Shown piece by piece: positions 1 to 64,000 of a stretch of 64,000 nt of DNA. A model generated the notes under the pieces. The model had not been told where the DNA came from. It did no database searches and saw only the letters and a program-made list of their open reading frames with translations. The DNA comes from an uncultured Spirochaetaceae bacterium (GTDB taxonomy: Bacteria; Spirochaetota; Spirochaetia; Sphaerochaetales; Sphaerochaetaceae): NCBI GenBank assembly GCA_944389075.1, contig CALXLA010000020.1, forward strand, positions 1 to 64,000. The letters run 5' to 3'. The position numbers and the translations under genes are program-made. Position 1 is the stretch's first letter; each line of letters starts with the position of its first letter.

Positions 1-2
1 CC

Positions 3-701
3 TCCCTCATGCTCAGGATTATCCTCGGCAGGAATGACCTTGATGTCACTGAGGCAAGGACGCAGAGATGGATACAGAACATAGAGAACCACTCCGTCAA
101 GCTGGACATAGCCGCAAAGGACAGCAAAGGGAAGCTGTACAACATAGAGATGCAGAAGGCATCTGGAAAGTCCCTGAGGAAGAGGGCAAGATACTACAGC
201 GCCATGATTGATGCCAGGTCACTGAGGAAGTCACATGGCTATGACAGGCTTCCTGAGTCTTACGTCATATTCATAACGCGGAAGGATATATTCAGGAAGG
301 GACAGGCCATATACAAGATAGAGCGGCGTATTGAGGGCTCATGGGAGGAATATGGCAATGGCACGCATATAATCCATGTATGCGCAGCGAATGCTGATGA
401 GGATACGGCCCTTGGGCATCTTGTGCATGACCTTTTATGTACAGATCCGGAAGACATACATTACAATGAGCTCAGGGCTAAGGTGAGCTATTACAAGAAC
501 GAAAAGGAGGGGATTATAGAGATGACAACTGAATTCAATAAGATGCTTAAAGAATCGAACGACGAAGTCCGCAGGGAAACAGAGCTGAAGATTGCCCGAA
601 GCATGATTGCAGATAACGTTATGTCGCTAGAGAATATTGCTAAGTACTCTGGCCTTTCACTTAATGAGGTTAAAGCCATTAAGAACAGCATCAATGTATA
701 A
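3..701 (+). CDS. PD-(D/E)XK nuclease family transposase (Rpn-like), 5' end outside window
   Basis: The frame is open to the window edge, so the N-terminus is missing. The protein reads like the PD-(D/E)XK family transposase/Rpn group: LDIAAKDSKGKLYNIEMQ carries the catalytic Asp and the ExQ that replaces ExK, followed by KRARYYSAMID, YVIFITRKDIF and LGHLVHDLLCTDPEDIHY blocks typical of the family. Such proteins are nucleases linked to recombination-promoting activity and are often multicopy in gut bacteria. The charged C-terminus ends in a small helical segment (ENIAKYSGLSLNEVKAI) that resembles a HTH. No flanking inverted repeats can be seen because the left side is cut. The family call is confident; mobility is inferred. 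Confidence 0.85.
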   Translation, partial: SLMLRIILGRNDLDVTEARTQRWIQNIENHSVKLDIAAKDSKGKLYNIEMQKASGKSLRKRARYYSAMIDARSLRKSHGYDRLPESYVIFITRKDIFRKGQAIYKIERRIEGSWEEYGNGTHIIHVCAANADEDTALGHLVHDLLCTDPEDIHYNELRAKVSYYKNEKEGIIEMTTEFNKMLKESNDEVRRETELKIARSMIADNVMSLENIAKYSGLSLNEVKAIKNSINV

Positions 702-748
702 GAAAGAAAAAGAGCTGTCCTGAAAGCCTTTATGCTTCCTGACAGCTC
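701..748 (-). terminator. Terminator of groES
   Basis: GAGCTGTC (712-719) and GACAGCTC (741-748) form a stem extended by an inner AAGC/GCTT pairing. On the minus strand it is followed by a T-rich run (701-711), 22 bases beyond the groES stop codon. Confidence 0.8.
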
Positions 749-769
749 CTGAGATTGCTTTTCTGTCTA

Positions 770-1033
770 TTACTCGACAACTGCAAGAATGTCAGAGTAG
801 GAGAGAATCAGATAATCCTCGCCATTGTCCTTGATCTGTGTTCCGGCATATTTGTCGTGGATGATCTCCTGACCTGCCTTGACTTTGATTGTCTCATCAT
901 CTCCAACTGCGACTACTGTCGCAATCTGTGTCTTTTCCTGTGCTGTCTGAGGAATGAAGATGCCGGAAGCTGTCTTCTCTTCAGTAGCCTTAGCCTTTAC
1001 AAGAACTCTGTCACCAAGTGGAAGAATTTTCAT
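770..1033 (-). CDS. groES: Co-chaperonin GroES
   Basis: An 87-residue 10-kDa chaperonin that caps GroEL during ATP-driven folding in the cytoplasm. It starts MKILPLGDRVLVK and contains the mobile-loop region (ATEEKTASGIFIP) and the conserved DDETIKVKAGQEII stretch. A longer ORF exists upstream, but this ATG is preceded by GAGGTGATAAT, a good ribosome binding site, and matches the family's usual start. It is an orphan here: no groEL follows, and a terminator sits just behind the stop. No CIRCE element (TTAGCACTC inverted repeat) is visible upstream; a different small inverted repeat is. Confidence 0.95.
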   Translation of the reverse strand: MKILPLGDRVLVKAKATEEKTASGIFIPQTAQEKTQIATVVAVGDDETIKVKAGQEIIHDKYAGTQIKDNGEDYLILSYSDILAVVE

Positions 1034-1053
1034 ATTATCACCTCGTTGTATAT

Positions 1054-1067
1054 TGGTCTCTGGACCA
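1054..1067. promoter_or_regulatory. Inverted repeat upstream of groES
   Basis: TGGTC-N4-GACCA lies 21 bases upstream of the groES start codon, in the place expected for its promoter or an operator. Only the symmetry is seen; a regulatory role is a guess. Confidence 0.3.
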
Positions 1068-1174
1068 TATAGGAATATACATATCGATCTGAAAAACGGC
1101 AAGTGGAAGATTTTCTTCATAAGCTCTTCACTTTTCGCGATTTCATATTATATTCCATGTTGTAGGTGCAGGAT

Positions 1175-1549
1175 ATGGAGACAATTGGCAGTACTTACTA
1201 TAGGACAGGTATAAATGAGGCAAGGAAGGGAAACTTCGAGAAGGCATTTGATGCCTATTCCCTCGCTTTCCTCATAAGGAAGGGAAAGACAAAGCCCTCC
1301 CTTGAGTTCATCTCATTCTATAGGTATCAGCTGTTTTCATATCTCAAGGGTAAATGCTCGTTCATCCTCTCTCTTCCAGAGGGTGATATGATCACGGATC
1401 TTATCTGTGATGAATACCAGGACTTCCTGGATTCCCTTGCTGAATCTCCTTTCTGCATAACCGGAGATGGAAAGAAGAATCTTCTGGAGAGCGTGAAGAT
1501 CGTGTTCCCGTGCCTATTTGACACGGAAGATGATGAAAGCGCCCTCTGA
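1175..1549 (+). CDS. Hypothetical protein, 124 aa
   Basis: I do not recognise this family. The chosen ATG (1175) has AGGTGCAGG just upstream; a GTG three codons earlier is possible. The N-terminal segment (YYRTGINEARKGNFEKAFDAYSLAFLIRKGKTKPS) looks like a single TPR-type helix pair, so a small protein-protein adaptor is plausible. The C-terminus is acidic (DTEDDESAL). No signal peptide or membrane segment is seen. It stands alone between groES, which is divergent, and the sigma-factor gene. Confidence 0.65.
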   Translation: METIGSTYYRTGINEARKGNFEKAFDAYSLAFLIRKGKTKPSLEFISFYRYQLFSYLKGKCSFILSLPEGDMITDLICDEYQDFLDSLAESPFCITGDGKKNLLESVKIVFPCLFDTEDDESAL

Positions 1550-1556
1550 GTATCAA

Positions 1557-1597
1557 AATGACACTCAAACTACCAGAATGTTTTCTCTTGTGTCATT
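1557..1597. promoter_or_regulatory. Perfect inverted repeat AATGACAC-N25-GTGTCATT
   Basis: Both 8-bp arms match exactly. It lies just after the stop codon of the 124-aa gene and about 85-125 bp upstream of the sigma54-type promoter. It could be an enhancer site for a sigma54 activator or a weak terminator; there is no T run behind it. Confidence 0.35.
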
Positions 1598-1682
1598 ATG
1601 ACGCTTTGCTTTCAATAACTACACATTTCATCTTATTATATATTTATATGCAACATAAATAATTATCTGTAATATTGTGAAG

Positions 1683-1699
1683 TTGGCACACTTTCTGCA
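1683..1699 (+). promoter_or_regulatory. Sigma54-type (-24/-12) promoter
   Basis: TTGGCAC at 1683-1689 and CTGCA at 1695-1699 place GG and GC exactly ten bases apart, as sigma54 requires (consensus TGGCACG-N4-TTGC; two mismatches here, the G after CAC and the first T of TTGC). Transcription would begin near 1710, leaving a short leader with the CTGGAGG ribosome binding site before the ATG at 1727. No equally good sigma70 promoter is seen in the AT-rich stretch before it. Confidence 0.65.
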
Positions 1700-1726
1700 T
1701 GTCTATTTGTGTACTGGAGGTACGCA

Positions 1727-2608
1727 ATGGACACAGCAAATATCAGAAAGAATGATTACCTTGACAGCGATAGCGATAACGAGGTCCTCTCTATATATCT
1801 TAAGGAAATAAACAGAATACCGCTTCTGACACATGATGAGGAGACAGAGCTTGCTATCAAGGCCAAAGCCGGCGATAAGGCTGCACGTGAGCGCCTTATA
1901 AGCAGCAATCTCAGATTCGTTGTATCTGTTGCCAAGAAGTTCCGTGGGCAGGGACTGCCGCTTCTTGACCTCATCAATGAAGGCAATATCGGCCTCATAA
2001 CGGCAATAGACAAGTTCGAGCCGGACAAGGGCTATCATTTCATATCATATGCAGTATGGTGGATCCGTCAGTCGATTCTCAAGGCCATCCCGGAGAAATC
2101 AAGGGCTGTAAGGCTTCCTCTCAACAGATCCAATGAGCTTATGCAGATCCTCAAGGCAAAGAAAGCTCTCATGCATACGATGGAGACTGCTGAGCCAACT
2201 GTCGAGGATATTGCGAATGAGACGGGCCTTGATGCGAAGCTCATCTCTGATCTTCTTGCCGTAAGCAGCGAGATGATGTCATTCGACAGTCCCGTGAAGA
2301 AGGGTGAGGACGGCTCTTCGACATATGGGGATTTCCTTGAAGATGAGTCTGCAGGTCCTGAGACTCAGATGATGGACAAGGCTCTGAAAGAAGAGGTCAG
2401 TTCCCTTCTTGACATCCTCACGGACAAGGAGAGGGATATTATAATAAAGCGCAATGGCCTTGATGGAAATGAGGCTATGAGCCTGAAGGAGATTGGCGAG
2501 GGCTACTCCCTTACTAAAGAGAGGATACGCCAGATAGAGAAGAGGGCTCTGGAGAAGCTAAGAGCGGAGAGCATCCGCCGTGGAATGGATGCGTTCATGG
2601 CATCATGA
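1727..2608 (+). CDS. RNA polymerase sigma factor, sigma70 family group 2 (RpoS/RpoD-like)
   Basis: A 293-residue sigma70-family factor with regions 1.2 (SIYLKEINRIPLLTHDEE), 2 (LRFVVSVAKKFRGQGLPLLDLINEG, then FISYAVWWIRQSI), 3 and 4 (LKEIGEGYSLTKERIRQIE, a full HTH). It lacks the acidic N-terminal region 1.1 and the large insertion seen in this window's own RpoD (46189-48609), so it is an alternative factor. In size and layout it resembles RpoS-type factors. The ATG at 1727 is chosen because CTGGAGG is correctly spaced; an upstream GTG is not. A sigma54-type promoter precedes it and a strong terminator follows, so it is a single-gene unit. The regulon cannot be read from the sequence. Confidence 0.9.
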   Translation: MDTANIRKNDYLDSDSDNEVLSIYLKEINRIPLLTHDEETELAIKAKAGDKAARERLISSNLRFVVSVAKKFRGQGLPLLDLINEGNIGLITAIDKFEPDKGYHFISYAVWWIRQSILKAIPEKSRAVRLPLNRSNELMQILKAKKALMHTMETAEPTVEDIANETGLDAKLISDLLAVSSEMMSFDSPVKKGEDGSSTYGDFLEDESAGPETQMMDKALKEEVSSLLDILTDKERDIIIKRNGLDGNEAMSLKEIGEGYSLTKERIRQIEKRALEKLRAESIRRGMDAFMAS

Positions 2609-2613
2609 TCAGG

Positions 2614-2635
2614 GGAGGCGTTCAGCCTCCTTTTT
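2614..2635 (+). terminator. Rho-independent terminator of the sigma-factor gene
   Basis: GGAGGC-GTTCA-GCCTCC followed by TTTTT, immediately after the sigma-factor stop. The end of the convergent regulator gene abuts it. Confidence 0.9.
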
Positions 2636-3006
2636 CATTGCATCTGCTCAAGATGCTTTTTTATCGCCTCGACAGTTTCTTCAGAGATTATATGCTCGAT
2701 GCGGCATGCATCTTCCATAGCGATTTCGTCGCTTACCCCGATTTTCTTAAGGAAAGATGACAGAAGCTTATGCCTTGAATATATTGATGACGCTATTTTC
2801 CTGCCTGCATCGAGAAGCTTTATGCTTCCTGTTTCGCTGTTTATCGATATATAGCCATTTTCCCTGAGGTTCTTCATGGCCCTGCTGACACTCGGTTTCG
2901 AGAATCCCATTGCCTGGGCAATATCGATGGAGCGGACAATCTCCCTGGTTTCCGAAAGACGCAGTATAGTCTCCAGATACATTTCTGCTGATTCCTGTAT
3001 TATCAT
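2635..3006 (-). CDS. DtxR/MntR-family metal-dependent transcriptional regulator
   Basis: A 123-residue protein with an N-terminal winged HTH (SAEMYLETILRLSE, IDIAQAMGFSKPSVSRAMKNLRENGYI) and the DtxR/MntR metal-binding dimerisation segment (SRHKLLSSFLKKIGVSDEIAMEDACRIEHIISEETVEAIKKHL). It lacks the C-terminal SH3-like domain of DtxR and is about the size of MntR. Members bind Mn2+ or Fe2+ and repress metal uptake genes. No metal transporter is nearby; the divergent neighbour is ppdK, whose enzyme needs divalent metal, but regulation of it is only a possibility. The 170-bp divergent spacer holds a symmetric element. Confidence 0.88.
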   Translation of the reverse strand: MIIQESAEMYLETILRLSETREIVRSIDIAQAMGFSKPSVSRAMKNLRENGYISINSETGSIKLLDAGRKIASSIYSRHKLLSSFLKKIGVSDEIAMEDACRIEHIISEETVEAIKKHLEQMQ

Positions 3007-3097
3007 TTTTTCCGTTCCTTTTCCGATATTATACAGTATTTATGCGAGGAATAGCCATTGTATTGCAACAGTGAAACAATGTTCCATTTTTGTAATA

Positions 3098-3155
3098 TCT
3101 AATTTCTGTAAATTTCAGCAATTAGATTGACCATCTTAACAGTTGTAATTACCAT
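3098..3155 (+). promoter_or_regulatory. ppdK promoter with adjacent inverted repeat
   Basis: TTGACC (3127-3132), 17-bp spacer, TACCAT (3150-3155) forms a sigma70-type promoter before ppdK. Directly upstream is the perfect inverted repeat TCTAATT-N15-AATTAGA (3098-3126), placed as an operator shared by the divergent regulator and ppdK. Confidence 0.5.
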
Positions 3156-3180
3156 TGCGTTGTAATTTAAGAGGCACACA

Positions 3181-5877
3181 ATGGAGAAAAAGAAAAAGTA
3201 TGTATACTTCTTCGGCAATGGAAAGGCCGAAGGAACAGCAGAGATGAAATCACTGCTTGGCGGAAAAGGTGCCAATCTTGCAGACATGACAAGCATTGGG
3301 CTTCCGGTGCCGCCCGGATTCACTATCACAACAGAAGCATGTGCATACTGGGATCAGCATAATGCATATCCAGAGGGCATGAAGGATGAGGTCCTTGCTA
3401 ACCTGAGAAAGCTTGAGAAGCTTATGGGAGCCAAGCTTGGAGATAAGGAGAATCCTCTTCTCGTATCTGTAAGATCTGGTGCAGCCCAGTCGATGCCTGG
3501 CATGATGGACACTGTTCTCAATCTCGGACTCAATCCTGATTCACTTGATGCTCTTATAAGAAAGACGGGCAACGATCGCTTCGCATGGGACAGCTACAGA
3601 CGCTTCATACAGATGTTTGGCGATGTCGTAATGGGCGTTCCGCATGAGAAGTTCGAATATGCCCTTCAGGCTGTGAAGGATGAGAACGGAAAGCACTTCG
3701 ATACGGAGCTCGATGTGGATAATCTCAAGGATGTCATCCGCCGCTATCTGATTATATATAAGAAAGCTACTGGCGAGGATTTCCCGACAGATCCTGAATA
3801 TCAGCTTTTCAAGACGATAGATGCGGTATTCAGATCATGGAACAATGACAGGGCAATCAAGTACCGCCTGATGAATGATATCCGCGGTCTTCTTGGGACA
3901 GCTGTGAATGTTCAGTGCATGGTATTCGGCAATATGGGAGAGACATCTGGAACAGGTGTTGCGTTCACTCGTGATCCATCTTCAGGTGAGAACAGGTTCT
4001 ATGGCGAATATCTGATGAATGCTCAGGGTGAGGATGTCGTTGCAGGTATAAGGACTCCTCAGAAGATGGAGACTATGCAGGCTGTCAATCCTGAGGCCTA
4101 TGAAGAGCTCCTGAAAATCCGCAAGATCCTTGAGAATCATTACCATGACATGCAGGATATTGAGTTCACTATCCAGGAAGGAAAGCTCTACATGCTTCAG
4201 ACAAGAAGCGGGAAGAGGACTATCTTCGCATGGCTCAGGAGCCAGGTCGAGATGGTTGAGGAAGGCCTTATCGATAAGAAGACAGCAGTGTCGCGTGTAC
4301 CTGCCTCAGAATTCAACAAGCTTTTTGCGCCTGTTCTCGATACTGCATTCATCCGCGACAATTCCCTTAAGGAAGTGACTCATGGACTCAACGCTTCTCC
4401 TGGTGGTGCATGCGGCGAGATCTATTTCACAGCCAAGGATGCCGAGGAAGCTGCGAAGATGGGCAAGGATGTCCTTCTCGTCAGGACGGAGACATCTCCT
4501 GAGGATATCGGAGGAATGGCTGTATCAAAGGGTATCGTGACATGCCGTGGTGGCATGACAAGTCATGCCGCTGTTGTTGCAAGAGGCATGGGATGTCCTT
4601 GCGTATCAGGCTGTGGCGAGATCCATGTCGATGAGATAAAGAAGACACTTGAGGTCGGTGGCAAGATCCTCTCAGAAGGCGATTACATGGCAATCGATGG
4701 ATTCACAGGTGCTGTTTATGCACAGAAGATACCTGTTCGCAATTCTGAGATCATGCAGGTTCTCGAAGGCACTATGAACGAGAACGAGTCAGTGCTTTAT
4801 CAGAACTACAAGAAGTTCATGGACTATGTTAACGAGCTTAAGACTATGTCTGTACGCACTAATGCAGATACACCTGCTGATGCTCATCATGCTGTTCAGC
4901 TTGGTGCTGAAGGCGTAGGACTCTGCAGGACAGAGCATATGTTCTTCGGTGGTTCAAGGATCATTTCCATGAGGAAGATGATTCTCGCCGATACATATGG
5001 AGAGAGGCAGATCGCGCTCTCCGAGCTTCTTCCTATGCAGAGAGAGGATTTCATCGGAATCTTCCGTGAGCTCAAGGGACTTCCTGTCACGATCCGTCTT
5101 CTTGACCCACCGCTCCATGAGTTCCTTCCGAATGACCACACATCACGCCATGAGATGGCTCTCCAGCTTGGAACGACTGTTGAGGCAATCTCCAAGAAGA
5201 TCAACTCTCTCCAGGAGTTCAACCCGATGCTCGGTTTCCGTGGATGTCGTCTTGCTATTGTCTATCCGGAGATTCTCCAGATGCAGGTTAGGGCAATCAT
5301 CGAGGCTGCAATCACAGTGAAGAGACAGGGACTCGATGTACATCCAGAGATCATGATTCCTCTTGTAGGTATCTATAAGGAATTCCAGTTCTGCAAGGAG
5401 AAGGCGGAGAAGGTCATCCAGCAGGTCTTCGATGAGCAGAGCCTCAAGGTTGAGTACAAGCTTGGTACGATGGTTGAGGTTCCAAGGGCTGCTATCACAG
5501 CAGATGAGATTGCAAAGGATGCTGAGTTCTTCTCATTCGGTACTAATGACCTCACTCAGATGACTTGCGGCTTCTCCCGTGATGATGCGGCATCATTCCT
5601 TACTCACTATGTGAATGATCCGGACAAGCAGTTCTACGCATATGATCCGTTCCAGACAATCGATTTCGATGGCGTCGGGAAGCTCATAAAGATGGCTGTG
5701 GAACTTGGTCGCGGCGTAAGGCCTGGAATGAAGATGGGTATCTGCGGTGAGCATGGCGGTGATCCAAAGTCAATCGCATTCTGCCAGAAAGTAGGACTTG
5801 ACTATGTATCCTGCTCTCCATACAGAGTGCCTATTGCACGCCTCGCAGCAGCACAGGCAGCTATTGCAAATAACTGA
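3181..5877 (+). CDS. ppdK: Pyruvate, phosphate dikinase
   Basis: An 898-residue PPDK that interconverts pyruvate + ATP + Pi with PEP + AMP + PPi, used in PPi-dependent glycolysis and gluconeogenesis of many anaerobes. The N-terminal ATP-grasp part contains KSLLGGKGANLADM and VSVRSGAAQSMPGMMDTVLN. The swivelling phosphohistidine domain has GGMTSHAAVVARGMG with the catalytic His at residue 462. The C-terminal PEP/pyruvate barrel has SFGTNDLTQM and GICGEHGGDP with the catalytic Cys at residue 855. Length is normal. The ATG follows AAGAGG. It is a single-gene unit with its own promoter and a terminator. A regulatory protein (PDRP) gene is not next to it. Confidence 0.98.
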   Translation: MEKKKKYVYFFGNGKAEGTAEMKSLLGGKGANLADMTSIGLPVPPGFTITTEACAYWDQHNAYPEGMKDEVLANLRKLEKLMGAKLGDKENPLLVSVRSGAAQSMPGMMDTVLNLGLNPDSLDALIRKTGNDRFAWDSYRRFIQMFGDVVMGVPHEKFEYALQAVKDENGKHFDTELDVDNLKDVIRRYLIIYKKATGEDFPTDPEYQLFKTIDAVFRSWNNDRAIKYRLMNDIRGLLGTAVNVQCMVFGNMGETSGTGVAFTRDPSSGENRFYGEYLMNAQGEDVVAGIRTPQKMETMQAVNPEAYEELLKIRKILENHYHDMQDIEFTIQEGKLYMLQTRSGKRTIFAWLRSQVEMVEEGLIDKKTAVSRVPASEFNKLFAPVLDTAFIRDNSLKEVTHGLNASPGGACGEIYFTAKDAEEAAKMGKDVLLVRTETSPEDIGGMAVSKGIVTCRGGMTSHAAVVARGMGCPCVSGCGEIHVDEIKKTLEVGGKILSEGDYMAIDGFTGAVYAQKIPVRNSEIMQVLEGTMNENESVLYQNYKKFMDYVNELKTMSVRTNADTPADAHHAVQLGAEGVGLCRTEHMFFGGSRIISMRKMILADTYGERQIALSELLPMQREDFIGIFRELKGLPVTIRLLDPPLHEFLPNDHTSRHEMALQLGTTVEAISKKINSLQEFNPMLGFRGCRLAIVYPEILQMQVRAIIEAAITVKRQGLDVHPEIMIPLVGIYKEFQFCKEKAEKVIQQVFDEQSLKVEYKLGTMVEVPRAAITADEIAKDAEFFSFGTNDLTQMTCGFSRDDAASFLTHYVNDPDKQFYAYDPFQTIDFDGVGKLIKMAVELGRGVRPGMKMGICGEHGGDPKSIAFCQKVGLDYVSCSPYRVPIARLAAAQAAIANN

Positions 5878-5896
5878 TTGATTCAGCAATGAATTG

Positions 5897-5929
5897 GAGC
5901 GTATCGATTTCCGGTACGCTCTTCTTTTT
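5897..5929 (+). terminator. Terminator of ppdK
   Basis: GAGCGTA (5897-5903) pairs with TACGCTC (5915-5921), followed by TTCTTTTT, 20 bases after the ppdK stop. Confidence 0.85.
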
Positions 5930-5963
5930 GATTCCTGACTCTGGTAAATATCACTGACAAGGC

Positions 5964-6059
5964 TGCAAAACCTGGAAAATAGTGCAGTCTGGAGCTGTAA
6001 AACCTGGAAAATAGTGCAGTCTGAGATTGTAAAACTTGGAAAATAGTGCAGTCCACAGA
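5964..6059 (+). repeat. Three tandem 32-bp direct repeats
   Basis: Three copies begin at 5964, 5996 and 6028, exactly 32 bp apart, sharing TGYAAAACYTGG followed by AAAATAGTGCAGTC. The first 27 bases are nearly invariant; the last five differ (the third copy ends CCACAG). They have no spacers, so this is not CRISPR. Multiple short repeats of this kind resemble transposase-binding repeats at IS ends (for example IS21-type) or an iteron-like binding array. No transposase gene is adjacent. Confidence 0.8.
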
Positions 6060-6381
6060 GAATAAGGATGCGATAATCAGGCTGTTATTATTGTGTTACA
6101 GGGGTCACGAAATCAACAGTTGGATAAACTTTAGAAGTGTCCATATGTAAGCAATTTGGGCGATAATTGATGAAAAACAGCATGTATATTTTGATTCTTC
6201 AAAAGCATTGAATGAATGGATCCATTTGCCTTCATTCCTGTTTTCTATATATCTTATATATTGCTTAATATACTTAGCAACCAGTATGGTGGTGCTTGAC
6301 TAAAAGGCGATAATTGAGCCCATATTATCCTGACAATTTTTATGTTTTTGTTGGGAATAAGCAGAAAGTTTATTATCCCTG
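6060..6381. other. Non-coding AT-rich stretch
   Basis: I see no gene or structured RNA in this part of the gap between ppdK and the lipoprotein operon. The 12-mer GGCGATAATTGA occurs twice, at 6159-6170 and 6306-6317. Confidence 0.4.
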
Positions 6382-6410
6382 TTGATATTACTAGAGATAA
6401 TAGGCATAAT
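6382..6410 (+). promoter_or_regulatory. Promoter of the FN3 lipoprotein operon
   Basis: TTGATA (6382-6387), 17-bp spacer, CATAAT (6405-6410); the leader to the ATG at 6468 would be about 50 bases. Confidence 0.55.
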
Positions 6411-6467
6411 CAGCCTGAAATGTTCGATAACTTTTTGTTTTCGGAAATTACACGCAAAGGAGCATAG

Positions 6468-9400
6468 ATGAGAATACAGCATGCACTGAGGATATCAATC
6501 AGCTTGATTGTTACTTCATTGATTCTAGTGATTTCTTCATGTGCCGTAACTCCTGATTCTACTAACGAGCAGTATAATCCCCAGGGGCGTCCTCTTTCAC
6601 CTACGGGCCTTAAGGCTACGAATGGATATGAGGATACGATCTCGCTTACATGGGACAGCGTCGAGGGAGCAGATACATACTCAGTCTGGAGGATTCCAAG
6701 CACTCAGTATGGAGGCATTTCGGCAGAAAGCATCGTTGATGGTGATAATGTATATTCATGGCTTGCTTCCAAGCAGTTCACACATCTAGGGCAGACGACA
6801 TCTACTTCATATTCAGATTCGTCGTCACAGTCCGAATCATTTGTTTATACAGTTGTCGCAATTAAGGAAAATGATAGCAAATCAGGATCCTTGCTGTATT
6901 CGAAGCCAAGTGCATATGCAGAAGGCAGCTCGCTTGATTCAAGCGAATCTATAAACATCGATGCAATAGGAACTGATTCCATCATCAACATATTCTGGGC
7001 TATACCGAATATGTACTCAGTGCTTTCTGATTCACAGGAAGTGCTTTATGATGATTACTCATTCACTGTCAGATATAAGAAAACAACAGAGACAGAGTGG
7101 AAAACAGCTGTAGAGGGGCTTAAAGCAACATCATACACAATCGATAACGCTTTGCTCGCACTTGATCCTGATACAGACTATAACGTAATGATTGAGGGCC
7201 AGATTTACGAAGGAGACTCCGTAATCAATACTCCAACAAGCCCTATATATACAGTCCGTACTGATTCAACGCTTGCACCTGCTCCTATGAAATCAGTGAC
7301 TGCATCGCAGGGAACACTCAGCGATGGGGTTGAGATAACATGGGAATATCCTGATATTCCAGAAAGCATAAGCGCGCTTTATCAGAAAGGATATCAGGTT
7401 GAGAGACTTGATGATAATAGCCAGTGGATACCTGTCCTTGAAGTCGGTGATTGTACTCCTGGAACAGAGTCCTGGACTGATACAAGCGCTGAAAGCAACA
7501 CACAATACAGATATAGGGTACGTTTTGCTTATATTTCCCAGGATGGCGATGCGTTTATCATGCAGCCTGATACAGCTGTGATTACTGAAGCATCTACAAC
7601 TGGATGGAAGACATGGACCCCTACTGATATCACTGTAAAAGCTGGTGATGTTACAGGAACAGCTCCAGAGCTTTCAAGAGAAATCAATATAAGCTGGACA
7701 TATGATGTGCCTGAAGAGGACAATTCTTCCTGGAAAATCCTAATCAACGACTGGTCTCAGAGTACAGGCAAGGTCTCAACAACAGAGGAGGAGGTTGCTG
7801 AATCAGATCAGCATTCCTTCACGATAAGTGTCAATGATGATGTATATCATTACTTCACATTTGAACTTGTACATATAGTTGAAGATAAAGAATATGCCTT
7901 TGACGTAAGCGGAGATGAGGATGAGGCTATACATTTCAATCAAAAGAATGTTGGGCTTACTTCATTGACTGCTACAGATGATCTTGTCGGTATTATAAAA
8001 CTCACATGGACTCTTGAAGAAGGGCAGACTCTTGAATCTGGTACTACAGTAAGCATATCAGAGGATAATGGTGACTATGAGCCTATAACCGGGTTCGTTG
8101 ATGAAGGCAATGGAACATATCATTATGATTATCAAGTTGGTGATTATGATTCTCATAGCTACAGGATTTCCATTGGTAATGTCTACTACAGCGAAGTTGC
8201 GGAAGGACGTGTCCTTAAAGCTCCCAGTGTGATAACCGCAACCGATGGTGAATACAGTGACAAGATTGTCATCAGCTTTGATTACTCTGACTATGATAAT
8301 GATATCCAGTATAAAGTCACTGCAGGCAATGAGGAATATATATTTGATAGTTATCCTGCGGGCGGTCTGAGCATTGAAATTGTAGACGATACTTCAGATG
8401 GCACAATCCGTGATGTTTCAATGGCTGGCACTGTCTATGATATTTCTGTATCTGTTGCAAATAAGAGCCAGGCCGTCTGGTCAGAACCTTCAGTATCTGA
8501 TCAGGGAAATATCCTTGGCGGTGCTGCAATGAATGTCACTGCCGGTATGTATGAGAATCCTGAGGAATTCACATTCTTCTGGGAAAATCAGGCAACAGGT
8601 GCGACAAATTATAGTGTCTATATTCTACGTGATGGAACGTGGCAGAGTCTTTCAGGTTCACCAGATATTTCCGTCAGTGAATATTCTGTACCTTATGGAA
8701 CTGCAATCCTGAGAGGAACGACAGGCTATGCGCTTTCAGATGAGTATCAATTTAAGATTGTCCCAAGGAGAGACAGCACTATAGCAGATCTTGATTCTGT
8801 GCAGCCAGTTACTGGTGTATTGTTCTGTCCTCCAGCAGATGTGACAGCCTCAAAGGGAATATCATCCGACAGCATCACTATTGAATGGGGCACTGTGCAA
8901 AATGCTTCAAGCTACAATATCTACAGGACAACTATTGATTCGAGCGATGATATCGATTCATATGAACACATTGTTAATGTAGTAGGCGAGTCTTATGAAG
9001 ACAGATCTGCAAATAATGGTGAATATGCATATGTAGTCACATCTGTCATGAATGATGGAACTGAGTCGCTGAAGCAGGATCCTGCATCTGGTGCATATCC
9101 ATTCCCGATGGAAGAAAACATGTACAATGAAGAAGAGAAGAGCAATGTTGGCTATCCTCTTATGGCTCCTTCACAGCTTGCTGTTGCTTCTGTCACAGGT
9201 CAGGATGGGAAATATGCTGACTATGTGAGAGTTGAATGGGTAAGATCGAAAGGTGCAACATCTTATGTGATTTCAAACAGCATTTTTGAAGATGACAGAT
9301 ATAATACGGATCGTATCATAGATGTCTCTGGCCTTGATTATAGCGCAGATAATCCGAATAACGAAGTCGATGGAAAAGGCTATCTTTCCTATGATAAGGA

Positions 9401-10109
9401 AAGCGGAAGATATACTTACTATGATGGACGCGGAATAATGAAGGAATCCGCCTCGATATTCAACTACTCAGTCCAGGGTATGCATGGCAATTCTGTTTCC
9501 AGTACAGCTGCTAACAGCAATATAGTCACAAGACAGCTTAATGCATATGAGTGGATTAATCTTGTGAATATAGAGATGCAGAAACATCTAGGAATTGCAA
9601 ATGAGCAGTTTGGAGGAGATTGGTTCCCACCTGATTCTTCTATAGGCGTTTTTTATTCAGAGGTTCATGTATATCCAGCAGAAGGTGAACCAGATATCAA
9701 TGTTCACATAAATTCTGCAAGAGGTGGTGGTGTTAATTATTACAACCAGAGTTCAAGTCCAGGAAAGATTGATTTCAGGGATTATAATTGTGAAAATTTC
9801 AGTGGTTTTGTCCTGAATTCAAATGAAGATGGCGCGGATATCAGACTTTGGGCAGATGAATCAAGCGTAACTCCTTATGTTAATGTAAATAGACTAGCAT
9901 ACATAGGTTACACAGATAGTAATTCTACAAATGAAGTATTCATTACTTCTGATGATTCTGGTTATAACACTGTTACTGTTACATACAACAATATCGTAGC
10001 AAATGGCTACGGTGGTTTCTATTCAGTAACAATTAATGGTGTGGATGCAGATCCTGTGGAAAATTCAATTGAAAATCGCCAGTATCTGGTTGCGCCATTT
10101 GAGGGATAA
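6468..10109 (+). CDS. Very large fibronectin type III lipoprotein (1213 aa)
   Basis: A secreted lipoprotein: a basic N-terminus, a hydrophobic stretch and the lipobox LVISSC around residue 25. The rest is a string of about nine fibronectin-III-like beta domains with recurring starts (SPTGLKATNGYEDTISLTW, APMKSVTASQGTL, VTASKGISSDSITIEWG) and inner motifs such as SYNIYR. The last ~300 residues form a separate, Asn/Ser/Tyr-rich beta module without FN3 signatures. AAAGGAG precedes the ATG. It is the first gene of a four-gene operon; the second gene starts four bases after its stop. A paralogue lies at 16655-19390. No enzymatic motif is seen; adhesion, binding of polysaccharide or envelope architecture are possible. 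Confidence 0.85.
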   Translation: MRIQHALRISISLIVTSLILVISSCAVTPDSTNEQYNPQGRPLSPTGLKATNGYEDTISLTWDSVEGADTYSVWRIPSTQYGGISAESIVDGDNVYSWLASKQFTHLGQTTSTSYSDSSSQSESFVYTVVAIKENDSKSGSLLYSKPSAYAEGSSLDSSESINIDAIGTDSIINIFWAIPNMYSVLSDSQEVLYDDYSFTVRYKKTTETEWKTAVEGLKATSYTIDNALLALDPDTDYNVMIEGQIYEGDSVINTPTSPIYTVRTDSTLAPAPMKSVTASQGTLSDGVEITWEYPDIPESISALYQKGYQVERLDDNSQWIPVLEVGDCTPGTESWTDTSAESNTQYRYRVRFAYISQDGDAFIMQPDTAVITEASTTGWKTWTPTDITVKAGDVTGTAPELSREINISWTYDVPEEDNSSWKILINDWSQSTGKVSTTEEEVAESDQHSFTISVNDDVYHYFTFELVHIVEDKEYAFDVSGDEDEAIHFNQKNVGLTSLTATDDLVGIIKLTWTLEEGQTLESGTTVSISEDNGDYEPITGFVDEGNGTYHYDYQVGDYDSHSYRISIGNVYYSEVAEGRVLKAPSVITATDGEYSDKIVISFDYSDYDNDIQYKVTAGNEEYIFDSYPAGGLSIEIVDDTSDGTIRDVSMAGTVYDISVSVANKSQAVWSEPSVSDQGNILGGAAMNVTAGMYENPEEFTFFWENQATGATNYSVYILRDGTWQSLSGSPDISVSEYSVPYGTAILRGTTGYALSDEYQFKIVPRRDSTIADLDSVQPVTGVLFCPPADVTASKGISSDSITIEWGTVQNASSYNIYRTTIDSSDDIDSYEHIVNVVGESYEDRSANNGEYAYVVTSVMNDGTESLKQDPASGAYPFPMEENMYNEEEKSNVGYPLMAPSQLAVASVTGQDGKYADYVRVEWVRSKGATSYVISNSIFEDDRYNTDRIIDVSGLDYSADNPNNEVDGKGYLSYDKESGRYTYYDGRGIMKESASIFNYSVQGMHGNSVSSTAANSNIVTRQLNAYEWINLVNIEMQKHLGIANEQFGGDWFPPDSSIGVFYSEVHVYPAEGEPDINVHINSARGGGVNYYNQSSSPGKIDFRDYNCENFSGFVLNSNEDGADIRLWADESSVTPYVNVNRLAYIGYTDSNSTNEVFITSDDSGYNTVTVTYNNIVANGYGGFYSVTINGVDADPVENSIENRQYLVAPFEG

Positions 10110-10113
10110 GCAG

Positions 10114-12366
10114 ATGAGAAGAATATTTTTTGCAATCATCTGTGTCGTTATGCTTTTTGCTTCATCTTGCAACTGGGCAGTTTGGAATGATCCTGCAGAC
10201 ATTCCTGATGGAACAGGCAGTACGAATTCAGGCTTCGCTTTCTCAGGCAAAGCTCCTTCCGGGCTTTTCGCTACAAAAGCGCGCTATGCAAATGCCGTCA
10301 ATCTGACATGGGACAGCGTCAATGGTGCAAGCTACTATGAAATCTACAGAGCCGAAATGGATAGCCCCGATGAGTTTATTCTTGATTCTGATTACGAAAG
10401 GCAGTCTATTGCTCCAATAGATGCTGCATATACAGACTATGAAGTGGAGTCTGGCAAGTTCTATTCATACAAAGTAAGGGCAAGGAGTACTTCCAATCCT
10501 GATATCATCGGAGCATTTTCTGATACTGTCAGAGGCTGGGTTCTTATGTCTCCGTCTTCAATTACTGCATCGCAGGGTACTTCAGAAGATTATATCCATA
10601 TAAAATGGTCTTCAGTTGAATCTGTAAGGGGATACAGGCTTGAGTGGAGAGAGTCAGCAAACAGCGGTGACTGGAGCGTTGTTGTTCCATCAGGTTCATC
10701 ATCAGATTACATCTTCACGCAGCAGACAACCGAGTACAGGTTTGTACCGACTGTGGCCCAGCTTGGTAAGAGCCTGTATTTCCGAGTCAAGAGCGTTTCA
10801 TCTTCAGGTGATGAAAGCACTGATCCTCTTTCTGCTGTCGGATATACTCGTGTAGAGGGTGCTCCGGAAGCTCCCGCGAATCTGACTGCGTCGCAGGGTA
10901 CATCAGCAACGACAATAACTCTCACATGGGATGTTTCTGACGGTGATGAAGATTACTACTGGGAAATCTACAGATCCGCCGCTGGTGGTTCAGAAACGCT
11001 TATTTGCTCTACATATAACAATGATGTCGGCCCTGATATGAGTGGTGGTCACTGGACATACAGCGATAGCAATGGGCTCAATCCTGGTGTCAGCTATACT
11101 TATTCAGTCAGAGCTCAGGCAATGGTCAATGGGGAACTTGCTAATGGTCTTACATCTACAGTGGAAGGTGGATGTCTATTGTCGCCACCACCTGTAAGCA
11201 ATCTTGAGATTGTCGCTGAAAGCGGAAGATCAGGATTCCAGTTTGTCGTAGAAGATGCTGTCGGAGCACAGGATAATTGGGAATACATTGTCTATGGCTC
11301 AAATAGTGCCAGTGGCCCTTGGTATGAACTTACAAGAATTAAAGCATTGTCTTCTGAGGAGGATCGCACAGTATTCTCTGCTTATGATGCAGCTTCTTCA
11401 GCTAGACGCATTGAAGTCGGGCCTAATTCTTATCAGTATTTCACAACACAGACATCTGCTAATGGAATAACAAGTCTTCAGCTCCATGAAACAACTATAA
11501 ATGATGGAGAGAGAAAGCCTGTTGAGTTCACGCCACCTCAGGCTGCGACTGGCTATACAGTTACTGATAATATAATCCTTTCTGGCACTTCTGCATCTAA
11601 TGGTATCTATCCGATAGGCATTATTGCAGACGAAGATCCGCTCGTTGATTACTACAATGTGAGGATCTGGTATTCCCAGCCATCTTCAGTAAGTCAGACG
11701 CCAGATGAGACTGCCAGAGCAAATCCGGAACGTTATGGCGATGGCGTGATTGTACTGAAGAATGTTGCGACGCCAAGCGTTGGAACGAGATATTGGATTG
11801 CGATTCAGGGAGTCGATGTCCTTGGAAGAGCAGGTTCCTGGAGTTCCTATGATTCAGGTTATGGTGCAATAACAGATGAGAAGCTTATACTTCTCATGCA
11901 GGCTTATTGCACAAAGCCATGGGAATACATTGATACTCCTATTCTGACCCAGAGTCCTGGTTCTGCAGAACTCAATCAGGCCTGGAAAGACAGCCAGATT
12001 TACAAAATGGTATCAGCTGCTGGGCTCAGTAGCCTTGGCAGTGCTTCTCAGAGAAGCATCACAGGAGATGGCGGACTTATATCCTACAATGCCAGAATGG
12101 CTGGAATCGGAGGTGCTGTTTCATTCACATACTCCAATTTCGGTGAAACAACCTTCCTGAAAGTCAGCGATGGCTTCTCTATGAATGTAGATGCGTCAGG
12201 TACAGGCAGTGCTTCTGGCTCACTCACTCTTACTGGTTGGTATCCGGCAAGCATCGGACTTACGAATATTTCTGTAGTAAGCCAGAAATTCGTAGGTACT
12301 TATACAGTGACTCAGGATGGAAGATCCTCATCCGAGGTTTCACCAGATCAGGGAAATACGCTATGA
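10114..12366 (+). CDS. Fibronectin type III lipoprotein (750 aa)
   Basis: A second lipoprotein of the operon: MRRIFFAIICVVMLFASSC gives a clear lipobox (FASSC). At least three FN3 domains follow, beginning near APSGLFATKARYANAV, SPSSITASQGTSEDY and APANLTASQGTSATT, each with a YEIYR- or YRLEW-like strand. The C-terminal ~200 residues are a different beta-rich module containing GGAVSFTYSNFGET and a Gly/Ser-rich GTGSASGSLTL stretch; it may be related to the end of the previous protein. The ATG at 10114 has GAGGGATAAG upstream; the frame's earlier codons overlap gene 1 and lack a signal peptide. Its stop overlaps the next start (ATGA), so translation is coupled. The function is unknown. Confidence 0.85.
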   Translation: MRRIFFAIICVVMLFASSCNWAVWNDPADIPDGTGSTNSGFAFSGKAPSGLFATKARYANAVNLTWDSVNGASYYEIYRAEMDSPDEFILDSDYERQSIAPIDAAYTDYEVESGKFYSYKVRARSTSNPDIIGAFSDTVRGWVLMSPSSITASQGTSEDYIHIKWSSVESVRGYRLEWRESANSGDWSVVVPSGSSSDYIFTQQTTEYRFVPTVAQLGKSLYFRVKSVSSSGDESTDPLSAVGYTRVEGAPEAPANLTASQGTSATTITLTWDVSDGDEDYYWEIYRSAAGGSETLICSTYNNDVGPDMSGGHWTYSDSNGLNPGVSYTYSVRAQAMVNGELANGLTSTVEGGCLLSPPPVSNLEIVAESGRSGFQFVVEDAVGAQDNWEYIVYGSNSASGPWYELTRIKALSSEEDRTVFSAYDAASSARRIEVGPNSYQYFTTQTSANGITSLQLHETTINDGERKPVEFTPPQAATGYTVTDNIILSGTSASNGIYPIGIIADEDPLVDYYNVRIWYSQPSSVSQTPDETARANPERYGDGVIVLKNVATPSVGTRYWIAIQGVDVLGRAGSWSSYDSGYGAITDEKLILLMQAYCTKPWEYIDTPILTQSPGSAELNQAWKDSQIYKMVSAAGLSSLGSASQRSITGDGGLISYNARMAGIGGAVSFTYSNFGETTFLKVSDGFSMNVDASGTGSASGSLTLTGWYPASIGLTNISVVSQKFVGTYTVTQDGRSSSEVSPDQGNTL

Positions 12367-12872
12367 GAAGAATAACTTTCATACTTGTCTTGCTTATCAT
12401 CATTCTTTCTTCATGTGCACAGCCCGTACCGAATATGCTTTTAGGCGCATATGAGCTTCGTTACAATAACAATCCTATTGCGGCCCTTGCACTCAAAGCT
12501 GATGGTACGTTCATATACGTCGAAACAATAACTGAGGCATCTGAGTATCAGGTGAGGGTGGACGGAACATATAAGGAGACTATTGAGGCATATAATTATC
12601 TCAAGTCCTCTGGAACTATTGATTTCGCTGTTCCTGATGATGGTGTTCCTGAAGGTATCGAAGGTCTTCTTATTCCGGTTGGATCGACTCGCTACGGCTT
12701 TTATTGGGTAACTGATAAGGATAAGGGTACGCAGAAGATCACTCTTATAGGGAATTCCAGCAACAGCAATGAGAATTATACATTCTGGTATATTGGTTCT
12801 TCAGATTCGCTTGATTCTGAGGTATCTATCTTACCTGATGATATGAGATCCCTGAAGGAGGCGATTATATGA
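12363..12872 (+). CDS. Small lipoprotein (169 aa), unknown function
   Basis: Signal peptide MRRITFILVLLIIILSSC with lipobox ILSSC, then a small beta-rich domain (LGAYELRYNNNPIAALALKADGTFIY) that reads like a single calycin- or lipocalin-like fold, the pattern of many small lipoproteins that report or bind a ligand. This is only a visual impression. The start overlaps the previous stop by four bases (ATGA) and its own stop overlaps the next start in the same way, so it belongs firmly to this operon. No FN3 domain is present. Confidence 0.8.
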   Translation: MRRITFILVLLIIILSSCAQPVPNMLLGAYELRYNNNPIAALALKADGTFIYVETITEASEYQVRVDGTYKETIEAYNYLKSSGTIDFAVPDDGVPEGIEGLLIPVGSTRYGFYWVTDKDKGTQKITLIGNSSNSNENYTFWYIGSSDSLDSEVSILPDDMRSLKEAII

Positions 12873-13432
12873 AGAAACTGATTCTGTTTTTTATTGCAAT
12901 TGTCCTGATTATTTCGCCTTCCTATGCTGATGGCGAAGAATGGTGGGAGGCGCCGCTTCCTCCAGCATCATTTTCCTATGATCTTTTCCTGAGGGCAAAT
13001 CTAGTCAGAGGTGATGATGTATCTGTCGGAGGCGGTATAAGTCTTGGACTTCAGACCCCGAATTTCAAATTTGAAGCATATTGTCTTGCCGATTGGTATC
13101 TGAATCCTCTTGGGGGATCAGGAGGAGCCGCGACTCTTGAAGTTTCTGTTGAGCCTGGTGCTTCTTTCTACTGGCAGTTTCTTCAGGTCTGGCGGACAAG
13201 GCATTATCTTGGCATAGATATCGGATACTACATGCAGCTTACTTCGATATACCAGAATCCGGCTGCTGGTGTATTCATGGGGCATAATGGAATTGTCCTG
13301 CGCCCTAAGTATGTTACTGAATTCCAGATAGCGAAGCACTATAGCATGTCAATCGGGATATACTATCAGGTAGCGGTACTTCCTGATTACAGCGATTACA
13401 ATGGTTTTGGCATAATGGTATCAATTCTCTGA
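12869..13432 (+). CDS. Secreted beta-barrel-like envelope protein (187 aa)
   Basis: A cleavable signal peptide (MKKLILFFIAIVLIISPSYA, cut before DGEEWW) has no lipobox. The mature part alternates amphipathic strands rich in aromatic residues and Gly (ISLGLQTPNFKFEAY, GASFYWQF, LGIDIGYYMQLTS, MSIGIYYQVAV), typical of a small outer-membrane beta-barrel, and it ends with a hydrophobic strand (GFGIMVSIL). Translationally coupled to the upstream lipoprotein (ATGA overlap) and followed by a terminator, so it is the last gene. It may anchor or export the three lipoproteins, but this is inferred only from position. Confidence 0.75.
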   Translation: MKKLILFFIAIVLIISPSYADGEEWWEAPLPPASFSYDLFLRANLVRGDDVSVGGGISLGLQTPNFKFEAYCLADWYLNPLGGSGGAATLEVSVEPGASFYWQFLQVWRTRHYLGIDIGYYMQLTSIYQNPAAGVFMGHNGIVLRPKYVTEFQIAKHYSMSIGIYYQVAVLPDYSDYNGFGIMVSIL

Positions 13433-13439
13433 GCATATG

Positions 13440-13469
13440 GCAGTCTGAGAAAAACAGGCTGCTATTTTT
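13440..13469 (+). terminator. Terminator of the FN3 lipoprotein operon
   Basis: GCAGTCTG (13440-13447) pairs with CAGGCTGC (13455-13462) and is followed by TATTTTT. Confidence 0.85.
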
Positions 13470-13542
13470 AACAGATATTTATACAAACCACTTTACTTTT
13501 GTACGTTTTCTTTGTTAAATCGCAACTAGAGGAAGAAAAAGG

Positions 13543-16419
13543 GTGAAAACAATTAGGAAATTTCAGATTTTTGCACTGGTACTTGTGGTTTCTCTGGCAA
13601 TATCATGCTCACAAGGCGGTCAGACTACTTATGGATCGCTTGAGGTTATGATATTGTCTTCTGCAAGTACAAAGACAATACTTCCAAGCGAGATTCCCGA
13701 TGCTGATACATATGCATTTGCTCTCAAGAGGCTGGATGGCGAAGGCGGGGATATCACAAAGAACTTCAGCCTTTCTGAAAACGGAAGCTACCTAGTCGAG
13801 GACATTGCGCCGGGTACATACAGTATTACTATCGAAGGACTTGCTGATGACACTCCGATATCAGTAGGTGTTATTGATAATGTTACAATCCAGGCAAATC
13901 AGACTACAACTAAGAATGTACAGATGAGGCTTGTCTCTGAAGGTGACTATACAGGCTCTGTTTCTATTACATTCGACTTAACTGATGTCCTTGATAATCC
14001 CAATATTGCTTCAGCAATGGAAAAGAACGGAATCAAGTTTGTACTTGAATATACTTACAATGGAGAGAAAAAAACAGTTGAGAGCACTTGTTCAAAGGAA
14101 AGTAAAATAACATTTAAGGCTGATGGCATTCCTGTCTCCACAAATCATTTCTTCACATATTCATTAGTCACATGGGATGGTCTTGTCCTCAATCCTGCTC
14201 TTGTTACGGAAGCTGCCCAGATCTATTCAGGAATAACATCAACTCTTGACGGTGATAAGGATGGCGTCGTCCATGTTACTGACAGTGATATCGCAGAAGC
14301 GCTCAATGTCTATGATGTGACATGGTCAACATCAGATGCATCTACAGTAACAGTCAATTGGAAAAATCAGTATTCCTCAGATCAGGGATGTCTTTTCGAG
14401 ACAGTTAAAGTTGCGATCTGGTCTGGAGATAATGAACCTGCCAATGAAGACTATGAAGCGGTTACTGTAAGCGGTCCGACTGGAAGTCATCCGTTTACAG
14501 AATTGACTCAGGGTACTGATTACAAAGTATCTTTTATAGCTGTCACCAAAGATGGTCTGGAGTCTTCTCCGTATACTCCGGATATAATCATAAATACAAA
14601 AGTTCCTGTCGAGAGTGTTACAATCAATTCAACAGCTGTTCCTAAAGAGATAAACATAGGCACAGAATTCACGCTCTCAGCAGATGTTTATCCGGCGGAA
14701 GCGACTTATCAGGAAGTGACCTGGAGCGTTACAAGCGGAAGTGATTTCGTAGAGATTCTAGAAGGAGGCACTTTTCGTGCTAAAGGTATCGGAACAGCGG
14801 TAATCACAGCGACAAGCGTAGATAATAAAGATGCAACAGCATCCTATAATGCAATTGTCAAGCTCACTGCACCGCAGAATGTGCAAGCAACTCTCAATGC
14901 ATCTGATATCACTGTCACATGGGATGATGTTTCTGACGCTGTGAAGTATGAGGTCTACAGATCCGAGGGCTCCGGCTTTTCCAAGATAGGTGAGACAACG
15001 GATGCTAAAGCGTCCTATACTGATACGTCTATCAAAGCATCAGCAGAGTACAGGTATCAGGTTGTTGCCTTGGGGGAATCTTCTGAATACAACAGCGGAA
15101 GAAGCTCAGAATCGGATATTGTCTATGTTTCAGATAATTTCATCACAATCACTCCTCCTGATTTAGATGATTATGGTGATTACGCCATATCATTCAGCAG
15201 TAATCCTTTGATTTTCTATCCGGATACAGAGGAAATTACTATTACGGCAGAAAGTGATGTACCGAAACCATTATATAGCTGGTATATCAATGGGAAAATT
15301 GTTGAAGACAATAATACAAATTCTATAACAATCAGCAGAAATGATGGCGCTTATAAGAATAATACTCTGACAGTCGTTATCACATCTTCAGACTCGAATA
15401 AGAGTTATTCACAGAGCACTTCATTCCAGGTTCTCCCTGATACTTATAAATCAATAGCCTCGATTTCTGATGAAGGAGATGATAACACAATAACATACAA
15501 TTCTGATCCAGAGCAGAACCATGAGCAACTCTCTGTAATATTCAATTCAGACGGTAATATAGAAGGTGATATCAAATGGTCATCTCTGAATATGGATATT
15601 GCAACTATTGATGATGCTGGTATAGTTACGCCAAAAGCAAAAGGTGACGCTGTGATCAGAGCAACTTGTCTAGCAACAGGTGATTATAAGGAAATTACTC
15701 TGGCCATAGTTGTTCCAACTGAATCTGTCTCAATCACAGACCCTGAGAGGGAATACCTTATAATCTCTGGTGACAGAGCCGGTGTTACTATAAATGATGC
15801 AGGACAAGCTCTTTTGAGTCTACAGCTTTCTGCAACTGCAACTGGCCTTAATAGTGTGGAAGGCGGACAGACAGATCCAATTGTATGGTCAAGCAGCAAT
15901 ACTGCAGCAGTAACTGTAGACTCATCGACAGGCTTGCTCTCAGCTGGCACTCAGTCAGGTGTCTCTACAATTACAGCAACATCCGGGAATCAGTCTGATA
16001 CATATAAAGTCTATGTGCTTCAGCCTGATATCGACTTTGATAATGGAACGATTGTGACGGGTGGTAGCTATCAGGTTCTAGGTGCTGGGATGCCAACATT
16101 TGATTTGTCTTTGAGATTCAGATATCAGGAAAACAATGAATACAAGGATTATTTCGGCATAGATGATAGTGAGGCAAATTTGGATTGGAGAAACTCTGGA
16201 TATATAAATTATTGGTGTTTTGATGGTAATACCAGCTATACACATGATGGAAACGAAACTTTTGCTACTGATATTACTGTTTGGACCACCGAGAATACCG
16301 ATGGCTTTAAGGGTACTATTCGTAGAAGGACAAATGCGTCCAAATATAATGTTACTGCTGTGATAAGGACAGAATCAGAAACTCCTGTAATGGTACTTTC
16401 GTTTGAAGCAACACCATAA
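13543..16419 (+). CDS. Lipoprotein with Big_2 and FN3 domains (958 aa)
   Basis: GTG start with GAGGAAG upstream; signal peptide MKTIRKFQIFALVLVVSLAISC has the lipobox LAISC. The first domain resembles a carboxypeptidase-regulatory-like fold (AFALKRLDGEGGDITKNFSL, IAPGTYSITIEGL). It is followed by an FN3 domain, a bacterial Ig-like Big_2 domain (VTINSTAVPKEINIG, YPAEATYQEVTWSV, IGTAVITATS), another FN3 (VTWDDVSDAVKYEVYR) and two more Big_2-like units (IKWSSLNMDIATI; VWSSSNTAAVTV). The C-terminus is a unique Tyr/Asn-rich segment. Such proteins are usually surface adhesins. It is monocistronic, between terminators, and flanked by the FN3 lipoprotein genes. Confidence 0.85.
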   Translation: MKTIRKFQIFALVLVVSLAISCSQGGQTTYGSLEVMILSSASTKTILPSEIPDADTYAFALKRLDGEGGDITKNFSLSENGSYLVEDIAPGTYSITIEGLADDTPISVGVIDNVTIQANQTTTKNVQMRLVSEGDYTGSVSITFDLTDVLDNPNIASAMEKNGIKFVLEYTYNGEKKTVESTCSKESKITFKADGIPVSTNHFFTYSLVTWDGLVLNPALVTEAAQIYSGITSTLDGDKDGVVHVTDSDIAEALNVYDVTWSTSDASTVTVNWKNQYSSDQGCLFETVKVAIWSGDNEPANEDYEAVTVSGPTGSHPFTELTQGTDYKVSFIAVTKDGLESSPYTPDIIINTKVPVESVTINSTAVPKEINIGTEFTLSADVYPAEATYQEVTWSVTSGSDFVEILEGGTFRAKGIGTAVITATSVDNKDATASYNAIVKLTAPQNVQATLNASDITVTWDDVSDAVKYEVYRSEGSGFSKIGETTDAKASYTDTSIKASAEYRYQVVALGESSEYNSGRSSESDIVYVSDNFITITPPDLDDYGDYAISFSSNPLIFYPDTEEITITAESDVPKPLYSWYINGKIVEDNNTNSITISRNDGAYKNNTLTVVITSSDSNKSYSQSTSFQVLPDTYKSIASISDEGDDNTITYNSDPEQNHEQLSVIFNSDGNIEGDIKWSSLNMDIATIDDAGIVTPKAKGDAVIRATCLATGDYKEITLAIVVPTESVSITDPEREYLIISGDRAGVTINDAGQALLSLQLSATATGLNSVEGGQTDPIVWSSSNTAAVTVDSSTGLLSAGTQSGVSTITATSGNQSDTYKVYVLQPDIDFDNGTIVTGGSYQVLGAGMPTFDLSLRFRYQENNEYKDYFGIDDSEANLDWRNSGYINYWCFDGNTSYTHDGNETFATDITVWTTENTDGFKGTIRRRTNASKYNVTAVIRTESETPVMVLSFEATP

Positions 16420-16441
16420 TAGTTATTATTCTATAACTTAG

Positions 16442-16470
16442 TGGCCTGTCTCTTTTTGAGCAGGCCATTT
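16442..16470 (+). terminator. Terminator of the Big_2/FN3 lipoprotein gene
   Basis: TGGCCTG (16442-16448) and CAGGCCA (16461-16467) form a perfect 7-bp stem followed by TTT. Confidence 0.75.
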
Positions 16471-16654
16471 ACTATACAAGTATCTTTATCTTTTATTTAT
16501 CTTTTATTAATACCTCTATATCCAAGTTCTTTTATAATTATCCTGAATTCAAAGATTGATATTCGTTTATTATCAATATCCAATGATATTCATGAACTCT
16601 GTTGATTATGCAAACGTTAGCATGCATAATCATGCCTGAACGGCTTAGGATCTC

Positions 16655-19390
16655 ATGGCAATGAAGCGTGCAGGACAGAGAAGACAGTTGGTATCCAGAC
16701 TATTCAGCTTGTGCATTGTTTTATTCATCCTGCTTATATCCTCATGCAAGATACCTGATACAGATTTCATGAGGCCGGCTGCTCCAACAGGAATCAATGC
16801 CACAAATGGCTATGATGGCGTAATCATGCTGACCTGGAATGAGGTTGATGATGCGATTGCATATTCTGTATGGAAGATTCCAAGCGCACAATATGAAGGC
16901 ATTTCATCAGAAAGCATCGATGAGACAGATGATGTCTATACCTGGCTTATCGGTAAACAGTTCGAGTGCTTAACAGAGACACCTTATGCAGCATATACAG
17001 ATATCGTTTCACAGTCTGGCGCTTATGTATATGCAGTTGTGGCAATCAAGGAAGATGGAAGTGGTTCTTATCTGTATTCAGTACCTAGTGAATATGCGGA
17101 AGGAAGTTCCATAACTGCAGATGAATCCATCGCTATTGAGGCTATAGGTACTGATTCATTCATAGACATATCATGGTCGGTTCCCAATATGTATTCAGTA
17201 CTTTCTGATAATGAGCAGATCCTATACGATGATTGCTTATTCACTGTCAGCTATAGGAAAGCAACTGAGGCTGAATGGCATATAGCTGCAGATGGAATCA
17301 GGGAAACTTCATATCAGATAGATAATGCATCGCTATCGCTCGATGCAGATGCTGATTATAGGATAATGATTGAAGGGCAAATCTTTGAAGATGGTTCTGA
17401 AATCAATACCATAGCGAGTCCTGTCTATGCGGTGAGAACTGATTCCAGACCATATCCCGTTGCAATGAAATCAGTTTCAGTGTCTCAGGGGACCATAAGA
17501 ACAGGCATTGAGATTACATGGGAATATCCCGATATTACGGAAAGCATACAGGAGCTTTATCAGTCTGGCTATCAGATTGAGAGGCTTAATGCGGACAATC
17601 AGTGGGCTGTCGTGCTTTCTGCTGATAAATGTGTTCCGGGAGAAACAAACTGGATCGATTCGACTGCTGAAAGCAATAAGCAGTACAGCTACAGAGTGCG
17701 TTTTTGCTATGTTTCCAAAGATGATGGCTCTGTGATAATGCAATCAGATGCAGATCCGATTACCGAAGCATCTGAGAAAGGTTGGAAGACATGGGTTCCT
17801 GCCGATATAAGCGTCATCGCTGGTGATATCAAGGGGATGGCACCAGCTCTTTCCAGGAATATCGAGATAAGCTGGACGTATGATGTTTCTGAAGAAGATG
17901 GTTCTTCATGGAAGGTCCGCATCAGCAACTGGTCGCAGCTGACAGGAAACGTCAGTAAAAGAGAACTCAATATAAATGCTCCTTTCGATACGTTCTACAT
18001 AAGCGTGGAAGATGATGCGTATCATTATTTCACATTCGAGCTTGTGCATATGGTAAACGGAGAGGAAATCGCCTATGGGGTATCCGGTGATGAGAATGAG
18101 AGCATCAGCTTCAATCAGAAAGCTGCGAGACTTCTTTCTTTTGCAGCATCGGATGATCTTGTCGATGCGATAAGACTTGAATGGACATTTGCAGACGGCG
18201 TTACGCTTGCTCCGGAGACTGTCGTGAGAATCTCAGAAGATGATGGTGACTATCTTCCGATAACAGCAATTTCCAGCAACGGGAATGGCTCATACTCCTA
18301 TGTGCATTCTGTTGATGACACAGACTCTCATAGCTACAGGATTTCTGTAAATGATGTATTCTTCGATGAGGTGGCCACTGGCAAAGTACTTAAGGCTCCC
18401 TCAGAGATACATGCGACAGATGGGGAATACAATGACAGGATCATCGTAACCTTTGATTCTTCCATTTATACCGATAGGATAAAGTACAAAGTCAGGGCAG
18501 GGGATGAAGAGCTCATATTCGAGGAATACCCCGAAGGAGGCTTTGTTATCGCAATAGAAGATGGAGCTGCTGATGGTACTATCCATGATGTTTCGAAAGC
18601 AGGCACTGTCTATGATGTCACAGTATCTGTCGCCAATAAGGATCAGGGCATATGGTCAGAGCCCGCTCCATCTGATCAGGGAAACATCCTTGGCGGGGCA
18701 GGGATGAACGTCAGAGCAGGAATGTATGAGAATCCAGATGAGTTCACTTTCTCATGGGGAAATCAGGCAATAGACGCAACTGACTATGATGTCTATCTGC
18801 TTCAGGATGGTCAGTATGCAAGACTTCCGGTTTCTCCGGATGTATCGGCTTCAGGATGTTCCATTCCATATAATTCTGTGGCAGGCGGCGATAGTTTCTC
18901 GGATGTCTATACATTCAAGATTGTACCGAGGAGGGGAGATGTATCTGCGCTGCTTGATTCTGTCGTGCCTGTTTCCAGTGCGTTGTTCAGTTCTCCAGAT
19001 GAGCTGGAAATATATGCTGACTCAGATAGTGTAGTCGTAGAATGGGATTCTTCTGTTAATGCATCTGCATATGCTGTGTATAAAGCACCTGCCATATCAG
19101 CTGATGATCTGGATGCATATGACTTTGTGACGATGGTTTTTGATAATCACTTCGTTGATAAGGATATAGATGGAGAATATGCCTACCTTGTCACATCTAT
19201 AGCAAAAGATGGAAAGACCGAATCACTGAAACGGCTGATGACAGGAAATTACCTGGAAGATGAATATTTTGATATTCCTCTGGAGAATGAAGTTATGGCA
19301 CCTTTTCCGATTCTCGACAGTATGACAGTTTATCCTGATATTAAATTGCCTGATTTTCCATTCAAGATACCAATGCATATAATCCATTAG
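16655..19390 (+). CDS. Fibronectin type III lipoprotein (911 aa), paralogue of the 1213-aa protein
   Basis: Signal peptide with lipobox LLISSC, then FN3-type domains that align along their length with the 6468-10109 protein: SVWKIPSAQYEGISSESI against SVWRIPSTQYGGISAESI, and ILGGAGMNVRAGMYENP against ILGGAAMNVTAGMYENP. It lacks the last ~300 residues of its paralogue and ends soon after the last FN3 domain (SVVVEWDSSVNASAYAVYK). AGGA precedes the ATG at 16655; ATG 16661 is also possible. It is monocistronic, with no barrel partner next to it. A duplication followed by truncation or divergence is the simplest reading. Confidence 0.85.
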   Translation: MAMKRAGQRRQLVSRLFSLCIVLFILLISSCKIPDTDFMRPAAPTGINATNGYDGVIMLTWNEVDDAIAYSVWKIPSAQYEGISSESIDETDDVYTWLIGKQFECLTETPYAAYTDIVSQSGAYVYAVVAIKEDGSGSYLYSVPSEYAEGSSITADESIAIEAIGTDSFIDISWSVPNMYSVLSDNEQILYDDCLFTVSYRKATEAEWHIAADGIRETSYQIDNASLSLDADADYRIMIEGQIFEDGSEINTIASPVYAVRTDSRPYPVAMKSVSVSQGTIRTGIEITWEYPDITESIQELYQSGYQIERLNADNQWAVVLSADKCVPGETNWIDSTAESNKQYSYRVRFCYVSKDDGSVIMQSDADPITEASEKGWKTWVPADISVIAGDIKGMAPALSRNIEISWTYDVSEEDGSSWKVRISNWSQLTGNVSKRELNINAPFDTFYISVEDDAYHYFTFELVHMVNGEEIAYGVSGDENESISFNQKAARLLSFAASDDLVDAIRLEWTFADGVTLAPETVVRISEDDGDYLPITAISSNGNGSYSYVHSVDDTDSHSYRISVNDVFFDEVATGKVLKAPSEIHATDGEYNDRIIVTFDSSIYTDRIKYKVRAGDEELIFEEYPEGGFVIAIEDGAADGTIHDVSKAGTVYDVTVSVANKDQGIWSEPAPSDQGNILGGAGMNVRAGMYENPDEFTFSWGNQAIDATDYDVYLLQDGQYARLPVSPDVSASGCSIPYNSVAGGDSFSDVYTFKIVPRRGDVSALLDSVVPVSSALFSSPDELEIYADSDSVVVEWDSSVNASAYAVYKAPAISADDLDAYDFVTMVFDNHFVDKDIDGEYAYLVTSIAKDGKTESLKRLMTGNYLEDEYFDIPLENEVMAPFPILDSMTVYPDIKLPDFPFKIPMHIIH

Positions 19391-19522
19391 AGGAGTATAT
19401 GATATCAGCATTGGATTAAATGAAAGGTTAGCCCCAGTTATAAATCCCGGAACTTACAGTACACAGCATAAATTTATTTACGGAGAATCTTGCAATATTG
19501 ATTTTTCTTTTAATAAAAATAA

Positions 19523-19594
19523 AGCCAAAGATGGGAGTCGAACCCGCGACCTGCTCATTACGAGTGAGCTGCTCTACCACTGAGCTACTTTGGC
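19523..19594 (-). tRNA. tRNA-Thr (CGT)
   Basis: Cloverleaf on the minus strand: acceptor GCCAAAG/CTTTGGC, D arm with AGCTCAGTGGTAGAGC, anticodon loop CTCGTAA (anticodon CGT) and T arm GGGTTCGACTCCC. CCA is not encoded. Confidence 0.96.
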
Positions 19595-19617
19595 ATTGCC
19601 AATCTGGCACTTCTGGG

Positions 19618-19646
19618 ATTATGCACGCAAAACAGTTTTAAGTAAA
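19618..19646 (-). promoter_or_regulatory. Promoter of tRNA-Thr
   Basis: On the minus strand TTTACT (19646-19641), 17-bp spacer, CATAAT (19623-19618), 24 bases upstream of the tRNA 5' end. Confidence 0.55.
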
Positions 19647-19740
19647 TAGATTTCAAAAATCTTTATAATATATTTTGATCGTGATGCACAAATAAGAGGG
19701 GGTTATATGTCATATATAAGCCTTTCTGTGTCTTATGCAT

Positions 19741-19767
19741 TTGACTGAATCATCTAAACAGTATTAT
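19741..19767 (+). promoter_or_regulatory. Candidate promoter for the 75-aa gene and tsaD
   Basis: TTGACT (19741-19746) and TATTAT (19762-19767) have a short 15-bp spacer; the start codon is 30 bases downstream. Confidence 0.4.
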
Positions 19768-19796
19768 CTTAACTCCAATAAGTCAGGAGGTCTTGG

Positions 19797-20024
19797 ATGG
19801 AAGAAATATTTCTGGATTCTGTAGAAGATCTCGGAGCTAGTTTCTCGTTTCTCAATGAGATTACCGAGAAATCCAAAAGCGATGGTGTCCAGATGGGAGT
19901 ACCTTGGACGCAGAGTGTCTATGAATATCTTTTCGAACTTCCTTTCGCTCAGGATTTCGCAATGATATTCGATGGACTTGAGCCATTTGATTCTTCAGAT
20001 CCACAGGATTTCGATATTAAATAA
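19797..20024 (+). CDS. Small acidic hypothetical protein (75 aa) coupled to tsaD
   Basis: A strong ribosome binding site (CAGGAGGTCTTGG) precedes the ATG. The stop codon overlaps the tsaD start (TAATG), so the two are translationally coupled. The protein is acidic (MEEIFLDSVEDLGASF, FDSSDPQDFDIK) and without signal peptide or membrane helix. I do not recognise the family. Coupling suggests an accessory role for TsaD or a regulatory leader cistron, but the sequence gives no direct clue. Confidence 0.75.
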   Translation: MEEIFLDSVEDLGASFSFLNEITEKSKSDGVQMGVPWTQSVYEYLFELPFAQDFAMIFDGLEPFDSSDPQDFDIK

Positions 20025-21037
20025 TGATAGTACTTGGCATTGAAACAAGCTGCGATGAATGTTCTGCAGCAGTAGTTAGGGATGGACATGAAATCCTTTC
20101 GAATATAATAGCAACTCAGATAGAGCTCCATAAGCCATATCAGGGAGTTGTGCCTGAGCTTGCATCTCGCCTCCATACGGAATGGATAGCTCAGGTGGTC
20201 GAGGCTGCAATCGCATCCGCAGGGATTACGAAGAACGATCTGGATGCAGTTGCTGTCACATCGCGACCCGGGCTTCTGGGGTCACTGCTTGTAGGCGTAA
20301 GCTTCGCGAAGTTCTATGCAAAAGCACTTGGGATCCCGTTTATCGGAATCGACCATATCAGAGCGCATCTCTATGCGTCGCAGATCGAGAATCCGCTTGA
20401 GTATCCGTATCTTGGGGTACTTGTATCCGGTGGCCATACTGTAATCTGCAAAGTCAACTCTTATGATGATGTTGATGTCCTCGGAACTACAATCGATGAT
20501 GCAATAGGCGAGGCTTTCGATAAGGTCGCCAAATTCTACGATCTTGGTTATCCAGGTGGCGTTGTCATTGACAGGCTTGCCAAGAATGGCAATCCGACAG
20601 CATTCCTTTTCCCGGGACCTTCCCTTGATAAGGATGAGCACATGTATGACATGAGCTATTCAGGTCTGAAGACTGCTGTGATCAATCAGAAGGACAAGTT
20701 CAGGACAGAAGGTGCCGAGGATACTCCTGAGAATATCGCGGCATCATTCCAGCGTCAGGCTGTAGGCATACTCATGAAGCGTGTGAAGCTTGCTCTCAAG
20801 GATACAGGACTCAAGCGTGTAAGCGCAGGTGGCGGTGTTGCTGCGAATTCGCTTCTCAGGGCTGAGCTCAAGGATCTTGAGAAAAGCGGATATACAGTGA
20901 CATTCCCATCTCTGAAGCTCTGTACGGACAATGGAGCTATGGTTGCAGGACTTGGATACAGATATCTTATGGACGGCAAGAGCGATGATGACTTCCTTTC
21001 AGCATCAGCTCGTGTTACTGCTTTCAAGAAGTTCTGA
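20024..21037 (+). CDS. tsaD: tRNA N6-adenosine threonylcarbamoyltransferase TsaD
   Basis: 337 residues, the usual length. TsaD transfers the threonylcarbamoyl group from TC-AMP to A37 of ANN-decoding tRNAs with TsaB and TsaE. It belongs to the ASKHA fold: MIVLGIETSCDECSAAVV is the N-terminal phosphate loop, the metal ligands His111 and His115 are in IDHIRAH, and VLVSGGHT, YPGG and GGVAANS follow. Neither tsaB nor tsaE is in the window. It is the second gene of a two-gene unit; no clear terminator is seen before the tRNA promoter downstream. Confidence 0.97.
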   Translation: MIVLGIETSCDECSAAVVRDGHEILSNIIATQIELHKPYQGVVPELASRLHTEWIAQVVEAAIASAGITKNDLDAVAVTSRPGLLGSLLVGVSFAKFYAKALGIPFIGIDHIRAHLYASQIENPLEYPYLGVLVSGGHTVICKVNSYDDVDVLGTTIDDAIGEAFDKVAKFYDLGYPGGVVIDRLAKNGNPTAFLFPGPSLDKDEHMYDMSYSGLKTAVINQKDKFRTEGAEDTPENIAASFQRQAVGILMKRVKLALKDTGLKRVSAGGGVAANSLLRAELKDLEKSGYTVTFPSLKLCTDNGAMVAGLGYRYLMDGKSDDDFLSASARVTAFKKF

Positions 21038-21096
21038 TGCTAATTCGTTATCATGAAATATGTTAAGAAAATGTTATAAATATTTTCGAAAATGTA

Positions 21097-21125
21097 TTGA
21101 CATATTCCTGATAAATCCATATCCT
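21097..21125 (+). promoter_or_regulatory. Promoter of the tRNA-Gln/tRNA-Glu unit
   Basis: TTGACA (21097-21102), 17-bp spacer, TATCCT (21120-21125), 20 bases upstream of tRNA-Gln. Confidence 0.75.
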
Positions 21126-21145
21126 TGCTAAGGATTCAGTAGATT

Positions 21146-21216
21146 TGGGATGTGGTGTAACGGTAACACTGCAGATTCTGGTTCTGCCTTTGGGGGTTCG
21201 AGTCCCTCCATCCCAG
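21146..21216 (+). tRNA. tRNA-Gln (CTG)
   Basis: Acceptor TGGGATG/CATCCCA, anticodon stem GCAGA/TCTGC with loop TTCTGGT (anticodon CTG) and T arm GGGGTTCGAGTCCC. CCA is not encoded. Six bases separate it from tRNA-Glu, so they are cotranscribed. Confidence 0.95.
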
Positions 21217-21222
21217 CAAGAT

Positions 21223-21294
21223 GGTTCCTTCGTCTAATGGTTAGGACAGGAGATTCTCAGTCTCTAAATAGGGGTTCGATTCCCCTAGGAACTA
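21223..21294 (+). tRNA. tRNA-Glu (CTC)
   Basis: Acceptor GGTTCCT/AGGAACT, D arm with GTCTAATGGTTAGGAC, anticodon loop TTCTCAG (anticodon CTC) and T arm GGGGTTCGATTCCCC. CCA is not encoded. A strong terminator follows. Confidence 0.95.
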
Positions 21295-21298
21295 AAAG

Positions 21299-21328
21299 CC
21301 TAGTTCTTCAAGCAGGAACTAGGTTTTT
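21299..21328 (+). terminator. Terminator of the tRNA pair
   Basis: CCTAGTTC/GAACTAGG, an 8-bp perfect stem with TTTTT behind it. An A run on the left side (AAAAG) lets it also serve the convergent flavodoxin-ferredoxin gene. Confidence 0.92.
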
Positions 21329-21333
21329 CTTTA

Positions 21334-22173
21334 TCATAAAATTCCAAGCATCCTGTCTGCATTCCTGTAGTATTTCCTGTAAAGGCGGGGAAGCTTCTCC
21401 GCAGGAATCCTATTCTCATGGAGTTCAGGAAGATTGTAAGAGCCATTGACCTTCCATCCGTTTAGCAGCCCGAGGGATATCGCATTTTCCGGACAGTGAA
21501 ATGAGCATCTTGTACATAGTGCGCAGCCTTTGTGGAATACAGGCCTGTCATTTTCCATTGTGATTGCTTTCATGGGACAGTGCGATGCACATCTGCCGCA
21601 ACCCGTGCAATTGTCATCAGCTTTCATCAGCGCTCCCTGAAATGAAGCATATGGCCATTCTATTCTGAAAGCTAACGAGATGAAGTGCCTTACAGGCATG
21701 AGAGGGAATCTTTCCTGTATTTCATTCTCCAGCGATCGGGCGTGGATGGCTACAAGTCTTCTCATATACCAGAGCATATGTCCAGCCATCTCGTCAGTAT
21801 GCCGGAAAATCATATTGTAAGGCATTACGTAATGTCTTTCTGAAAGGGTAGTGAATTGCGAAAGGATGTGACGCAGCGGAATCGATGATGAGTCGTTGAA
21901 GCAGAGACCTTCGCCTCCTGTGTGGAATATGAACATCCTGGCAGGCTTTTTCCTGCTTAGCTTCCTTGCGAATGATACGGCGATATGCGGTGGATTGAAT
22001 GCATGGACAGGATAGCCGAATCCTATCAGGTCCGCATCTTCATCTGCAGGTTCCGTATCCTTTTCGATCTCTATGATGGATACTGAGAATCCTTTGAGCT
22101 CCTTTCTGTATGTCTCTGCCACAAATAGCGTGTTCCCTGTTCCTGAGAACACATAAATCACGCATTTCCGCAC
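21334..22173 (-). CDS. EFR1-family flavodoxin-ferredoxin fusion protein
   Basis: 279 residues: an N-terminal flavodoxin-like domain (VFSGTGNTLFVAE, the FMN phosphate loop; GFGYPVHAFNPP) and a C-terminal 2x[4Fe-4S] ferredoxin domain with CTGCGRCASHCP and CALCTRCSFHCP. This is the EFR1 family layout, common in anaerobes. It is expected to carry electrons in the cytoplasm between low-potential donors and an unknown acceptor. Monocistronic and convergent with the tRNA pair. No partner oxidoreductase is adjacent, so the partner cannot be named. Confidence 0.9.
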   Translation of the reverse strand: MRKCVIYVFSGTGNTLFVAETYRKELKGFSVSIIEIEKDTEPADEDADLIGFGYPVHAFNPPHIAVSFARKLSRKKPARMFIFHTGGEGLCFNDSSSIPLRHILSQFTTLSERHYVMPYNMIFRHTDEMAGHMLWYMRRLVAIHARSLENEIQERFPLMPVRHFISLAFRIEWPYASFQGALMKADDNCTGCGRCASHCPMKAITMENDRPVFHKGCALCTRCSFHCPENAISLGLLNGWKVNGSYNLPELHENRIPAEKLPRLYRKYYRNADRMLGIL

Positions 22174-22219
22174 ATGATTAGATTAGCCTTCCCACGAACG
22201 CTTTGCAACAGCTTAATTG

Positions 22220-22248
22220 TTGACAATGAAAAGAGCAATTGCTAACAT
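22220..22248 (+). promoter_or_regulatory. Promoter of the ABC-F/coaX operon
   Basis: TTGACA (22220-22225), 17-bp spacer, TAACAT (22243-22248), in the divergent gap; the ATG is about 40 bases downstream. Confidence 0.7.
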
Positions 22249-22289
22249 AGCCACGGCTTGAAAGGCCTATCATAATCACTGGAGAAGCA

Positions 22290-23927
22290 ATGATTACAGC
22301 ATCTAATGTCTCTCTCTCTTATGGGACGCAGGTTCTATTCAAGGAAGTCAATATCAAATTCACGCCAGGCAACTGCTATGGCATCATCGGAGCAAATGGA
22401 GCAGGCAAGTCAACGTTCCTGAAAATCCTGTCAGGCGAGATTGAGCCTGATACAGGCGAAATCATCATCACCCCGGGTGAGAGGATGGCCGTTCTCAGGC
22501 AGGACCACTTCGCTTTCAATGATTACCGCGTAATCGATACAGTCATCATGGGCTATCAGAAGCTCTATGATGTGATGAAGGAAAGGGATGAGATCTATTC
22601 AAAGCCCGATTTCTCGGAGGAAGATGGGATAAGGGCCGCAGAGCTTGAAGGTGAGTTCGCGGAGCTCGGAGGCTGGGAAGCAGAAGCAAATGCCGGCCAG
22701 ATGCTTGATGGTCTTGGAATCGAGCAGGAGCTTCATGAGAAGAAAATGAGCGAAATCGAGGACAATCTCAAGGTCCGCGTGCTTCTCGCTCAGGCGCTTT
22801 TCGGCAATCCTGATATCCTTCTTCTCGATGAGCCTACGAACCATCTCGATCTTGAGTCCATTCACTGGCTTGAGGATTACCTCGAGACTTTCAACAATAC
22901 AGTCATCGTAGTTTCTCACGACAGACACTTCCTCAATACTGTCTGTACTCATATCTGCGATATCGATTATGGCAAGATCCAGCTTTATGTCGGAAACTAC
23001 GATTTCTGGTACATGTCATCACAGCTTGCCGCAAAGCAGATGAAGGATGAGAAGAAGAGAAGGGATGAGAAGATCGCAGAACTCAAGGAATTCATCCAGC
23101 GATTCTCCTCAAATGTCGCAAAGGCAAAGCAGGCAACAAGCCGCAAGAAGCTTATCGACAAACTTACGATCGATGACATAAAGCCATCATCGAGAAGGTT
23201 CCCTTATGTTGCATTCAAGCCTAACAGGGAAATCGGCAATAATGCGCTTGAGATAAAGAATCTTTCGAAGACAATCGAAGGAGAGAAGGTCCTCGATAAT
23301 CTTTCCATTCTGGTCAACCCAGGCGATAAGATCGCATTCGTTGGTCCTAACCACTATGCGAAGACTGTCCTCTTCCAGATTCTTGCAGGCGAGATGGAGC
23401 CTGATGAAGGCACTTACACATGGGGTGTCACTACGTCTCTCTCATACTTTCCGAAGGATAACTCAAAGATGTTCGCGGATAATGAGTCCATTGCGGACTT
23501 CCTTCAGAAGTATTCCAAGGAAGATGATGACACATATGTGCGCTCGTTCCTCGGAAGAATGCTCTTCACAGGCGATGAGGCTCTCAAGCCATGCAATGTC
23601 CTTTCAGGTGGTGAGCGGGTAAGGGTAGTGCTTGCCAAGATGATGCTTGAGGGTGCTAACTGCATGATATTCGATGAGCCGACATCCCATCTTGATCTTG
23701 AGGCTATCCAGTCGCTGAACAATGGCATAATCGATTTCAAGGGCGTTGTGCTCTTCAATTCCCATGACCATCAGTTCGTTGACTCAATTGCGAACAGAAT
23801 CATCGAGTTCACACCAGCTGGCATCATAGACAGAATGATGAAGTTCGATGATTACATCAACGATGAATCGGTAAAGGCTCTCAGGGCAAAAGCTTATGAG
23901 AACGAGAAAGGAGTTGTTCTTCTCTGA
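22290..23927 (+). CDS. ABC-F family ATPase (YbiT-like)
   Basis: 545 residues with two ABC cassettes and no membrane segments, hence an ABC-F translation factor acting at the ribosomal E site. First cassette: Walker A GANGAGKST, Walker B ILLLDEPTNHLDL, with the signature replaced by IEDNLKVRVLLAQALF. Linker: KQMKDEKKRRDEKIAELKEFIQRF. Second cassette: degenerate Walker A GPNHYAKT, normal signature LSGGERVRVV and MIFDEPTSHLDLEAI with NSHDHQF. The odd signature and second P-loop occur in the YbiT/YkpA-like branch as I remember it, so the gene is probably intact. GGAGAAGC precedes the ATG. The stop overlaps the coaX start. Confidence 0.92.
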   Translation: MITASNVSLSYGTQVLFKEVNIKFTPGNCYGIIGANGAGKSTFLKILSGEIEPDTGEIIITPGERMAVLRQDHFAFNDYRVIDTVIMGYQKLYDVMKERDEIYSKPDFSEEDGIRAAELEGEFAELGGWEAEANAGQMLDGLGIEQELHEKKMSEIEDNLKVRVLLAQALFGNPDILLLDEPTNHLDLESIHWLEDYLETFNNTVIVVSHDRHFLNTVCTHICDIDYGKIQLYVGNYDFWYMSSQLAAKQMKDEKKRRDEKIAELKEFIQRFSSNVAKAKQATSRKKLIDKLTIDDIKPSSRRFPYVAFKPNREIGNNALEIKNLSKTIEGEKVLDNLSILVNPGDKIAFVGPNHYAKTVLFQILAGEMEPDEGTYTWGVTTSLSYFPKDNSKMFADNESIADFLQKYSKEDDDTYVRSFLGRMLFTGDEALKPCNVLSGGERVRVVLAKMMLEGANCMIFDEPTSHLDLEAIQSLNNGIIDFKGVVLFNSHDHQFVDSIANRIIEFTPAGIIDRMMKFDDYINDESVKALRAKAYENEKGVVLL

Positions 23928-24694
23928 TGCTTGTAGCTGCGGATATCGGAAACACGAACATAGTGCTTGCCATCTTCGATGATGGCAGGTTTGTCAATTC
24001 ATGGCGTGTCTACACGGATGCGAAAAAAACAAGCGATGAGTACTTTGTCGTGTTCAATGCCTTATTCCGTGAAGGCGGTGTGAAAGCTGGGGATGTATCT
24101 TCCGCTATCATCTCATCCGTTGTTCCGAATCTTACGCGCTCTGTTGAGAAGAACCTGAGAAGGCTTTTCTCCGTAAGCCCTCTGATCATAACCCATGATG
24201 TGGAAACAGGATTGGTGAAGGATTCGATTCCTGCTGAGCTTGGTTCGGATCTGCTGTGCAATCTTTCTTATGCACATAATCAGCATCCTGACAAGGATGT
24301 CCTTGTCGTTGATTTCGGAACAGCCCTTACGCTGTCAGCTGTAGATAAAGAAGGGAAAGTCGTAGGATGTTCCATTGCTCCCGGGCTTGTGACTGCTGTC
24401 AATGCGCTTTTCGGCAGCACAGCGCAGCTTCCGCAGGTTGAGCTGAAGGTCCCTGAGAAGGCTATGGGCAGAGACAGCCAGACATCCATCAGGGCAGGTA
24501 TCATGATGGGATATGCAGGACTTGTCGAGTCCATGATAAAGCGTACAGAGGAAGAGATGGCAACAGAGCTGTATGTAATAGCGACAGGCGGACTCAGCCA
24601 GACGATATCACCGCTGATTCCGCGGATAAACGAGCTGAATCCTTATCATACGCTCTGCGGCCTCGATCTGATTGCAAGGCTCAACAGGAGCTGA
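23927..24694 (+). CDS. coaX: Type III pantothenate kinase CoaX
   Basis: 255 residues. CoaX phosphorylates pantothenate in the first step of coenzyme A synthesis and belongs to the ASKHA fold. Motifs: ADIGNTNIVLAIF (phosphate loop), DFGTALTLSAV and SIAPGLVTAVNALF, followed by an ATGGL adenosine-type segment. TGATG couples it to the ABC-F gene. CoaD, the fourth enzyme of the pathway, is also in this window at 41269. The last 14 bp overlap the convergent M29-like gene. Confidence 0.96.
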   Translation: MLVAADIGNTNIVLAIFDDGRFVNSWRVYTDAKKTSDEYFVVFNALFREGGVKAGDVSSAIISSVVPNLTRSVEKNLRRLFSVSPLIITHDVETGLVKDSIPAELGSDLLCNLSYAHNQHPDKDVLVVDFGTALTLSAVDKEGKVVGCSIAPGLVTAVNALFGSTAQLPQVELKVPEKAMGRDSQTSIRAGIMMGYAGLVESMIKRTEEEMATELYVIATGGLSQTISPLIPRINELNPYHTLCGLDLIARLNRS

Positions 24695-25796
24695 TGAATC
24701 CATCGCTTGCGATAGTAATCTCATCGCCATCGGTATCGGTGGCGATTATTTCTGTCGTACTGCTTCCGAATGGTATGGTAATCGATGCGATGCTGTCATT
24801 TGCCTTTGAGAGGGCTTCCTCTGTAAGGATCCCATCAGGCTTCGGACCGCCCAGAGTAAGCGAGAATGTCCTGATCCTGTCCCATTCAGGGATTGCATAG
24901 AAACCGCTGTCAAGGCCTATGAAGTCAGACATGATCAGCTCAGATACCTTTCCTGCGTTCTCATCCTGTTTAAGATACCACTCGAAAGGGAATGATGCGC
25001 TGAAGTCAGAGAGCTGCCCATCTTTGTATGAGAGAGTCAGATGCCTCTCTGGCTCTGAGAAGAACATGAATGGCTTGGTAGCTGAGACAACGCCATTCAC
25101 GCTGCTGCTGTCTATCAGTCTCGAAATCTCACCAGAGACCACGGAAGGAACGAATCTCCTTCCGTCAGCAAGCTCATAGATACCTGTCACGAACTCTGTG
25201 CCATCAAGGAAGCTGAATGAAATATCAGTACCATTCTCATCGAAGATATGGCATCCTTTTAGCTTCAGACTGTTCATGTATGTGCATTCCTCGATGATTT
25301 CCTCATCTCTTTTCCTCAGGAGCTTCTGGAAATCATCATCTTCCAGGAAGAGAAGCGATGATATGAGCTCAAGAGATCGCTCATCTGATATATTGTCCCA
25401 GTCTTCAGACGGGACAGGAGCAGACGCAAAAGGCACCGCCGCCTTCCTCATATCGAGAGGCTCTGCAAGATGTCTGTATTCCTGGAGTATCCTAAGAGGC
25501 AGTGTATCAATCTCATTATCCCTTTCACGGTTCCTGAATACAGGAAGATGAAGCATGGCTGTCGGGCTGAGGCCGATAGGGAAGTCTGTCTCTGCCTCTT
25601 CCTTTTCAGTAACCTTGCCATTCTCGATATACTGGATATATGTGCCATTGCCTGTCAGGGCTTTTGCCTTCTTTGCGATAAGATGGGCAATATCGCTATT
25701 GGCTTCTTCTGTGTTTATCGAAAGGACATCTCCCTTCCTGAGTCTCAGTGCATAGCCGAGAATTACATCTGCATAGCGGTCGATAATGTAGTTCAT
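24681..25796 (-). CDS. Degenerate M29 (thermophilic aminopeptidase)-like protein
   Basis: 371 residues. The N-terminus (YADVILGYALRLRKGDVLSIN) and C-terminus (SITIPFGSSTTEIIATD, DGDEITIASDGFI) match the ends of M29 aminopeptidases, and GVVSATKPFMF plus LTLSYKDGQLSDFSAS fit the middle. The usual metal-ligand segments (PTEEVF near the middle and a later HLALG-type stretch) are not recognisable: where they should be I read ELADGRRFVPS and LDSGFYAIPEWDRI. It is probably catalytically altered or inactive. The start has only a weak GGA upstream. A terminator for tRNA-Gly sits 13 bases upstream of its start codon. Confidence 0.65.
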   Translation of the reverse strand: MNYIIDRYADVILGYALRLRKGDVLSINTEEANSDIAHLIAKKAKALTGNGTYIQYIENGKVTEKEEAETDFPIGLSPTAMLHLPVFRNRERDNEIDTLPLRILQEYRHLAEPLDMRKAAVPFASAPVPSEDWDNISDERSLELISSLLFLEDDDFQKLLRKRDEEIIEECTYMNSLKLKGCHIFDENGTDISFSFLDGTEFVTGIYELADGRRFVPSVVSGEISRLIDSSSVNGVVSATKPFMFFSEPERHLTLSYKDGQLSDFSASFPFEWYLKQDENAGKVSELIMSDFIGLDSGFYAIPEWDRIRTFSLTLGGPKPDGILTEEALSKANDSIASITIPFGSSTTEIIATDTDGDEITIASDGFISSC

Positions 25797-25808
25797 TTAT
25801 ATTCCATT

Positions 25809-25836
25809 TAAAAAAGCTCCCCTGAGAAGAGGAGCT
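25809..25836 (-). terminator. Terminator of tRNA-Gly
   Basis: On the minus strand GCTCC-N10-GGAGC followed by TTTTTT, 7 bases after the tRNA. Confidence 0.88.
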
Positions 25837-25842
25837 CGTTCA

Positions 25843-25914
<72 letters not shown>

Positions 25915-25930
25915 ACAACCAACAGGCAGT

Positions 25931-25959
25931 ACATTACACTAAGTGCGGAAGTGTGTCAA
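25931..25959 (-). promoter_or_regulatory. Promoter of tRNA-Gly
   Basis: Minus strand TTGACA (25959-25954), 17-bp spacer, TAATGT (25936-25931), 17 bases before the tRNA. Confidence 0.75.
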
Positions 25960-26058
25960 TAACCTTTCGGAAGATGTCTTGATCAATTCTGTCACTGACC
26001 TGATATCCTGTACAGACAATCAACTACTGATAATGATCTGATGTCAGCCATATGCTGT

Positions 26059-26076
26059 TATCAATTATAATTGATA
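26059..26076. promoter_or_regulatory. Perfect 18-bp palindrome
   Basis: TATCAATTATAATTGATA reads identically on both strands, between tRNA-Gly and the type I toxin locus. A TATAAT lies at 26090-26095. It may be an operator; the protein that would bind it is unknown. Nothing else is seen between 25960 and 26160. Confidence 0.4.
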
Positions 26077-26194
26077 CCTGTATATAGTTTATAATTGCAA
26101 ATATCTATTTGATGGCAATAAGCTGAATTCACAAAGTTGTGCAATACAGGTATATGCTTTTTGTAGCCGACATTGTTAATCTTAAATATGGAAA

Positions 26195-26280
26195 GAGGCA
26201 CTGCCGATAGACGGCTGACCTCACAATCTTAGTCTACAAGACCGTCCAGATGTGCAAGATCTTGGGCGGCCTTACTTTTT
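26195..26280 (+). ncRNA. Predicted antisense antitoxin RNA of the holin-like toxin
   Basis: A plus-strand promoter is suggested by TTGTAG (26161-26166), 16-bp spacer, TAAATA (26183-26188). The transcript would contain a GAGG/CCTC-GCCG/CGGC hairpin (26195-26222) and end at GACCGTCC/GGGCGGCC followed by TTACTTTTT, an intrinsic terminator that reaches into the last codons of the toxin gene. It is therefore antisense to the 3' end of the toxin mRNA, as in the txpA/RatA and bsrG/SR4 pairs of Bacillus. The ends are estimates. Confidence 0.55.
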
Positions 26281-26343
26281 CAGAACAATTATTACCAGAC
26301 TGATGATGGAAATCACCAGTGACAGCAATTCAAAGTCCGTCAT
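26272..26343 (-). CDS. Putative holin-like toxin (Hol_Tox type), 23 aa
   Basis: A very short gene encoding MTDFELLSLVISIISLVIIVLKK after a perfect AAAGGAGGT with a normal spacer. The pattern Mt-x-[FY]-E-x-LSL followed by one hydrophobic helix and a basic end is that of the putative holin-like toxins (TxpA/BsrG-related, Pfam Hol_Tox), small membrane peptides of type I toxin-antitoxin systems. The flanking layout also fits: a leader that can hide the ribosome binding site, a GC-rich hairpin after the stop, and an opposing transcript over the 3' end. The family is best known from Firmicutes, so transfer into this lineage is possible. Confidence 0.8.
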   Translation of the reverse strand: MTDFELLSLVISIISLVIIVLKK

Positions 26344-26351
26344 AAGCGTTA

Positions 26352-26384
26352 CCTCCTTTACCATCCAGAAGACAGATCCGGAGG
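26352..26384 (-). promoter_or_regulatory. Leader hairpin that can sequester the toxin ribosome binding site
   Basis: In the toxin mRNA the GGAGG of the ribosome binding site (26352-26356 on the plus strand as CCTCC) can pair with CCTCC 23 bases upstream (26380-26384). This would block translation of the full-length transcript, as known for related type I toxins. Confidence 0.5.
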
Positions 26385-26506
26385 CATCCTCTTCAAATCC
26401 CCATACGAGGCGAAGAGGTCAGCTACCTACCATCAAAAGACAGTACCTTGGATAGTAATATGGGAAAATACTGAGTCTGTCAGCATTGAATGTTGGATTA
26501 GTATGA

Positions 26507-26537
26507 GGAATCAGCCACGATTGCAGCGACTGATTCC
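26507..26537 (-). terminator. Inverted repeat behind the alpha-galactosidase operon
   Basis: GGAATCAG-N15-CTGATTCC lies just past the alpha-galactosidase stop. The T run is weak, so it may be a terminator or a 3'-stabilising stem. Confidence 0.55.
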
Positions 26538-26542
26538 TTGGC

Positions 26543-28822
26543 TTAATCTATTGGCGTTATCACGAAGAGATCCGAGCTGTTGTCAAGCATCAGCCTTGTA
26601 TTCTCATCAAATCCGCGTCCCATGAATGTATTTGGCAGTGCTATGCCTGCCTTTTTCAGGACAGAACCGGATACTGTAATTGAGAATGGCTTATGCTGTA
26701 CCTTGCTGTAGGATTCGCCAAGCTCTCCAAGATCTTCAGGACTTATGTATTTTTCCCTTCTTTCTATCCTGTAGCTCTTATTCTCATCAGCAAATGGGAT
26801 GATCAGCCGGTGATGCCTTCCGATGTTGACTCCATTTCTGTCCTGGTATTCCATGACGATGATCTCATCATCTCCTTCAATGCTCCAGAATATGCAGTCT
26901 TTATCGAAAGAGGGGAGATGCCTGAATCTTCCAAACTGGAAAGTGCGCCTGTGGGCTTTGTAGAATGAGATCTGATTCTTTATCGCATCCATTTCATTCT
27001 CATTCATTTTCAGTATGTTCAGCTCATAGCCAAGGACTCCGAATGCCGCTGGCCCGAATCTGTCATCAAGTCCGCTTTTCCTGAGGCTCTGATGGTTAGG
27101 GGAGGCTGAGACATGGCAGCAGATCGCGCTAGGAGGGAATCCTCTCAGCGTGCCTTGCTGGATATCGATTCTTGAGCGTATATCCGTATTGTCGCTTGTC
27201 CATCCCTGATTCATGAAGGAAAGCATACCCGGATCGAATCTGTTGCCGCCTGATGCACAGAATTCGAAAAGGATTTCAGGGAAAGCAGCCTTGAGCTTTG
27301 ACATAAGCCTGTATAGTCCCTGGATATACCGGTGGAACAGCTCGCCCTGATGTCTGAGTTCCGGATTCGAGCTGTAGTAATCGCTCATGTTCCTGTTTGC
27401 ATCCCATTTCACATAATCGACATTCTTTGAAAAGACCTTTGAAAGACTGTCGAAAAGATAATCGATGACGTCTTCCCGGCTCATGTCCAATATATACTGA
27501 TGACGGCCAGGAGATGGGGTTCTTCCAGGAATCCTGATTACCCATTCAGGATGATTCTCATACAAAGCTGAATCAATGCTTATCATCTCAGGCTCTACCC
27601 AGAGGCCGAACTTGAGTCCCAGTGCATGGATTTTAGCGGAAAGCCCTTCGATTCCATCCGGAAGCCGATCCCTGTTCTCAAACCAGTCGCCGAGTCCTCT
27701 TGTATCATCTGTGCGTCTTCCGAACCATCCGTCATCCATCACGAAGAGTTCTATGCCGGCTTCCGCCGCTTTCTCTGCGAATCTGAGAAGCTTATCCTCC
27801 GTGATATCGAAATAAGCAGCTTCCCAGCTATTGAGAAGGATAGGGCGCTCCTTTTCCTGCCAGCATCCTCTGGAAATATATCGCGAAAGGAATCTGTGGA
27901 AATTCCAGGATACTCCATCAAGCCCTTCATCAGAAAGCGTCATTATGGCTTCAGGTGTTCTGAATGACTCGCCATCCTCCAGAACCCATGCGCTTCCTGC
28001 AGGATTGATGGAAGAGAGTATCCTGCACTTCGAGAACGGAGATTTCTCGATCCTCTCCAGATGGTTGCCCGAATATATCATATTGAAGCCCATGACAGTA
28101 CCACTGCTGTCATCTGCATCAGGCCTTGCCACGAAGAAGAGGCTGCTGTGCTCGCTTGATGTGAATCCTATACGTGAAGCTATATGCTCGGTGCCGATGA
28201 TTCTCCTTCTGTTCTCATGGCGCTCCCTGGCCCAGGCTCCATCGAATGATATCAGATCCCAGAGATCATCATCTGTATCAAGCTGCATCGAGGATACAGT
28301 CCTGATGACAAGCGGCTCATCCATTGAGTTCCTCACTTCAGCAGAACGCAGGATCACATCTTCTTCAGGATATACAGTATAGAATAGAGTCACTTCGATA
28401 GGTTCTATGGTGTCTGAAAGCTTCAGCTCAAGTGTCTCAGTATGGTCAGAAGAGAGCGCATATGGTGAATCGGTAAGATCTTTTCCCTTGTATATCCTGT
28501 GGCTTCGGTAGACAAGATCAAGTGTTATCAGCCCATTTCCGTATTCTGCTATAAGAGCACTTTCCCTTGTATCCCCTTTGCCAGGAGCTGAATATTCATA
28601 AAGGATATTAGAAGGAAGGTAAGCAGGATTTTCCTCATCTGCGTAGGTTCCATCGCCGATCTTTATATCTCTCGGACCTGCTATTGCTGCAATATCCTCG
28701 GAAGAAGGGAAAATCCTTCCTGTGTATGATATGTGCTCGGCATGTCCTTTCTCATCGATTCTGAATATATATGAGGTATTCTCCGTCTCAAGGAGGAATA
28801 TCCCATTCTCTGTCCTAATCAT
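26543..28822 (-). CDS. Alpha-galactosidase, GH36
   Basis: 759 residues from the ATG at 28822, which has GAAGGGA upstream (a longer frame begins 15 codons earlier without a ribosome binding site). GH36 enzymes release terminal alpha-1,6-galactose from raffinose, stachyose or melibiose. Features: an N-terminal beta-sandwich, LNSWEAAYFDITEDKLL, FVMDDGWFG, the nucleophile Asp474 in YVKWDANRNMS and the acid/base Asp544 in WTSDNTDI. No signal peptide, so it is cytoplasmic and acts after import. It is the last gene of the binding protein-permease-permease-lyase operon, which strongly suggests an alpha-galactoside as the imported sugar. Confidence 0.95.
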   Translation of the reverse strand: MIRTENGIFLLETENTSYIFRIDEKGHAEHISYTGRIFPSSEDIAAIAGPRDIKIGDGTYADEENPAYLPSNILYEYSAPGKGDTRESALIAEYGNGLITLDLVYRSHRIYKGKDLTDSPYALSSDHTETLELKLSDTIEPIEVTLFYTVYPEEDVILRSAEVRNSMDEPLVIRTVSSMQLDTDDDLWDLISFDGAWARERHENRRRIIGTEHIASRIGFTSSEHSSLFFVARPDADDSSGTVMGFNMIYSGNHLERIEKSPFSKCRILSSINPAGSAWVLEDGESFRTPEAIMTLSDEGLDGVSWNFHRFLSRYISRGCWQEKERPILLNSWEAAYFDITEDKLLRFAEKAAEAGIELFVMDDGWFGRRTDDTRGLGDWFENRDRLPDGIEGLSAKIHALGLKFGLWVEPEMISIDSALYENHPEWVIRIPGRTPSPGRHQYILDMSREDVIDYLFDSLSKVFSKNVDYVKWDANRNMSDYYSSNPELRHQGELFHRYIQGLYRLMSKLKAAFPEILFEFCASGGNRFDPGMLSFMNQGWTSDNTDIRSRIDIQQGTLRGFPPSAICCHVSASPNHQSLRKSGLDDRFGPAAFGVLGYELNILKMNENEMDAIKNQISFYKAHRRTFQFGRFRHLPSFDKDCIFWSIEGDDEIIVMEYQDRNGVNIGRHHRLIIPFADENKSYRIERREKYISPEDLGELGESYSKVQHKPFSITVSGSVLKKAGIALPNTFMGRGFDENTRLMLDNSSDLFVITPID

Positions 28823-28863
28823 ATTTGTCCCTTCGGAAAATGCCGGGGAATACCCGGCATATA

Positions 28864-30027
28864 TCAATCATACATTGAGTCAAGCGCTGTCTTCAGATCT
28901 TCCTTCAGAAGCTCAAGATCCTCGATTCCCGCATGGATTCTTATCAGTGATATCCTGTCATCAGGAATAGGCTTGCCTGGAGCAAAAACCGTTGCATTCG
29001 GGTCTATGAGGCTTTCATATCCTCCCCAGCTCACAGCTCTCTTGAAGTACTTCACATTGTCCGTGACCTTCTTCACTTTCTCGATATCCCTTGTCTTCAG
29101 CCTGAAAGAGAACAGCCCGCTTCCGCCTCTCAGCTGCTTCTTTGCAAGCTCATACTGACTGAATGATGGAAGCATGGGGTAGAGAACCGCCTCGACATCA
29201 TCTCTGGATTCGAGATATTCTGCAAGGCCAAGCGCATTCCTGTAATGGACAGGCATCCTGATTTCCAGATTCCTCAGATTGCGCATGATGAGCCAGGCCT
29301 GAAGAGGATCAGGAACCGGACCAAGAGGAAGGAACTCAGTACTGAATATATGCTGGATATCCTCCGCGCTTCCCATTATCGCTCCGCCGATTATGTCGGA
29401 ATTCCCGCCGAAGTACTTCGATGCGCTGTGAACGACGATATCGATGCCGAAGTCTATTGGATTCTGGAAGATGGGGGTTGCCCATGTATTGTCGATGATT
29501 GTCTTTATATGATGGCTCTTCGCAAGCTCAGCGACTTCCCTCAGCGGCTGCAGCTTGAATGTGAATGTAGCAGGGCTTTCAAGATAGATGACCTTCGTAT
29601 TCGGCCTTATGGCTTTCTCGAAATCCTCTATATCCGTTCCTTCCACAAATGTGACATCGACGTTGAATCTCTTGAGATATGTCAGCATCATATAGCGTGT
29701 CCAGGAGTATGAATCCTGTACGACAACGCAATGATCGCCTGACTGTACCTGAGAAAGGATCGCGCATGAAATGGCTGCGACTCCACTTGATACAAGCTTT
29801 GCTTTCTCCGCGTGCTCAAGAGCCGCGAGCTTTTCCTCACAGAGATTCACCGTGGGATTGTTTCCTCTTGAATAGAGGAAGTTGTGAGTCTCATCCGCAA
29901 GTGCATTCCTGAACTCATCGAATGATGAGAAGCAGAAAATCGATGTCTGGAAAATAGGAGGGGAGACCGCCCCTCCAGGAAGGTTCCTTTCTCCCATATG
30001 GAGAAGTATCTCGCTTACATTGCTCAT
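28864..30027 (-). CDS. PLP-dependent cystathionine beta-lyase/gamma-synthase family enzyme
   Basis: 387 residues of the Cys/Met metabolism PLP family (fold type I): YSRGNNPTVNLCEEKLAALE, SSGVAAISCAIL, IDNTWATPIFQNP and the PLP-binding lysine in VVHSASKYFGG. Enzymes of this family cleave or form cystathionine, or split methionine or cysteine; the sequence alone does not decide which. It overlaps the upstream permease by four bases (ATGA) and sits 41 bases before the alpha-galactosidase, so it is really in the sugar operon. The link between a sulfur amino acid enzyme and alpha-galactoside use is unexplained. Confidence 0.88.
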   Translation of the reverse strand: MSNVSEILLHMGERNLPGGAVSPPIFQTSIFCFSSFDEFRNALADETHNFLYSRGNNPTVNLCEEKLAALEHAEKAKLVSSGVAAISCAILSQVQSGDHCVVVQDSYSWTRYMMLTYLKRFNVDVTFVEGTDIEDFEKAIRPNTKVIYLESPATFTFKLQPLREVAELAKSHHIKTIIDNTWATPIFQNPIDFGIDIVVHSASKYFGGNSDIIGGAIMGSAEDIQHIFSTEFLPLGPVPDPLQAWLIMRNLRNLEIRMPVHYRNALGLAEYLESRDDVEAVLYPMLPSFSQYELAKKQLRGGSGLFSFRLKTRDIEKVKKVTDNVKYFKRAVSWGGYESLIDPNATVFAPGKPIPDDRISLIRIHAGIEDLELLKEDLKTALDSMYD

Positions 30028-30866
30028 CCTTTCACACCTCCATCTGTAAGGCCTGCAACGATGTACTTCTGTCCGATGCCGAATACTATCATTGTCGGAA
30101 GAAGCGCGACTATGATTCCTGCGCTCATCACTCCCCAGCTGATGCCTGTCTTGGATATGAACGAGTTAAGGGCTACAGGAACTGTCATCTTGGAACTCGA
30201 GCTCAGCACCGTGACAGCTATGAAAAGCTCATTCCATATATTGATGAATGCGAAGCAGAATATCGCTGCCATTCCGGGAAGAGTCACAGGAAGTATCACC
30301 TTGACAAGAGCCTGGAAAAGATTGCATCCATCTATCTTCGCAGCTTCCTCAAGGGATGCGGGGATTCTGTCGAAGAAGCTCTTTCCCATGATTGTGCAGA
30401 AGGCCACGACTGTCGCGACATATACGAAACCGAGAGCTATTCTGCTGTTGATCCATCCAAGTGATGAGAAAATCGTGAAGATAGGCACCATTATTATGAA
30501 CGTAGGGATCGTCTGCGTGAAATACATTCCGAGCTCGATCGCTCCCTTTGCCCTCTTGTTCGTGAATCTTGAGAGCGCGAATCCGCTCAGGATCGATATG
30601 ACCATGGCTCCGAATGCCGCGGAGAGGCTTATCACGAGAGAGTTGCGGAAGTATGTGCCGAAATCACTGAAACTGAAAAGTTCCCTGTAGCTGTTGAGGC
30701 TTGGTTTGTCAGGCCAGTACTTAAGAGGGAATGTGTAGATTTCAGTTCCGTCCTTTATGCTTGTGACGAATATCCAGAAAAGCGGCAGTATCGCGGCTAT
30801 CAGGAATATCGCCAGAAGTATGAACCTTGCTATCTTTGCTGCTATTTTCTTCTTCCGGTTGATCAT
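30024..30866 (-). CDS. ABC sugar permease, MalG type
   Basis: 280 residues with six predicted membrane helices starting at FILLAIFLIAAILPLFWIF and the EAA loop EEAAKIDGCNLFQALVKVILP, which contacts the ATPase. It is the second permease of a carbohydrate uptake CUT1 transporter. It overlaps its partner by four bases upstream and the PLP enzyme by four downstream. No ATPase (MsmX/MalK) gene is in the operon, so a shared ATPase elsewhere is expected. Confidence 0.95.
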   Translation of the reverse strand: MINRKKKIAAKIARFILLAIFLIAAILPLFWIFVTSIKDGTEIYTFPLKYWPDKPSLNSYRELFSFSDFGTYFRNSLVISLSAAFGAMVISILSGFALSRFTNKRAKGAIELGMYFTQTIPTFIIMVPIFTIFSSLGWINSRIALGFVYVATVVAFCTIMGKSFFDRIPASLEEAAKIDGCNLFQALVKVILPVTLPGMAAIFCFAFINIWNELFIAVTVLSSSSKMTVPVALNSFISKTGISWGVMSAGIIVALLPTMIVFGIGQKYIVAGLTDGGVKG

Positions 30867-31741
30867 ATATCTGCCTCGCTTGATCTGGTGAGCTTGAGAT
30901 AGATCACCGAGTATATGAAGAGGATGAGCATGATTATGACGCCAAAAGCAGAGCCCTGGCCGTAGTCATACTGCTTGAATACCTCATTTATCATCTGGGT
31001 AGCCAGTATGTTGGTACTGTTGACAGGTCCTCCATTAGTCATCGCATAGATGATGTCCGGATAGTTCACTATCCACATGGTCCTGAGAAGGATAGTGCTT
31101 ATTATTGTCGGCTTGATGTAAGGAATCGTGACGTAGAACAGCTGCTTTACGGCTCCGCATCCATCAAGCACGGATGCTTCATACAGCTCATTCGGAACAG
31201 ACTGGAGGGCTGCAAGGAGCATTATCCCGAAGAATGGAACTCCGTACCATATGTTCGTGATGATCACGCTGACCATTGCCAGTCCCGGAGTCGAAAGGAA
31301 TCCGATCGGAGTGTCTATGAGGCCAAGACGGACAAGGAAATCATTGAAAAGACCGAATTGCCCGTTGAAGAGCCATGACCAGATCAGTCCGATGGCGAAT
31401 CCTGAAAGGGCCCATGCATAGAAGACGAGCCCTGAGTAGATGCCGCGTCCCATGAATGGTTTCTTCAGCAGCAGGGCAAGCGTGAAGCCTAGCAGGAACT
31501 GGAAGATGAGCGAGAATACAAGCCATATCAGCGTATTCCACATGATCTGCCAGAAGTCAGTATATGGATCCGTGATGATGGCCTTGAAGTTGTCGAGCCC
31601 GATGAAATGGAGATTCGTCAGGTCGAACATGTTGTAGTTCTGGAAAGCCATTACGACTCCACGGACCAGCGGTATATAGAGAAATGCGAGAATAAACAGG
31701 AATGCTGGAACCATCATCAGCAGATACCACTTATTGCGCAT
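30863..31741 (-). CDS. ABC sugar permease, MalF type
   Basis: 292 residues, six predicted helices (LLMMVPAFLFILAFLYIPL at the start), with the EAA loop YEASVLDGCGAVKQLFYVTIP. It pairs with the MalG-type permease to form the channel. It is separated from the binding-protein gene by 58 bases that contain a strong hairpin. The TNGGPVNSTNILATQM stretch near the end is typical of CUT1 permeases. Confidence 0.95.
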   Translation of the reverse strand: MRNKWYLLMMVPAFLFILAFLYIPLVRGVVMAFQNYNMFDLTNLHFIGLDNFKAIITDPYTDFWQIMWNTLIWLVFSLIFQFLLGFTLALLLKKPFMGRGIYSGLVFYAWALSGFAIGLIWSWLFNGQFGLFNDFLVRLGLIDTPIGFLSTPGLAMVSVIITNIWYGVPFFGIMLLAALQSVPNELYEASVLDGCGAVKQLFYVTIPYIKPTIISTILLRTMWIVNYPDIIYAMTNGGPVNSTNILATQMINEVFKQYDYGQGSAFGVIIMLILFIYSVIYLKLTRSSEADI

Positions 31742-31765
31742 GATTCACCCCCTTGGAAAATAGAA

Positions 31766-31792
31766 ATGCCACGCACCAGGGGCACGTGGCAT
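31766..31792 (-). promoter_or_regulatory. Intercistronic hairpin between binding protein and permeases
   Basis: ATGCCACG/CGTGGCAT, an 8-bp perfect stem with an 11-base loop, then a short T-rich tract on the minus strand. In such operons this stabilises the binding-protein message or partly terminates transcription, giving more binding protein than permease. Confidence 0.65.
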
Positions 31793-31799
31793 CCGGATC

Positions 31800-33074
31800 T
31801 TAGTAACCCCAGTATTCTTTGAATGTGTTTATCGTGTCTTCTACGCTGACATTGCCCATGAGCATTGCCTGCATGCCCTGTTCCTGGATCTGTGCCCATG
31901 CCGGGTATTTCTCGGAATCGATCGGGAACTTTACGAAGATCGTATCTTCAGCGACGAGCTCATCAGCCCATGCCTGATACTTGTCAGAGCTGAAGTAGTC
32001 ATCGTTGTCATAGATTGACTGGAAGACAGGAAGCGGTCCGTAAGCCTTGCAGAACTCTGCGTTCTTCTCTGCACCATTGAGCCATGCGATGAAGTCCCAT
32101 GCCTCGTCAGGATGCTTGCTGGTCGTGGAGATCGCAAAGCCATTGTATCCATAGTCGAGATATCTGTATCCGCTTGTTCCTACCGGAAGAGGTACTACTG
32201 TATAGCAGTCCGGATCAAGCTGTCCTTCGAGAGAACCGATGACGTCAGGATCCTGCACGAGGAATGGGGTAGTGCCGGAAATGAAGCCGTTGATCTGCTC
32301 GTTGAAGCCCCAGTTGATTGAATCTGGTGGACAGCCGTTCTTGAAGAGATCCACATACTGCTCCATGGCCTTCTTGCCATTCTCATTGTCAAGCCAGTAC
32401 TTGCCATCTGTTGTCTGATAGCAGTTCTCAGTGTCGATATTGCCGACATTGCCGAACATAAGGACATCGCTGATCTTGAATGTATTCGACTTGCCTCTGA
32501 GAGCGTAGCCGAACTGATTAGGAGCCTTCTGAGAGAGCTCTTTCGATGCTTCGTACATCTCATCCATGGTAGTAGGAATCTCTATGCCATACTGCTCGAG
32601 GATATCGGTCCTTACGAGAAGAGCCTTGACGTAGAGGCATGATGTGAGAATGTATGGAGTATCATCGACATTGCGTGCGATCTCATGCGCGACAGGAAGG
32701 AAGTCATCGCTCTCTTCCCAGTTTTCGAGATACGGCGTCAGGTCGAGGAGCTTTCCGTTGTTCACGAACTGCTTCTGGGTGTAGTCCCTGACTTCGATCA
32801 CATCGAGTTCCTGATTGCTGTTGAGCATCATCGAAAGTCTGTTGTCAGCCTGCTCATAAGGTGGGCTGATCAGCTCAATCTCGATATTCGGATTAAGCGA
32901 TTCATATTCTGCGATGAGATCCTGAAGAACCTGTGTCCTTCCCGGGCTTGTCATCGTCTCGAAGAATGTGAGCTGGATCTTTCCTGAATCAGAAGCCGCT
33001 GATTCACCTGATCCCCCAGCAAATAGAAGAGCTGCCGCAAGAAGGGCAACCAGCAGTGCTGTCGCTTTTTTCAT
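31800..33074 (-). CDS. Extracellular sugar-binding protein (CUT1 family)
   Basis: 424 residues from the ATG at 33074, which has GGAGAG upstream. The signal peptide MKKATALLVALLAAALLFAG has no lipobox cysteine (the sequence continues GSGESAAS), so the mature protein is probably free in the periplasm, a pattern I associate with Sphaerochaeta-type binding proteins. The body is a family 1 solute-binding protein: IQLTFFETMTSPG, ELDVIEVRDYTQKQF, YGYNGFAIS and KHPDEAWDFIAWLNG. First gene of the operon ending with alpha-galactosidase; ligand therefore likely raffinose, melibiose or related. Confidence 0.95.
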   Translation of the reverse strand: MKKATALLVALLAAALLFAGGSGESAASDSGKIQLTFFETMTSPGRTQVLQDLIAEYESLNPNIEIELISPPYEQADNRLSMMLNSNQELDVIEVRDYTQKQFVNNGKLLDLTPYLENWEESDDFLPVAHEIARNVDDTPYILTSCLYVKALLVRTDILEQYGIEIPTTMDEMYEASKELSQKAPNQFGYALRGKSNTFKISDVLMFGNVGNIDTENCYQTTDGKYWLDNENGKKAMEQYVDLFKNGCPPDSINWGFNEQINGFISGTTPFLVQDPDVIGSLEGQLDPDCYTVVPLPVGTSGYRYLDYGYNGFAISTTSKHPDEAWDFIAWLNGAEKNAEFCKAYGPLPVFQSIYDNDDYFSSDKYQAWADELVAEDTIFVKFPIDSEKYPAWAQIQEQGMQAMLMGNVSVEDTINTFKEYWGY

Positions 33075-33097
33075 TAGTTTCTCTCCTTTTTCCTGTG

Positions 33098-33126
33098 ATT
33101 CTACCGCCACAAGAGCGTATCCGCAA
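33098..33126 (-). promoter_or_regulatory. Promoter of the alpha-galactoside operon
   Basis: Minus strand TTGCGG (33126-33121), 17-bp spacer, TAGAAT (33103-33098), about 24 bases before the start codon. No regulator gene lies next to it. Confidence 0.55.
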
Positions 33127-33243
33127 GGAAAACAATCTGTTCCGATGCTGAAGCTTCACTTCCGATGCATAGCCGTGGGACCATGAATCCGTATAAATCT
33201 GATGTATCAATCATTTTGCCTCCAATCCTGACAACCCCGGCCT

Positions 33244-33325
33244 GCAGATGGTCAGGAAAACAAAAAGCGCCACAGGGAAACCTGCAGCGCCTTTGCCATT
33301 CTGGGCAAAGAATAGGCCCATCTGC
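33244..33325 (-). ncRNA. Structured element with strong terminator, possible small RNA
   Basis: On the minus strand, in order: GCAGATGG (33325-33318 as CCATCTGC), the hairpin CTTTGCC-N6-GGCAAAG (33310-33291), a 10-bp GC-rich stem (33290-33267), a TTTTTGTTTT run (33266-33257), and CCATCTGC complementary to the first segment (33251-33244). It ends well before the sugar promoter. It could be a small RNA with its terminator or a distal terminator for rnhB. I could not match it to a known riboswitch or to 4.5S RNA. Confidence 0.4.
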
Positions 33326-33405
33326 ATTTCCAGGTCATTAGCAGAAGCTGCCAGTATCAATCTTTTTTTTTGATTGTAAGGAGTGTGCGTTCTGGATATT
33401 CTGTA

Positions 33406-33432
33406 TTGTCCATATCTTGCTTTGCATATAGA
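33406..33432 (+). promoter_or_regulatory. Candidate promoter of the PUR-domain gene
   Basis: TTGTCC (33406-33411) and TATAGA (33427-33432), 15-bp spacer; the ATG lies 32 bases downstream, after CGGAGGG. Confidence 0.45.
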
Positions 33433-33464
33433 ATCAGGTCAGATTATTCAACGGAGGGCCCATT

Positions 33465-33761
33465 ATGGGAGAGCGTGGAGAGGTCTTTTCGACCAAGCTT
33501 ATCAAGGATGACCGCACATATTTCTTCAATGTGAAGGAAAATATCTATGGCGATCTTTTTCTGAATATCGTAGAGTCGCGTCCGACGAACACAGAGGGCA
33601 GGTTCCTCAGACAGTCTGTGATTGTCTATCAGGAGGATATGGGGGAATTCATCAAGGAATTCCAGAAATCCATTGATTATATCAAGGCGCACGGAACAAG
33701 GAAGAGAGAGGATACAGGCTTCCAGAGAAGAAGGCGCAGCAGCCAGCCTAAAGAAGACTGA
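33465..33761 (+). CDS. PUR-domain nucleic-acid-binding protein (DUF3276, BpuR-like)
   Basis: 98 residues. RGEVFSTKLIKDDRTYFFNVKENIYGD and LFLNIVESRP are characteristic of the short PUR-alpha-like DUF3276 proteins; the Borrelia member BpuR binds RNA and DNA and represses the gene for the OspE-type protein Erp. The C-terminal tail (RKREDTGFQRRRRSSQPKED) is strongly basic, which fits nucleic acid binding. CGGAGGG precedes the ATG. It converges with rnhB; the last 14 bp overlap. It is a useful lineage marker because these proteins are mainly in spirochaetes and Bacteroidota. Confidence 0.85.
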   Translation: MGERGEVFSTKLIKDDRTYFFNVKENIYGDLFLNIVESRPTNTEGRFLRQSVIVYQEDMGEFIKEFQKSIDYIKAHGTRKREDTGFQRRRRSSQPKED

Positions 33762-34371
33762 GCAGATCTGGTTCATCATCCTTTTCAAGACCTGTATGGA
33801 ATGTCATGCGCTGGATGGGTGATGGACCATATATCCCAATGGCCTTTATGTGCGCTGCCGTAGGATATCCTTTGTGCTTTGCATAGCCATATGCAGGCCA
33901 TTTCCTGTCTGCAAGGACCATCAGACGGTCACGCTCATTCTTCGCAAGAATCGAGGCGGCCATTATCTCCGGGATCTTCGCATCGCCTTTGACTATCGCT
34001 CTGCATGGGATATCCACATCAGGGCATTTATTTCCGTCGGCAAGAAGCAGCGTTATTGCGGTCGTTCCCTTTATTTTCTCATAAGCCAGCTTCATTGCGA
34101 GAAGCGATGCGTTGAGTATGTTTATCCTGTCTATTGTCTTATGGCTGACAGCGGCTGTTGCCCATGCAATTGCCTTCTCCTTGATTACGCTCTCAGCTTC
34201 GAGCCTTTTCCTTTCGCTCATCTTCTTGCTGTCGGCGAGCATGAAGAAAGGGAAATCCCTGGGGAGGACCACAGCTGCAGCGACTACAGGACCTGCAAGC
34301 GGGCCTCTGCCGGCCTCGTCGGTTCCGCAGATCATCTCATCGTCGCAAATATCGAAGAGCATGTTTTCCAT
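33748..34371 (-). CDS. rnhB: Ribonuclease HII
   Basis: 207 residues from ATG 34371, with GGAAAG upstream (the longer frame starts with TTG). RNase HII removes ribonucleotides from DNA and RNA primers. Motifs: CGTDEAGRGPLAGPVVAAAVVL with the Asp-Glu pair, LLADGNKCPD and IVKGDAKIPEIMAASILAK. The 3' end overlaps the PUR-domain gene on the other strand by 14 bp. The start is 50 bases from smc, so the two share a divergent promoter region. Confidence 0.96.
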   Translation of the reverse strand: MENMLFDICDDEMICGTDEAGRGPLAGPVVAAAVVLPRDFPFFMLADSKKMSERKRLEAESVIKEKAIAWATAAVSHKTIDRINILNASLLAMKLAYEKIKGTTAITLLLADGNKCPDVDIPCRAIVKGDAKIPEIMAASILAKNERDRLMVLADRKWPAYGYAKHKGYPTAAHIKAIGIYGPSPIQRMTFHTGLEKDDEPDLLSLL

Positions 34372-34421
34372 AAGCTTTCCAAATGCTATAATCAACGGCA
34401 GTTTCTTTCAAGGAGGACCGA

Positions 34422-37238
34422 TTGTTCCTAAAATCACTTGACCTATATGGCTTCAAGAGCTTCGCAGACAAGACCCACATAGATTTCGCAGATGGAATCA
34501 CATCGCTTCTTGGTCAGAATGGCACAGGGAAGTCAAATATCGTCGATGCAATCAAATGGGTTCTTGGCGAACAGTCCATGAAGACAATCAGGGCAGGCAA
34601 GAAGGAAGATGTCATCTTCAATGGTACTGATACAAGAAAGCCTATGAACTTCGCCGAAGTCACTCTTGTAATCGATAACTCTGAGCATATCCTGCCTACG
34701 GATCTTCCAGAGATTGAGATAAAGAGAAGAGTATTCCGTTCAGGCGAGCCCGAATGCTATATCAACAAGCAGAGATGCCTTCTCAGGAACATAACGGAGC
34801 TCTTCTATGATACAGGCGTCGGCAAGTCCGCATATTCCATCCTTGAGCAGGGGAAGATCGACCAGATCCTTTCCACGAAACCTGAGGACCGAAGATACAT
34901 CTTCGAGGAAGCTGCTGGCATATCAAGATACAAGAAGGAATGCGCAGAGGCCCAGAACAAGCTCGATCATACCCAGGACAATATCAATGATATCGAGATA
35001 CAGGCCAGGGAAATAAAGAGGATATGTGACAGGACGAAATCCCAGGCAGAGAAGGCGATAAGAGCCCGTGAGCTTGATAATGAGATATTCGATCTCGATG
35101 TCCAGTACCATCTCGGGCAGCTGAGGACATATACCCTGATGAATCAGGAAAGGGCCAGGCTGAAGCATGAGGCTGAGCTGAAGATAGAGGAAGCGAAGGC
35201 AAGGCTCGCCGCCTTCGATGACGATATCAATCAGGATCAGGAGACACTGAAGGCAAAGAATGAGGAACTCCATTCCCTTGATATCTCGATAACGAAGGAT
35301 AATGGTGATATAGGCATCCTTGAGCAGAGGATCTCCAACCTCAATGACAGACTTCAGGATTTCGCCATCTCCGAGCGCACAGCCAGGGAAAAGGCCGAGG
35401 CTATGAGGGAATCCCTTGAGAGGGAGAAGGCGAACAAGGAAAGCTATGAGGATGCTGTCCAGGAGAATATAGAAAGACTCGAGGAATCCAGGAAACAGCT
35501 TGAAAGCCTTAAGGCCGAAAGAAAAGCGACAGCAGCGAAGATCTCATCGACCGAGGAAGAGATCGCTGCTATAGAAAAGGAGAACGCGGAGCTTGATGAG
35601 AAGCTCCAGCAGCTTTCCGCGGATCTCAAGGCCGTCATTGAGGATCTCATAAGCGAGGTTGATGAGAAGACAGGCACGGAGTATTCAGCAGAGCGGAGGG
35701 GCAAGGCCGAGAATGCCCTTATCGCAAAGTGCGAGGAGCTCAGGAAGCTTGCATCTGATAAGGCTCAGTATATCTCTTCCCTGAAGAAGGATGTCCCGAT
35801 ATCAAAGGAAATCACTGAAAGGGATTTCAGCAGGCTTTCCGAAGGCCTCGATGAGCTTATTGCGCTTTTCTCGGAGTATAAGGCCTCGATTCCGCCTGTC
35901 ATAGATACGCTTCTTTCCCCTGAAGGACTCATAGGCAAGAAGAGGGATATCGAGAAAAAGGAAGCTGAGGCCAGACGGAAGATGATGGAGAACAGAGTTG
36001 CCGTGACAGTATCGCAGGAGAGCCTGAGGGTGATGCGTGCGGATCTCGATTCCCTGACTGAGACGATAGATGCGGCCAGCAACCACTATTATGAGCTTGA
36101 GGCATCTGTGAATTCTTCCAAAAAGATCCTTGCCAATATGGAAAACAGCATAAAGGAGAAGGAAGACTCCTATTATGAGATGCTTTCGCAGGCTGAACGC
36201 GCCAGGGATGGCATGGAGGAGGTATCGTCAGATCTCCGTGCGCTTGATGCGGATAAGGCTGCGATGAAGGAAGGCATTGAGAAGAAGAAGGCATATCAGG
36301 CAGAGCTCAGCATCCTTGTCGGCGAGATGAACAGCCAGATCATGAAGAAGAGGCAGGAGAAGGATAATCTCAATACTGAATATCTGAACGCCCAGAAAGT
36401 CGCTTCAGAGCAGGCTATCTACCTCAGCAATTCCGATCAGCTTACAAGTACCGTAATCCAGAACTTCTTCAACAAGCATGGACGCAATCTCGGCGAGTTC
36501 ATGGAAGAATACAAGGATAAGGAGATCCCTTCCGAAACCGAGACGCTTAAGACACTGAAGATAAAGCAGGAAGAGCGTGAGAAGTGCGGAAGCATCAACT
36601 ACATGGCCGAGGATGAGTACAAGGAAGCGCTTGAGCAGTACAAGTTCTATGCTAAGCATCTTGAGGATCTCGAGAAGGCGCGTGCTGATCTCAAGGATGT
36701 CCTCGACCAGATAACGGCAAGATCAGTAGATCTCTTCACTAAGACTTATAAGCAGATAAGCGAGAACTTCCAGGCCATGTTCAAGAGACTCTTCGGAGGC
36801 GGAAGGGCAGAGATAACCCTTGAGGATCCAGAGAATGTCCTTACATCTGGAATCCAGATCCTTGCGCAGCCGCCAGGGAAGAAACCTCAGTATCTGAGTC
36901 TGCTTTCAGGTGGAGAGCGTTCGATGACAGCTGTTGCGCTTCTCTTTGCGACCTATCAGGTAAAGCCATCTCCTTTCTGTATCCTCGATGAGCTCGATGC
37001 GGCTCTCGATGACAGGAACATCGGATACTTCCTTTCCGTGCTTACTGAGTTCTCGAAGACGAGCCAGTTCATCATCATCACGCACAACAGGCATACTGTC
37101 ACCGGTTCCGAGCAGTTCCTCGGCGTCACCCAGGAGGAGGCGGGTGTTTCGAAGACAGTCAACTGGAGGCTTGTGAATGTCGCGGGAAAACCTGCGATAT
37201 TCGATGAGAATGACAAGGTCGTCAATGTGGGTGAGTGA
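34422..37238 (+). CDS. smc: SMC chromosome segregation ATPase, short form without recognisable hinge
   Basis: 938 residues; bacterial SMC proteins are usually 1150-1200. TTG start four bases after AGGAGGA. Head: Walker A GQNGTGKS (31-38), LGEQS, then in the C-terminal head LSGGERSMTAVALLFA and Walker B FCILDELDAALDD. Between lie long coiled coils of E/K/R-rich heptads. The globular hinge (an AI-LG... block between the coils) cannot be identified; at that position there is only DFSRLSEGLDELIALFSEYKASIPPVIDTL. The protein condenses and segregates chromosomes with ScpA/ScpB, not seen here. ffh follows from its own promoter. Confidence 0.93.
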   Translation: MFLKSLDLYGFKSFADKTHIDFADGITSLLGQNGTGKSNIVDAIKWVLGEQSMKTIRAGKKEDVIFNGTDTRKPMNFAEVTLVIDNSEHILPTDLPEIEIKRRVFRSGEPECYINKQRCLLRNITELFYDTGVGKSAYSILEQGKIDQILSTKPEDRRYIFEEAAGISRYKKECAEAQNKLDHTQDNINDIEIQAREIKRICDRTKSQAEKAIRARELDNEIFDLDVQYHLGQLRTYTLMNQERARLKHEAELKIEEAKARLAAFDDDINQDQETLKAKNEELHSLDISITKDNGDIGILEQRISNLNDRLQDFAISERTAREKAEAMRESLEREKANKESYEDAVQENIERLEESRKQLESLKAERKATAAKISSTEEEIAAIEKENAELDEKLQQLSADLKAVIEDLISEVDEKTGTEYSAERRGKAENALIAKCEELRKLASDKAQYISSLKKDVPISKEITERDFSRLSEGLDELIALFSEYKASIPPVIDTLLSPEGLIGKKRDIEKKEAEARRKMMENRVAVTVSQESLRVMRADLDSLTETIDAASNHYYELEASVNSSKKILANMENSIKEKEDSYYEMLSQAERARDGMEEVSSDLRALDADKAAMKEGIEKKKAYQAELSILVGEMNSQIMKKRQEKDNLNTEYLNAQKVASEQAIYLSNSDQLTSTVIQNFFNKHGRNLGEFMEEYKDKEIPSETETLKTLKIKQEEREKCGSINYMAEDEYKEALEQYKFYAKHLEDLEKARADLKDVLDQITARSVDLFTKTYKQISENFQAMFKRLFGGGRAEITLEDPENVLTSGIQILAQPPGKKPQYLSLLSGGERSMTAVALLFATYQVKPSPFCILDELDAALDDRNIGYFLSVLTEFSKTSQFIIITHNRHTVTGSEQFLGVTQEEAGVSKTVNWRLVNVAGKPAIFDENDKVVNVGE

Positions 37239-37249
37239 CAGGTCGATTC

Positions 37250-37279
37250 TTGACAGATAATACCTCGTTAATGTATAAG
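37250..37279 (+). promoter_or_regulatory. Promoter of ffh and the rpsP operon
   Basis: TTGACA (37250-37255), 18-bp spacer, TATAAG (37274-37279), about 30 bases before the ffh ATG. Confidence 0.75.
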
Positions 37280-37310
37280 CAATGATGTTGCCTTGTTGGC
37301 AAGATAGGAT

Positions 37311-38645
37311 ATGTTTGACAGTATTACCAGCAAATTCACAGGGATAATGAGAACCCTCTCCGGAAAGGGAAAGATCTCAGAGAAGAATGTACGTGATGCG
37401 GTTGATGAAATCAAGGAAGCGCTCCTTGATGCTGATGTCAATCTCAGAGTAGTCCGCCGTTTCGTCAATTCAACTCTTGATGAGGCTCTTGGGGAGAAGG
37501 TGCTGGCAGCTGTCAATCCTGGCCAGCAGTTCACCAAGATTGTCTATGACAAGATGGTCGAGCTTCTCGGAGGTTCTGAGTCGGCATCGCTGAATCTCAA
37601 AGGAAAGGACACAACCACCGTAATCCTCCTGATGGGTCTTCAGGGCTCCGGTAAGACAACAGCTGCGCATAAGCTCGCATACAGACTCAAGAAGAGCGGA
37701 AGGAACGTGATGCTTGTTGCTGCTGACCTTGTGCGTCCGGCGGCTATCACACAGCTTCAGGTCCTTGGTGAGAAGGTCGATGTACCTGTCTTCACGATTC
37801 CAGGCGAGAAGAATCCGGTAAAGGTCGCAGAAGCGGCTGTATCGAAGGCACGCCATGATCTCATCGATACTGTAATCATAGATACCTCAGGCAGAATGCA
37901 TCTTGATGAAGCGCTGATGAATGAGATCCAGAGCGTTGCGAAGGCTGTAAGGCCTGATGAGACGCTTTTCGTTGCTGATGCAATGACTGGACAGAGCGCT
38001 GTCGAGATCGCGAAGGAATTCGAAGAGAAGGTCGGTATCTCAGGTGTCATACTCACCAAGTTCGATTCCGATACCAGAGGCGGTGCCGCGCTTTCGCTGC
38101 GATCGGTTGTCGGCAAACCTATCAAGTTCATCGGTACTGGCGAGAAGATGGAGGATCTTGAGCCATTCCATGCAGACAGGATCGCATCGAGGATCCTCGG
38201 CATGGGTGATGTTGTCTCCCTTGTCGAGAAGGCTCAGGAGCAGTTTGACCAGAAGCAGGCAGAGAAGCTTGCGAAGAAGATAGAGAAGAACACATTCGAT
38301 CTGCAGGATTATCTTGAGCAGATCGAGAATATGACGAAGATGGGAACCGCTGATAAACTCATCGAGATGATACCAGGCGCCAAGGGCAATGTATCCGAGG
38401 AAGACCTGAAACTCGATGAGTTCAAGAAGCAGGCATCCATAATCAGATCCATGACTAAGTTCGAGAAAGAGAACTACAGGATCATCGGACCTTCGAGAAG
38501 GAAAAGAATCGCAAAGGGTTCTGGTACATCTGTGGCAGATGTCAACAAGCTCTTAAAGCAATTCGAGAAGTCCAGGCTGATGATGAAGAAAGTCATGACG
38601 AATAAGAAATTACAGGCTGCATTCATGAAGCAGTTCGGTATGTAG
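37311..38645 (+). CDS. ffh: Signal recognition particle protein Ffh
   Basis: 444 residues. The SRP GTPase binds 4.5S RNA and targets membrane and secreted proteins. N domain, then the G domain with GLQGSGKTT (P-loop), DTSGRMHLDE, TKFDSDTRGGAAL, and the M domain with RRKRIAKGSGTSVADVN, which contacts the RNA, and a Met-rich C-terminus (RLMMKKVM). First gene of a run to rplS. The weak AGGAT before its ATG is the only unusual detail. Confidence 0.98.
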   Translation: MFDSITSKFTGIMRTLSGKGKISEKNVRDAVDEIKEALLDADVNLRVVRRFVNSTLDEALGEKVLAAVNPGQQFTKIVYDKMVELLGGSESASLNLKGKDTTTVILLMGLQGSGKTTAAHKLAYRLKKSGRNVMLVAADLVRPAAITQLQVLGEKVDVPVFTIPGEKNPVKVAEAAVSKARHDLIDTVIIDTSGRMHLDEALMNEIQSVAKAVRPDETLFVADAMTGQSAVEIAKEFEEKVGISGVILTKFDSDTRGGAALSLRSVVGKPIKFIGTGEKMEDLEPFHADRIASRILGMGDVVSLVEKAQEQFDQKQAEKLAKKIEKNTFDLQDYLEQIENMTKMGTADKLIEMIPGAKGNVSEEDLKLDEFKKQASIIRSMTKFEKENYRIIGPSRRKRIAKGSGTSVADVNKLLKQFEKSRLMMKKVMTNKKLQAAFMKQFGM

Positions 38646-38672
38646 CCTTCAAGCAGTATAAGGAGAATTCAC

Positions 38673-38930
38673 GTGAGCACAACAATGAGACTCAAGCGCT
38701 TCGGCGCAAAGAAGAGACCTTACTACAGGGTCGTCGTACAGGACAACCGCCTTGCAACATCCTCAAGGACAATTGACGAGATCGGTTTCTATCGCCCAGT
38801 CGAGGAAAAGGACCAGATTGTCATTGATGCAGAGAAGGCAAAGGCATGGATCGCCAAGGGTGTCGTAGTATCCCCGACTGTAAAGGATCTTCTTAACTCA
38901 CAGGGCATTTCCATTAGCCGTAAGGACTGA
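38673..38930 (+). CDS. rpsP: 30S ribosomal protein S16
   Basis: 85 residues with RLKRFGAKKRPYYRVVVQDNR and RTIDEIGFY, the standard S16 start. GTG start after AGGAGAATTCAC, giving MSTTMRLKRF; an internal ATG (MRLKRF) is possible. The order ffh-rpsP-khpA-rimM-trmD-rplS is widely conserved. Confidence 0.97.
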   Translation: MSTTMRLKRFGAKKRPYYRVVVQDNRLATSSRTIDEIGFYRPVEEKDQIVIDAEKAKAWIAKGVVVSPTVKDLLNSQGISISRKD

Positions 38931-38945
38931 TGTCCGGAGGCATCT

Positions 38946-39179
38946 ATGGAGAAGGAACTGATTGAATTCATCGTCAAGAACCTTGTTGATGAACCTGATC
39001 AGGTGACAGTCAATGAGATTGAGGGCGAGAAGTCCACGATCCTTGAACTGCATGTATCTGAGTCAGATGTGGGCAAGGTCATAGGCAAGCAGGGAAGGAT
39101 TGCAAAGGCAATAAGGACTATCCTTTCCGCTTCCGCAACGAAAGACGGCAAGCGTGCCGTTCTGGAGATTCTTGACTGA
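38946..39179 (+). CDS. khpA: KH-domain RNA-binding protein KhpA
   Basis: 77 residues, one KH domain with the [17 protein letters not shown] loop that binds single-stranded RNA, preceded by [20 protein letters not shown] precedes the ATG. KhpA partners with Jag/KhpB and affects translation and cell division. Its stop overlaps the rimM start (TGATG). Confidence 0.95.
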
Positions 39180-39685
39180 TGCCGGCCTCCCTTCTCACAG
39201 CTGCGACAATCGGCAGGACACATGGCCTTGAAGGCTATCTGAAGATTTACTCCCTTTCAGGCGAGTATGACCACCTGATGAGAATCAGGGAATGCGTCAT
39301 CGTAAGCAGAGATGGGAAAGAATATAAGGCTGCCATAGATTCTGTCAAAATCACGGGGGACACTCTCCTGATGAGATTCAGAGGCTATGACAGTCCTGAA
39401 AAAGCCAGGGTGCTTTCAGGTGCGAAGATTATGATAAACCGCTCTGATGCACCCAAGCTTGAAGAAGGCGAGATATATGTTGCCGACTTCTACGGCCTGA
39501 GCGTGATGCATGATGGCGTTGCCGTAGGCGAGATTGTCGATACATCAGAAGGCGCGCAGGCGCTTCTACTTCACATACGGAAGGACGGGAAGATCCACCT
39601 TGTCCCTTATCTTCCTCAATTCATAGCTCATCCTGATATCGAGAAAGGCACGATAGAGCTGCTGATGCCTGAGCTTCTTGGCTGA
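39179..39685 (+). CDS. rimM: Ribosome maturation factor RimM
   Basis: 168 residues. RimM binds S19 and helps 16S rRNA 3'-domain maturation. N-terminal RimM beta-barrel (AATIGRTHGLEGYLKIYSL) and C-terminal PRC-barrel (YVADFYGLSV, VGEIVDTSEGAQALL, LVPYLPQFI). Coupled to khpA by the TGATG overlap and placed right before trmD as in most genomes. Confidence 0.96.
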   Translation: MPASLLTAATIGRTHGLEGYLKIYSLSGEYDHLMRIRECVIVSRDGKEYKAAIDSVKITGDTLLMRFRGYDSPEKARVLSGAKIMINRSDAPKLEEGEIYVADFYGLSVMHDGVAVGEIVDTSEGAQALLLHIRKDGKIHLVPYLPQFIAHPDIEKGTIELLMPELLG

Positions 39686-39686
39686 A

Positions 39687-40436
39687 ATGCATATTACCAT
39701 CCTCACATTGTTTCCTGAAATGATCCATCCTTTCTTCACCTCCTCGATAATGAAGAGGGCAATAAGAAAAGGGCTGATTTCCTATGATGTGATTGATTTC
39801 AGGGACTTTGCCGATGGTGTGCATAAGAAAGCTGATGACATTCCATATGGAGGGGGAGCCGGGATGGTGATCATGGCAGAGCCTCTGTCAAAGGCTCTGG
39901 ACTCTGTCAATGCCGCGGGAAAGCGTGTCGTGTTCCCGACGCCTTCGGGAAAGCTCTTCACTCAGAGCTATGCGGAAGATCTCGCGAAAGAGGAGGAGCT
40001 CATCTTCATCTGCGGGCATTACGAAGGAATCGATGAGAGGATTTCCGAGCTGTATGTCACTGATGAGATTTCGATCGGGGACTACGTGCTTTCATCTGGA
40101 GAGACTGCATCGATTGTCATCATCGATGCGCTTTACCGACTTGTCGATGGGGTCATAAGCAGCGAGTCTCTGGAAGAGGAGAGCTTCTCATCGCCGCTTC
40201 TGGAATATCCCCAGTATACAAGACCTGAAAGGTATTGCAACAAATCCGTGCCTGATGTATTATTATCCGGTCATCACCGCCATATCGCCCAATGGCGTCT
40301 TGACAAACGGCTAGAGAAGACGATGCACTCAAGGCCGGATATGCTCATCAATGCCTCTCTCAGCATGGATGAACGGAAAAGACTATTGCATATTTTGGAT
40401 AAGGAAGACCAGAGATGGACATTATCAAAGCTATAG
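39687..40436 (+). CDS. trmD: tRNA (guanine-N1-)-methyltransferase TrmD
   Basis: 249 residues from ATG 39687 ([17 protein letters not shown] matches the family start; the longer frame begins at a TTG inside rimM). TrmD forms m1G37 to prevent frameshifts. The trefoil-knot SAM site is visible in [10 protein letters not shown] and [29 protein letters not shown] is also typical. The 3' end overlaps the rplS start by 22 bases. Confidence 0.97.
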
Positions 40437-40771
40437 AAGCTAAGCAGATCAAAGAGAACGCTGAGAATTTCAGCGTTGGAGACACAGTACGCGTTTCTTT
40501 CAAGATCGTTGAAGGTGCAACAGAGAGAATCCAGGTATTTGAAGGTATCGTCATTGCAAAGAACAACTCAGGCATCCGCAGGACATTCATTGTCAGGAAG
40601 ATCAGCTATGGTGTCGGAGTAGAGAGAATCTTCCCGCTTCACTCTCCACGCGTGGAGAAGATCGAGGTCGTCAGAAGAGGACGTGTCAGAAGGGCAAAGC
40701 TCTACTACCTCCGCGACAGAGTCGGCAAGGCAGCTAAGGTACCTGAACTCATCATCAGGAAGAATGCATAA
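40415..40771 (+). CDS. rplS: 50S ribosomal protein L19
   Basis: 118 residues with [44 protein letters not shown] and [14 protein letters not shown], the complete L19 pattern. AAGGAAG upstream; starts within trmD and ends the operon at a terminator. Confidence 0.97.
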
Positions 40772-40775
40772 AGCG

Positions 40776-40806
40776 ATGGACAGCGCAGGCTGTCCATTTC
40801 TTTTAT
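40776..40806 (+). terminator. Terminator of the ffh-rplS operon
   Basis: ATGGACAGC-GCAG-GCTGTCCAT, a 9-bp stem with a tetraloop, then TTCTTTTA. Confidence 0.92.
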
Positions 40807-40831
40807 TTTCTGTTTGCTTTATTATCTGCGT

Positions 40832-41272
40832 ATGAAGAAAAATAGCAAAGCCCGCTTTGAGAAGCCTAAGGCCAGAAAGAAGAAGGATCCTGTTTCAGGT
40901 TTCACATCGCTCAATCAGGTGACAGGCGTATCAAAGCCTAAACCGCACCATTCATCGATTCCTGTTGCAGAACCTCTCAAGGTCTCGGAGCCATATCCGG
41001 ATTGTGCATATTGCGGAAAGAAGATAGATAGCATTGCATCTGCATTCAAGTCTGCAGATGGGGGATATGTCCATTTTGACTGTGTCCTTGAAGCACTTGC
41101 CGAAACAGAGCATCCTGCTGACAAACAGAAGATCTCATATCTTGGATCGGGTATATTCGGTGTCGTTGAGATGAATGAGGAAGGGAAATTCGTCATTGTG
41201 AAGCGCATTCCATTCGAGACAGCAGAATCGTATAAGTCGATGAAGGAATATGTCTCAGGGCTGAAAGCATGA
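40832..41272 (+). CDS. Hypothetical zinc-binding protein (146 aa) coupled to coaD
   Basis: A basic N-terminus (MKKNSKARFEKPKARKKK) is followed by a zinc-type motif CAYCGKKI...HFDC and a small C-terminal domain (SYLGSGIFGVVEMNEEGKFVIVKRI). The ATG at 40832 has no good ribosome binding site; a TTG six codons earlier is the alternative. It overlaps coaD by four bases (ATGA), so the two are coexpressed. I do not recognise a named family. Nucleic acid or ribosome binding is a fair guess from the basic start and zinc site. Confidence 0.75.
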   Translation: MKKNSKARFEKPKARKKKDPVSGFTSLNQVTGVSKPKPHHSSIPVAEPLKVSEPYPDCAYCGKKIDSIASAFKSADGGYVHFDCVLEALAETEHPADKQKISYLGSGIFGVVEMNEEGKFVIVKRIPFETAESYKSMKEYVSGLKA

Positions 41273-41751
41273 AAAGGGCAATGTTTCCCGGGACATTCGA
41301 TCCCATTACAAAGGGGCATCTGAATATAATCGAAAGAGCTGCATCTCTTTTCGATGAGCTATTTGTCGTTATATCTGACAATATCTCAAAGAAATGCCTG
41401 TTCACGCCTGAGGAGAGGAAGGAGATGATTGAGGAATCGATTCCAGATCTCGGGAATGTGTCTGTTTTCATCCACCAGGGACTTACCGTGGATTTTGCCT
41501 CAAAGCATGATGTCGATGTCATCGTGAGAGGCGTACGTGCCATGAATGATTTCTCATATGAGTTCGAGCTTGCCATGACGAACAAGATGCTCAATCCGGA
41601 TGTAGATGTCGTATTCATCCCGACAGATCCCCAGTATTTCCTCCTCAGGTCTTCCCAGATCAAGGAGATGGCGGAGTTCGGTGCGGATTTCTCGCCTATG
41701 GTGCCTGAGCCTGTAAGAAGAAGACTGAAAGATAAGTTCTCAGAGCATTGA
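41269..41751 (+). CDS. coaD: Phosphopantetheine adenylyltransferase CoaD
   Basis: 160 residues. It makes dephospho-CoA from phosphopantetheine and ATP. The nucleotidyltransferase motif is MFPGTFDPITKGHLNII (TxGH), with RGVRAMNDFSYEFELAMTNK and the C-terminal LRSSQIKEMAEFGADFSPMVP. Coupled to the zinc protein upstream. The last 12 bases overlap the convergent DUF554 gene. Confidence 0.97.
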   Translation: MKRAMFPGTFDPITKGHLNIIERAASLFDELFVVISDNISKKCLFTPEERKEMIEESIPDLGNVSVFIHQGLTVDFASKHDVDVIVRGVRAMNDFSYEFELAMTNKMLNPDVDVVFIPTDPQYFLLRSSQIKEMAEFGADFSPMVPEPVRRRLKDKFSEH

Positions 41752-42423
41752 GGCTAGTGCCTGGAACAATGGAGCAAGAATCAGGGCGGGAAGGAAATTC
41801 CCGCCCTTCGTGTCCTTTATCCCCAGAAGCTTCAGTGCAATCATTATCAGGAGAAGGCCTCCTTCTGCGCTGAGCGCACTGATTCCTGTTTCACCTATAA
41901 GCGATTCTATATATCCACCAAGCAGTGTGAAGAAGCCCTGATATATGATGATTGATATTGCAGAGAGAAGAGTTCCGAAGCCGTAGATAGCTGAGAATAC
42001 TATAGCAACCATGCCATCCATTACGGATTTTATGTATATCAGGCTGTAATCTCCCTCGACGCCTGCCTGTATGGAGCCTACGACTGCCATTGCACCTGCA
42101 CAGAACAATACAGATGCATTCAGGAATCCCATGCCTATGGAGCCGCCTGCGTTCCCAGCCTTTGCGCCAAGCTTCTCGCCAAGGCCATACACACGCTCTT
42201 CGATTCTCAGCAGCGTACCTATGATACCACCTATTGCCAGCGCAAAAAGAGCGACAAGGACAGATGGTATTTCAAGTGACATCTGTATACCAAGCATGAG
42301 AACGACTGTTCCTGCCGCATACATTATGACTTCCTGAAGAGATGATTTTATCTTCCTGCCGAAAAGAAGTCCTATGACCGAGCCAAGCACTACAGCTAAC
42401 GCATTGATGAAAACCGCACCCAT
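41740..42423 (-). CDS. DUF554 membrane protein (YdfK-like)
   Basis: 227 residues from ATG 42423, giving MGAVFINALAVVLGSVIGLLFG, the usual start. About seven hydrophobic helices, with GGIIGTLLRIEERV, GFLNASVLFCAGAMAVVGSIQAG and SVMDGMVAIVFS, all typical of DUF554. It is an inner-membrane protein of unknown function, possibly a transporter. No clear ribosome binding site precedes the start. It converges with coaD. Confidence 0.88.
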   Translation of the reverse strand: MGAVFINALAVVLGSVIGLLFGRKIKSSLQEVIMYAAGTVVLMLGIQMSLEIPSVLVALFALAIGGIIGTLLRIEERVYGLGEKLGAKAGNAGGSIGMGFLNASVLFCAGAMAVVGSIQAGVEGDYSLIYIKSVMDGMVAIVFSAIYGFGTLLSAISIIIYQGFFTLLGGYIESLIGETGISALSAEGGLLLIMIALKLLGIKDTKGGNFLPALILAPLFQALASML

Positions 42424-42529
42424 AGCAGAAATGATAAGAAAACAGCCTCTGACCTTCAATCTCAGAGAACACATTCCGAAGAAGATTTATGTAAGATAAT
42501 GCATTAAATACAATAGTATTCAATAAAAC

Positions 42530-42748
42530 ATGGTAGTTGCATGTAAAATCTTTGAGTGCGTGAAAAAGTCATTTGCTGACAGCGGTGCTGGATTTGCTGT
42601 CTGCCTGATAGCGACAGCGAATCCGAAAATTTCAGAAGCTGAGATCGGTATTGCGAAAGCAAAGGAGACCGTAGCTGATGGCATCATCGGCGTCGGCGGC
42701 GGAGCTGCAATGAATTTACTTTGCATATTTTTGATAGCTTTCATTTGA
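42530..42748 (+). pseudogene. Remnant of an iron-containing alcohol dehydrogenase
   Basis: The 72-residue frame reads VKKSFADSGAGFAV, NPKISEAEIGIAKAK and ADGIIGVGGGAAMNLL. This follows the N-terminal part of Fe-ADHs, whose NAD-binding loop is GVGGGSxxDxAK; here the Asp is Asn and the lysine is lost, and the frame stops soon after. About 300 residues are missing, and there is no ribosome binding site. The opposite strand also has a 74-aa frame without family features. Call based on the motif only. Confidence 0.55.
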
Positions 42749-42751
42749 TTG

Positions 42752-42771
42752 TATGCACAAATTGGTGCATA
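42752..42771. promoter_or_regulatory. Probable brnTA operator
   Basis: TATGCAC-N6-GTGCATA, a perfect inverted repeat, overlaps a -10-like TAATAT (42770-42775), 22 bases upstream of brnT. BrnA antitoxins autorepress their operon, so this is the expected site. Confidence 0.6.
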
Positions 42772-42793
42772 ATATTGATATCAGGATGTAGTG

Positions 42794-43079
42794 ATGCAGT
42801 TTGAATGGGACGAGGAAAAGAACAGTGTGAATATTAAAAAGCATGGTATCAGCTTTGAATTCGCAACTGGTGTATTTTTTTGATGAATACAGGATAGAAA
42901 GAGTTTATCTTGCCCATTCTGATGATGAAGAACGTCTATTCACAATAGGCAAGGTTCGATCAGTATTATTTGTTGTCTTCACAGAGCGAAAGGAGAATAT
43001 AAGGATTATATCGGCAAGAAAGGCAACAAAGGAGGAAGAGAATGAGTACTATAAAGAGAATGACATTGGAAGAGGCTAG
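42794..43079 (+). pseudogene. brnT: BrnT-type toxin gene, frameshifted in a T7 run
   Basis: The ATG at 42794 gives MQFEWDEEKNSVNIKKHGISFE, then GVFF and a stop. One frame over, the protein continues as FFDEYRIERVYLAHSDDEER, FTIGKVRSVLFVVFTERKENI and RIISARKATKEEENEYY, the rest of a ~90-residue BrnT RNase. Removing one T from the seven at 42875-42881 restores the whole gene. So either the toxin is inactivated, the run is phase-variable, or the base call is wrong. It is cotranscribed with brnA, which it overlaps. Confidence 0.85.
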
Positions 43080-43347
43080 GGCATATAAACCATCTGCAGA
43101 AGAAGTCAAAAGAATGAAGGAATTCGTAAATACAGATTTTTCTGATTGCCCTGCACAGACTCCGGAGGAATTGAAGCTTTTTAAGAGAGTCGGGACAATT
43201 TATAAACCGACAAAGAGGCATGTGACGCTTAGATTGGATAGTGATATTCTTGCGATCTTCAAGGCTGAAGGCAAAGGATATCAGACCAGAATAAATGAAG
43301 CTCTCAGGGAATATATATCAGAACATCCTGAAATGATAAGGACCTGA
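43042..43347 (+). CDS. brnA: BrnA antitoxin
   Basis: 101 residues. The C-terminal ribbon-helix-helix/BrnA domain has YKPTKRHVTLRLDSDILAIFKAEGKGYQTRINEALREYI, close to the family pattern; the N-terminal part (DFSDCPAQTPEELKLF) would wrap the toxin. GGAGGAAGAG precedes the ATG, inside the end of brnT. BrnA neutralises BrnT and represses the operon. The antitoxin is intact although the toxin is frameshifted. Confidence 0.9.
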   Translation: MSTIKRMTLEEARAYKPSAEEVKRMKEFVNTDFSDCPAQTPEELKLFKRVGTIYKPTKRHVTLRLDSDILAIFKAEGKGYQTRINEALREYISEHPEMIRT

Positions 43348-43366
43348 TTTCCCGATTTTTCCGATC

Positions 43367-43386
43367 TGCGCTTATAGAAAAGCGCA
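43367..43386 (+). terminator. Hairpin behind brnTA
   Basis: TGCGCTT-N6-AAGCGCA with no T run; a weak terminator or end-stabilising stem. Confidence 0.45.
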
Positions 43387-43489
43387 CCTCTATTGCGGCG
43401 ACTAAATTCCTATGTGTTTACCTTATTCAGGAATAATTCATTGTATTGCATGTATTTGTATAAAAGTTGCAAAATATTGCCAATACTGA

Positions 43490-43518
43490 TTGACATAATC
43501 ATGAGTTTCAGGTTTAAT
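43490..43518 (+). promoter_or_regulatory. Promoter of tRNA-Tyr
   Basis: TTGACA (43490-43495), 17-bp spacer, TTTAAT (43513-43518), 14 bases before the tRNA. Confidence 0.75.
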
Positions 43519-43532
43519 ACCATTGTTCAAAC

Positions 43533-43614
43533 GGAGAGGTTCCCGAGCGGTCAAAGGGGGCAGACTGTAAATCTGTTGGCTTAGCCTTCGAAGGTCCGAA
43601 TCCTTCTCTCTCCA
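43533..43614 (+). tRNA. tRNA-Tyr (GTA)
   Basis: A class II tRNA with a long variable arm: acceptor GGAGAGG/TCTCTCC, anticodon arm CAGACTGTAAATCTG (anticodon GTA) and T arm AGGTCCGAATCCT. CCA is not encoded. Confidence 0.95.
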
Positions 43615-43625
43615 ATCAATGAGTG

Positions 43626-43654
43626 GACACCATTTAACTGGTGTCTTTTTTTTT
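43626..43654 (+). terminator. Terminator of tRNA-Tyr
   Basis: GACACC-N8-GGTGTC followed by nine T residues. Confidence 0.92.
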
Positions 43655-43729
43655 CAGCCTTTGATATATGCCCTATGCAGTAGGATGAAGATTGTAAACA
43701 ATCTGCTAAAATTATAAGCTATTCCAGCA

Positions 43730-44161
43730 ATGTTTTACGATCAGGGATTGAAATTCAGCTGTCAGATGTGCAGGTACTGCTGCTCAGCAGAGCCTGGATA
43801 TGTCTATCTTTCCGAGCAGGAGATTTTCGATATCGCGCAGTATCTGTCGCTTCCGATAGACCAGTTCATGAAGATATACTGCAGGGCCATCGATTTCGGT
43901 GATGTCTGGCAGATAAGTCTCAGAGAAAAAGAGAACTATGACTGCATATTCCTCTCGGAAAAAGGATGCAGCATATATCCTGTGAGGCCGAAGCAGTGCA
44001 TGAACTATCCATTCTGGCCGTCCATCATGGAGTCAGAGAAGGCATGGAAAGAGGAATCCATGCATTGTCCTGGAATAGGGCAGGGCGAGCTTGTCTCCAA
44101 AGAGGAGATAGAGAAAAAGCTTGCGGATGCGTCACAGCCTGTGGAAATTTCAAAAAATTAA
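43730..44161 (+). CDS. YkgJ-family cysteine cluster protein
   Basis: 143 residues. CQMCRYCC near the N-terminus and later CIFLSEKGCSIYPVRPKQCMNYPFWP match the YkgJ/Fe-S-binding UPF0153 pattern, which is thought to bind a zinc or iron-sulfur centre. The biochemical role is not established. There is no ribosome binding site, and a -10-like TATAAG lies only 11 bases upstream, so the message could be nearly leaderless. It precedes dnaG by 194 bases; I see no gene in that gap. Confidence 0.88.
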   Translation: MFYDQGLKFSCQMCRYCCSAEPGYVYLSEQEIFDIAQYLSLPIDQFMKIYCRAIDFGDVWQISLREKENYDCIFLSEKGCSIYPVRPKQCMNYPFWPSIMESEKAWKEESMHCPGIGQGELVSKEEIEKKLADASQPVEISKN

Positions 44162-44355
44162 AAGAGGAATGAAATCCAGAGTTTTAATTATATAAGTTCT
44201 GATTTATTTAATGGTGGAATCGGATGGCCGGCTTTGTGAATATTCATGTAAATGATGGGAAGCCAAAGAAATTCTGGAATTGATGAATATGCAAAACACT
44301 GTGATCATAGAACATTATTTAATGACTTAATGTACAGTTTTCATTATATTATACA

Positions 44356-46188
44356 ATGGAGAGCAGGTTGCCTAAATATACTGACAGTACAATTGCAGAG
44401 ATTAAATCAAAGCTCAGGATTTCTGAGCTTGTACAGTCATATATACCAGTCATCAATAAAGGCGGGCGATTGTGGGCCAAGTGTCCGTTCCATGGAGGCG
44501 GCAACGAGAGGACTCCTTCCTTTGCGATAAACGACACAGATGGGTTCTATCATTGCTTCGGCTGCCATGAATCCGGCGATATGTTCACATTCCTGATGAA
44601 GATGGAGAAAATGTCGTTCTCTGAAGCTGTCGAAGCGCTTGCCGCAAGAGCCGGTGTTGAGCTTGAGAAAGATACGAATCCAGCTGCAAAGAAATCAGCG
44701 GGGGAAGCAGAGACCCTCTATGATCTGAATCAGAGGCTTCAGGGGACTTTCCATCATCTGCTTGTGAACTCAAAAGAAGGAGAAGAGGCCCGCAGATATC
44801 TTGAAAGAAGAAAGGTCTCATCGGAAATGATCGAGCGCTTCCAGCTTGGATATGCGCCTAAAGGTTCGGACTGGCTTTACAATTTCCTTTCGGGAAAAGG
44901 ATATTCCGATGAGATACTCAGGAAATCCGGGCTCTTTTCGCAGAATCATTTCCCTTATTCCCTGTTTCAGGACAGACTTGTCTTTCCTGTTAGGAACAGG
45001 GGAGGAAAGACTATCGGATTCTCAGGGAGGGATCTCTCAGGAAAGGAGAATGTGCCTAAGTATGTGAACTCTCCGGATACCCCGGTGTATTCGAAGAAGC
45101 ATAATTTCTTCGGGCTGTATGAAGCTCTTGATGCGATCAAGAAAGGCGCCATACCTGTGCTTGTTGAGGGCAACTTCGATGTTGTTGCGATGCATCAGGC
45201 AGGAATATCATCAGCTATTGCATCGTTAGGGACTTCCTTCACAGAGGAACAGGCACTTCTGATTGCGCGCTATGCAGAGCAGGTGGATGTCATGTTCGAC
45301 AGTGATGAGGCGGGGCAGAAATCTACCGATAAGGCATTGCTGCTCCTGCACTCAAAAGGCATGGACTCATCCGTGCATCAGCTGTCATCCGGCAAAGATG
45401 CCAGCGAGATCGTTGAGAAGGAAGGTGAGAATAGGCTTTCGGAGGAGTTTTCGACAGCTCAGCCAGCCTTTGAGTATCTTGTCCGAAAGCATCAGAAGAT
45501 GTATAATATAAATTTGCCTAGAGGAAAATCTGAATTTCTTACAGCGATTGCTCCATTCGTGCAATGCACTGTATCAGATGTCGAGAAAGATGGATATATT
45601 TCCTATCTGGCTCGGCTTTTGTCTGTCAGTGAGGAAGCTGTACGCAAGGATATCGCCTCTAGCGGACAGAACAGGATCAGGGAGGAAAGAGAGCAGGCCG
45701 CAGAAAATACGGCTAAGATATTCAACAGAGCTGATGTTTCCATCGATTTGTTTGCGATGCTTTATCTTGCGAACCACAGGAAGCTGTTTAGACAGTACAG
45801 GAACAGGATATCGTTTGCGGACTTGACGGATACTGAAGCAAAAGTCTTATACGTTGCGCTGGAAAACGCAATGAGGAATGACATCACCAGCAATGAGCTT
45901 TTCCTATCACTCATCAATGATGAGAAGACTAGAAATGATGCTGCCACTTCCTTTGAGCTCGATGAGTATAGAAATGGGAAGGTAAGTGCACTTGATGAAG
46001 TAACAGATAAGATTGCTCTCAGAGGACTGGAAGCTCAGAGGAAGGTGCTGTCAGATCAGTTGTCATCCTTTTCTACTTCGATGGATAAAGAGCAGATTGC
46101 GGACATACTCAGGCGCAAATCCGATCTTGACCATGAGATAGCAGTCAGAAGAGGGGAACTTTACAAAAGAACACAGAGCGAGGATTGA
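44356..46188 (+). CDS. dnaG: DNA primase DnaG
   Basis: 610 residues. It synthesises RNA primers at the fork with DnaB. N-terminal zinc domain with ligands Cys43, His46, Cys67 and Cys70 (KCPFHGG...HCFGCHESGD). Core: YAPKGSDWLYNFLS, GRDLSGKENVPKYVNSP. Toprim: LVEGNFDVVAMHQAGI and VDVMFDSDEAGQKS. The C-terminal helicase-binding part is present but poorly conserved. The start is uncertain: the ATG lacks a ribosome binding site and TTATAC ends two bases before it; the TTG at 44368 has GGAG at good spacing. The stop abuts rpoD. Confidence 0.96.
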   Translation: MESRLPKYTDSTIAEIKSKLRISELVQSYIPVINKGGRLWAKCPFHGGGNERTPSFAINDTDGFYHCFGCHESGDMFTFLMKMEKMSFSEAVEALAARAGVELEKDTNPAAKKSAGEAETLYDLNQRLQGTFHHLLVNSKEGEEARRYLERRKVSSEMIERFQLGYAPKGSDWLYNFLSGKGYSDEILRKSGLFSQNHFPYSLFQDRLVFPVRNRGGKTIGFSGRDLSGKENVPKYVNSPDTPVYSKKHNFFGLYEALDAIKKGAIPVLVEGNFDVVAMHQAGISSAIASLGTSFTEEQALLIARYAEQVDVMFDSDEAGQKSTDKALLLLHSKGMDSSVHQLSSGKDASEIVEKEGENRLSEEFSTAQPAFEYLVRKHQKMYNINLPRGKSEFLTAIAPFVQCTVSDVEKDGYISYLARLLSVSEEAVRKDIASSGQNRIREEREQAAENTAKIFNRADVSIDLFAMLYLANHRKLFRQYRNRISFADLTDTEAKVLYVALENAMRNDITSNELFLSLINDEKTRNDAATSFELDEYRNGKVSALDEVTDKIALRGLEAQRKVLSDQLSSFSTSMDKEQIADILRRKSDLDHEIAVRRGELYKRTQSED

Positions 46189-48609
46189 ATGGCAGAACAG
46201 AATCTGAAGAATACGGCATTCTATAAGCAGCTTACGGAACTGGCAAGCGAACAGGGTGAGATATCTCTTCTTGATATCGTATCAGCAATGAAGAAGCATA
46301 AGGATGCTCCTACTGATATTGATGCAGTTGTGGAAGCTCTCAGATCTGATGGCATACAGTATTCCGAATCGGAAGACGATGGCCCTGATTACTATGAAGA
46401 ACCTACTGAGAACGATCTGGCGGAATTCGAGGAAGACGGTGATTTCGAAGATGCCGACGATATCGATGACAGCGCAGATGATGAGACAGAACCGACCGAT
46501 TCCGAGCTGAAAGACATCGAGGATGAAGAGGATGATGACGAAGAATCCCCATCGAAGAAAGACAAGGATGACGATGAGGATGAGGACGAGGACGATGATG
46601 AGGAAGAGGAAGAAGAGAACATCAACGAGTGGAAAGGCACCGATGATGATACGGAATCCTCAGCAGAGCGGTTCATAGATATCTCTGCATTCAGCGAACA
46701 TTCGACAGATCACAAGCAGCATCAGACAACCCAGAAATTCGATTCATCCCAGGATGATCCCATAAGGCTGTATCTCAAGGAAATCGGCAATGAGAACCTT
46801 CTCACAGGCGAGCAGGAAGTCGAGCTTGCCATGCAGATGGAAAAGGGACAGCAGATTGTCGAATCTGTCATCAGGGAATCAGGTATCTTGATTAAGTTCT
46901 TCTCGGAAGTAATCGAGAAGATGAACATGAAGATCGAGGAGGATACCGAGGAATCGCTGTCTACTGTCGAGCTCAAGGAATTCCTCTCTGTCCAGAAGAG
47001 ATACAACCAGAGCTATCGTGATGCCCTTGGCAAGGATATTCCTAAGGAAATCGAGGAATATCTTGAGCAGAAGGACAGGATGATTCTAGCAGGAATGTCC
47101 CCGGAGGAGAGCGCAGAGGTCTATCGCATGAGAGAGAGCCTTCTCGATAAGCTTGGAGGGCATCCGGACGAGTCCTCTCCGCTTTATGAGGGCAAGAAGC
47201 GTTCTGACTTCCCAAGCAGGGAGGAATGGATTTCATTCTGCCGTGAGAAGAGCAGGGAAGCAAGGATAAGGAGCATCGAGAAGAAGCTTGATGAGATCCG
47301 CAGAGCTGAAGATGATGTAAATGCGAAAATCGCTGATGTCGTACAGCAGAAGGATAAGGCTTTCCGCAAGGATCATAAGGATATGAAGAAGTCCGATCTG
47401 GATAAGGAAATCCAGAAGATCCATAAGGCCGTGAAGGAAGAGTACTCAGCGACCGAGGCAGAGCTTGGCAAGAGATATCAGGATTTCAGGGCTGAGCTTG
47501 AATCCATGGAGAAGAAGCTCTATGTCCCTGTCATGGACTGGGTTGTTCCTTTCGAGTTCCAGCCAGAGGAGATTGAGGCTCTTACTGACTGCTTCATCAA
47601 GGCGAAGGATAAGATTGTCGAATGTACTGCGAAGAAAAAGCAGTACGAGGAACACCTCAAGGTCTCATCCACAAAGGAGCTCAGGCAGCTCGGGCGCGAC
47701 CTTGCGACACGTGGCAAGGCTCAGCAGATAGAGGAAGCGCTTGGATTCTCCGCGGATGTGATCAAGGAAGAGATCAGGGAGCTCCAGCTTACGGAGAAGG
47801 AGCTCCGGACGATTGAGAATGACTTCGAGTGCAGTTCCGATGATATCATCCAGGCGGTGAAGGATATACAGACAGGAAAGCGCATCCAGAAGAGCGCGAA
47901 GGACCGTCTCATCAAGGCGAATCTACGTCTTGTCGTATCCATTGCGAAGAAGTATACGAACAGGGGGCTTGCATTCTTCGATCTTGTCCAGGAAGGCAAC
48001 ATCGGCTTGATCAAAGCTGTCGAGAAGTTCGAATATGAGAAGGGCTTCAAGTTCTCCACATATGCGACATGGTGGATCAGGCAGGCCATAACAAGGTCCA
48101 TATCCGATCAGGCCAGGACAATCAGGGTACCTGTCCACATGATCGAGCAGATCAACAAAGTAGTCAGGGAGTCCAGGGTGCTCATGCAGTCTCTGGGACG
48201 CGAGCCTAGTGACAAGGAGATCGCAGATCATCTTGGATGGCCAGAATCAAAAGTCAAGAATGTCAAGTCTGTCGCACGTGAGCCTATCTCCCTTGAGACA
48301 CCTGTAGGAGAAGAGGAAGATTCCGTCCTTTCTGATTTCATTGAGGACAAGGATGCCGAGAATCCTGCAAACCAGACAGAGTTCGTGCTTCTGCAGGATA
48401 AGATCCGTGACCTCCTGTCGACTCTTCCTCAGAGAGAGCAGGAAGTCCTCAGGATGAGATTCGGGCTCGATGATGGGTATGCTCTTACTCTTGAGGAGGT
48501 TGGCCTTTACTTCGATGTCACAAGAGAGAGAATCAGACAGATAGAGGCAAAAGCCCTCAGAAGGCTCAGGCATCCTAAGAGAAGCCGCCAGCTGAAGGAC
48601 TGGAACTGA
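46189..48609 (+). CDS. rpoD: Principal sigma factor RpoD
   Basis: 806 residues, longer than the ~600 of E. coli RpoD. Residues ~58-145 are a highly acidic Asp/Glu tract, and a helical E/K-rich insertion sits between regions 1.2 ([12 protein letters not shown]) and 2. Regions 2-4 are normal: [51 protein letters not shown], and [19 protein letters not shown]. It begins directly at the dnaG stop and together they form the usual macromolecular synthesis operon, without rpsU. Confidence 0.97.
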
Positions 48610-48616
48610 TTGTCGA

Positions 48617-48645
48617 TTGTACAAACATCGGAATATCTGTAGAAT
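48617..48645 (+). promoter_or_regulatory. Promoter of the zinc-ribbon gene
   Basis: TTGTAC (48617-48622), 17-bp spacer, TAGAAT (48640-48645), then GAGGAGAAGCAG before the ATG at 48669. It may also drive rnpB. Confidence 0.65.
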
Positions 48646-48668
48646 ATCGTAAGTTTGAGGAGAAGCAG

Positions 48669-49535
48669 ATGTCGGAAAATGATAAGCTTGAATGCCTTAG
48701 AAGGCTCCAGGATGTCCTGAGCAGGAAGTTCGAACTTGAGAATCAGGTAGAGACTATACCTCAGAATCTCAGGCATGAGGAACATATACTTGAGCATGAG
48801 ACAGCGAAGCTCAATGAGCTTGAAGAGAAATTCAGGACGGTCAATGAAGAAGTGAAATCACTCTCTATCAAATACGATGATGCCTTCAACACAAGGACAG
48901 GCTATGAGAAGCAGATGGAGTTCCTCAATACTCAGCGTGAGTATGAGGCGATGTCCAAGCAGCTTGATGAGGCAAAGGTCCAGGAAAGCTCTCTTCTCAG
49001 ACTGAGGAACTCCAAGATCCAGGAGACAGAGACTGTCGGCAAGGAGCTTGAGGCTCAGAAAGTCATAGTTGAGGAGCAAACTGCAAAAGTCAGCGAGGAG
49101 AAGGGAAGGATTGATTCCATTCTCGATGATGTGAAGAGGCAGATCGCAGAGACTGATGCGGAGTGCGAGGAAATCAAGTCCGGCAACATCTCAGAGGATC
49201 TTTTTGAGAAGTTCTCCAATATCGTGAAGAAAAAGAAGGGCGTAGGCATCGTTCCTGTCTATGGTCAGGTCTGTATGGGATGTGATAGGGTCCTTCCTAT
49301 GCAGTTTGTCATAGATCTCAGGCTCAAGATGCAGCAGAACGAGATTGAGTACTGCCCATACTGCTCCAGGATCATCTACTATGAACAGCTTGATCCGGAG
49401 ATGGAGAAGAACTATATCTTCGAGCAGCTCGAATCTTCCAAGAGCGAAGGCAAAGGCTCTGCAGAGAGTGCTAAGTCTGATTCCGATAGCTATGATGAGT
49501 CTATGGGAATGGAAGATGGCTTCGAGGATTTCTGA
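48669..49535 (+). CDS. Coiled-coil protein with C4 zinc ribbon (CT398/HP0958-like)
   Basis: 288 residues: a long hairpin of coiled coils (~20-190) followed by a zinc ribbon with ligands Cys202/205 (CMGC) and Cys229/232 (CPYC), then an acidic, Ser-rich tail. This is the layout of the C4-type zinc-ribbon family with Helicobacter HP0958 (FlgZ), a chaperone of the sigma54 factor RpoN, and Chlamydia CT398, which binds sigma54. A similar role here is inference. It lies between rpoD and rnpB and the latter begins 8 bases after its stop. Confidence 0.85.
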   Translation: MSENDKLECLRRLQDVLSRKFELENQVETIPQNLRHEEHILEHETAKLNELEEKFRTVNEEVKSLSIKYDDAFNTRTGYEKQMEFLNTQREYEAMSKQLDEAKVQESSLLRLRNSKIQETETVGKELEAQKVIVEEQTAKVSEEKGRIDSILDDVKRQIAETDAECEEIKSGNISEDLFEKFSNIVKKKKGVGIVPVYGQVCMGCDRVLPMQFVIDLRLKMQQNEIEYCPYCSRIIYYEQLDPEMEKNYIFEQLESSKSEGKGSAESAKSDSDSYDESMGMEDGFEDF

Positions 49536-49543
49536 GGTAATAT

Positions 49544-49860
49544 AAGGCCTCTGAAGCAATCGCCGAAAGGAGGAAAGTCCGGGCTCCACAGGACAATGGT
49601 GCTGGTTAACGGCCAGGAGCGGTAACGCTACGGAAAGTGCAGCAGAGAACAGACCGCCTACGGGCAAGGGTGAAACGGCAGTGTAAGAGACTACCGCCTG
49701 GACAGTGATGGACAGGGCATGGCAAACCCCACCAGGAGCAAGGCCAAGTATGCAGCTGGCTGGTCCGGCTATAGCTGCGGGTAGGCTGCTTGAGCGGCAG
49801 GGTAACCTGCCGCCTAGATAGATGATTGCATAAACAGAACCCGGCTTATCAGGGACCTTT
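49544..49860 (+). ncRNA. rnpB: RNase P RNA (class A)
   Basis: The catalytic RNA of RNase P. The highly conserved GAGGAAAGTCCGGGCT is near the 5' end, with GGGTGAAACGGC, GGCAAACCCC and AACAGAACCCGGCTTA near the 3' end. P1 pairs AAGGCCTCTGA with TCAGGGACCTT, one wobble and one mismatch. Ends are set by P1. Confidence 0.95.
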
Positions 49861-49873
49861 TCATTTTATATCA

Positions 49874-49901
49874 GGGTACAGCAATGTACCCGTTTTCTTT
49901 T
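49874..49901 (+). terminator. Terminator of rnpB
   Basis: GGGTACA-GCAA-TGTACCC, a 7-bp stem with a GCAA tetraloop, then GTTTTCTTTT. Confidence 0.9.
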
Positions 49902-49920
49902 GATATGCTATCCTTCTGAC

Positions 49921-52806
49921 ATGAGAAGATTATTTCACTCTTTGATTTTGCTGATGCTTCTTTCCATGCAGCTGGCTGCAGCAGAAGATGCATTTGAGCT
50001 TAACAGCGTATATTATACGGATCATACAGATTCAATCATATATACATATATACATAAGAAGACAGGACTTAGGGTCATACATGAGGATAATGCAAACGGG
50101 ATATATTATCTTGATCTGATATTCCGGACTCCCATGCAGGATGAAGGCGATCTGAACCATGTATTTGAACATACAGTGATGTCGGGAAGCCGTAAATATC
50201 CATCATCCTATCTCTTCTTCGATCTTGTGGACCGGAGTCTCGGAGCGGATATCGGAGCAAGTACATACACGGCTTTCACTGAATATCATTTCTCAACCCC
50301 AAGCAGGGAACAGGCATATATCTATGCAGATGTGCTGTTCTCGCTTATAGATTCTCCTGATCTCATCAGCAATGAGAACATCTACAGAAGGGAAGCTGTC
50401 CGATATGACCTTGATTCAGTAGATGGCCAATTTGTTCCAAGTGGCACCGTATTCACAGAGGATATCGGATATATAACCTCAGATCCCCATAATATCATCA
50501 ATGGCATATTGGATTCCCTCTATCCCGGATGTTATGCGGCAAACACCGTTGGCAGACTGCCTCTTAACCTTGAGAAAAATACATATGACAGAATCCTGGA
50601 AGTATTCGGCGAATACTATAACTGGGACAATGCGGTCTTCTATGTTTATGGCGATATCGATATAGACCGCATCCTCGGACTTATCGATGAGGAGTATCTT
50701 TCGGATACAGACAGGATCGGCACTGATCTTTCCCGCTTCACCGATGAGGAAATACCTGCAGGATATGATGAGGCCGAAGTACAGCTTCCACGTGTCGCAG
50801 GCAGCAATGGATGCGAGTACATCTCATATGCATTCGACATCAAGGATTTCACGGTTTCTGAGCGCTATATGCTTCAGATGATACTTCAGCTGCAGAACAG
50901 GCAGGGTTCCATACTCTGGCAGGAGTGCAGCAGGCTTTCGATACCGGACGTTCCACATGCATATATGGACATGGACACGCTGAGACCATACATCTGCTTC
51001 CAGATCAATGATACCGATGTGGATTATGCCCAGTCCTTCAGGGATGCTGTCGATAATACTATCCGGAGAATAATGGAAGGAGGAATTGAAAGCGATGATA
51101 TAAGAAAGCTCTTCGATGATCAGATCCTCGCCATTAACCTTTCCGAGAATAGCGGATCTCTGTATGACATGAACAAGAACATCGTTGCCGCCTCATATCT
51201 GGCAGGTGATGGAAACCCATTCAGGGATTTCGATGATGCGCTGCGGATGCTGAAGGATGAGCCTGAGGTTTATCAGGAGCTGTTCTCGCGCATTGCTGAT
51301 GATGACAGAAGACATGTGCTCATTTCGTTTACAGATGATTTCGATGGCTATGGGAGAGCCATTGATGACATAAGCGCATATCTTGCTGAGATGAAAGATT
51401 CCGCGACTGATGCTGAACTGGAGAAAGCCGTCGCCGCGACAGAGGATTTCCAGCAGTTCATGGATATTTCCTACAGCAACAGCGAAGTCGGCGTTCCATT
51501 GAGCGATGTTGATGATTTCGTATTCAAGTACGATCCTGAAATCGTCGAGAAGGAAGGTGTGAGATATTGCACGCAGAGTGTTGATGACGATGAATTCATC
51601 AGCATATCCATCGCGTTCGATACAAGTGATATCTCCAGAGAGGACAGATACTATCTGGGGCTTTACGACATGCTCATCTACGGCATCTCATCGGAAAACA
51701 TGCCAGCATCCGAGAAAACGGATATGATGGTATCACTGCTTCCGGGATTGAATTCCTCATTCAAATACAGAAGCGATGGAAAGCCGGTTATCGAATTCAC
51801 GGCTCTCATACCAGCCGCGCATATAGAAGAGTCTCTGGATCTTCTGGCCGCTATTCTCGCTGAGTCTGATTTCAGCGATGTGGAATCAATAAGCAGGGTT
51901 CTGAACATAGAGGCGCCCTCATTCCGCTATGCGGATTCATTGTCCAGTACCAGCGCTGTATTGATTGCTATGGCTTTATCGAAAGATCATGGGATGTATG
52001 GATATGATATCGAGGATGATGGCTTCTACGATTTCCTCACCGGTATCAGCGAGAGCCTTTCGGAGACATCCCTGGTGGATGATATGGCCAGGATTTCCGC
52101 TGATATCCTGGAAAGGAATGGAACATCGATCAGGATCATAGGCAGCGATGAGAACATAGCAAGGGCCGAAAGCAAAATCTCGGAACTGGTTTCCAGACTT
52201 CCAGCAGGCGATAATCCGGAAATATACAGCTATCCTGAGTTTCCGAAGAGAATCGCATTCATAACTGATGCACCCACATCATCCATCGGAGCTGCCTTCC
52301 CGCTTGATGGCTTTGAAGGAAGATGTGCACCATGGCTGGGCGCATTCTCAAGTCATCTGCTCCTGCCGCTCAGGGTTTCCGGAAATGCATACTCAGTACA
52401 GGCTACATATGTGCCTACAAGGAATATGGCGATATTCGGCGTATATGTGGACAGAACACCTGAGAACTCTTACAAAGCCATTATGGAAGGATGCGACAGG
52501 CTAAGGGCTATCGATGTCAGCAATGATGATATCCAGGCATATGCGCTTTCCGCACTGGCCCATCTCATGAGGCATGGAAGCGAATTGTCAGATATGGCAT
52601 GGGAGGCTGAAGCTTTCGAGAATATCGATAAGGAAAGACTTCTCGGTCTGTTTAATGATGTCAAGCTTGCTGATGCGGATGACAAGGATGAAGCCATCGA
52701 TGCCATAGAGCAGGGACTCGATGATTGTTCGATTGTCATCACGGGACCGGAAAATCTGGTCAGACCGCTTTCAGGTTATTTTGATGTCACAATAGACTTG
52801 CGATAA
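49921..52806 (+). CDS. Secreted M16-family metallopeptidase (PreP/insulinase-like)
   Basis: 961 residues from the ATG at 49921, which gives the signal peptide MRRLFHSLILLMLLSMQLAAA; the upstream TTG is rejected. The zinc motif HxxEH is HVFEH (residues 80-84) in GDLNHVFEHTVMSGS, the PreP-type (M16C) pattern, with a second half-domain at the C-terminus. These chamber proteases degrade small unfolded peptides; the signal peptide puts it in the periplasm. It starts just behind the rnpB terminator and has no evident ribosome binding site; a terminator follows. Confidence 0.9.
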   Translation: MRRLFHSLILLMLLSMQLAAAEDAFELNSVYYTDHTDSIIYTYIHKKTGLRVIHEDNANGIYYLDLIFRTPMQDEGDLNHVFEHTVMSGSRKYPSSYLFFDLVDRSLGADIGASTYTAFTEYHFSTPSREQAYIYADVLFSLIDSPDLISNENIYRREAVRYDLDSVDGQFVPSGTVFTEDIGYITSDPHNIINGILDSLYPGCYAANTVGRLPLNLEKNTYDRILEVFGEYYNWDNAVFYVYGDIDIDRILGLIDEEYLSDTDRIGTDLSRFTDEEIPAGYDEAEVQLPRVAGSNGCEYISYAFDIKDFTVSERYMLQMILQLQNRQGSILWQECSRLSIPDVPHAYMDMDTLRPYICFQINDTDVDYAQSFRDAVDNTIRRIMEGGIESDDIRKLFDDQILAINLSENSGSLYDMNKNIVAASYLAGDGNPFRDFDDALRMLKDEPEVYQELFSRIADDDRRHVLISFTDDFDGYGRAIDDISAYLAEMKDSATDAELEKAVAATEDFQQFMDISYSNSEVGVPLSDVDDFVFKYDPEIVEKEGVRYCTQSVDDDEFISISIAFDTSDISREDRYYLGLYDMLIYGISSENMPASEKTDMMVSLLPGLNSSFKYRSDGKPVIEFTALIPAAHIEESLDLLAAILAESDFSDVESISRVLNIEAPSFRYADSLSSTSAVLIAMALSKDHGMYGYDIEDDGFYDFLTGISESLSETSLVDDMARISADILERNGTSIRIIGSDENIARAESKISELVSRLPAGDNPEIYSYPEFPKRIAFITDAPTSSIGAAFPLDGFEGRCAPWLGAFSSHLLLPLRVSGNAYSVQATYVPTRNMAIFGVYVDRTPENSYKAIMEGCDRLRAIDVSNDDIQAYALSALAHLMRHGSELSDMAWEAEAFENIDKERLLGLFNDVKLADADDKDEAIDAIEQGLDDCSIVITGPENLVRPLSGYFDVTIDLR

Positions 52807-52815
52807 CAGTAGTCA

Positions 52816-52849
52816 GAAGGAGGCATGAACCCGGTCCTCCTTCTTTTTT
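52816..52849 (+). terminator. Terminator of the M16 peptidase gene
   Basis: GAAGGAGG-N12-CCTCCTTC and six T residues, 10 bases after the stop. Confidence 0.92.
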
Positions 52850-53056
52850 CCGGCAGCTGTAGGCTTCGGGATATCACGTCCAGATCAAGCCTATGATATG
52901 GCAATGAAAAGCGATGGCGTGATTGTCGGGAGCGCAATTGTCAGACTATGTGAGGAATATGGCAGAGATTCGGTTCCATATGTATCTGAATATACGAGAA
53001 ACATGAAGGAAGCCGTAAGACGGGCTGGAGAAAGAGACGGCAGCAGCCAGCATTAA
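52850..53056 (+). pseudogene. trpA: Remnant of tryptophan synthase alpha subunit (trpA)
   Basis: In this frame the DNA reads VGFGISRPDQAYDMAMKSDG, then VIVGSAIVRLCEEYGRDSVP and about 25 more residues to a stop. That is the C-terminal phosphate-binding part of TrpA (VGFGIS and DGVIVGSAIV are signature blocks). About 200 N-terminal residues are absent: the coding similarity starts right after the M16 terminator. No trp genes remain nearby. It is a decayed fragment left by deletion. Confidence 0.85.
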
Positions 53057-53065
53057 AGGCTGCTG
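53041..53065. terminator. Hairpin between the trpA remnant and mazG
   Basis: CAGCAGCC-N9-GGCTGCTG, 8-bp stem overlapping the trpA remnant's stop. It probably ended the old trp transcript and now ends mazG on the minus strand, without a good T run. Confidence 0.5.
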
Positions 53066-53069
53066 GCCA

Positions 53070-53882
53070 TCATTCCATATCCTTTATCTCATCCCAGAGC
53101 TCATTCATTTCAGCTGCATGTTCCTTATCAAGAGGTATGGATCTTTCCGATGCAAGGATAAAAAGCTTCTGGAATCTGTCTATGACTTTTTCATTAGTTC
53201 TGTGAAGAACCGTATTCGGCCGGATCTTCATGAAGCGGGCAAGGTTGACCACAGAGAACAGGAGATCCCCGAGTTCTTCCTCGATATCATCCTTGTTTCC
53301 TGATGCTATTGCTTCCCTGACTTCATCAAGCTCTTCGCAAATCTTGTCAATGACACCTTCTGTGCTTTCCCAGTCGAATCCGACTTTCTTCAGTTTCTTC
53401 TGTATCTCATAGGCCTTTTCGAGAGGCGGAAGGGTAGTGGGAATATGTCCAAAGAAGTCCGATGCCTTGTCCTTATGTCCTTCGACATTTTCCTTTACGC
53501 TATTCCATAGGGAAAGGACTTCATCTGCATTCTGAGCCTTTTCCTCTCCAAATACATGGGGATGCCGCCTTATGAGCTTGTCACAGACTTCATTGATTGC
53601 ATCTACAGGAGGAAAGTCACCAGCCTCCTCATGTATCTTCAGATTCATGAAGACATTTATCATGATATCGCCGATTTCCTCCCGTTCTGAAGCGATGTCA
53701 TTCTTAATGACGCCATCAAGATATTCGTAGCTCTCATCAATCAATGATTCCGTAGTTGTCTTGTTTGTCTGGACACGATCCCATGGACAGCCGCCAGGAG
53801 CCCTTAGAATCGTAATTATCGTATAAAGCCTGTCAGCTGCTGAGCTGAAATCGTTCTGATGCTCTCTATAGTTATCGATCAT
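53070..53882 (-). CDS. mazG: Nucleoside triphosphate pyrophosphohydrolase MazG
   Basis: 270 residues with two MazG domains: the first has LRAPGGCPWDRVQT, LIDESYEYLD and EREEIGDIMINV, the second VGFDWESTEGVIDKICEELDEV and DIEEELGDLLFSVVNLARF with the EExxE/ExxD metal sites. It hydrolyses non-canonical or excess NTPs and limits (p)ppGpp-type stress effects. A large gene-poor region lies upstream. Confidence 0.96.
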   Translation of the reverse strand: MIDNYREHQNDFSSAADRLYTIITILRAPGGCPWDRVQTNKTTTESLIDESYEYLDGVIKNDIASEREEIGDIMINVFMNLKIHEEAGDFPPVDAINEVCDKLIRRHPHVFGEEKAQNADEVLSLWNSVKENVEGHKDKASDFFGHIPTTLPPLEKAYEIQKKLKKVGFDWESTEGVIDKICEELDEVREAIASGNKDDIEEELGDLLFSVVNLARFMKIRPNTVLHRTNEKVIDRFQKLFILASERSIPLDKEHAAEMNELWDEIKDME

Positions 53883-54598
53883 AGAATCGATGATATCACT
53901 TAAGCATCATGCTGAGAAACAGCGCATGTAATATCTTTCCTGATAACTGATATTAATTTGTAAAATATATGCAAAGATTAAATATATTAATTTTAAATTC
54001 AGATTATAAAATCTAAACTTTATAATATATGAATAAAATCTGATATATCAATCATGATGCGTGATTCACTTGCAAAAGGCCATGAACAAGGCAGAAAGCT
54101 GCTATCTCACCGCTTTCTGTATCATGGGGCAGTAACATGGTCAAAATGACACGAAAATCACTTGAAGAATATTTTAGTTGACAGAATATACATTATATCC
54201 ATGAAATTTTCAGAGTTTTTTGATCAGATAATCGGAATTACTGCAGTTGATAACAGAATCCTCTAGGAAATGGCTTTGCAAACGTATTTACTGTGACTGT
54301 GGGCTGGATCCGTGGTGTAATTTAATATATTAATATTTATTAAAATCTAATTAGATTATTTATATAAATATATTTGTAAACAATGTATTTATGATATATT
54401 TTATTCTGAATCTGAGAATATAACTAGGCATTCAGAATGCTATCTCGTTGTCACCTGATTGCGTATGAGCTGATTAAATACATTATATAGATGTAATTAT
54501 CTGTGTTCTATGGATTTTTATCGGATTGGATGATTCATAAATAGTAAGCAAATTATATTTAGAGTAGGGGCTTTCCCCCTACCCTTTTGCTATTGCAT
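53883..54598. other. AT-rich gene-free region (~715 bp)
   Basis: I see no coding gene or RNA I can support. There are short open frames (for example a 31-codon frame at 54054 and a 21-codon frame at 54201) without ribosome binding sites. TTGACA occurs at about 54178. Composition is clearly more AT-rich than the neighbours, which fits degraded or acquired DNA. Confidence 0.5.
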
Positions 54599-55993
54599 TC
54601 ATTGAATTGATGGATTGTACAGTTCCTCAATCGAGAAAAGCTTTATATCATCTGATTTGCTGGCTATTTCTTTAAAATCGTCTTCAAAGCCGGATTTTGA
54701 GAAGAACCAATAGGTGCATTTCTCATTTCCTCCCATTTCGGCTGCATATAATCGCATAAGATCCAGCTCTGACAATGGCATTTTGCGCTCTCTGTATTTT
54801 GCGCTGGCAATAATTGACTCTCTGCTTATTGCAGACTTTGCAACTACGTCTATTTCGATTTCTTTTTTCAGATGAGAGCTTCCTCCCCACCATGTGCCAA
54901 CTTCTCCAAGCGGAAATGGAAGTTCTGCATATTTTTCGATGAACTGACGGACGATATCTTCAAAAACCTTACCCATGAAATCGTTTAGATAAGGTTCTAC
55001 GACTTTGTCGTAAGCGTCCGGCATACGTCCTGATACAATTGTCGAGATATTTCTGGCTACGAAGAATGAATGGAATCTGAAGAACAGATCGCAAATCCTC
55101 CAGATGCCTTTCTTCTCTGATTCGCCAATAGGAATGATTTTATCGATGATTCCTACTTCACGGAGTTTCGTAAGATAAGAAGGAAGTGAACCTGACTGTA
55201 TGCCGGCACGGCTGGCTATATCAGAAATCTTAGTACATCCTGATGATATTGCATTCAATATGGAGCTATATGTAGATACATCGCTGAATTCTTCCTTCAG
55301 GTAATTCTCCCTTTCATTGAAAAGTACTGAGTTCATATCGAAAATGTTGTAAAGCAGATTTTCTTTCAAAGTTTCCCTGTCATCAAAAAGCTCCAGATAA
55401 CGAGGGACACCTCCGGTGATTCCATAAATCAGTGCTTTGTCCTGAGCGCTGTAGGATGGAACAAACTGTGTACTGACATAATAATCCATAGGCTGAAGCC
55501 TGAATTCACCTGTTATTCTTCCATGAAGAGGACTGTTTCTGCCAAGTACCTCATCTTCCATGAATGGTATTGATGATCCTGAAAGAATGAGAAAAAGTTT
55601 TGAGTTCTTTCCCTCATGATCCAGGATATTCTGAAGTACAGAGGAAACAGCATTATCGTTTTTCTTCGCAAGATAAGGAAATTCATCCATCACGAATATC
55701 AGCCGTTCAGCCGATGCATAATGCACAATAGCACGTAATGCTTCAATGAATGATGAAAAAGAAACAGAATATCCGATATAAATGCTTATTTGTTTTGAAA
55801 GCTCAATCAGATTATCTTCTTCCGATGATTTCTGGCAGGCAAGGAATATGTATTTCTTATCGCTAATGAATTTGTTTATCAACGTAGTCTTGCCTACTCT
55901 TCTTCGGCCATATACTGTCGCGAATTCAAGCTTTCCGCTAGCATACATTCTTTCAAGTCTTTTTAGTTCGCTGTTGCGTCCAATGAACATCAT
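54599..55993 (-). CDS. Archaeal-type ATPase with DUF234 domain
   Basis: 464 residues: an N-terminal STAND-like AAA domain (FIGRNSELKRLERMY, Walker A GRRRVGKTT at 29-37, Walker B LIFVMDEFPYL), a winged helix (KISDIASRAGIQSGSLPSYLTKL), and a C-terminal PD-(D/E)XK-like DUF234 segment (EIDVVAKS...IIASAKYRERKM). Members are common in archaea and gut anaerobes as isolated mobile genes; the role is unknown, possibly defence or DNA targeting. GAGGTG precedes two tandem ATGs; the second (55990) is better spaced. Flanks are AT-rich, suggesting horizontal transfer. Confidence 0.85.
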   Translation of the reverse strand: MMFIGRNSELKRLERMYASGKLEFATVYGRRRVGKTTLINKFISDKKYIFLACQKSSEEDNLIELSKQISIYIGYSVSFSSFIEALRAIVHYASAERLIFVMDEFPYLAKKNDNAVSSVLQNILDHEGKNSKLFLILSGSSIPFMEDEVLGRNSPLHGRITGEFRLQPMDYYVSTQFVPSYSAQDKALIYGITGGVPRYLELFDDRETLKENLLYNIFDMNSVLFNERENYLKEEFSDVSTYSSILNAISSGCTKISDIASRAGIQSGSLPSYLTKLREVGIIDKIIPIGESEKKGIWRICDLFFRFHSFFVARNISTIVSGRMPDAYDKVVEPYLNDFMGKVFEDIVRQFIEKYAELPFPLGEVGTWWGGSSHLKKEIEIDVVAKSAISRESIIASAKYRERKMPLSELDLMRLYAAEMGGNEKCTYWFFSKSGFEDDFKEIASKSDDIKLFSIEELYNPSIQ

Positions 55994-56054
55994 ACACCTC
56001 AGACTTGATTATATTATTAAAATAATTAACATTCAAATAATAATTATCAAAATG

Positions 56055-56594
56055 TTATAAATAAAGGTAATCATCAGTTGTCATGATTCTTCCGTGCACT
56101 GGTGTCAGATAAGAAAGTATTTTTTCAGCTTCCATTGCAGTTTCGTTGCTGATACCGGATACAGCATCCCTGAGATATATAAATTCAAGACCTTCATCGA
56201 TGCATGAGAATGCTGTGGACAGCACACAGCATTCAGCGACGACTCCTGTGAGGATGATCCTGTCATATTGCTTTGCAAGCTGTCTCAGCTCATCATTCCC
56301 GAAAGATGAATAGACTGATTTATAGAATACCTTGTGATTATCGATGTAAGGAATGAATTCATCCATGAATGCATTTGCATGCTCATCTTCATTTATAGCT
56401 GTATTCACATTGTTATATTCAATCCATCGCCCTGCTGGGCTTTGCGGTGCGATGAATGCTGTGAAGACACAGTTATGGCCGCTATCAAGGAGTCTGAGGA
56501 TATTCTTCTTTGTACGTGCAAGATCAGAACAGGCCCATGGCATATCCTCATTGTAGGCATTCTGCATATCGATAATAAGCACAAGATCCTTCAT
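56055..56594 (-). CDS. Isochorismatase-family cysteine hydrolase
   Basis: 179 residues from ATG 56594 (MKDLVLIIDMQNAYNED). The triad of the family is present: Asp in LIIDMQNAY, Lys in VFYKSVYSSF and Cys in LTGVVAECCVLSTA. Nicotinamidase, pyrazinamidase or isochorismatase activity cannot be told apart by eye. It is divergent from the nucleoside phosphorylase, and shares no operon. The ribosome binding site is weak. Confidence 0.85.
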   Translation of the reverse strand: MKDLVLIIDMQNAYNEDMPWACSDLARTKKNILRLLDSGHNCVFTAFIAPQSPAGRWIEYNNVNTAINEDEHANAFMDEFIPYIDNHKVFYKSVYSSFGNDELRQLAKQYDRIILTGVVAECCVLSTAFSCIDEGLEFIYLRDAVSGISNETAMEAEKILSYLTPVHGRIMTTDDYLYL

Positions 56595-56684
56595 GGCTTC
56601 AATATAGCATGAATTGATCTCAATCGCATGATTATCATTAGCCTTGAATAGCCACAATGAGCTAAACTATCACAGAGGTGGAAG

Positions 56685-57440
56685 ATGAGTGAAAAGATGC
56701 CGCATATCCAGCTGGACTCTGATGTGAATGCTAAATATGCAATACTGCCGGGAGATCCGAAAAGGACGGAGAGAATAGCGGCTTTTCTCGCAGATACAGA
56801 TGATTATGGGATGAGCCGCGAATACAGAAGCATTGCAGGTTCATATAAAGATACCAGGATCCTTGCAATGTCCACTGGTATGGGAGGTCCTTCTGCCGCG
56901 ATAGCTGTCGAGGAACTCAGAAAGATAGGTGTTGAATGGATCATAAGGATCGGAAGTGCCGGAGCTCTCAAGTCTGGATTCTCCATCGGAGATCTTGTAA
57001 TTGCCACAGGTGCCATAAGGACAGAAGGCACAAGTTGCGGGTACATTGATCCAGAGTATCCTGCAATTGCTGATTACAAGCTGCTATCCATACTCGATGC
57101 AAAGGCTGAAGAGCTTAGCATGCGGTACAGAATGGGAATCTGCAGAAGCCATGATACGATGTATGGTGACCGCAATCCGGAGCTTTATGACAAATGGTCG
57201 AGGACCCCTGCCCTCGCCTCTGATATGGAAACCGCTACAGTCCTTACTGTCGCATCGCTCAGAGGAATGCATGCAGCTTCTGTACTGAATATCGTGTCGC
57301 TTTTCAAAGATGACGTGCCGGCTTCTGTCGGACGCTATGCAGGGAATGAATCGCTTGCTATGATTGGTGAGAAAAATGAGATAATCCTGGCCTTGGAAGC
57401 TCTTTCGGCAATTGGAAAAGGAGGACGTAATGTCAGATAA
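56685..57440 (+). CDS. Nucleoside phosphorylase (uridine phosphorylase-like)
   Basis: 251 residues of the NP-I family: YAILPGDPKRTERIAAFL (phosphate loop), STGMGGPSAAIAVEEL, RIGSAGALKSGFSIGDLVIATGA and SDMETATVLTVASLRGM. It cleaves a nucleoside with phosphate to base and (deoxy)ribose-1-phosphate. Uridine is the best guess from the N-terminal MPHIQLDSDV type start; a purine is possible. AGAGGTGG precedes the ATG. Its end overlaps the ECF S-component gene, the first of three transporter genes, implying that the substrate is imported. Confidence 0.85.
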   Translation: MSEKMPHIQLDSDVNAKYAILPGDPKRTERIAAFLADTDDYGMSREYRSIAGSYKDTRILAMSTGMGGPSAAIAVEELRKIGVEWIIRIGSAGALKSGFSIGDLVIATGAIRTEGTSCGYIDPEYPAIADYKLLSILDAKAEELSMRYRMGICRSHDTMYGDRNPELYDKWSRTPALASDMETATVLTVASLRGMHAASVLNIVSLFKDDVPASVGRYAGNESLAMIGEKNEIILALEALSAIGKGGRNVR

Positions 57441-58038
57441 GAACATCTTCAGGACAAAATTCGATGTTGCGACTATTGTGCTTATTCCTGCTTGTATAGG
57501 AATAAACTATATTGGCAAGCTTTTTGCTGCTGCTCTCAAGCTTCCGCTATGGCTTGATTCAATTGGAACATGTATCGGCGCATGTCTCGGAGGTCCTGTG
57601 ATCGGAGGAATCTGCGGAGCTGCGAACAATCTGATTTACGGCCTTACCACAGGTGATTCAATTACGCTCATCTATGCACTTACAAGCCTTTTTATCGGCT
57701 TCTTTGTCGGCATAATGGCAAGATGCGGTTTCATGAAATCATTTGGCAAAGCCATCCTGACATCGCTTGTCGCGGCAGCCGCTGCCATTGTGGTCTCCAC
57801 ACCTCTGAACATAATCTTCTGGGGCGGACAGACCGGCAATGTATGGGGCGATGCCGTCTTTGCAGCAGCTCAGGCCGCTTCACTTCCTCTCTGGCTTTCA
57901 TCGCTTGCTGATGAGATAATCGTCGATGTTCCGGATAAGATCATCACACTCATACTTGTCTATATCATACTCAAGGCTCTCCCTGATAAGCTCACGACGC
58001 TTTATGAGGAAGGAGACAGAATCGAGAGGCTTGATTAG
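57430..58038 (+). CDS. ECF transporter substrate-binding (S) component
   Basis: 202 residues from ATG 57430, with AAAGGAGG upstream. About six hydrophobic helices (VATIVLIPACIGINYIG, CIGACLGGPVIGGICGAANNLIYGL, IVVSTPLNIIFWGG), the pattern of ECF S proteins, including GGPVIGGICGAANN. It determines the substrate of the energy-coupling factor transporter; the partner T and A genes follow. Its overlap with the phosphorylase gene suggests a nucleoside or base. This is inferred from position. Confidence 0.85.
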   Translation: MSDKNIFRTKFDVATIVLIPACIGINYIGKLFAAALKLPLWLDSIGTCIGACLGGPVIGGICGAANNLIYGLTTGDSITLIYALTSLFIGFFVGIMARCGFMKSFGKAILTSLVAAAAAIVVSTPLNIIFWGGQTGNVWGDAVFAAAQAASLPLWLSSLADEIIVDVPDKIITLILVYIILKALPDKLTTLYEEGDRIERLD

Positions 58039-58814
58039 TGAAGTCTATCAGCTTATATAGGGACAACGGGACGTGGCTATGCCGCGTCCATCCATTTACG
58101 AAGCTGATGTATATAGCATCAGCTATACTTGTTCCATTGCTGATTGGCTCTCTGTGGGCTTATGCAGTCTTCATCGCATTGGATGTCATAATCCTGCTGT
58201 CAGGCAAATCTCTCAAGCGTGCTCGTGGTCTTGTCATATTCTCACTGACGATAATCCTCACGATATTCATAATCAGAGGTCTTTTCGATGAGGATAATAT
58301 AACTCCTCTTTTCTCTATCGGCCCTGCTGTATTCTATGTGGAAGGTCTGATGAAGGCACTTCATACCGGATGCGTAATCATCAATATGCTGCTCTCCTTC
58401 TCCATCCTTGTCCTCACATCCAAACCTGAGGATATCGCGGATGAGATGGAAAGGCATGGTTTCTCTCCGCGATTCAGCTATGTGATATCATCCGTATTCA
58501 GCATCATACCTCAGATGATGAGCACTATGAGCACGATAACGGATGCTCAGAAAAGCCGTGGAATGGAAACGGAAGGAAGCCTCTCGAAGCGCATGAAGGC
58601 TTTCATACCGCTTATAACGCCAGTTGTGACAAGCTCACTCATCAATACAAGGGAAAGAGCCATAGCGCTTGAGGTAAGAGGTTTTTCCTCTGCTAAGAAG
58701 AGGACATTCCTCAATCCATGGAAGAAGCACAGAGGCGATGCGGCAATGACAATCATAATGCTCATTACAGTCATAGCAACGGCAATCTGGAGGTTGGCAA
58801 CGTGGCTTTTATAG
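58038..58814 (+). CDS. ecfT: ECF transporter transmembrane protein EcfT
   Basis: 258 residues. GTG start overlapping the S-gene stop (TAGTG). Five or so helices and the two Ala-Arg-Gly coupling motifs of EcfT: DAQKSRGME and ERAIALEVRGF, which contact the ATPases. LFIGSL... starts PFTKLMYIASAILVPLLIG, the conserved HPxxKL segment (HPFTKL). It overlaps the ATPase gene by 13 bases. Confidence 0.93.
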   Translation: MKSISLYRDNGTWLCRVHPFTKLMYIASAILVPLLIGSLWAYAVFIALDVIILLSGKSLKRARGLVIFSLTIILTIFIIRGLFDEDNITPLFSIGPAVFYVEGLMKALHTGCVIINMLLSFSILVLTSKPEDIADEMERHGFSPRFSYVISSVFSIIPQMMSTMSTITDAQKSRGMETEGSLSKRMKAFIPLITPVVTSSLINTRERAIALEVRGFSSAKKRTFLNPWKKHRGDAAMTIIMLITVIATAIWRLATWLL

Positions 58815-60478
58815 AGATTGAGAATCTCAAATACAGATATCCTAAGGCAGAAAGGCTTGCGCTGGATGGCATTTCGCTTTCCATAGAGAAAGGCAGTTTT
58901 GTCGGAATCATAGGCAGGAACGGAGCCGGCAAATCAACGCTTGCAAGCGCTATCATCGGTCTCGTCCCTCAGTTCTACAAAGGAGCCTATGGCGGTAAAG
59001 TCTCCGTCGCGGGAATGGATGCCGCCACAGTACCTGTAGGAGAACTCTCAAGAAAAGTCGGCCTTATATTCCAGAATCCTTTCAATCAGCTGTCAGGAGC
59101 AAAGGATAATGTCTATGAAGAGACATGCTTCGGCATGCAGAACTTCGGCATTGAGCCTGATGAGATGAGACGGCGCGCAGATGAGACGCTGAAGATGCTT
59201 GGCATCTATGATTTCAGGGACAGAAATCCATTTGACCTCTCAGGCGGCCAGATGCAGCGCGTGGCCATAGCTTCGATCCTTGTCCTCCATCCGGAGGTGA
59301 TAATCCTTGATGAACCTACGAGCCAGCTTGATCCTGCAGGTTCTGATGAGGTTTTCAAAGCTGTTGAGCGCCTGACAGAAGAAGGCATCACAGTCATCAT
59401 GATTGAGCAGAAAATCGATAAGATTGCTGAATATTCTGACAGGATGATACTGCTTGATGATGGAAAACTCATTGCTGATGGCACTCCTGATGAAGTCCTC
59501 TCAAGAGAAGGTCTCGATGCTTATGGAATCATCCCTCCTGCATCTGTACGCATCTCAAAAGCATTGGGATATAAAGACGGGCAAGGCTTCTACCCTGCTA
59601 CTGCAGACAAAGCCGTGAAGCTGCTTTCTGGGAAGATACAGTTCAAACAGCACATTGAGGATGATAAAACTACTCAATCCTCAGAACGGATTTCCGTTCA
59701 GAATCTGTCATTTCACTATCATGAAGGCTTGGATATCCTTCATGACTTCTCTCTTTCACTTGATGGCAGGACTACTGCGATCATCGGCCAGAATGGCGCT
59801 GGAAAGACAACGCTTGCAAAGCTTCTGAAAGGTCTTCTCAAGCCATCAGAAGGAAAGATTCTCCTCGATGGGAATGATATCTCATCATCTACTGCTGCAT
59901 CGCTCGCAGGCAGTATCGGATACGTATTCCAGAATCCAGATGACCAGATATTCAAGCCAAAGGTGATTGATGAGGTGATGTTCGGTCCTTTGAATATAGG
60001 GATGAATGATGAAGAGGCAAAAGAAAGTGCCATGGAAGCGCTTTCAATGGTGAATCTCGCCTCTGCATCTGAAAGGAATCCTTATGACCTCGATCTTCAT
60101 GAGAGGAAGCTTGTTGCGCTTGCTTCAGTCATTGCCATGGATCCCGATGTGATAATCCTTGATGAGCCTACTATTGCGCAGGATGACAGCGGAAAGCAGC
60201 TTATTCAGAAAATCATCAGAGGACTCAGGGATAATGATAAGCTCGTAATCTCGATCCTGCATGATATGGATCTTGTAGCTGCATCCTTTGAGCGTGTGAT
60301 AGCAATGGCTTCAGGCACCATAATCGCAGATGGCACTCCCCGTGAGGTATTCAGCAATGAGGATGTGCTCAGGAAAGCAGGTCTGGAACTTCCTCATATT
60401 ACAATGCTTGCAAAGAAGCTTAGCTCTGGATCTGTAGTGCTTTCAGATGAGGAGTTTTTAGGATTAGTTGGCTCTTAA
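58802..60478 (+). CDS. ECF transporter ATPase, two fused domains (EcfA1-EcfA2)
   Basis: 559 residues from GTG 58802, with GGAGG 8 bases upstream. Two ABC ATPase domains in one chain. First: Walker A GRNGAGKST (38-46), LSGGQMQRVAIA, VIILDEPTSQLDP. Second: GQNGAGKTT, and a degenerate signature DLHERKLVALAS in place of LSGGQ, with VIILDEPTIAQDD. Most ECF modules have two separate ATPase genes; the fusion replaces them and, with S and T, makes a complete importer. The operon is phosphorylase-S-T-A; it ends convergently with a lipoprotein gene. Confidence 0.93.
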   Translation: MAFIEIENLKYRYPKAERLALDGISLSIEKGSFVGIIGRNGAGKSTLASAIIGLVPQFYKGAYGGKVSVAGMDAATVPVGELSRKVGLIFQNPFNQLSGAKDNVYEETCFGMQNFGIEPDEMRRRADETLKMLGIYDFRDRNPFDLSGGQMQRVAIASILVLHPEVIILDEPTSQLDPAGSDEVFKAVERLTEEGITVIMIEQKIDKIAEYSDRMILLDDGKLIADGTPDEVLSREGLDAYGIIPPASVRISKALGYKDGQGFYPATADKAVKLLSGKIQFKQHIEDDKTTQSSERISVQNLSFHYHEGLDILHDFSLSLDGRTTAIIGQNGAGKTTLAKLLKGLLKPSEGKILLDGNDISSSTAASLAGSIGYVFQNPDDQIFKPKVIDEVMFGPLNIGMNDEEAKESAMEALSMVNLASASERNPYDLDLHERKLVALASVIAMDPDVIILDEPTIAQDDSGKQLIQKIIRGLRDNDKLVISILHDMDLVAASFERVIAMASGTIIADGTPREVFSNEDVLRKAGLELPHITMLAKKLSSGSVVLSDEEFLGLVGS

Positions 60479-60483
60479 CGCAC

Positions 60484-61311
60484 TCAAAATGCTATCTGGG
60501 AGTCTACAATGGTCAGAGGAATAGTGGAGACAGATGTGTAGCCATTATAAGCAAACGAACATGATGCATAAATATAAATCGAAGGCATCTGAAAATATGA
60601 TGCAGCATCATTATAATCGAATTCTCTTTTTTCGCTCCTACCCTGCTCTTCTATATAATAACTTATATCAGTCATGAATGGCTCGCCATTCGTCCTCAGC
60701 AATGTGTAGACCATTTGGTAGGAAGTATTAGGATTAAGCGTTAACTGAATTGCAAATCCTTCTTCGTATTCAACTGTAGAAATTGAATATGTTATTGTTC
60801 TGTCATATCGAGTTTGAGTATCGACAGGAAAAGAATCAAGGCTATCTGGAAATTGTGGGCGCAAATTTGGTTTTTCTGCATCAACAAATTCGTATAATCC
60901 AATTCTGGAACTTGTTGTCGAGCTTCCAACGGCATCAATTGGATATACAGTGACAGTTGAAATCGGAGGATCGTCTGTTCCTACATGTATCGTTGTATTT
61001 GGTATTATATTTCGAGTAGTATTAACAAATTGAGAATTATATTGGCTTATTAGTGATGAGGAAGCATTTCCACTGACAAGGCCTGTCTGCGGTGCTATAG
61101 CATAAAAGAAGTAAAGCCGCGGAAAGCCATTTTTAGGATCAAGATGATGTACTTCATCATCGCTTGCATAACTCAGATTGAAACATATTGCACCATTTGT
61201 AATTGTGTACTCGTTATTGCGTTCCCATCTGAATCTACGTTGAATACCACAGGTAGTAAAAAGAAGAAGGACAGCAATTACTAAAGATGTGATGGAGATA
61301 ATCCTCTTCAT
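60484..61311 (-). CDS. Lipoprotein of unknown function (275 aa)
   Basis: Starts MKRIISITSLVIAVLLLFTTC, a lipobox (LFTTC) lipoprotein; the ATG at 61311 follows GGGAAAAAGC. The mature part is beta-rich (EYTITNGAICFNLSYASDD, TIHVGTDDPPISTVTVYP, ISYYIEEQGRSEKREF), with no domain I recognise, and fewer FN3-like cues than the 6-19 kb proteins. It lies 52 bases downstream of the TPR protein on the same strand, so it may be at the end of the cmk-rpsA-TPR run. Five bases separate its end from ecfA. Confidence 0.75.
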   Translation of the reverse strand: MKRIISITSLVIAVLLLFTTCGIQRRFRWERNNEYTITNGAICFNLSYASDDEVHHLDPKNGFPRLYFFYAIAPQTGLVSGNASSSLISQYNSQFVNTTRNIIPNTTIHVGTDDPPISTVTVYPIDAVGSSTTSSRIGLYEFVDAEKPNLRPQFPDSLDSFPVDTQTRYDRTITYSISTVEYEEGFAIQLTLNPNTSYQMVYTLLRTNGEPFMTDISYYIEEQGRSEKREFDYNDAASYFQMPSIYIYASCSFAYNGYTSVSTIPLTIVDSQIAF

Positions 61312-61362
61312 GCTTTTTCCCATTGCTGTCCATTATAAGATATTAATCTGCAGAATAAACGA

Positions 61363-62064
61363 TTAGTTCATGGAAATCAGATGTGCTTCTGCAAGTCTTG
61401 CATATTCGCTTGCACTGCCTGTTGCAGTCTCAAGATAGAGACCTGTAAGCTGTTCGAGCGTTGCGACTGCGAGATCTGTGTTCCCTTCTGACTCATAGAT
61501 TCTTGCTGCATTGTAGAGTGCCTTCGGTGCAAATGCGGATTCATCGCCATATGTATCGAAGACCCTGTTGTAAAGAGCAAGCGCTTCTGTATTATTGCCA
61601 AGGTTGTCATAGCATGCTGCAGCATTCATGATGCAGAGCTGTGCCATATAGGAGTCACTCATGGCATCTGCAATGCTCAGATACATATCAGCAGCTTCCT
61701 GATAATTTCCATTCTCATAAGCAGCATCAGCAAGAAGATACTGAGCCTTCGCGCCTGGATATGTATCAAGACCAAGAGCTACAAGTTCATCTGCCTTTGC
61801 ATTGAAGGATTCAAGAGTGGATGCATATTCAGCTGTTGATGAATCCATTAAGGCAAGAGAACTGTATTCGGTCTCTGCATCAAGCAGAAGATTGAACTGA
61901 GCATCTCTCTTGCTCTCCAGAGAAGTGAGAACTATAGCAAGAGCTACGGCAACAACGATAATAACAACGAAGATAACGACTATCAGCTTAGCGTGATTCG
62001 TAAGAAAAGATGTAAGCGAATTCGATACCTTCTGAGAGCTTGTGAGTTTGTTCTTTTCGGCCAT
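61363..62064 (-). CDS. Membrane-anchored TPR protein
   Basis: 233 residues from ATG 62064 (MAEKNKLTSSQK). One helix at ~25-48 (KLIVVIFVVIIVVAVALAIVL) anchors the protein; a TPR-rich part follows, with YPGAKAQYLLADAAYENGNYQEAADMYL, AACYDNLGNNTEALALYNRV and ALYNAARIYESEGNTDLA. It resembles the YfgM-type inner-membrane TPR proteins of periplasmic chaperone networks. Right behind rpsA. The ribosome binding site AAGGAG (62100-62095) is separated from the ATG by a hairpin. Confidence 0.8.
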   Translation of the reverse strand: MAEKNKLTSSQKVSNSLTSFLTNHAKLIVVIFVVIIVVAVALAIVLTSLESKRDAQFNLLLDAETEYSSLALMDSSTAEYASTLESFNAKADELVALGLDTYPGAKAQYLLADAAYENGNYQEAADMYLSIADAMSDSYMAQLCIMNAAACYDNLGNNTEALALYNRVFDTYGDESAFAPKALYNAARIYESEGNTDLAVATLEQLTGLYLETATGSASEYARLAEAHLISMN

Positions 62065-62074
62065 CAATCAATAA

Positions 62075-62094
62075 CTGCGGGCTTTCACCCGCAG
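62075..62094 (-). promoter_or_regulatory. Hairpin between ribosome binding site and start of the TPR gene
   Basis: CTGCGGG-N6-CCCGCAG, a 7-bp perfect stem located between AAGGAG and the ATG. Folding would bring the two to about 10 bases. It has no T run, so it is not an obvious terminator. Confidence 0.5.
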
Positions 62095-62102
62095 CTCCTT
62101 TC

Positions 62103-63806
62103 TTACTCGTCGTCTTTCTTGGACTTGAGCATATCTGCAAACGGGTTGTAGGTATCATCCTCTTCCTTATCGTCTGCCATATACTTAGCCATCTCTGATT
62201 CCTGAGACTTCTTGATCATCTCCTTGATTGAAAGGCTGAGCTTCTGTGCCTGTGGGTTGATATCGACAACCATGGCTGTGATTGGCTCACCGATCTTCTC
62301 CTTGTATGACTCAAGAACCTTGTCGTTGTATTCTTCATCTGGTCCTACGAGGTTGTACTTTGAGATAAGGCCCTCGATATCGCCAGGAACTTTGACGAAT
62401 ACACCGAAATCAGTTACAGAGGAAACTGTTCCCTGGATTGTGGAGAACTTTGGATAGTCCTTCTTGAGGTTGCTCCATGGATTTCCCTCAAGCTGCTTTA
62501 CGGAAAGCCTGATCCTTCTGTTCTCTGGCTCAACACGTGAGACAACGACATCAATCAGATCACCTTCCTTGCAGAACTGCTCCATGTTCTTGATCTTCTT
62601 TGTCCAGGAGATATCGTCGATGTGGAGGAATCCATCGATGCCATCCTCAAGATTGATGAATGCACCACTGTTAGTGACCTTCACGACTGGTCCCTTCACA
62701 ACCTTTCCAACAGGATAGCGATCGGAGATTGTATCCCATGGGTTCTCCTGAAGCTGCTTGAGTCCGAGGGAAACCCTCTTCTTATCAAGATCATAACCAA
62801 GAATCTTTGCCTCTACGACATCACCGATGTTCACGATATCCTTTGGATTTGTGACCCTCTTTGTCCATGAAAGCTCAGAGATGTGTGCAAGGCCCTCGAT
62901 GCCAGGCTCAAGCTCGATGAACACACCGAAGGATGTGATCTTTGTAACAGGTCTCTTGACGACATCGCCGACCTGATACCTTTCCTCGAATGTTGTCCAT
63001 GGATCCGGAGTCATATGCTTGAGGGAAAGATTGATCTTCTGAGTCTCTGGATCGATATTGATCAGACGAAGCTGGATAACCTGTCCCTTCTTTACGAAAT
63101 CCTTTGGTCTTGTGACGTGGCCCCAGGACATATCATTGATGTGGAGAAGACCATCGAAACCGCCGAGGTCGATGAATGCGCCGAAGGATGTGAAGCTCTT
63201 CACCTCTCCCTGAACGACATCGCCGATCTGGACTGTCTGGAAGAAAGCATCCTTGTTCTCTTTGATCTTTCTCTCAAGATACTCGCGTCTTGAGACGACA
63301 CTCTTAAGCTTTGAGCCAGCGTGGAATTTGTCGATTACAAAGTAATCTGTCTTACCGATAAGTGACTGTGGATCCTCAACGCGGACGATATCTGCCTTAG
63401 AAAGCGGGCAGAACCCCTTGTAATCAGCTCCGAGGTCAACCTCATAGCCACCCTTGATCACCTTGATGAACTTGCCAAGGACAGGAGATCTGTCTTCAGC
63501 TGCCTTTCTGAGGATTTCTGTCCTCTCTTTTGCTTCAGCTCTCTTCTTGGACACAACGACCTGACCGCGTCCATCATCGAGCTTCACTATTGTAACAGCT
63601 ACCTTGTCACCGAGCTTAGGCAGTTCCATGAATTCGTCTACAGGGATTTTTCCTTCGCTCTTATAGCCGATATCAACTAAAACTGATTCGTCATTTGTCT
63701 GTACTACAGTACCGGTTACGATCTGACCGACTTCCAATTCGGGAATTGACATAAGATGCTGCTGCAGGTAAGACTGCTTTTCAGTCATCTGAGTTTCATT
63801 TTCCAC
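62103..63806 (-). CDS. rpsA: 30S ribosomal protein S1
   Basis: 567 residues from GTG 63806, eight bases after AGGAG; the next ATG (63788) has no ribosome binding site. Six S1 RNA-binding domains are visible, for example GQIVTGTVVQTNDESVLVDIG, GDVVQGEVKSFTSFGAFIDLG, GDVVKRPVTKITSFGVFIEL and GKVVKGPVVKVTNSGAFINLE. It brings mRNA to the 30S subunit. The acidic tail (DDKEEDDTYNPF) is lineage-specific. It follows cmk, the common order. Confidence 0.97.
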   Translation of the reverse strand: MENETQMTEKQSYLQQHLMSIPELEVGQIVTGTVVQTNDESVLVDIGYKSEGKIPVDEFMELPKLGDKVAVTIVKLDDGRGQVVVSKKRAEAKERTEILRKAAEDRSPVLGKFIKVIKGGYEVDLGADYKGFCPLSKADIVRVEDPQSLIGKTDYFVIDKFHAGSKLKSVVSRREYLERKIKENKDAFFQTVQIGDVVQGEVKSFTSFGAFIDLGGFDGLLHINDMSWGHVTRPKDFVKKGQVIQLRLINIDPETQKINLSLKHMTPDPWTTFEERYQVGDVVKRPVTKITSFGVFIELEPGIEGLAHISELSWTKRVTNPKDIVNIGDVVEAKILGYDLDKKRVSLGLKQLQENPWDTISDRYPVGKVVKGPVVKVTNSGAFINLEDGIDGFLHIDDISWTKKIKNMEQFCKEGDLIDVVVSRVEPENRRIRLSVKQLEGNPWSNLKKDYPKFSTIQGTVSSVTDFGVFVKVPGDIEGLISKYNLVGPDEEYNDKVLESYKEKIGEPITAMVVDINPQAQKLSLSIKEMIKKSQESEMAKYMADDKEEDDTYNPFADMLKSKKDDE

Positions 63807-63836
63807 TTCGCTTGCTCCTACCAACTGATTTACCGA

Positions 63837-64000
63837 TTAGCACGTGCTTTTCACGGCTTTTATCACTTTCTCACAAACTTCATTTATGGTCAATAGAGTT
63901 GTGTCAAGTACTATCGCACCATCTGCGATTTTCAGCGCTCCTGTCTTCTTTTCCCTGTCCATCCTGTCACGCTCGAGAATCGCTTTGAGGATAGCTTCCT
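63837..64000 (-). CDS. cmk: Cytidylate kinase, C-terminal part
   Basis: The minus-strand frame open to the window edge reads EAILKAILERDRMDREKKTG, then ALKIADGAIVLDTTLLTINEV and a short Lys-rich end. RDxxDRxxxxxPL and DAxxxDTT are CMK signatures (here DGAIVLDTT). Cmk makes CDP and dCDP from CMP and dCMP. The 5' part lies outside the window. Its stop is 30 bases before the rpsA start, so they share a transcript. Confidence 0.9.
   Translation of the reverse strand, partial: EAILKAILERDRMDREKKTGALKIADGAIVLDTTLLTINEVCEKVIKAVKSTC

Follow-up and report, generated by a model that had tools for sequence, protein, structure and literature searches.

The cascade of Hk2, Rrp2, RpoN and RpoS in Borrelia burgdorferi is the closest described system to the locus considered here. 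The likeness is that a sigma54 box lies immediately upstream of a group-2 sigma gene and that an NtrC-type activator (EBP) is encoded close to this gene, following holB and together with a kinase. Borrelia Rrp2 is known to activate rpoS independently of an enhancer (PMC1976401). A second related system is Hpk2-Rrp2 of Treponema denticola, which consists of an oxygen-sensing kinase and a predicted, unstudied sigma54 activator (PMC12070737); no target or binding site of this Rrp2 was found in the open literature. AtcR was ruled out as the Treponema counterpart, because it has a LytTR domain while Hpk2-Rrp2 is the predicted sigma54 system (PMC12070737). More generally, EBPs of the NtrC, AtoC and ZraR type share with the candidate activator described below a receiver, an AAA+ domain with GAFTGA and a Fis HTH, as well as sigma54 promoters with upstream palindromes, whereas the target differs here, being another sigma factor together with hsp20 genes. 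For a sigma54-driven RpoS-like factor in any spirochaete other than Borrelia, no report was found in the open literature, subscription papers being outside the scope of the search.

The window, a stretch of 64,000 nucleotides from an uncultured Spirochaetaceae bacterium, encodes a sigma70-family factor of 293 aa at 1727–2608 on the forward strand. This protein comprises regions 1.2, 2, 3 and 4 without region 1.1 and is non-primary, a separate RpoD being encoded near 47.9 kb of the window, which bears out the group-2 sigma factor that the original prediction had placed behind a sigma54 promoter. Its best NCBIfam match is TIGR02394 (rpoS_proteo) with 282.4 bits, below the cut-off of 378.7, and it scores 268.6 bits against PRK05657, below the cut-off of 394; it is therefore described as an RpoS-like group-2 factor and not as proteobacterial RpoS, from which it also differs in lineage and mode of control. 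Searching 48 congeners with the sigma factor returned only the factor itself and RpoD, with no further relative such as RpoH at that threshold. The gene is flanked by a divergent groES (770–1033, reverse strand), kept beside it in most families, by a small forward-strand ORF of unknown family (1178–1549) that recurs there in relatives, and downstream by a conserved pyruvate phosphate dikinase-like gene (3181–5877, forward strand), which serves as a synteny marker and is not claimed as a member of the circuit.

The sigma locus of the window is rearranged in comparison with that of relative G022, and similar ORFs starting with MLRIILGR, perhaps of a transposase or nuclease-type family, lie close to both the sigma locus (window 9–701) and the hsp20 locus on contig C29 (L129:11253-12097). 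One bin, G015, contains two sigma copies (L006, L069), of which one is 100% identical to that of the window; two species were probably binned together, while a duplication is also possible. An apparent absence of the sigma gene from G004 was rejected, as the contig ends there with the box and array pointing off it.

The sigma54 -24/-12 promoter TTGGCACACTTTCTGCA is observed at 1683–1699 on the forward strand as an exact match that is kept across the class. Its TTGGCAC occupies 1683–1689 and its TGCA ends at 1699, with GG (1685–1686) and GC (1697–1698) ten bases apart, so that the YTGGCAC-N6-TGCW context is satisfied at 11/11 positions with GG-N10-GC. The box lies 28–44 bp 5' of the ATG at 1727, and a ribosome-binding site, GGAGG, can be read in the sequence at 1716–1720 on the same strand. 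The predicted coordinates, spacing and distance to the ATG all proved exact on re-checking. Transcription of the sigma gene would be expected to start downstream of the box at about 1709–1711, although neither transcript nor TSS data exist. In the 2.23 Mb genome of the window, the pattern TTGGCAC-N6-TGCW occurs five times at 11/11, and sites with at most one mismatch number 65, compared with 16 when the pattern is reversed as a control. Two further perfect sites, on contigs C43 and C51, are without a palindrome and have no clear target gene nearby.

Upstream of the box, three copies of the unit GNGTCA-N3-TGACNC are observed. The first, GTGCCTATTTGACAC (1510–1524), has two mismatches to GNGTCANNNTGACNC and lies within the 3' end of the small upstream ORF; the second, GTATCAAAATGACAC (1550–1564), follows exactly 40 bp past the first, and the third, GTGTCATTATGACGC (1590–1604), exactly 40 bp past the second. 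In G015 and G022, copy 1 occupies the same place, at -173 relative to the -24 box. The original prediction had instead described an inverted repeat, AATGACAC (1557–1564) and GTGTCATT (1590–1597) with 25 bases between them; the sequences are real, but the unit was misparsed, its first element being the right half of copy 2 and its second the left half of copy 3, and the 40-bp period accounts for the N25 spacing. The N25 repeat was rejected as operator in view of the predominance of GTGTCA-N3-TGACAC pairs, of which 92 occur at spacing 3 and at most one at any other spacing.

Such palindromes are present at 90 of 93 Sphaerochaetaceae promoters, while about 90% of shuffles have none, and by word counts TGACAC/GTGTCA occurs 5' of the box in 69/93 promoters against 9 expected. 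They form arrays of two or three, in which the start-to-start distance is exactly 40 bp in 145 of about 165 neighbouring pairs. A scan of 38 genomes for palindrome pairs 40 bp apart recovered almost only the sigma promoter, and the counts in the controls were close to zero. The palindromes show no more than modest helical phasing relative to the box (R ~0.4). In one genome, G002, a missing enhancer was not accepted, only 157 bp of upstream sequence being on the contig. To our knowledge, the half-site and the 40-bp period match no known enhancer.

Three proteins with a sigma54-activator domain are encoded in the genome of the window. The one on contig C18 is an NtrC-type response regulator with a receiver, an AAA+ domain with Walker A and GAFTGA and a Fis-type HTH, and its gene is preceded by those of a soluble kinase and holB; the kinases of two relatives give a weak PAS-like match, and the window's own kinase gives none. 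The gene order in most relatives is cvpA-holB-HK-EBP-dinG-(groES)-ORF-sigma-ppdK, and in about 19 of the 31 genomes tested, as well as in many other families, 3–7 kb separate the EBP gene from the sigma gene. In the assembly of the window the EBP is on another contig and not beside the sigma gene, unlike in G022, a 94%-identical relative. The activator that the original prediction had only supposed can thus be named, with the upstream palindromes as its candidate sites, and as far as sequence can tell the C18-type EBP is likely to act at the palindromes of the sigma promoter, a binding that is inferred without binding data.

It could be objected that another regulator, either the second NtrC-type protein on contig C57 or a repressor, binds the palindromes, and that the neighbouring EBP is not in control. 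The genome does contain the three activator-domain proteins, the C57 regulator is intact (GAFTGA, HTH), and no binding data decide the matter. Synteny with the sigma gene, however, is found only for the C18-type EBP, and the palindromes vanish or change together with the C18-type helix while C57-type paralogues persist (L228 in G138, L229 in G136). In G136 there is no kinase, and the EBP has lost its receiver and breaks off inside the recognition helix; the palindromes are gone, and the -24/-12 box remains. In G064 the recognition helix is altered (RKTLAKKL) and the upstream repeat is of a different sequence, with the 40-bp spacing unchanged. These two genomes serve as natural tests that support the EBP as the putative palindrome-binding protein, if only indirectly. 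Within the genus, ITRR helices pair with GGGTCA half-sites and LHRK helices with GTGTCA, a covariation that is merely suggestive because few independent events underlie it. Control by a different regulator is accordingly regarded as improbable. The remaining activator-domain protein, on C49 (L132:4852-5946, 364 aa), was excluded as activator, as it has GAFTGA without a canonical Walker A or an HTH; it also lacks a receiver.

G138 has likewise lost the kinase, and its EBP shows the same truncation as in G136, with the receiver lost and the recognition helix cut. The two genomes represent a sister lineage that provides, after Borrelia, another example of reduction in an Rrp2-like activator. The truncated activators (L310 in G136, L311 in G138) retain the ATPase motif as GAYTGA or GAFTGA.

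Borreliaceae possess a single EBP with 50–53% identity to the C18 type along its entire length (E 1e-144 to 1e-153); the best values among the paralogues of this EBP within Sphaerochaetaceae are 45% identity and 1e-117. The recognition helix of Borrelia Rrp2 reads RKTLHNK in place of RKTLHRK. In the EBP tree, a branch (99/92) separates the paralogues from Borrelia, a 1.1-Mb Treponemataceae genome and the others, and the window-type EBP is, judging from these comparisons, an apparent orthologue of Borrelia Rrp2. Borreliaceae also keep the holB-HK-EBP order as holB-hk2-rrp2, with rpoS about 7 kb away and carrying its own -24/-12 box. The sigma tree groups Borrelia RpoS with the spirochaete factors against those of other phyla (94/91); its branch is very long, at 6.2 changes per site, so that this placement is weak by itself, and orthology of the two sigma factors has its further support in gene order. 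The comparison with the Borrelia RpoN-RpoS cascade made in the original prediction therefore appears to reflect homology, which is probable from EBP identity, gene order and both trees. Palindromes were looked for before Borreliaceae rpoS and none were found, which fits the published enhancer-independent activation, itself to be expected if the enhancer was lost. Consequently, the circuit described here, which has two or three palindromes at 40-bp intervals as well as hsp20 co-targets, is a variant of the Borrelia cascade and not the same form.

The likeness might also be convergent, different group-2 sigma factors having been placed separately under sigma54, and the low identity of Borrelia RpoS to the sigma factors studied here (38–40%), with its very long branch, leaves room for this explanation. 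It is opposed by the common holB-HK-EBP order with rpoS within about 7 kb, by a Borrelia EBP that is nearer to the window-type EBP family than to that family's paralogues, and by the sigma54 box before rpoS in both, with a class-wide distribution in between. Convergence thus seems unlikely, and common descent is retained in what follows. The Treponema denticola pair Hpk2-Rrp2 (TDE1970/TDE1969) is probably the same kinase-EBP pair, as inferred from name, gene order and family. The holB-HK-EBP order is retained in the 1.1-Mb Treponemataceae genome, and both the sigma54 box and palindromes occur in other members of that family. The search for a close orthologue of the sigma factor in the 1.1-Mb genome (G209; L360, L373) gave nothing better than a match at RpoD level.

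In addition to the sigma gene, small heat shock genes carry the same module. All three hsp20 genes in the genome of the window are preceded by a sigma54 box, two of them also by palindromes, and the box of the third is perfect. Across the family, box and palindrome occur together at 25 of the 27 hsp20 loci whose upstream region could be used, against 0.4% in shuffles, and the two exceptions are second genes in tandem pairs. Given this shared module, the circuit is most likely a response to redox stress or to stress that damages proteins, and the conserved hsp20 targets point to stress proteostasis rather than to host adaptation.

The box is observed far beyond the genus. With a criterion of at least 9/11 matches and GG-N10-GC within 130 bp upstream, it precedes the sigma orthologue in 123 of 137 loci from about 30 families of the class Spirochaetia, including Treponemataceae and Borreliaceae, against 0.7% in Markov-1 shuffles. 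The spacing is hence kept in distant relatives as well as in the close ones in which the original prediction required it, and the circuit foreseen for a gut spirochaete is supported by sequence but is nearly class-wide and not special to such an organism. The box was found in 26 of 30 congeners of the first set and in nearly all of 63 additional Sphaerochaetaceae loci (20 genera); the nearest sigma homologues outside spirochaetes (Ignavibacteria, Zixibacteria, Latescibacteria, Gemmatimonadetes) have neither box nor palindromes. Moreover, rpoN, on whose presence the prediction depended, is intact in the genome of the window (L133:781-2145; TIGR02395, 335 bits against a cut-off of 277), with AID, CBD and DBD domains and the RpoN box ARRTVSKYR, and was found in 47 of 48 congeners. 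In six congeners (G003, G005, G029, G030, G032, G040), TTGGCAY is kept and the -12 TGCA is replaced by TTTCA or TCTCT, a point that weighs against the reading proposed here; they still have rpoN and palindrome arrays, and their altered -12 element perhaps reflects a shifted RpoN specificity.

The sigma54 promoter might still be real yet secondary, an unseen housekeeping promoter or read-through dominating without a real cascade. This is allowed by the absence of TSS data and by the additional control layers to which Borrelia rpoS is reported to be subject (BosR; PMC3037356, PMC11109971). The position of the box 28–44 bp from the ATG, with the ribosome-binding site in between, speaks against it, as does the retention of the box at about 90% of loci over the whole class, because an idle promoter would not be kept; such a secondary role is therefore considered very unlikely. 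The idea that the match arose by chance in AT-rich intergenic DNA, which nothing favours beyond the view of a single window, is already refuted by conservation and by the shuffle controls for box, palindromes, 40-bp arrays and hsp20.

With the sigma54 promoter taken as the working one, the following mechanism is proposed, in which use of the box as well as the direction and strength of control are inferred without transcript data. The soluble sensor kinase would phosphorylate the NtrC-type EBP, as domains and gene order suggest, and EBP dimers would then occupy the two or three palindromes, about 80–170 bp upstream, and oligomerise there. The EBP ATPase is predicted to remodel sigma54-RNA polymerase at 1683–1699, with transcription starting near 1710. 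The RpoS-like sigma factor may subsequently switch on its own, likewise inferred regulon, while the hsp20 genes, where the sites are seen and the control is inferred, would be driven directly by the same EBP module. The signal can only be inferred, hsp20 suggesting protein damage and Hpk2 suggesting oxygen, and the circuit is probably a proteotoxic- or redox-stress response.

We consider it highly probable that this two-step cascade of EBP, sigma54 and RpoS-like factor is ancestral in the class Spirochaetia, and that Borrelia Hk2-Rrp2-RpoN-RpoS is derived from it with loss of the enhancer. With somewhat less assurance, it is likely that the Lyme Rrp2-RpoN-RpoS switch descends from a class-wide sigma54 proteostasis or redox circuit in which the Rrp2-type activator binds 40-bp GTGTCA-N3-TGACAC arrays at the sigma gene and at hsp20 genes; on this view kinase, activator, promoter and sigma factor were retained in Borrelia, whereas the enhancer and the chaperone genes as targets were lost. 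The Rrp2 activator family thereby gains a predicted DNA target and regulon, and an evolutionary origin that can be tested in harmless cultured spirochaetes is offered for the Lyme RpoN-RpoS cascade. The findings also suggest that spirochaetes may run a chaperone response via sigma54.
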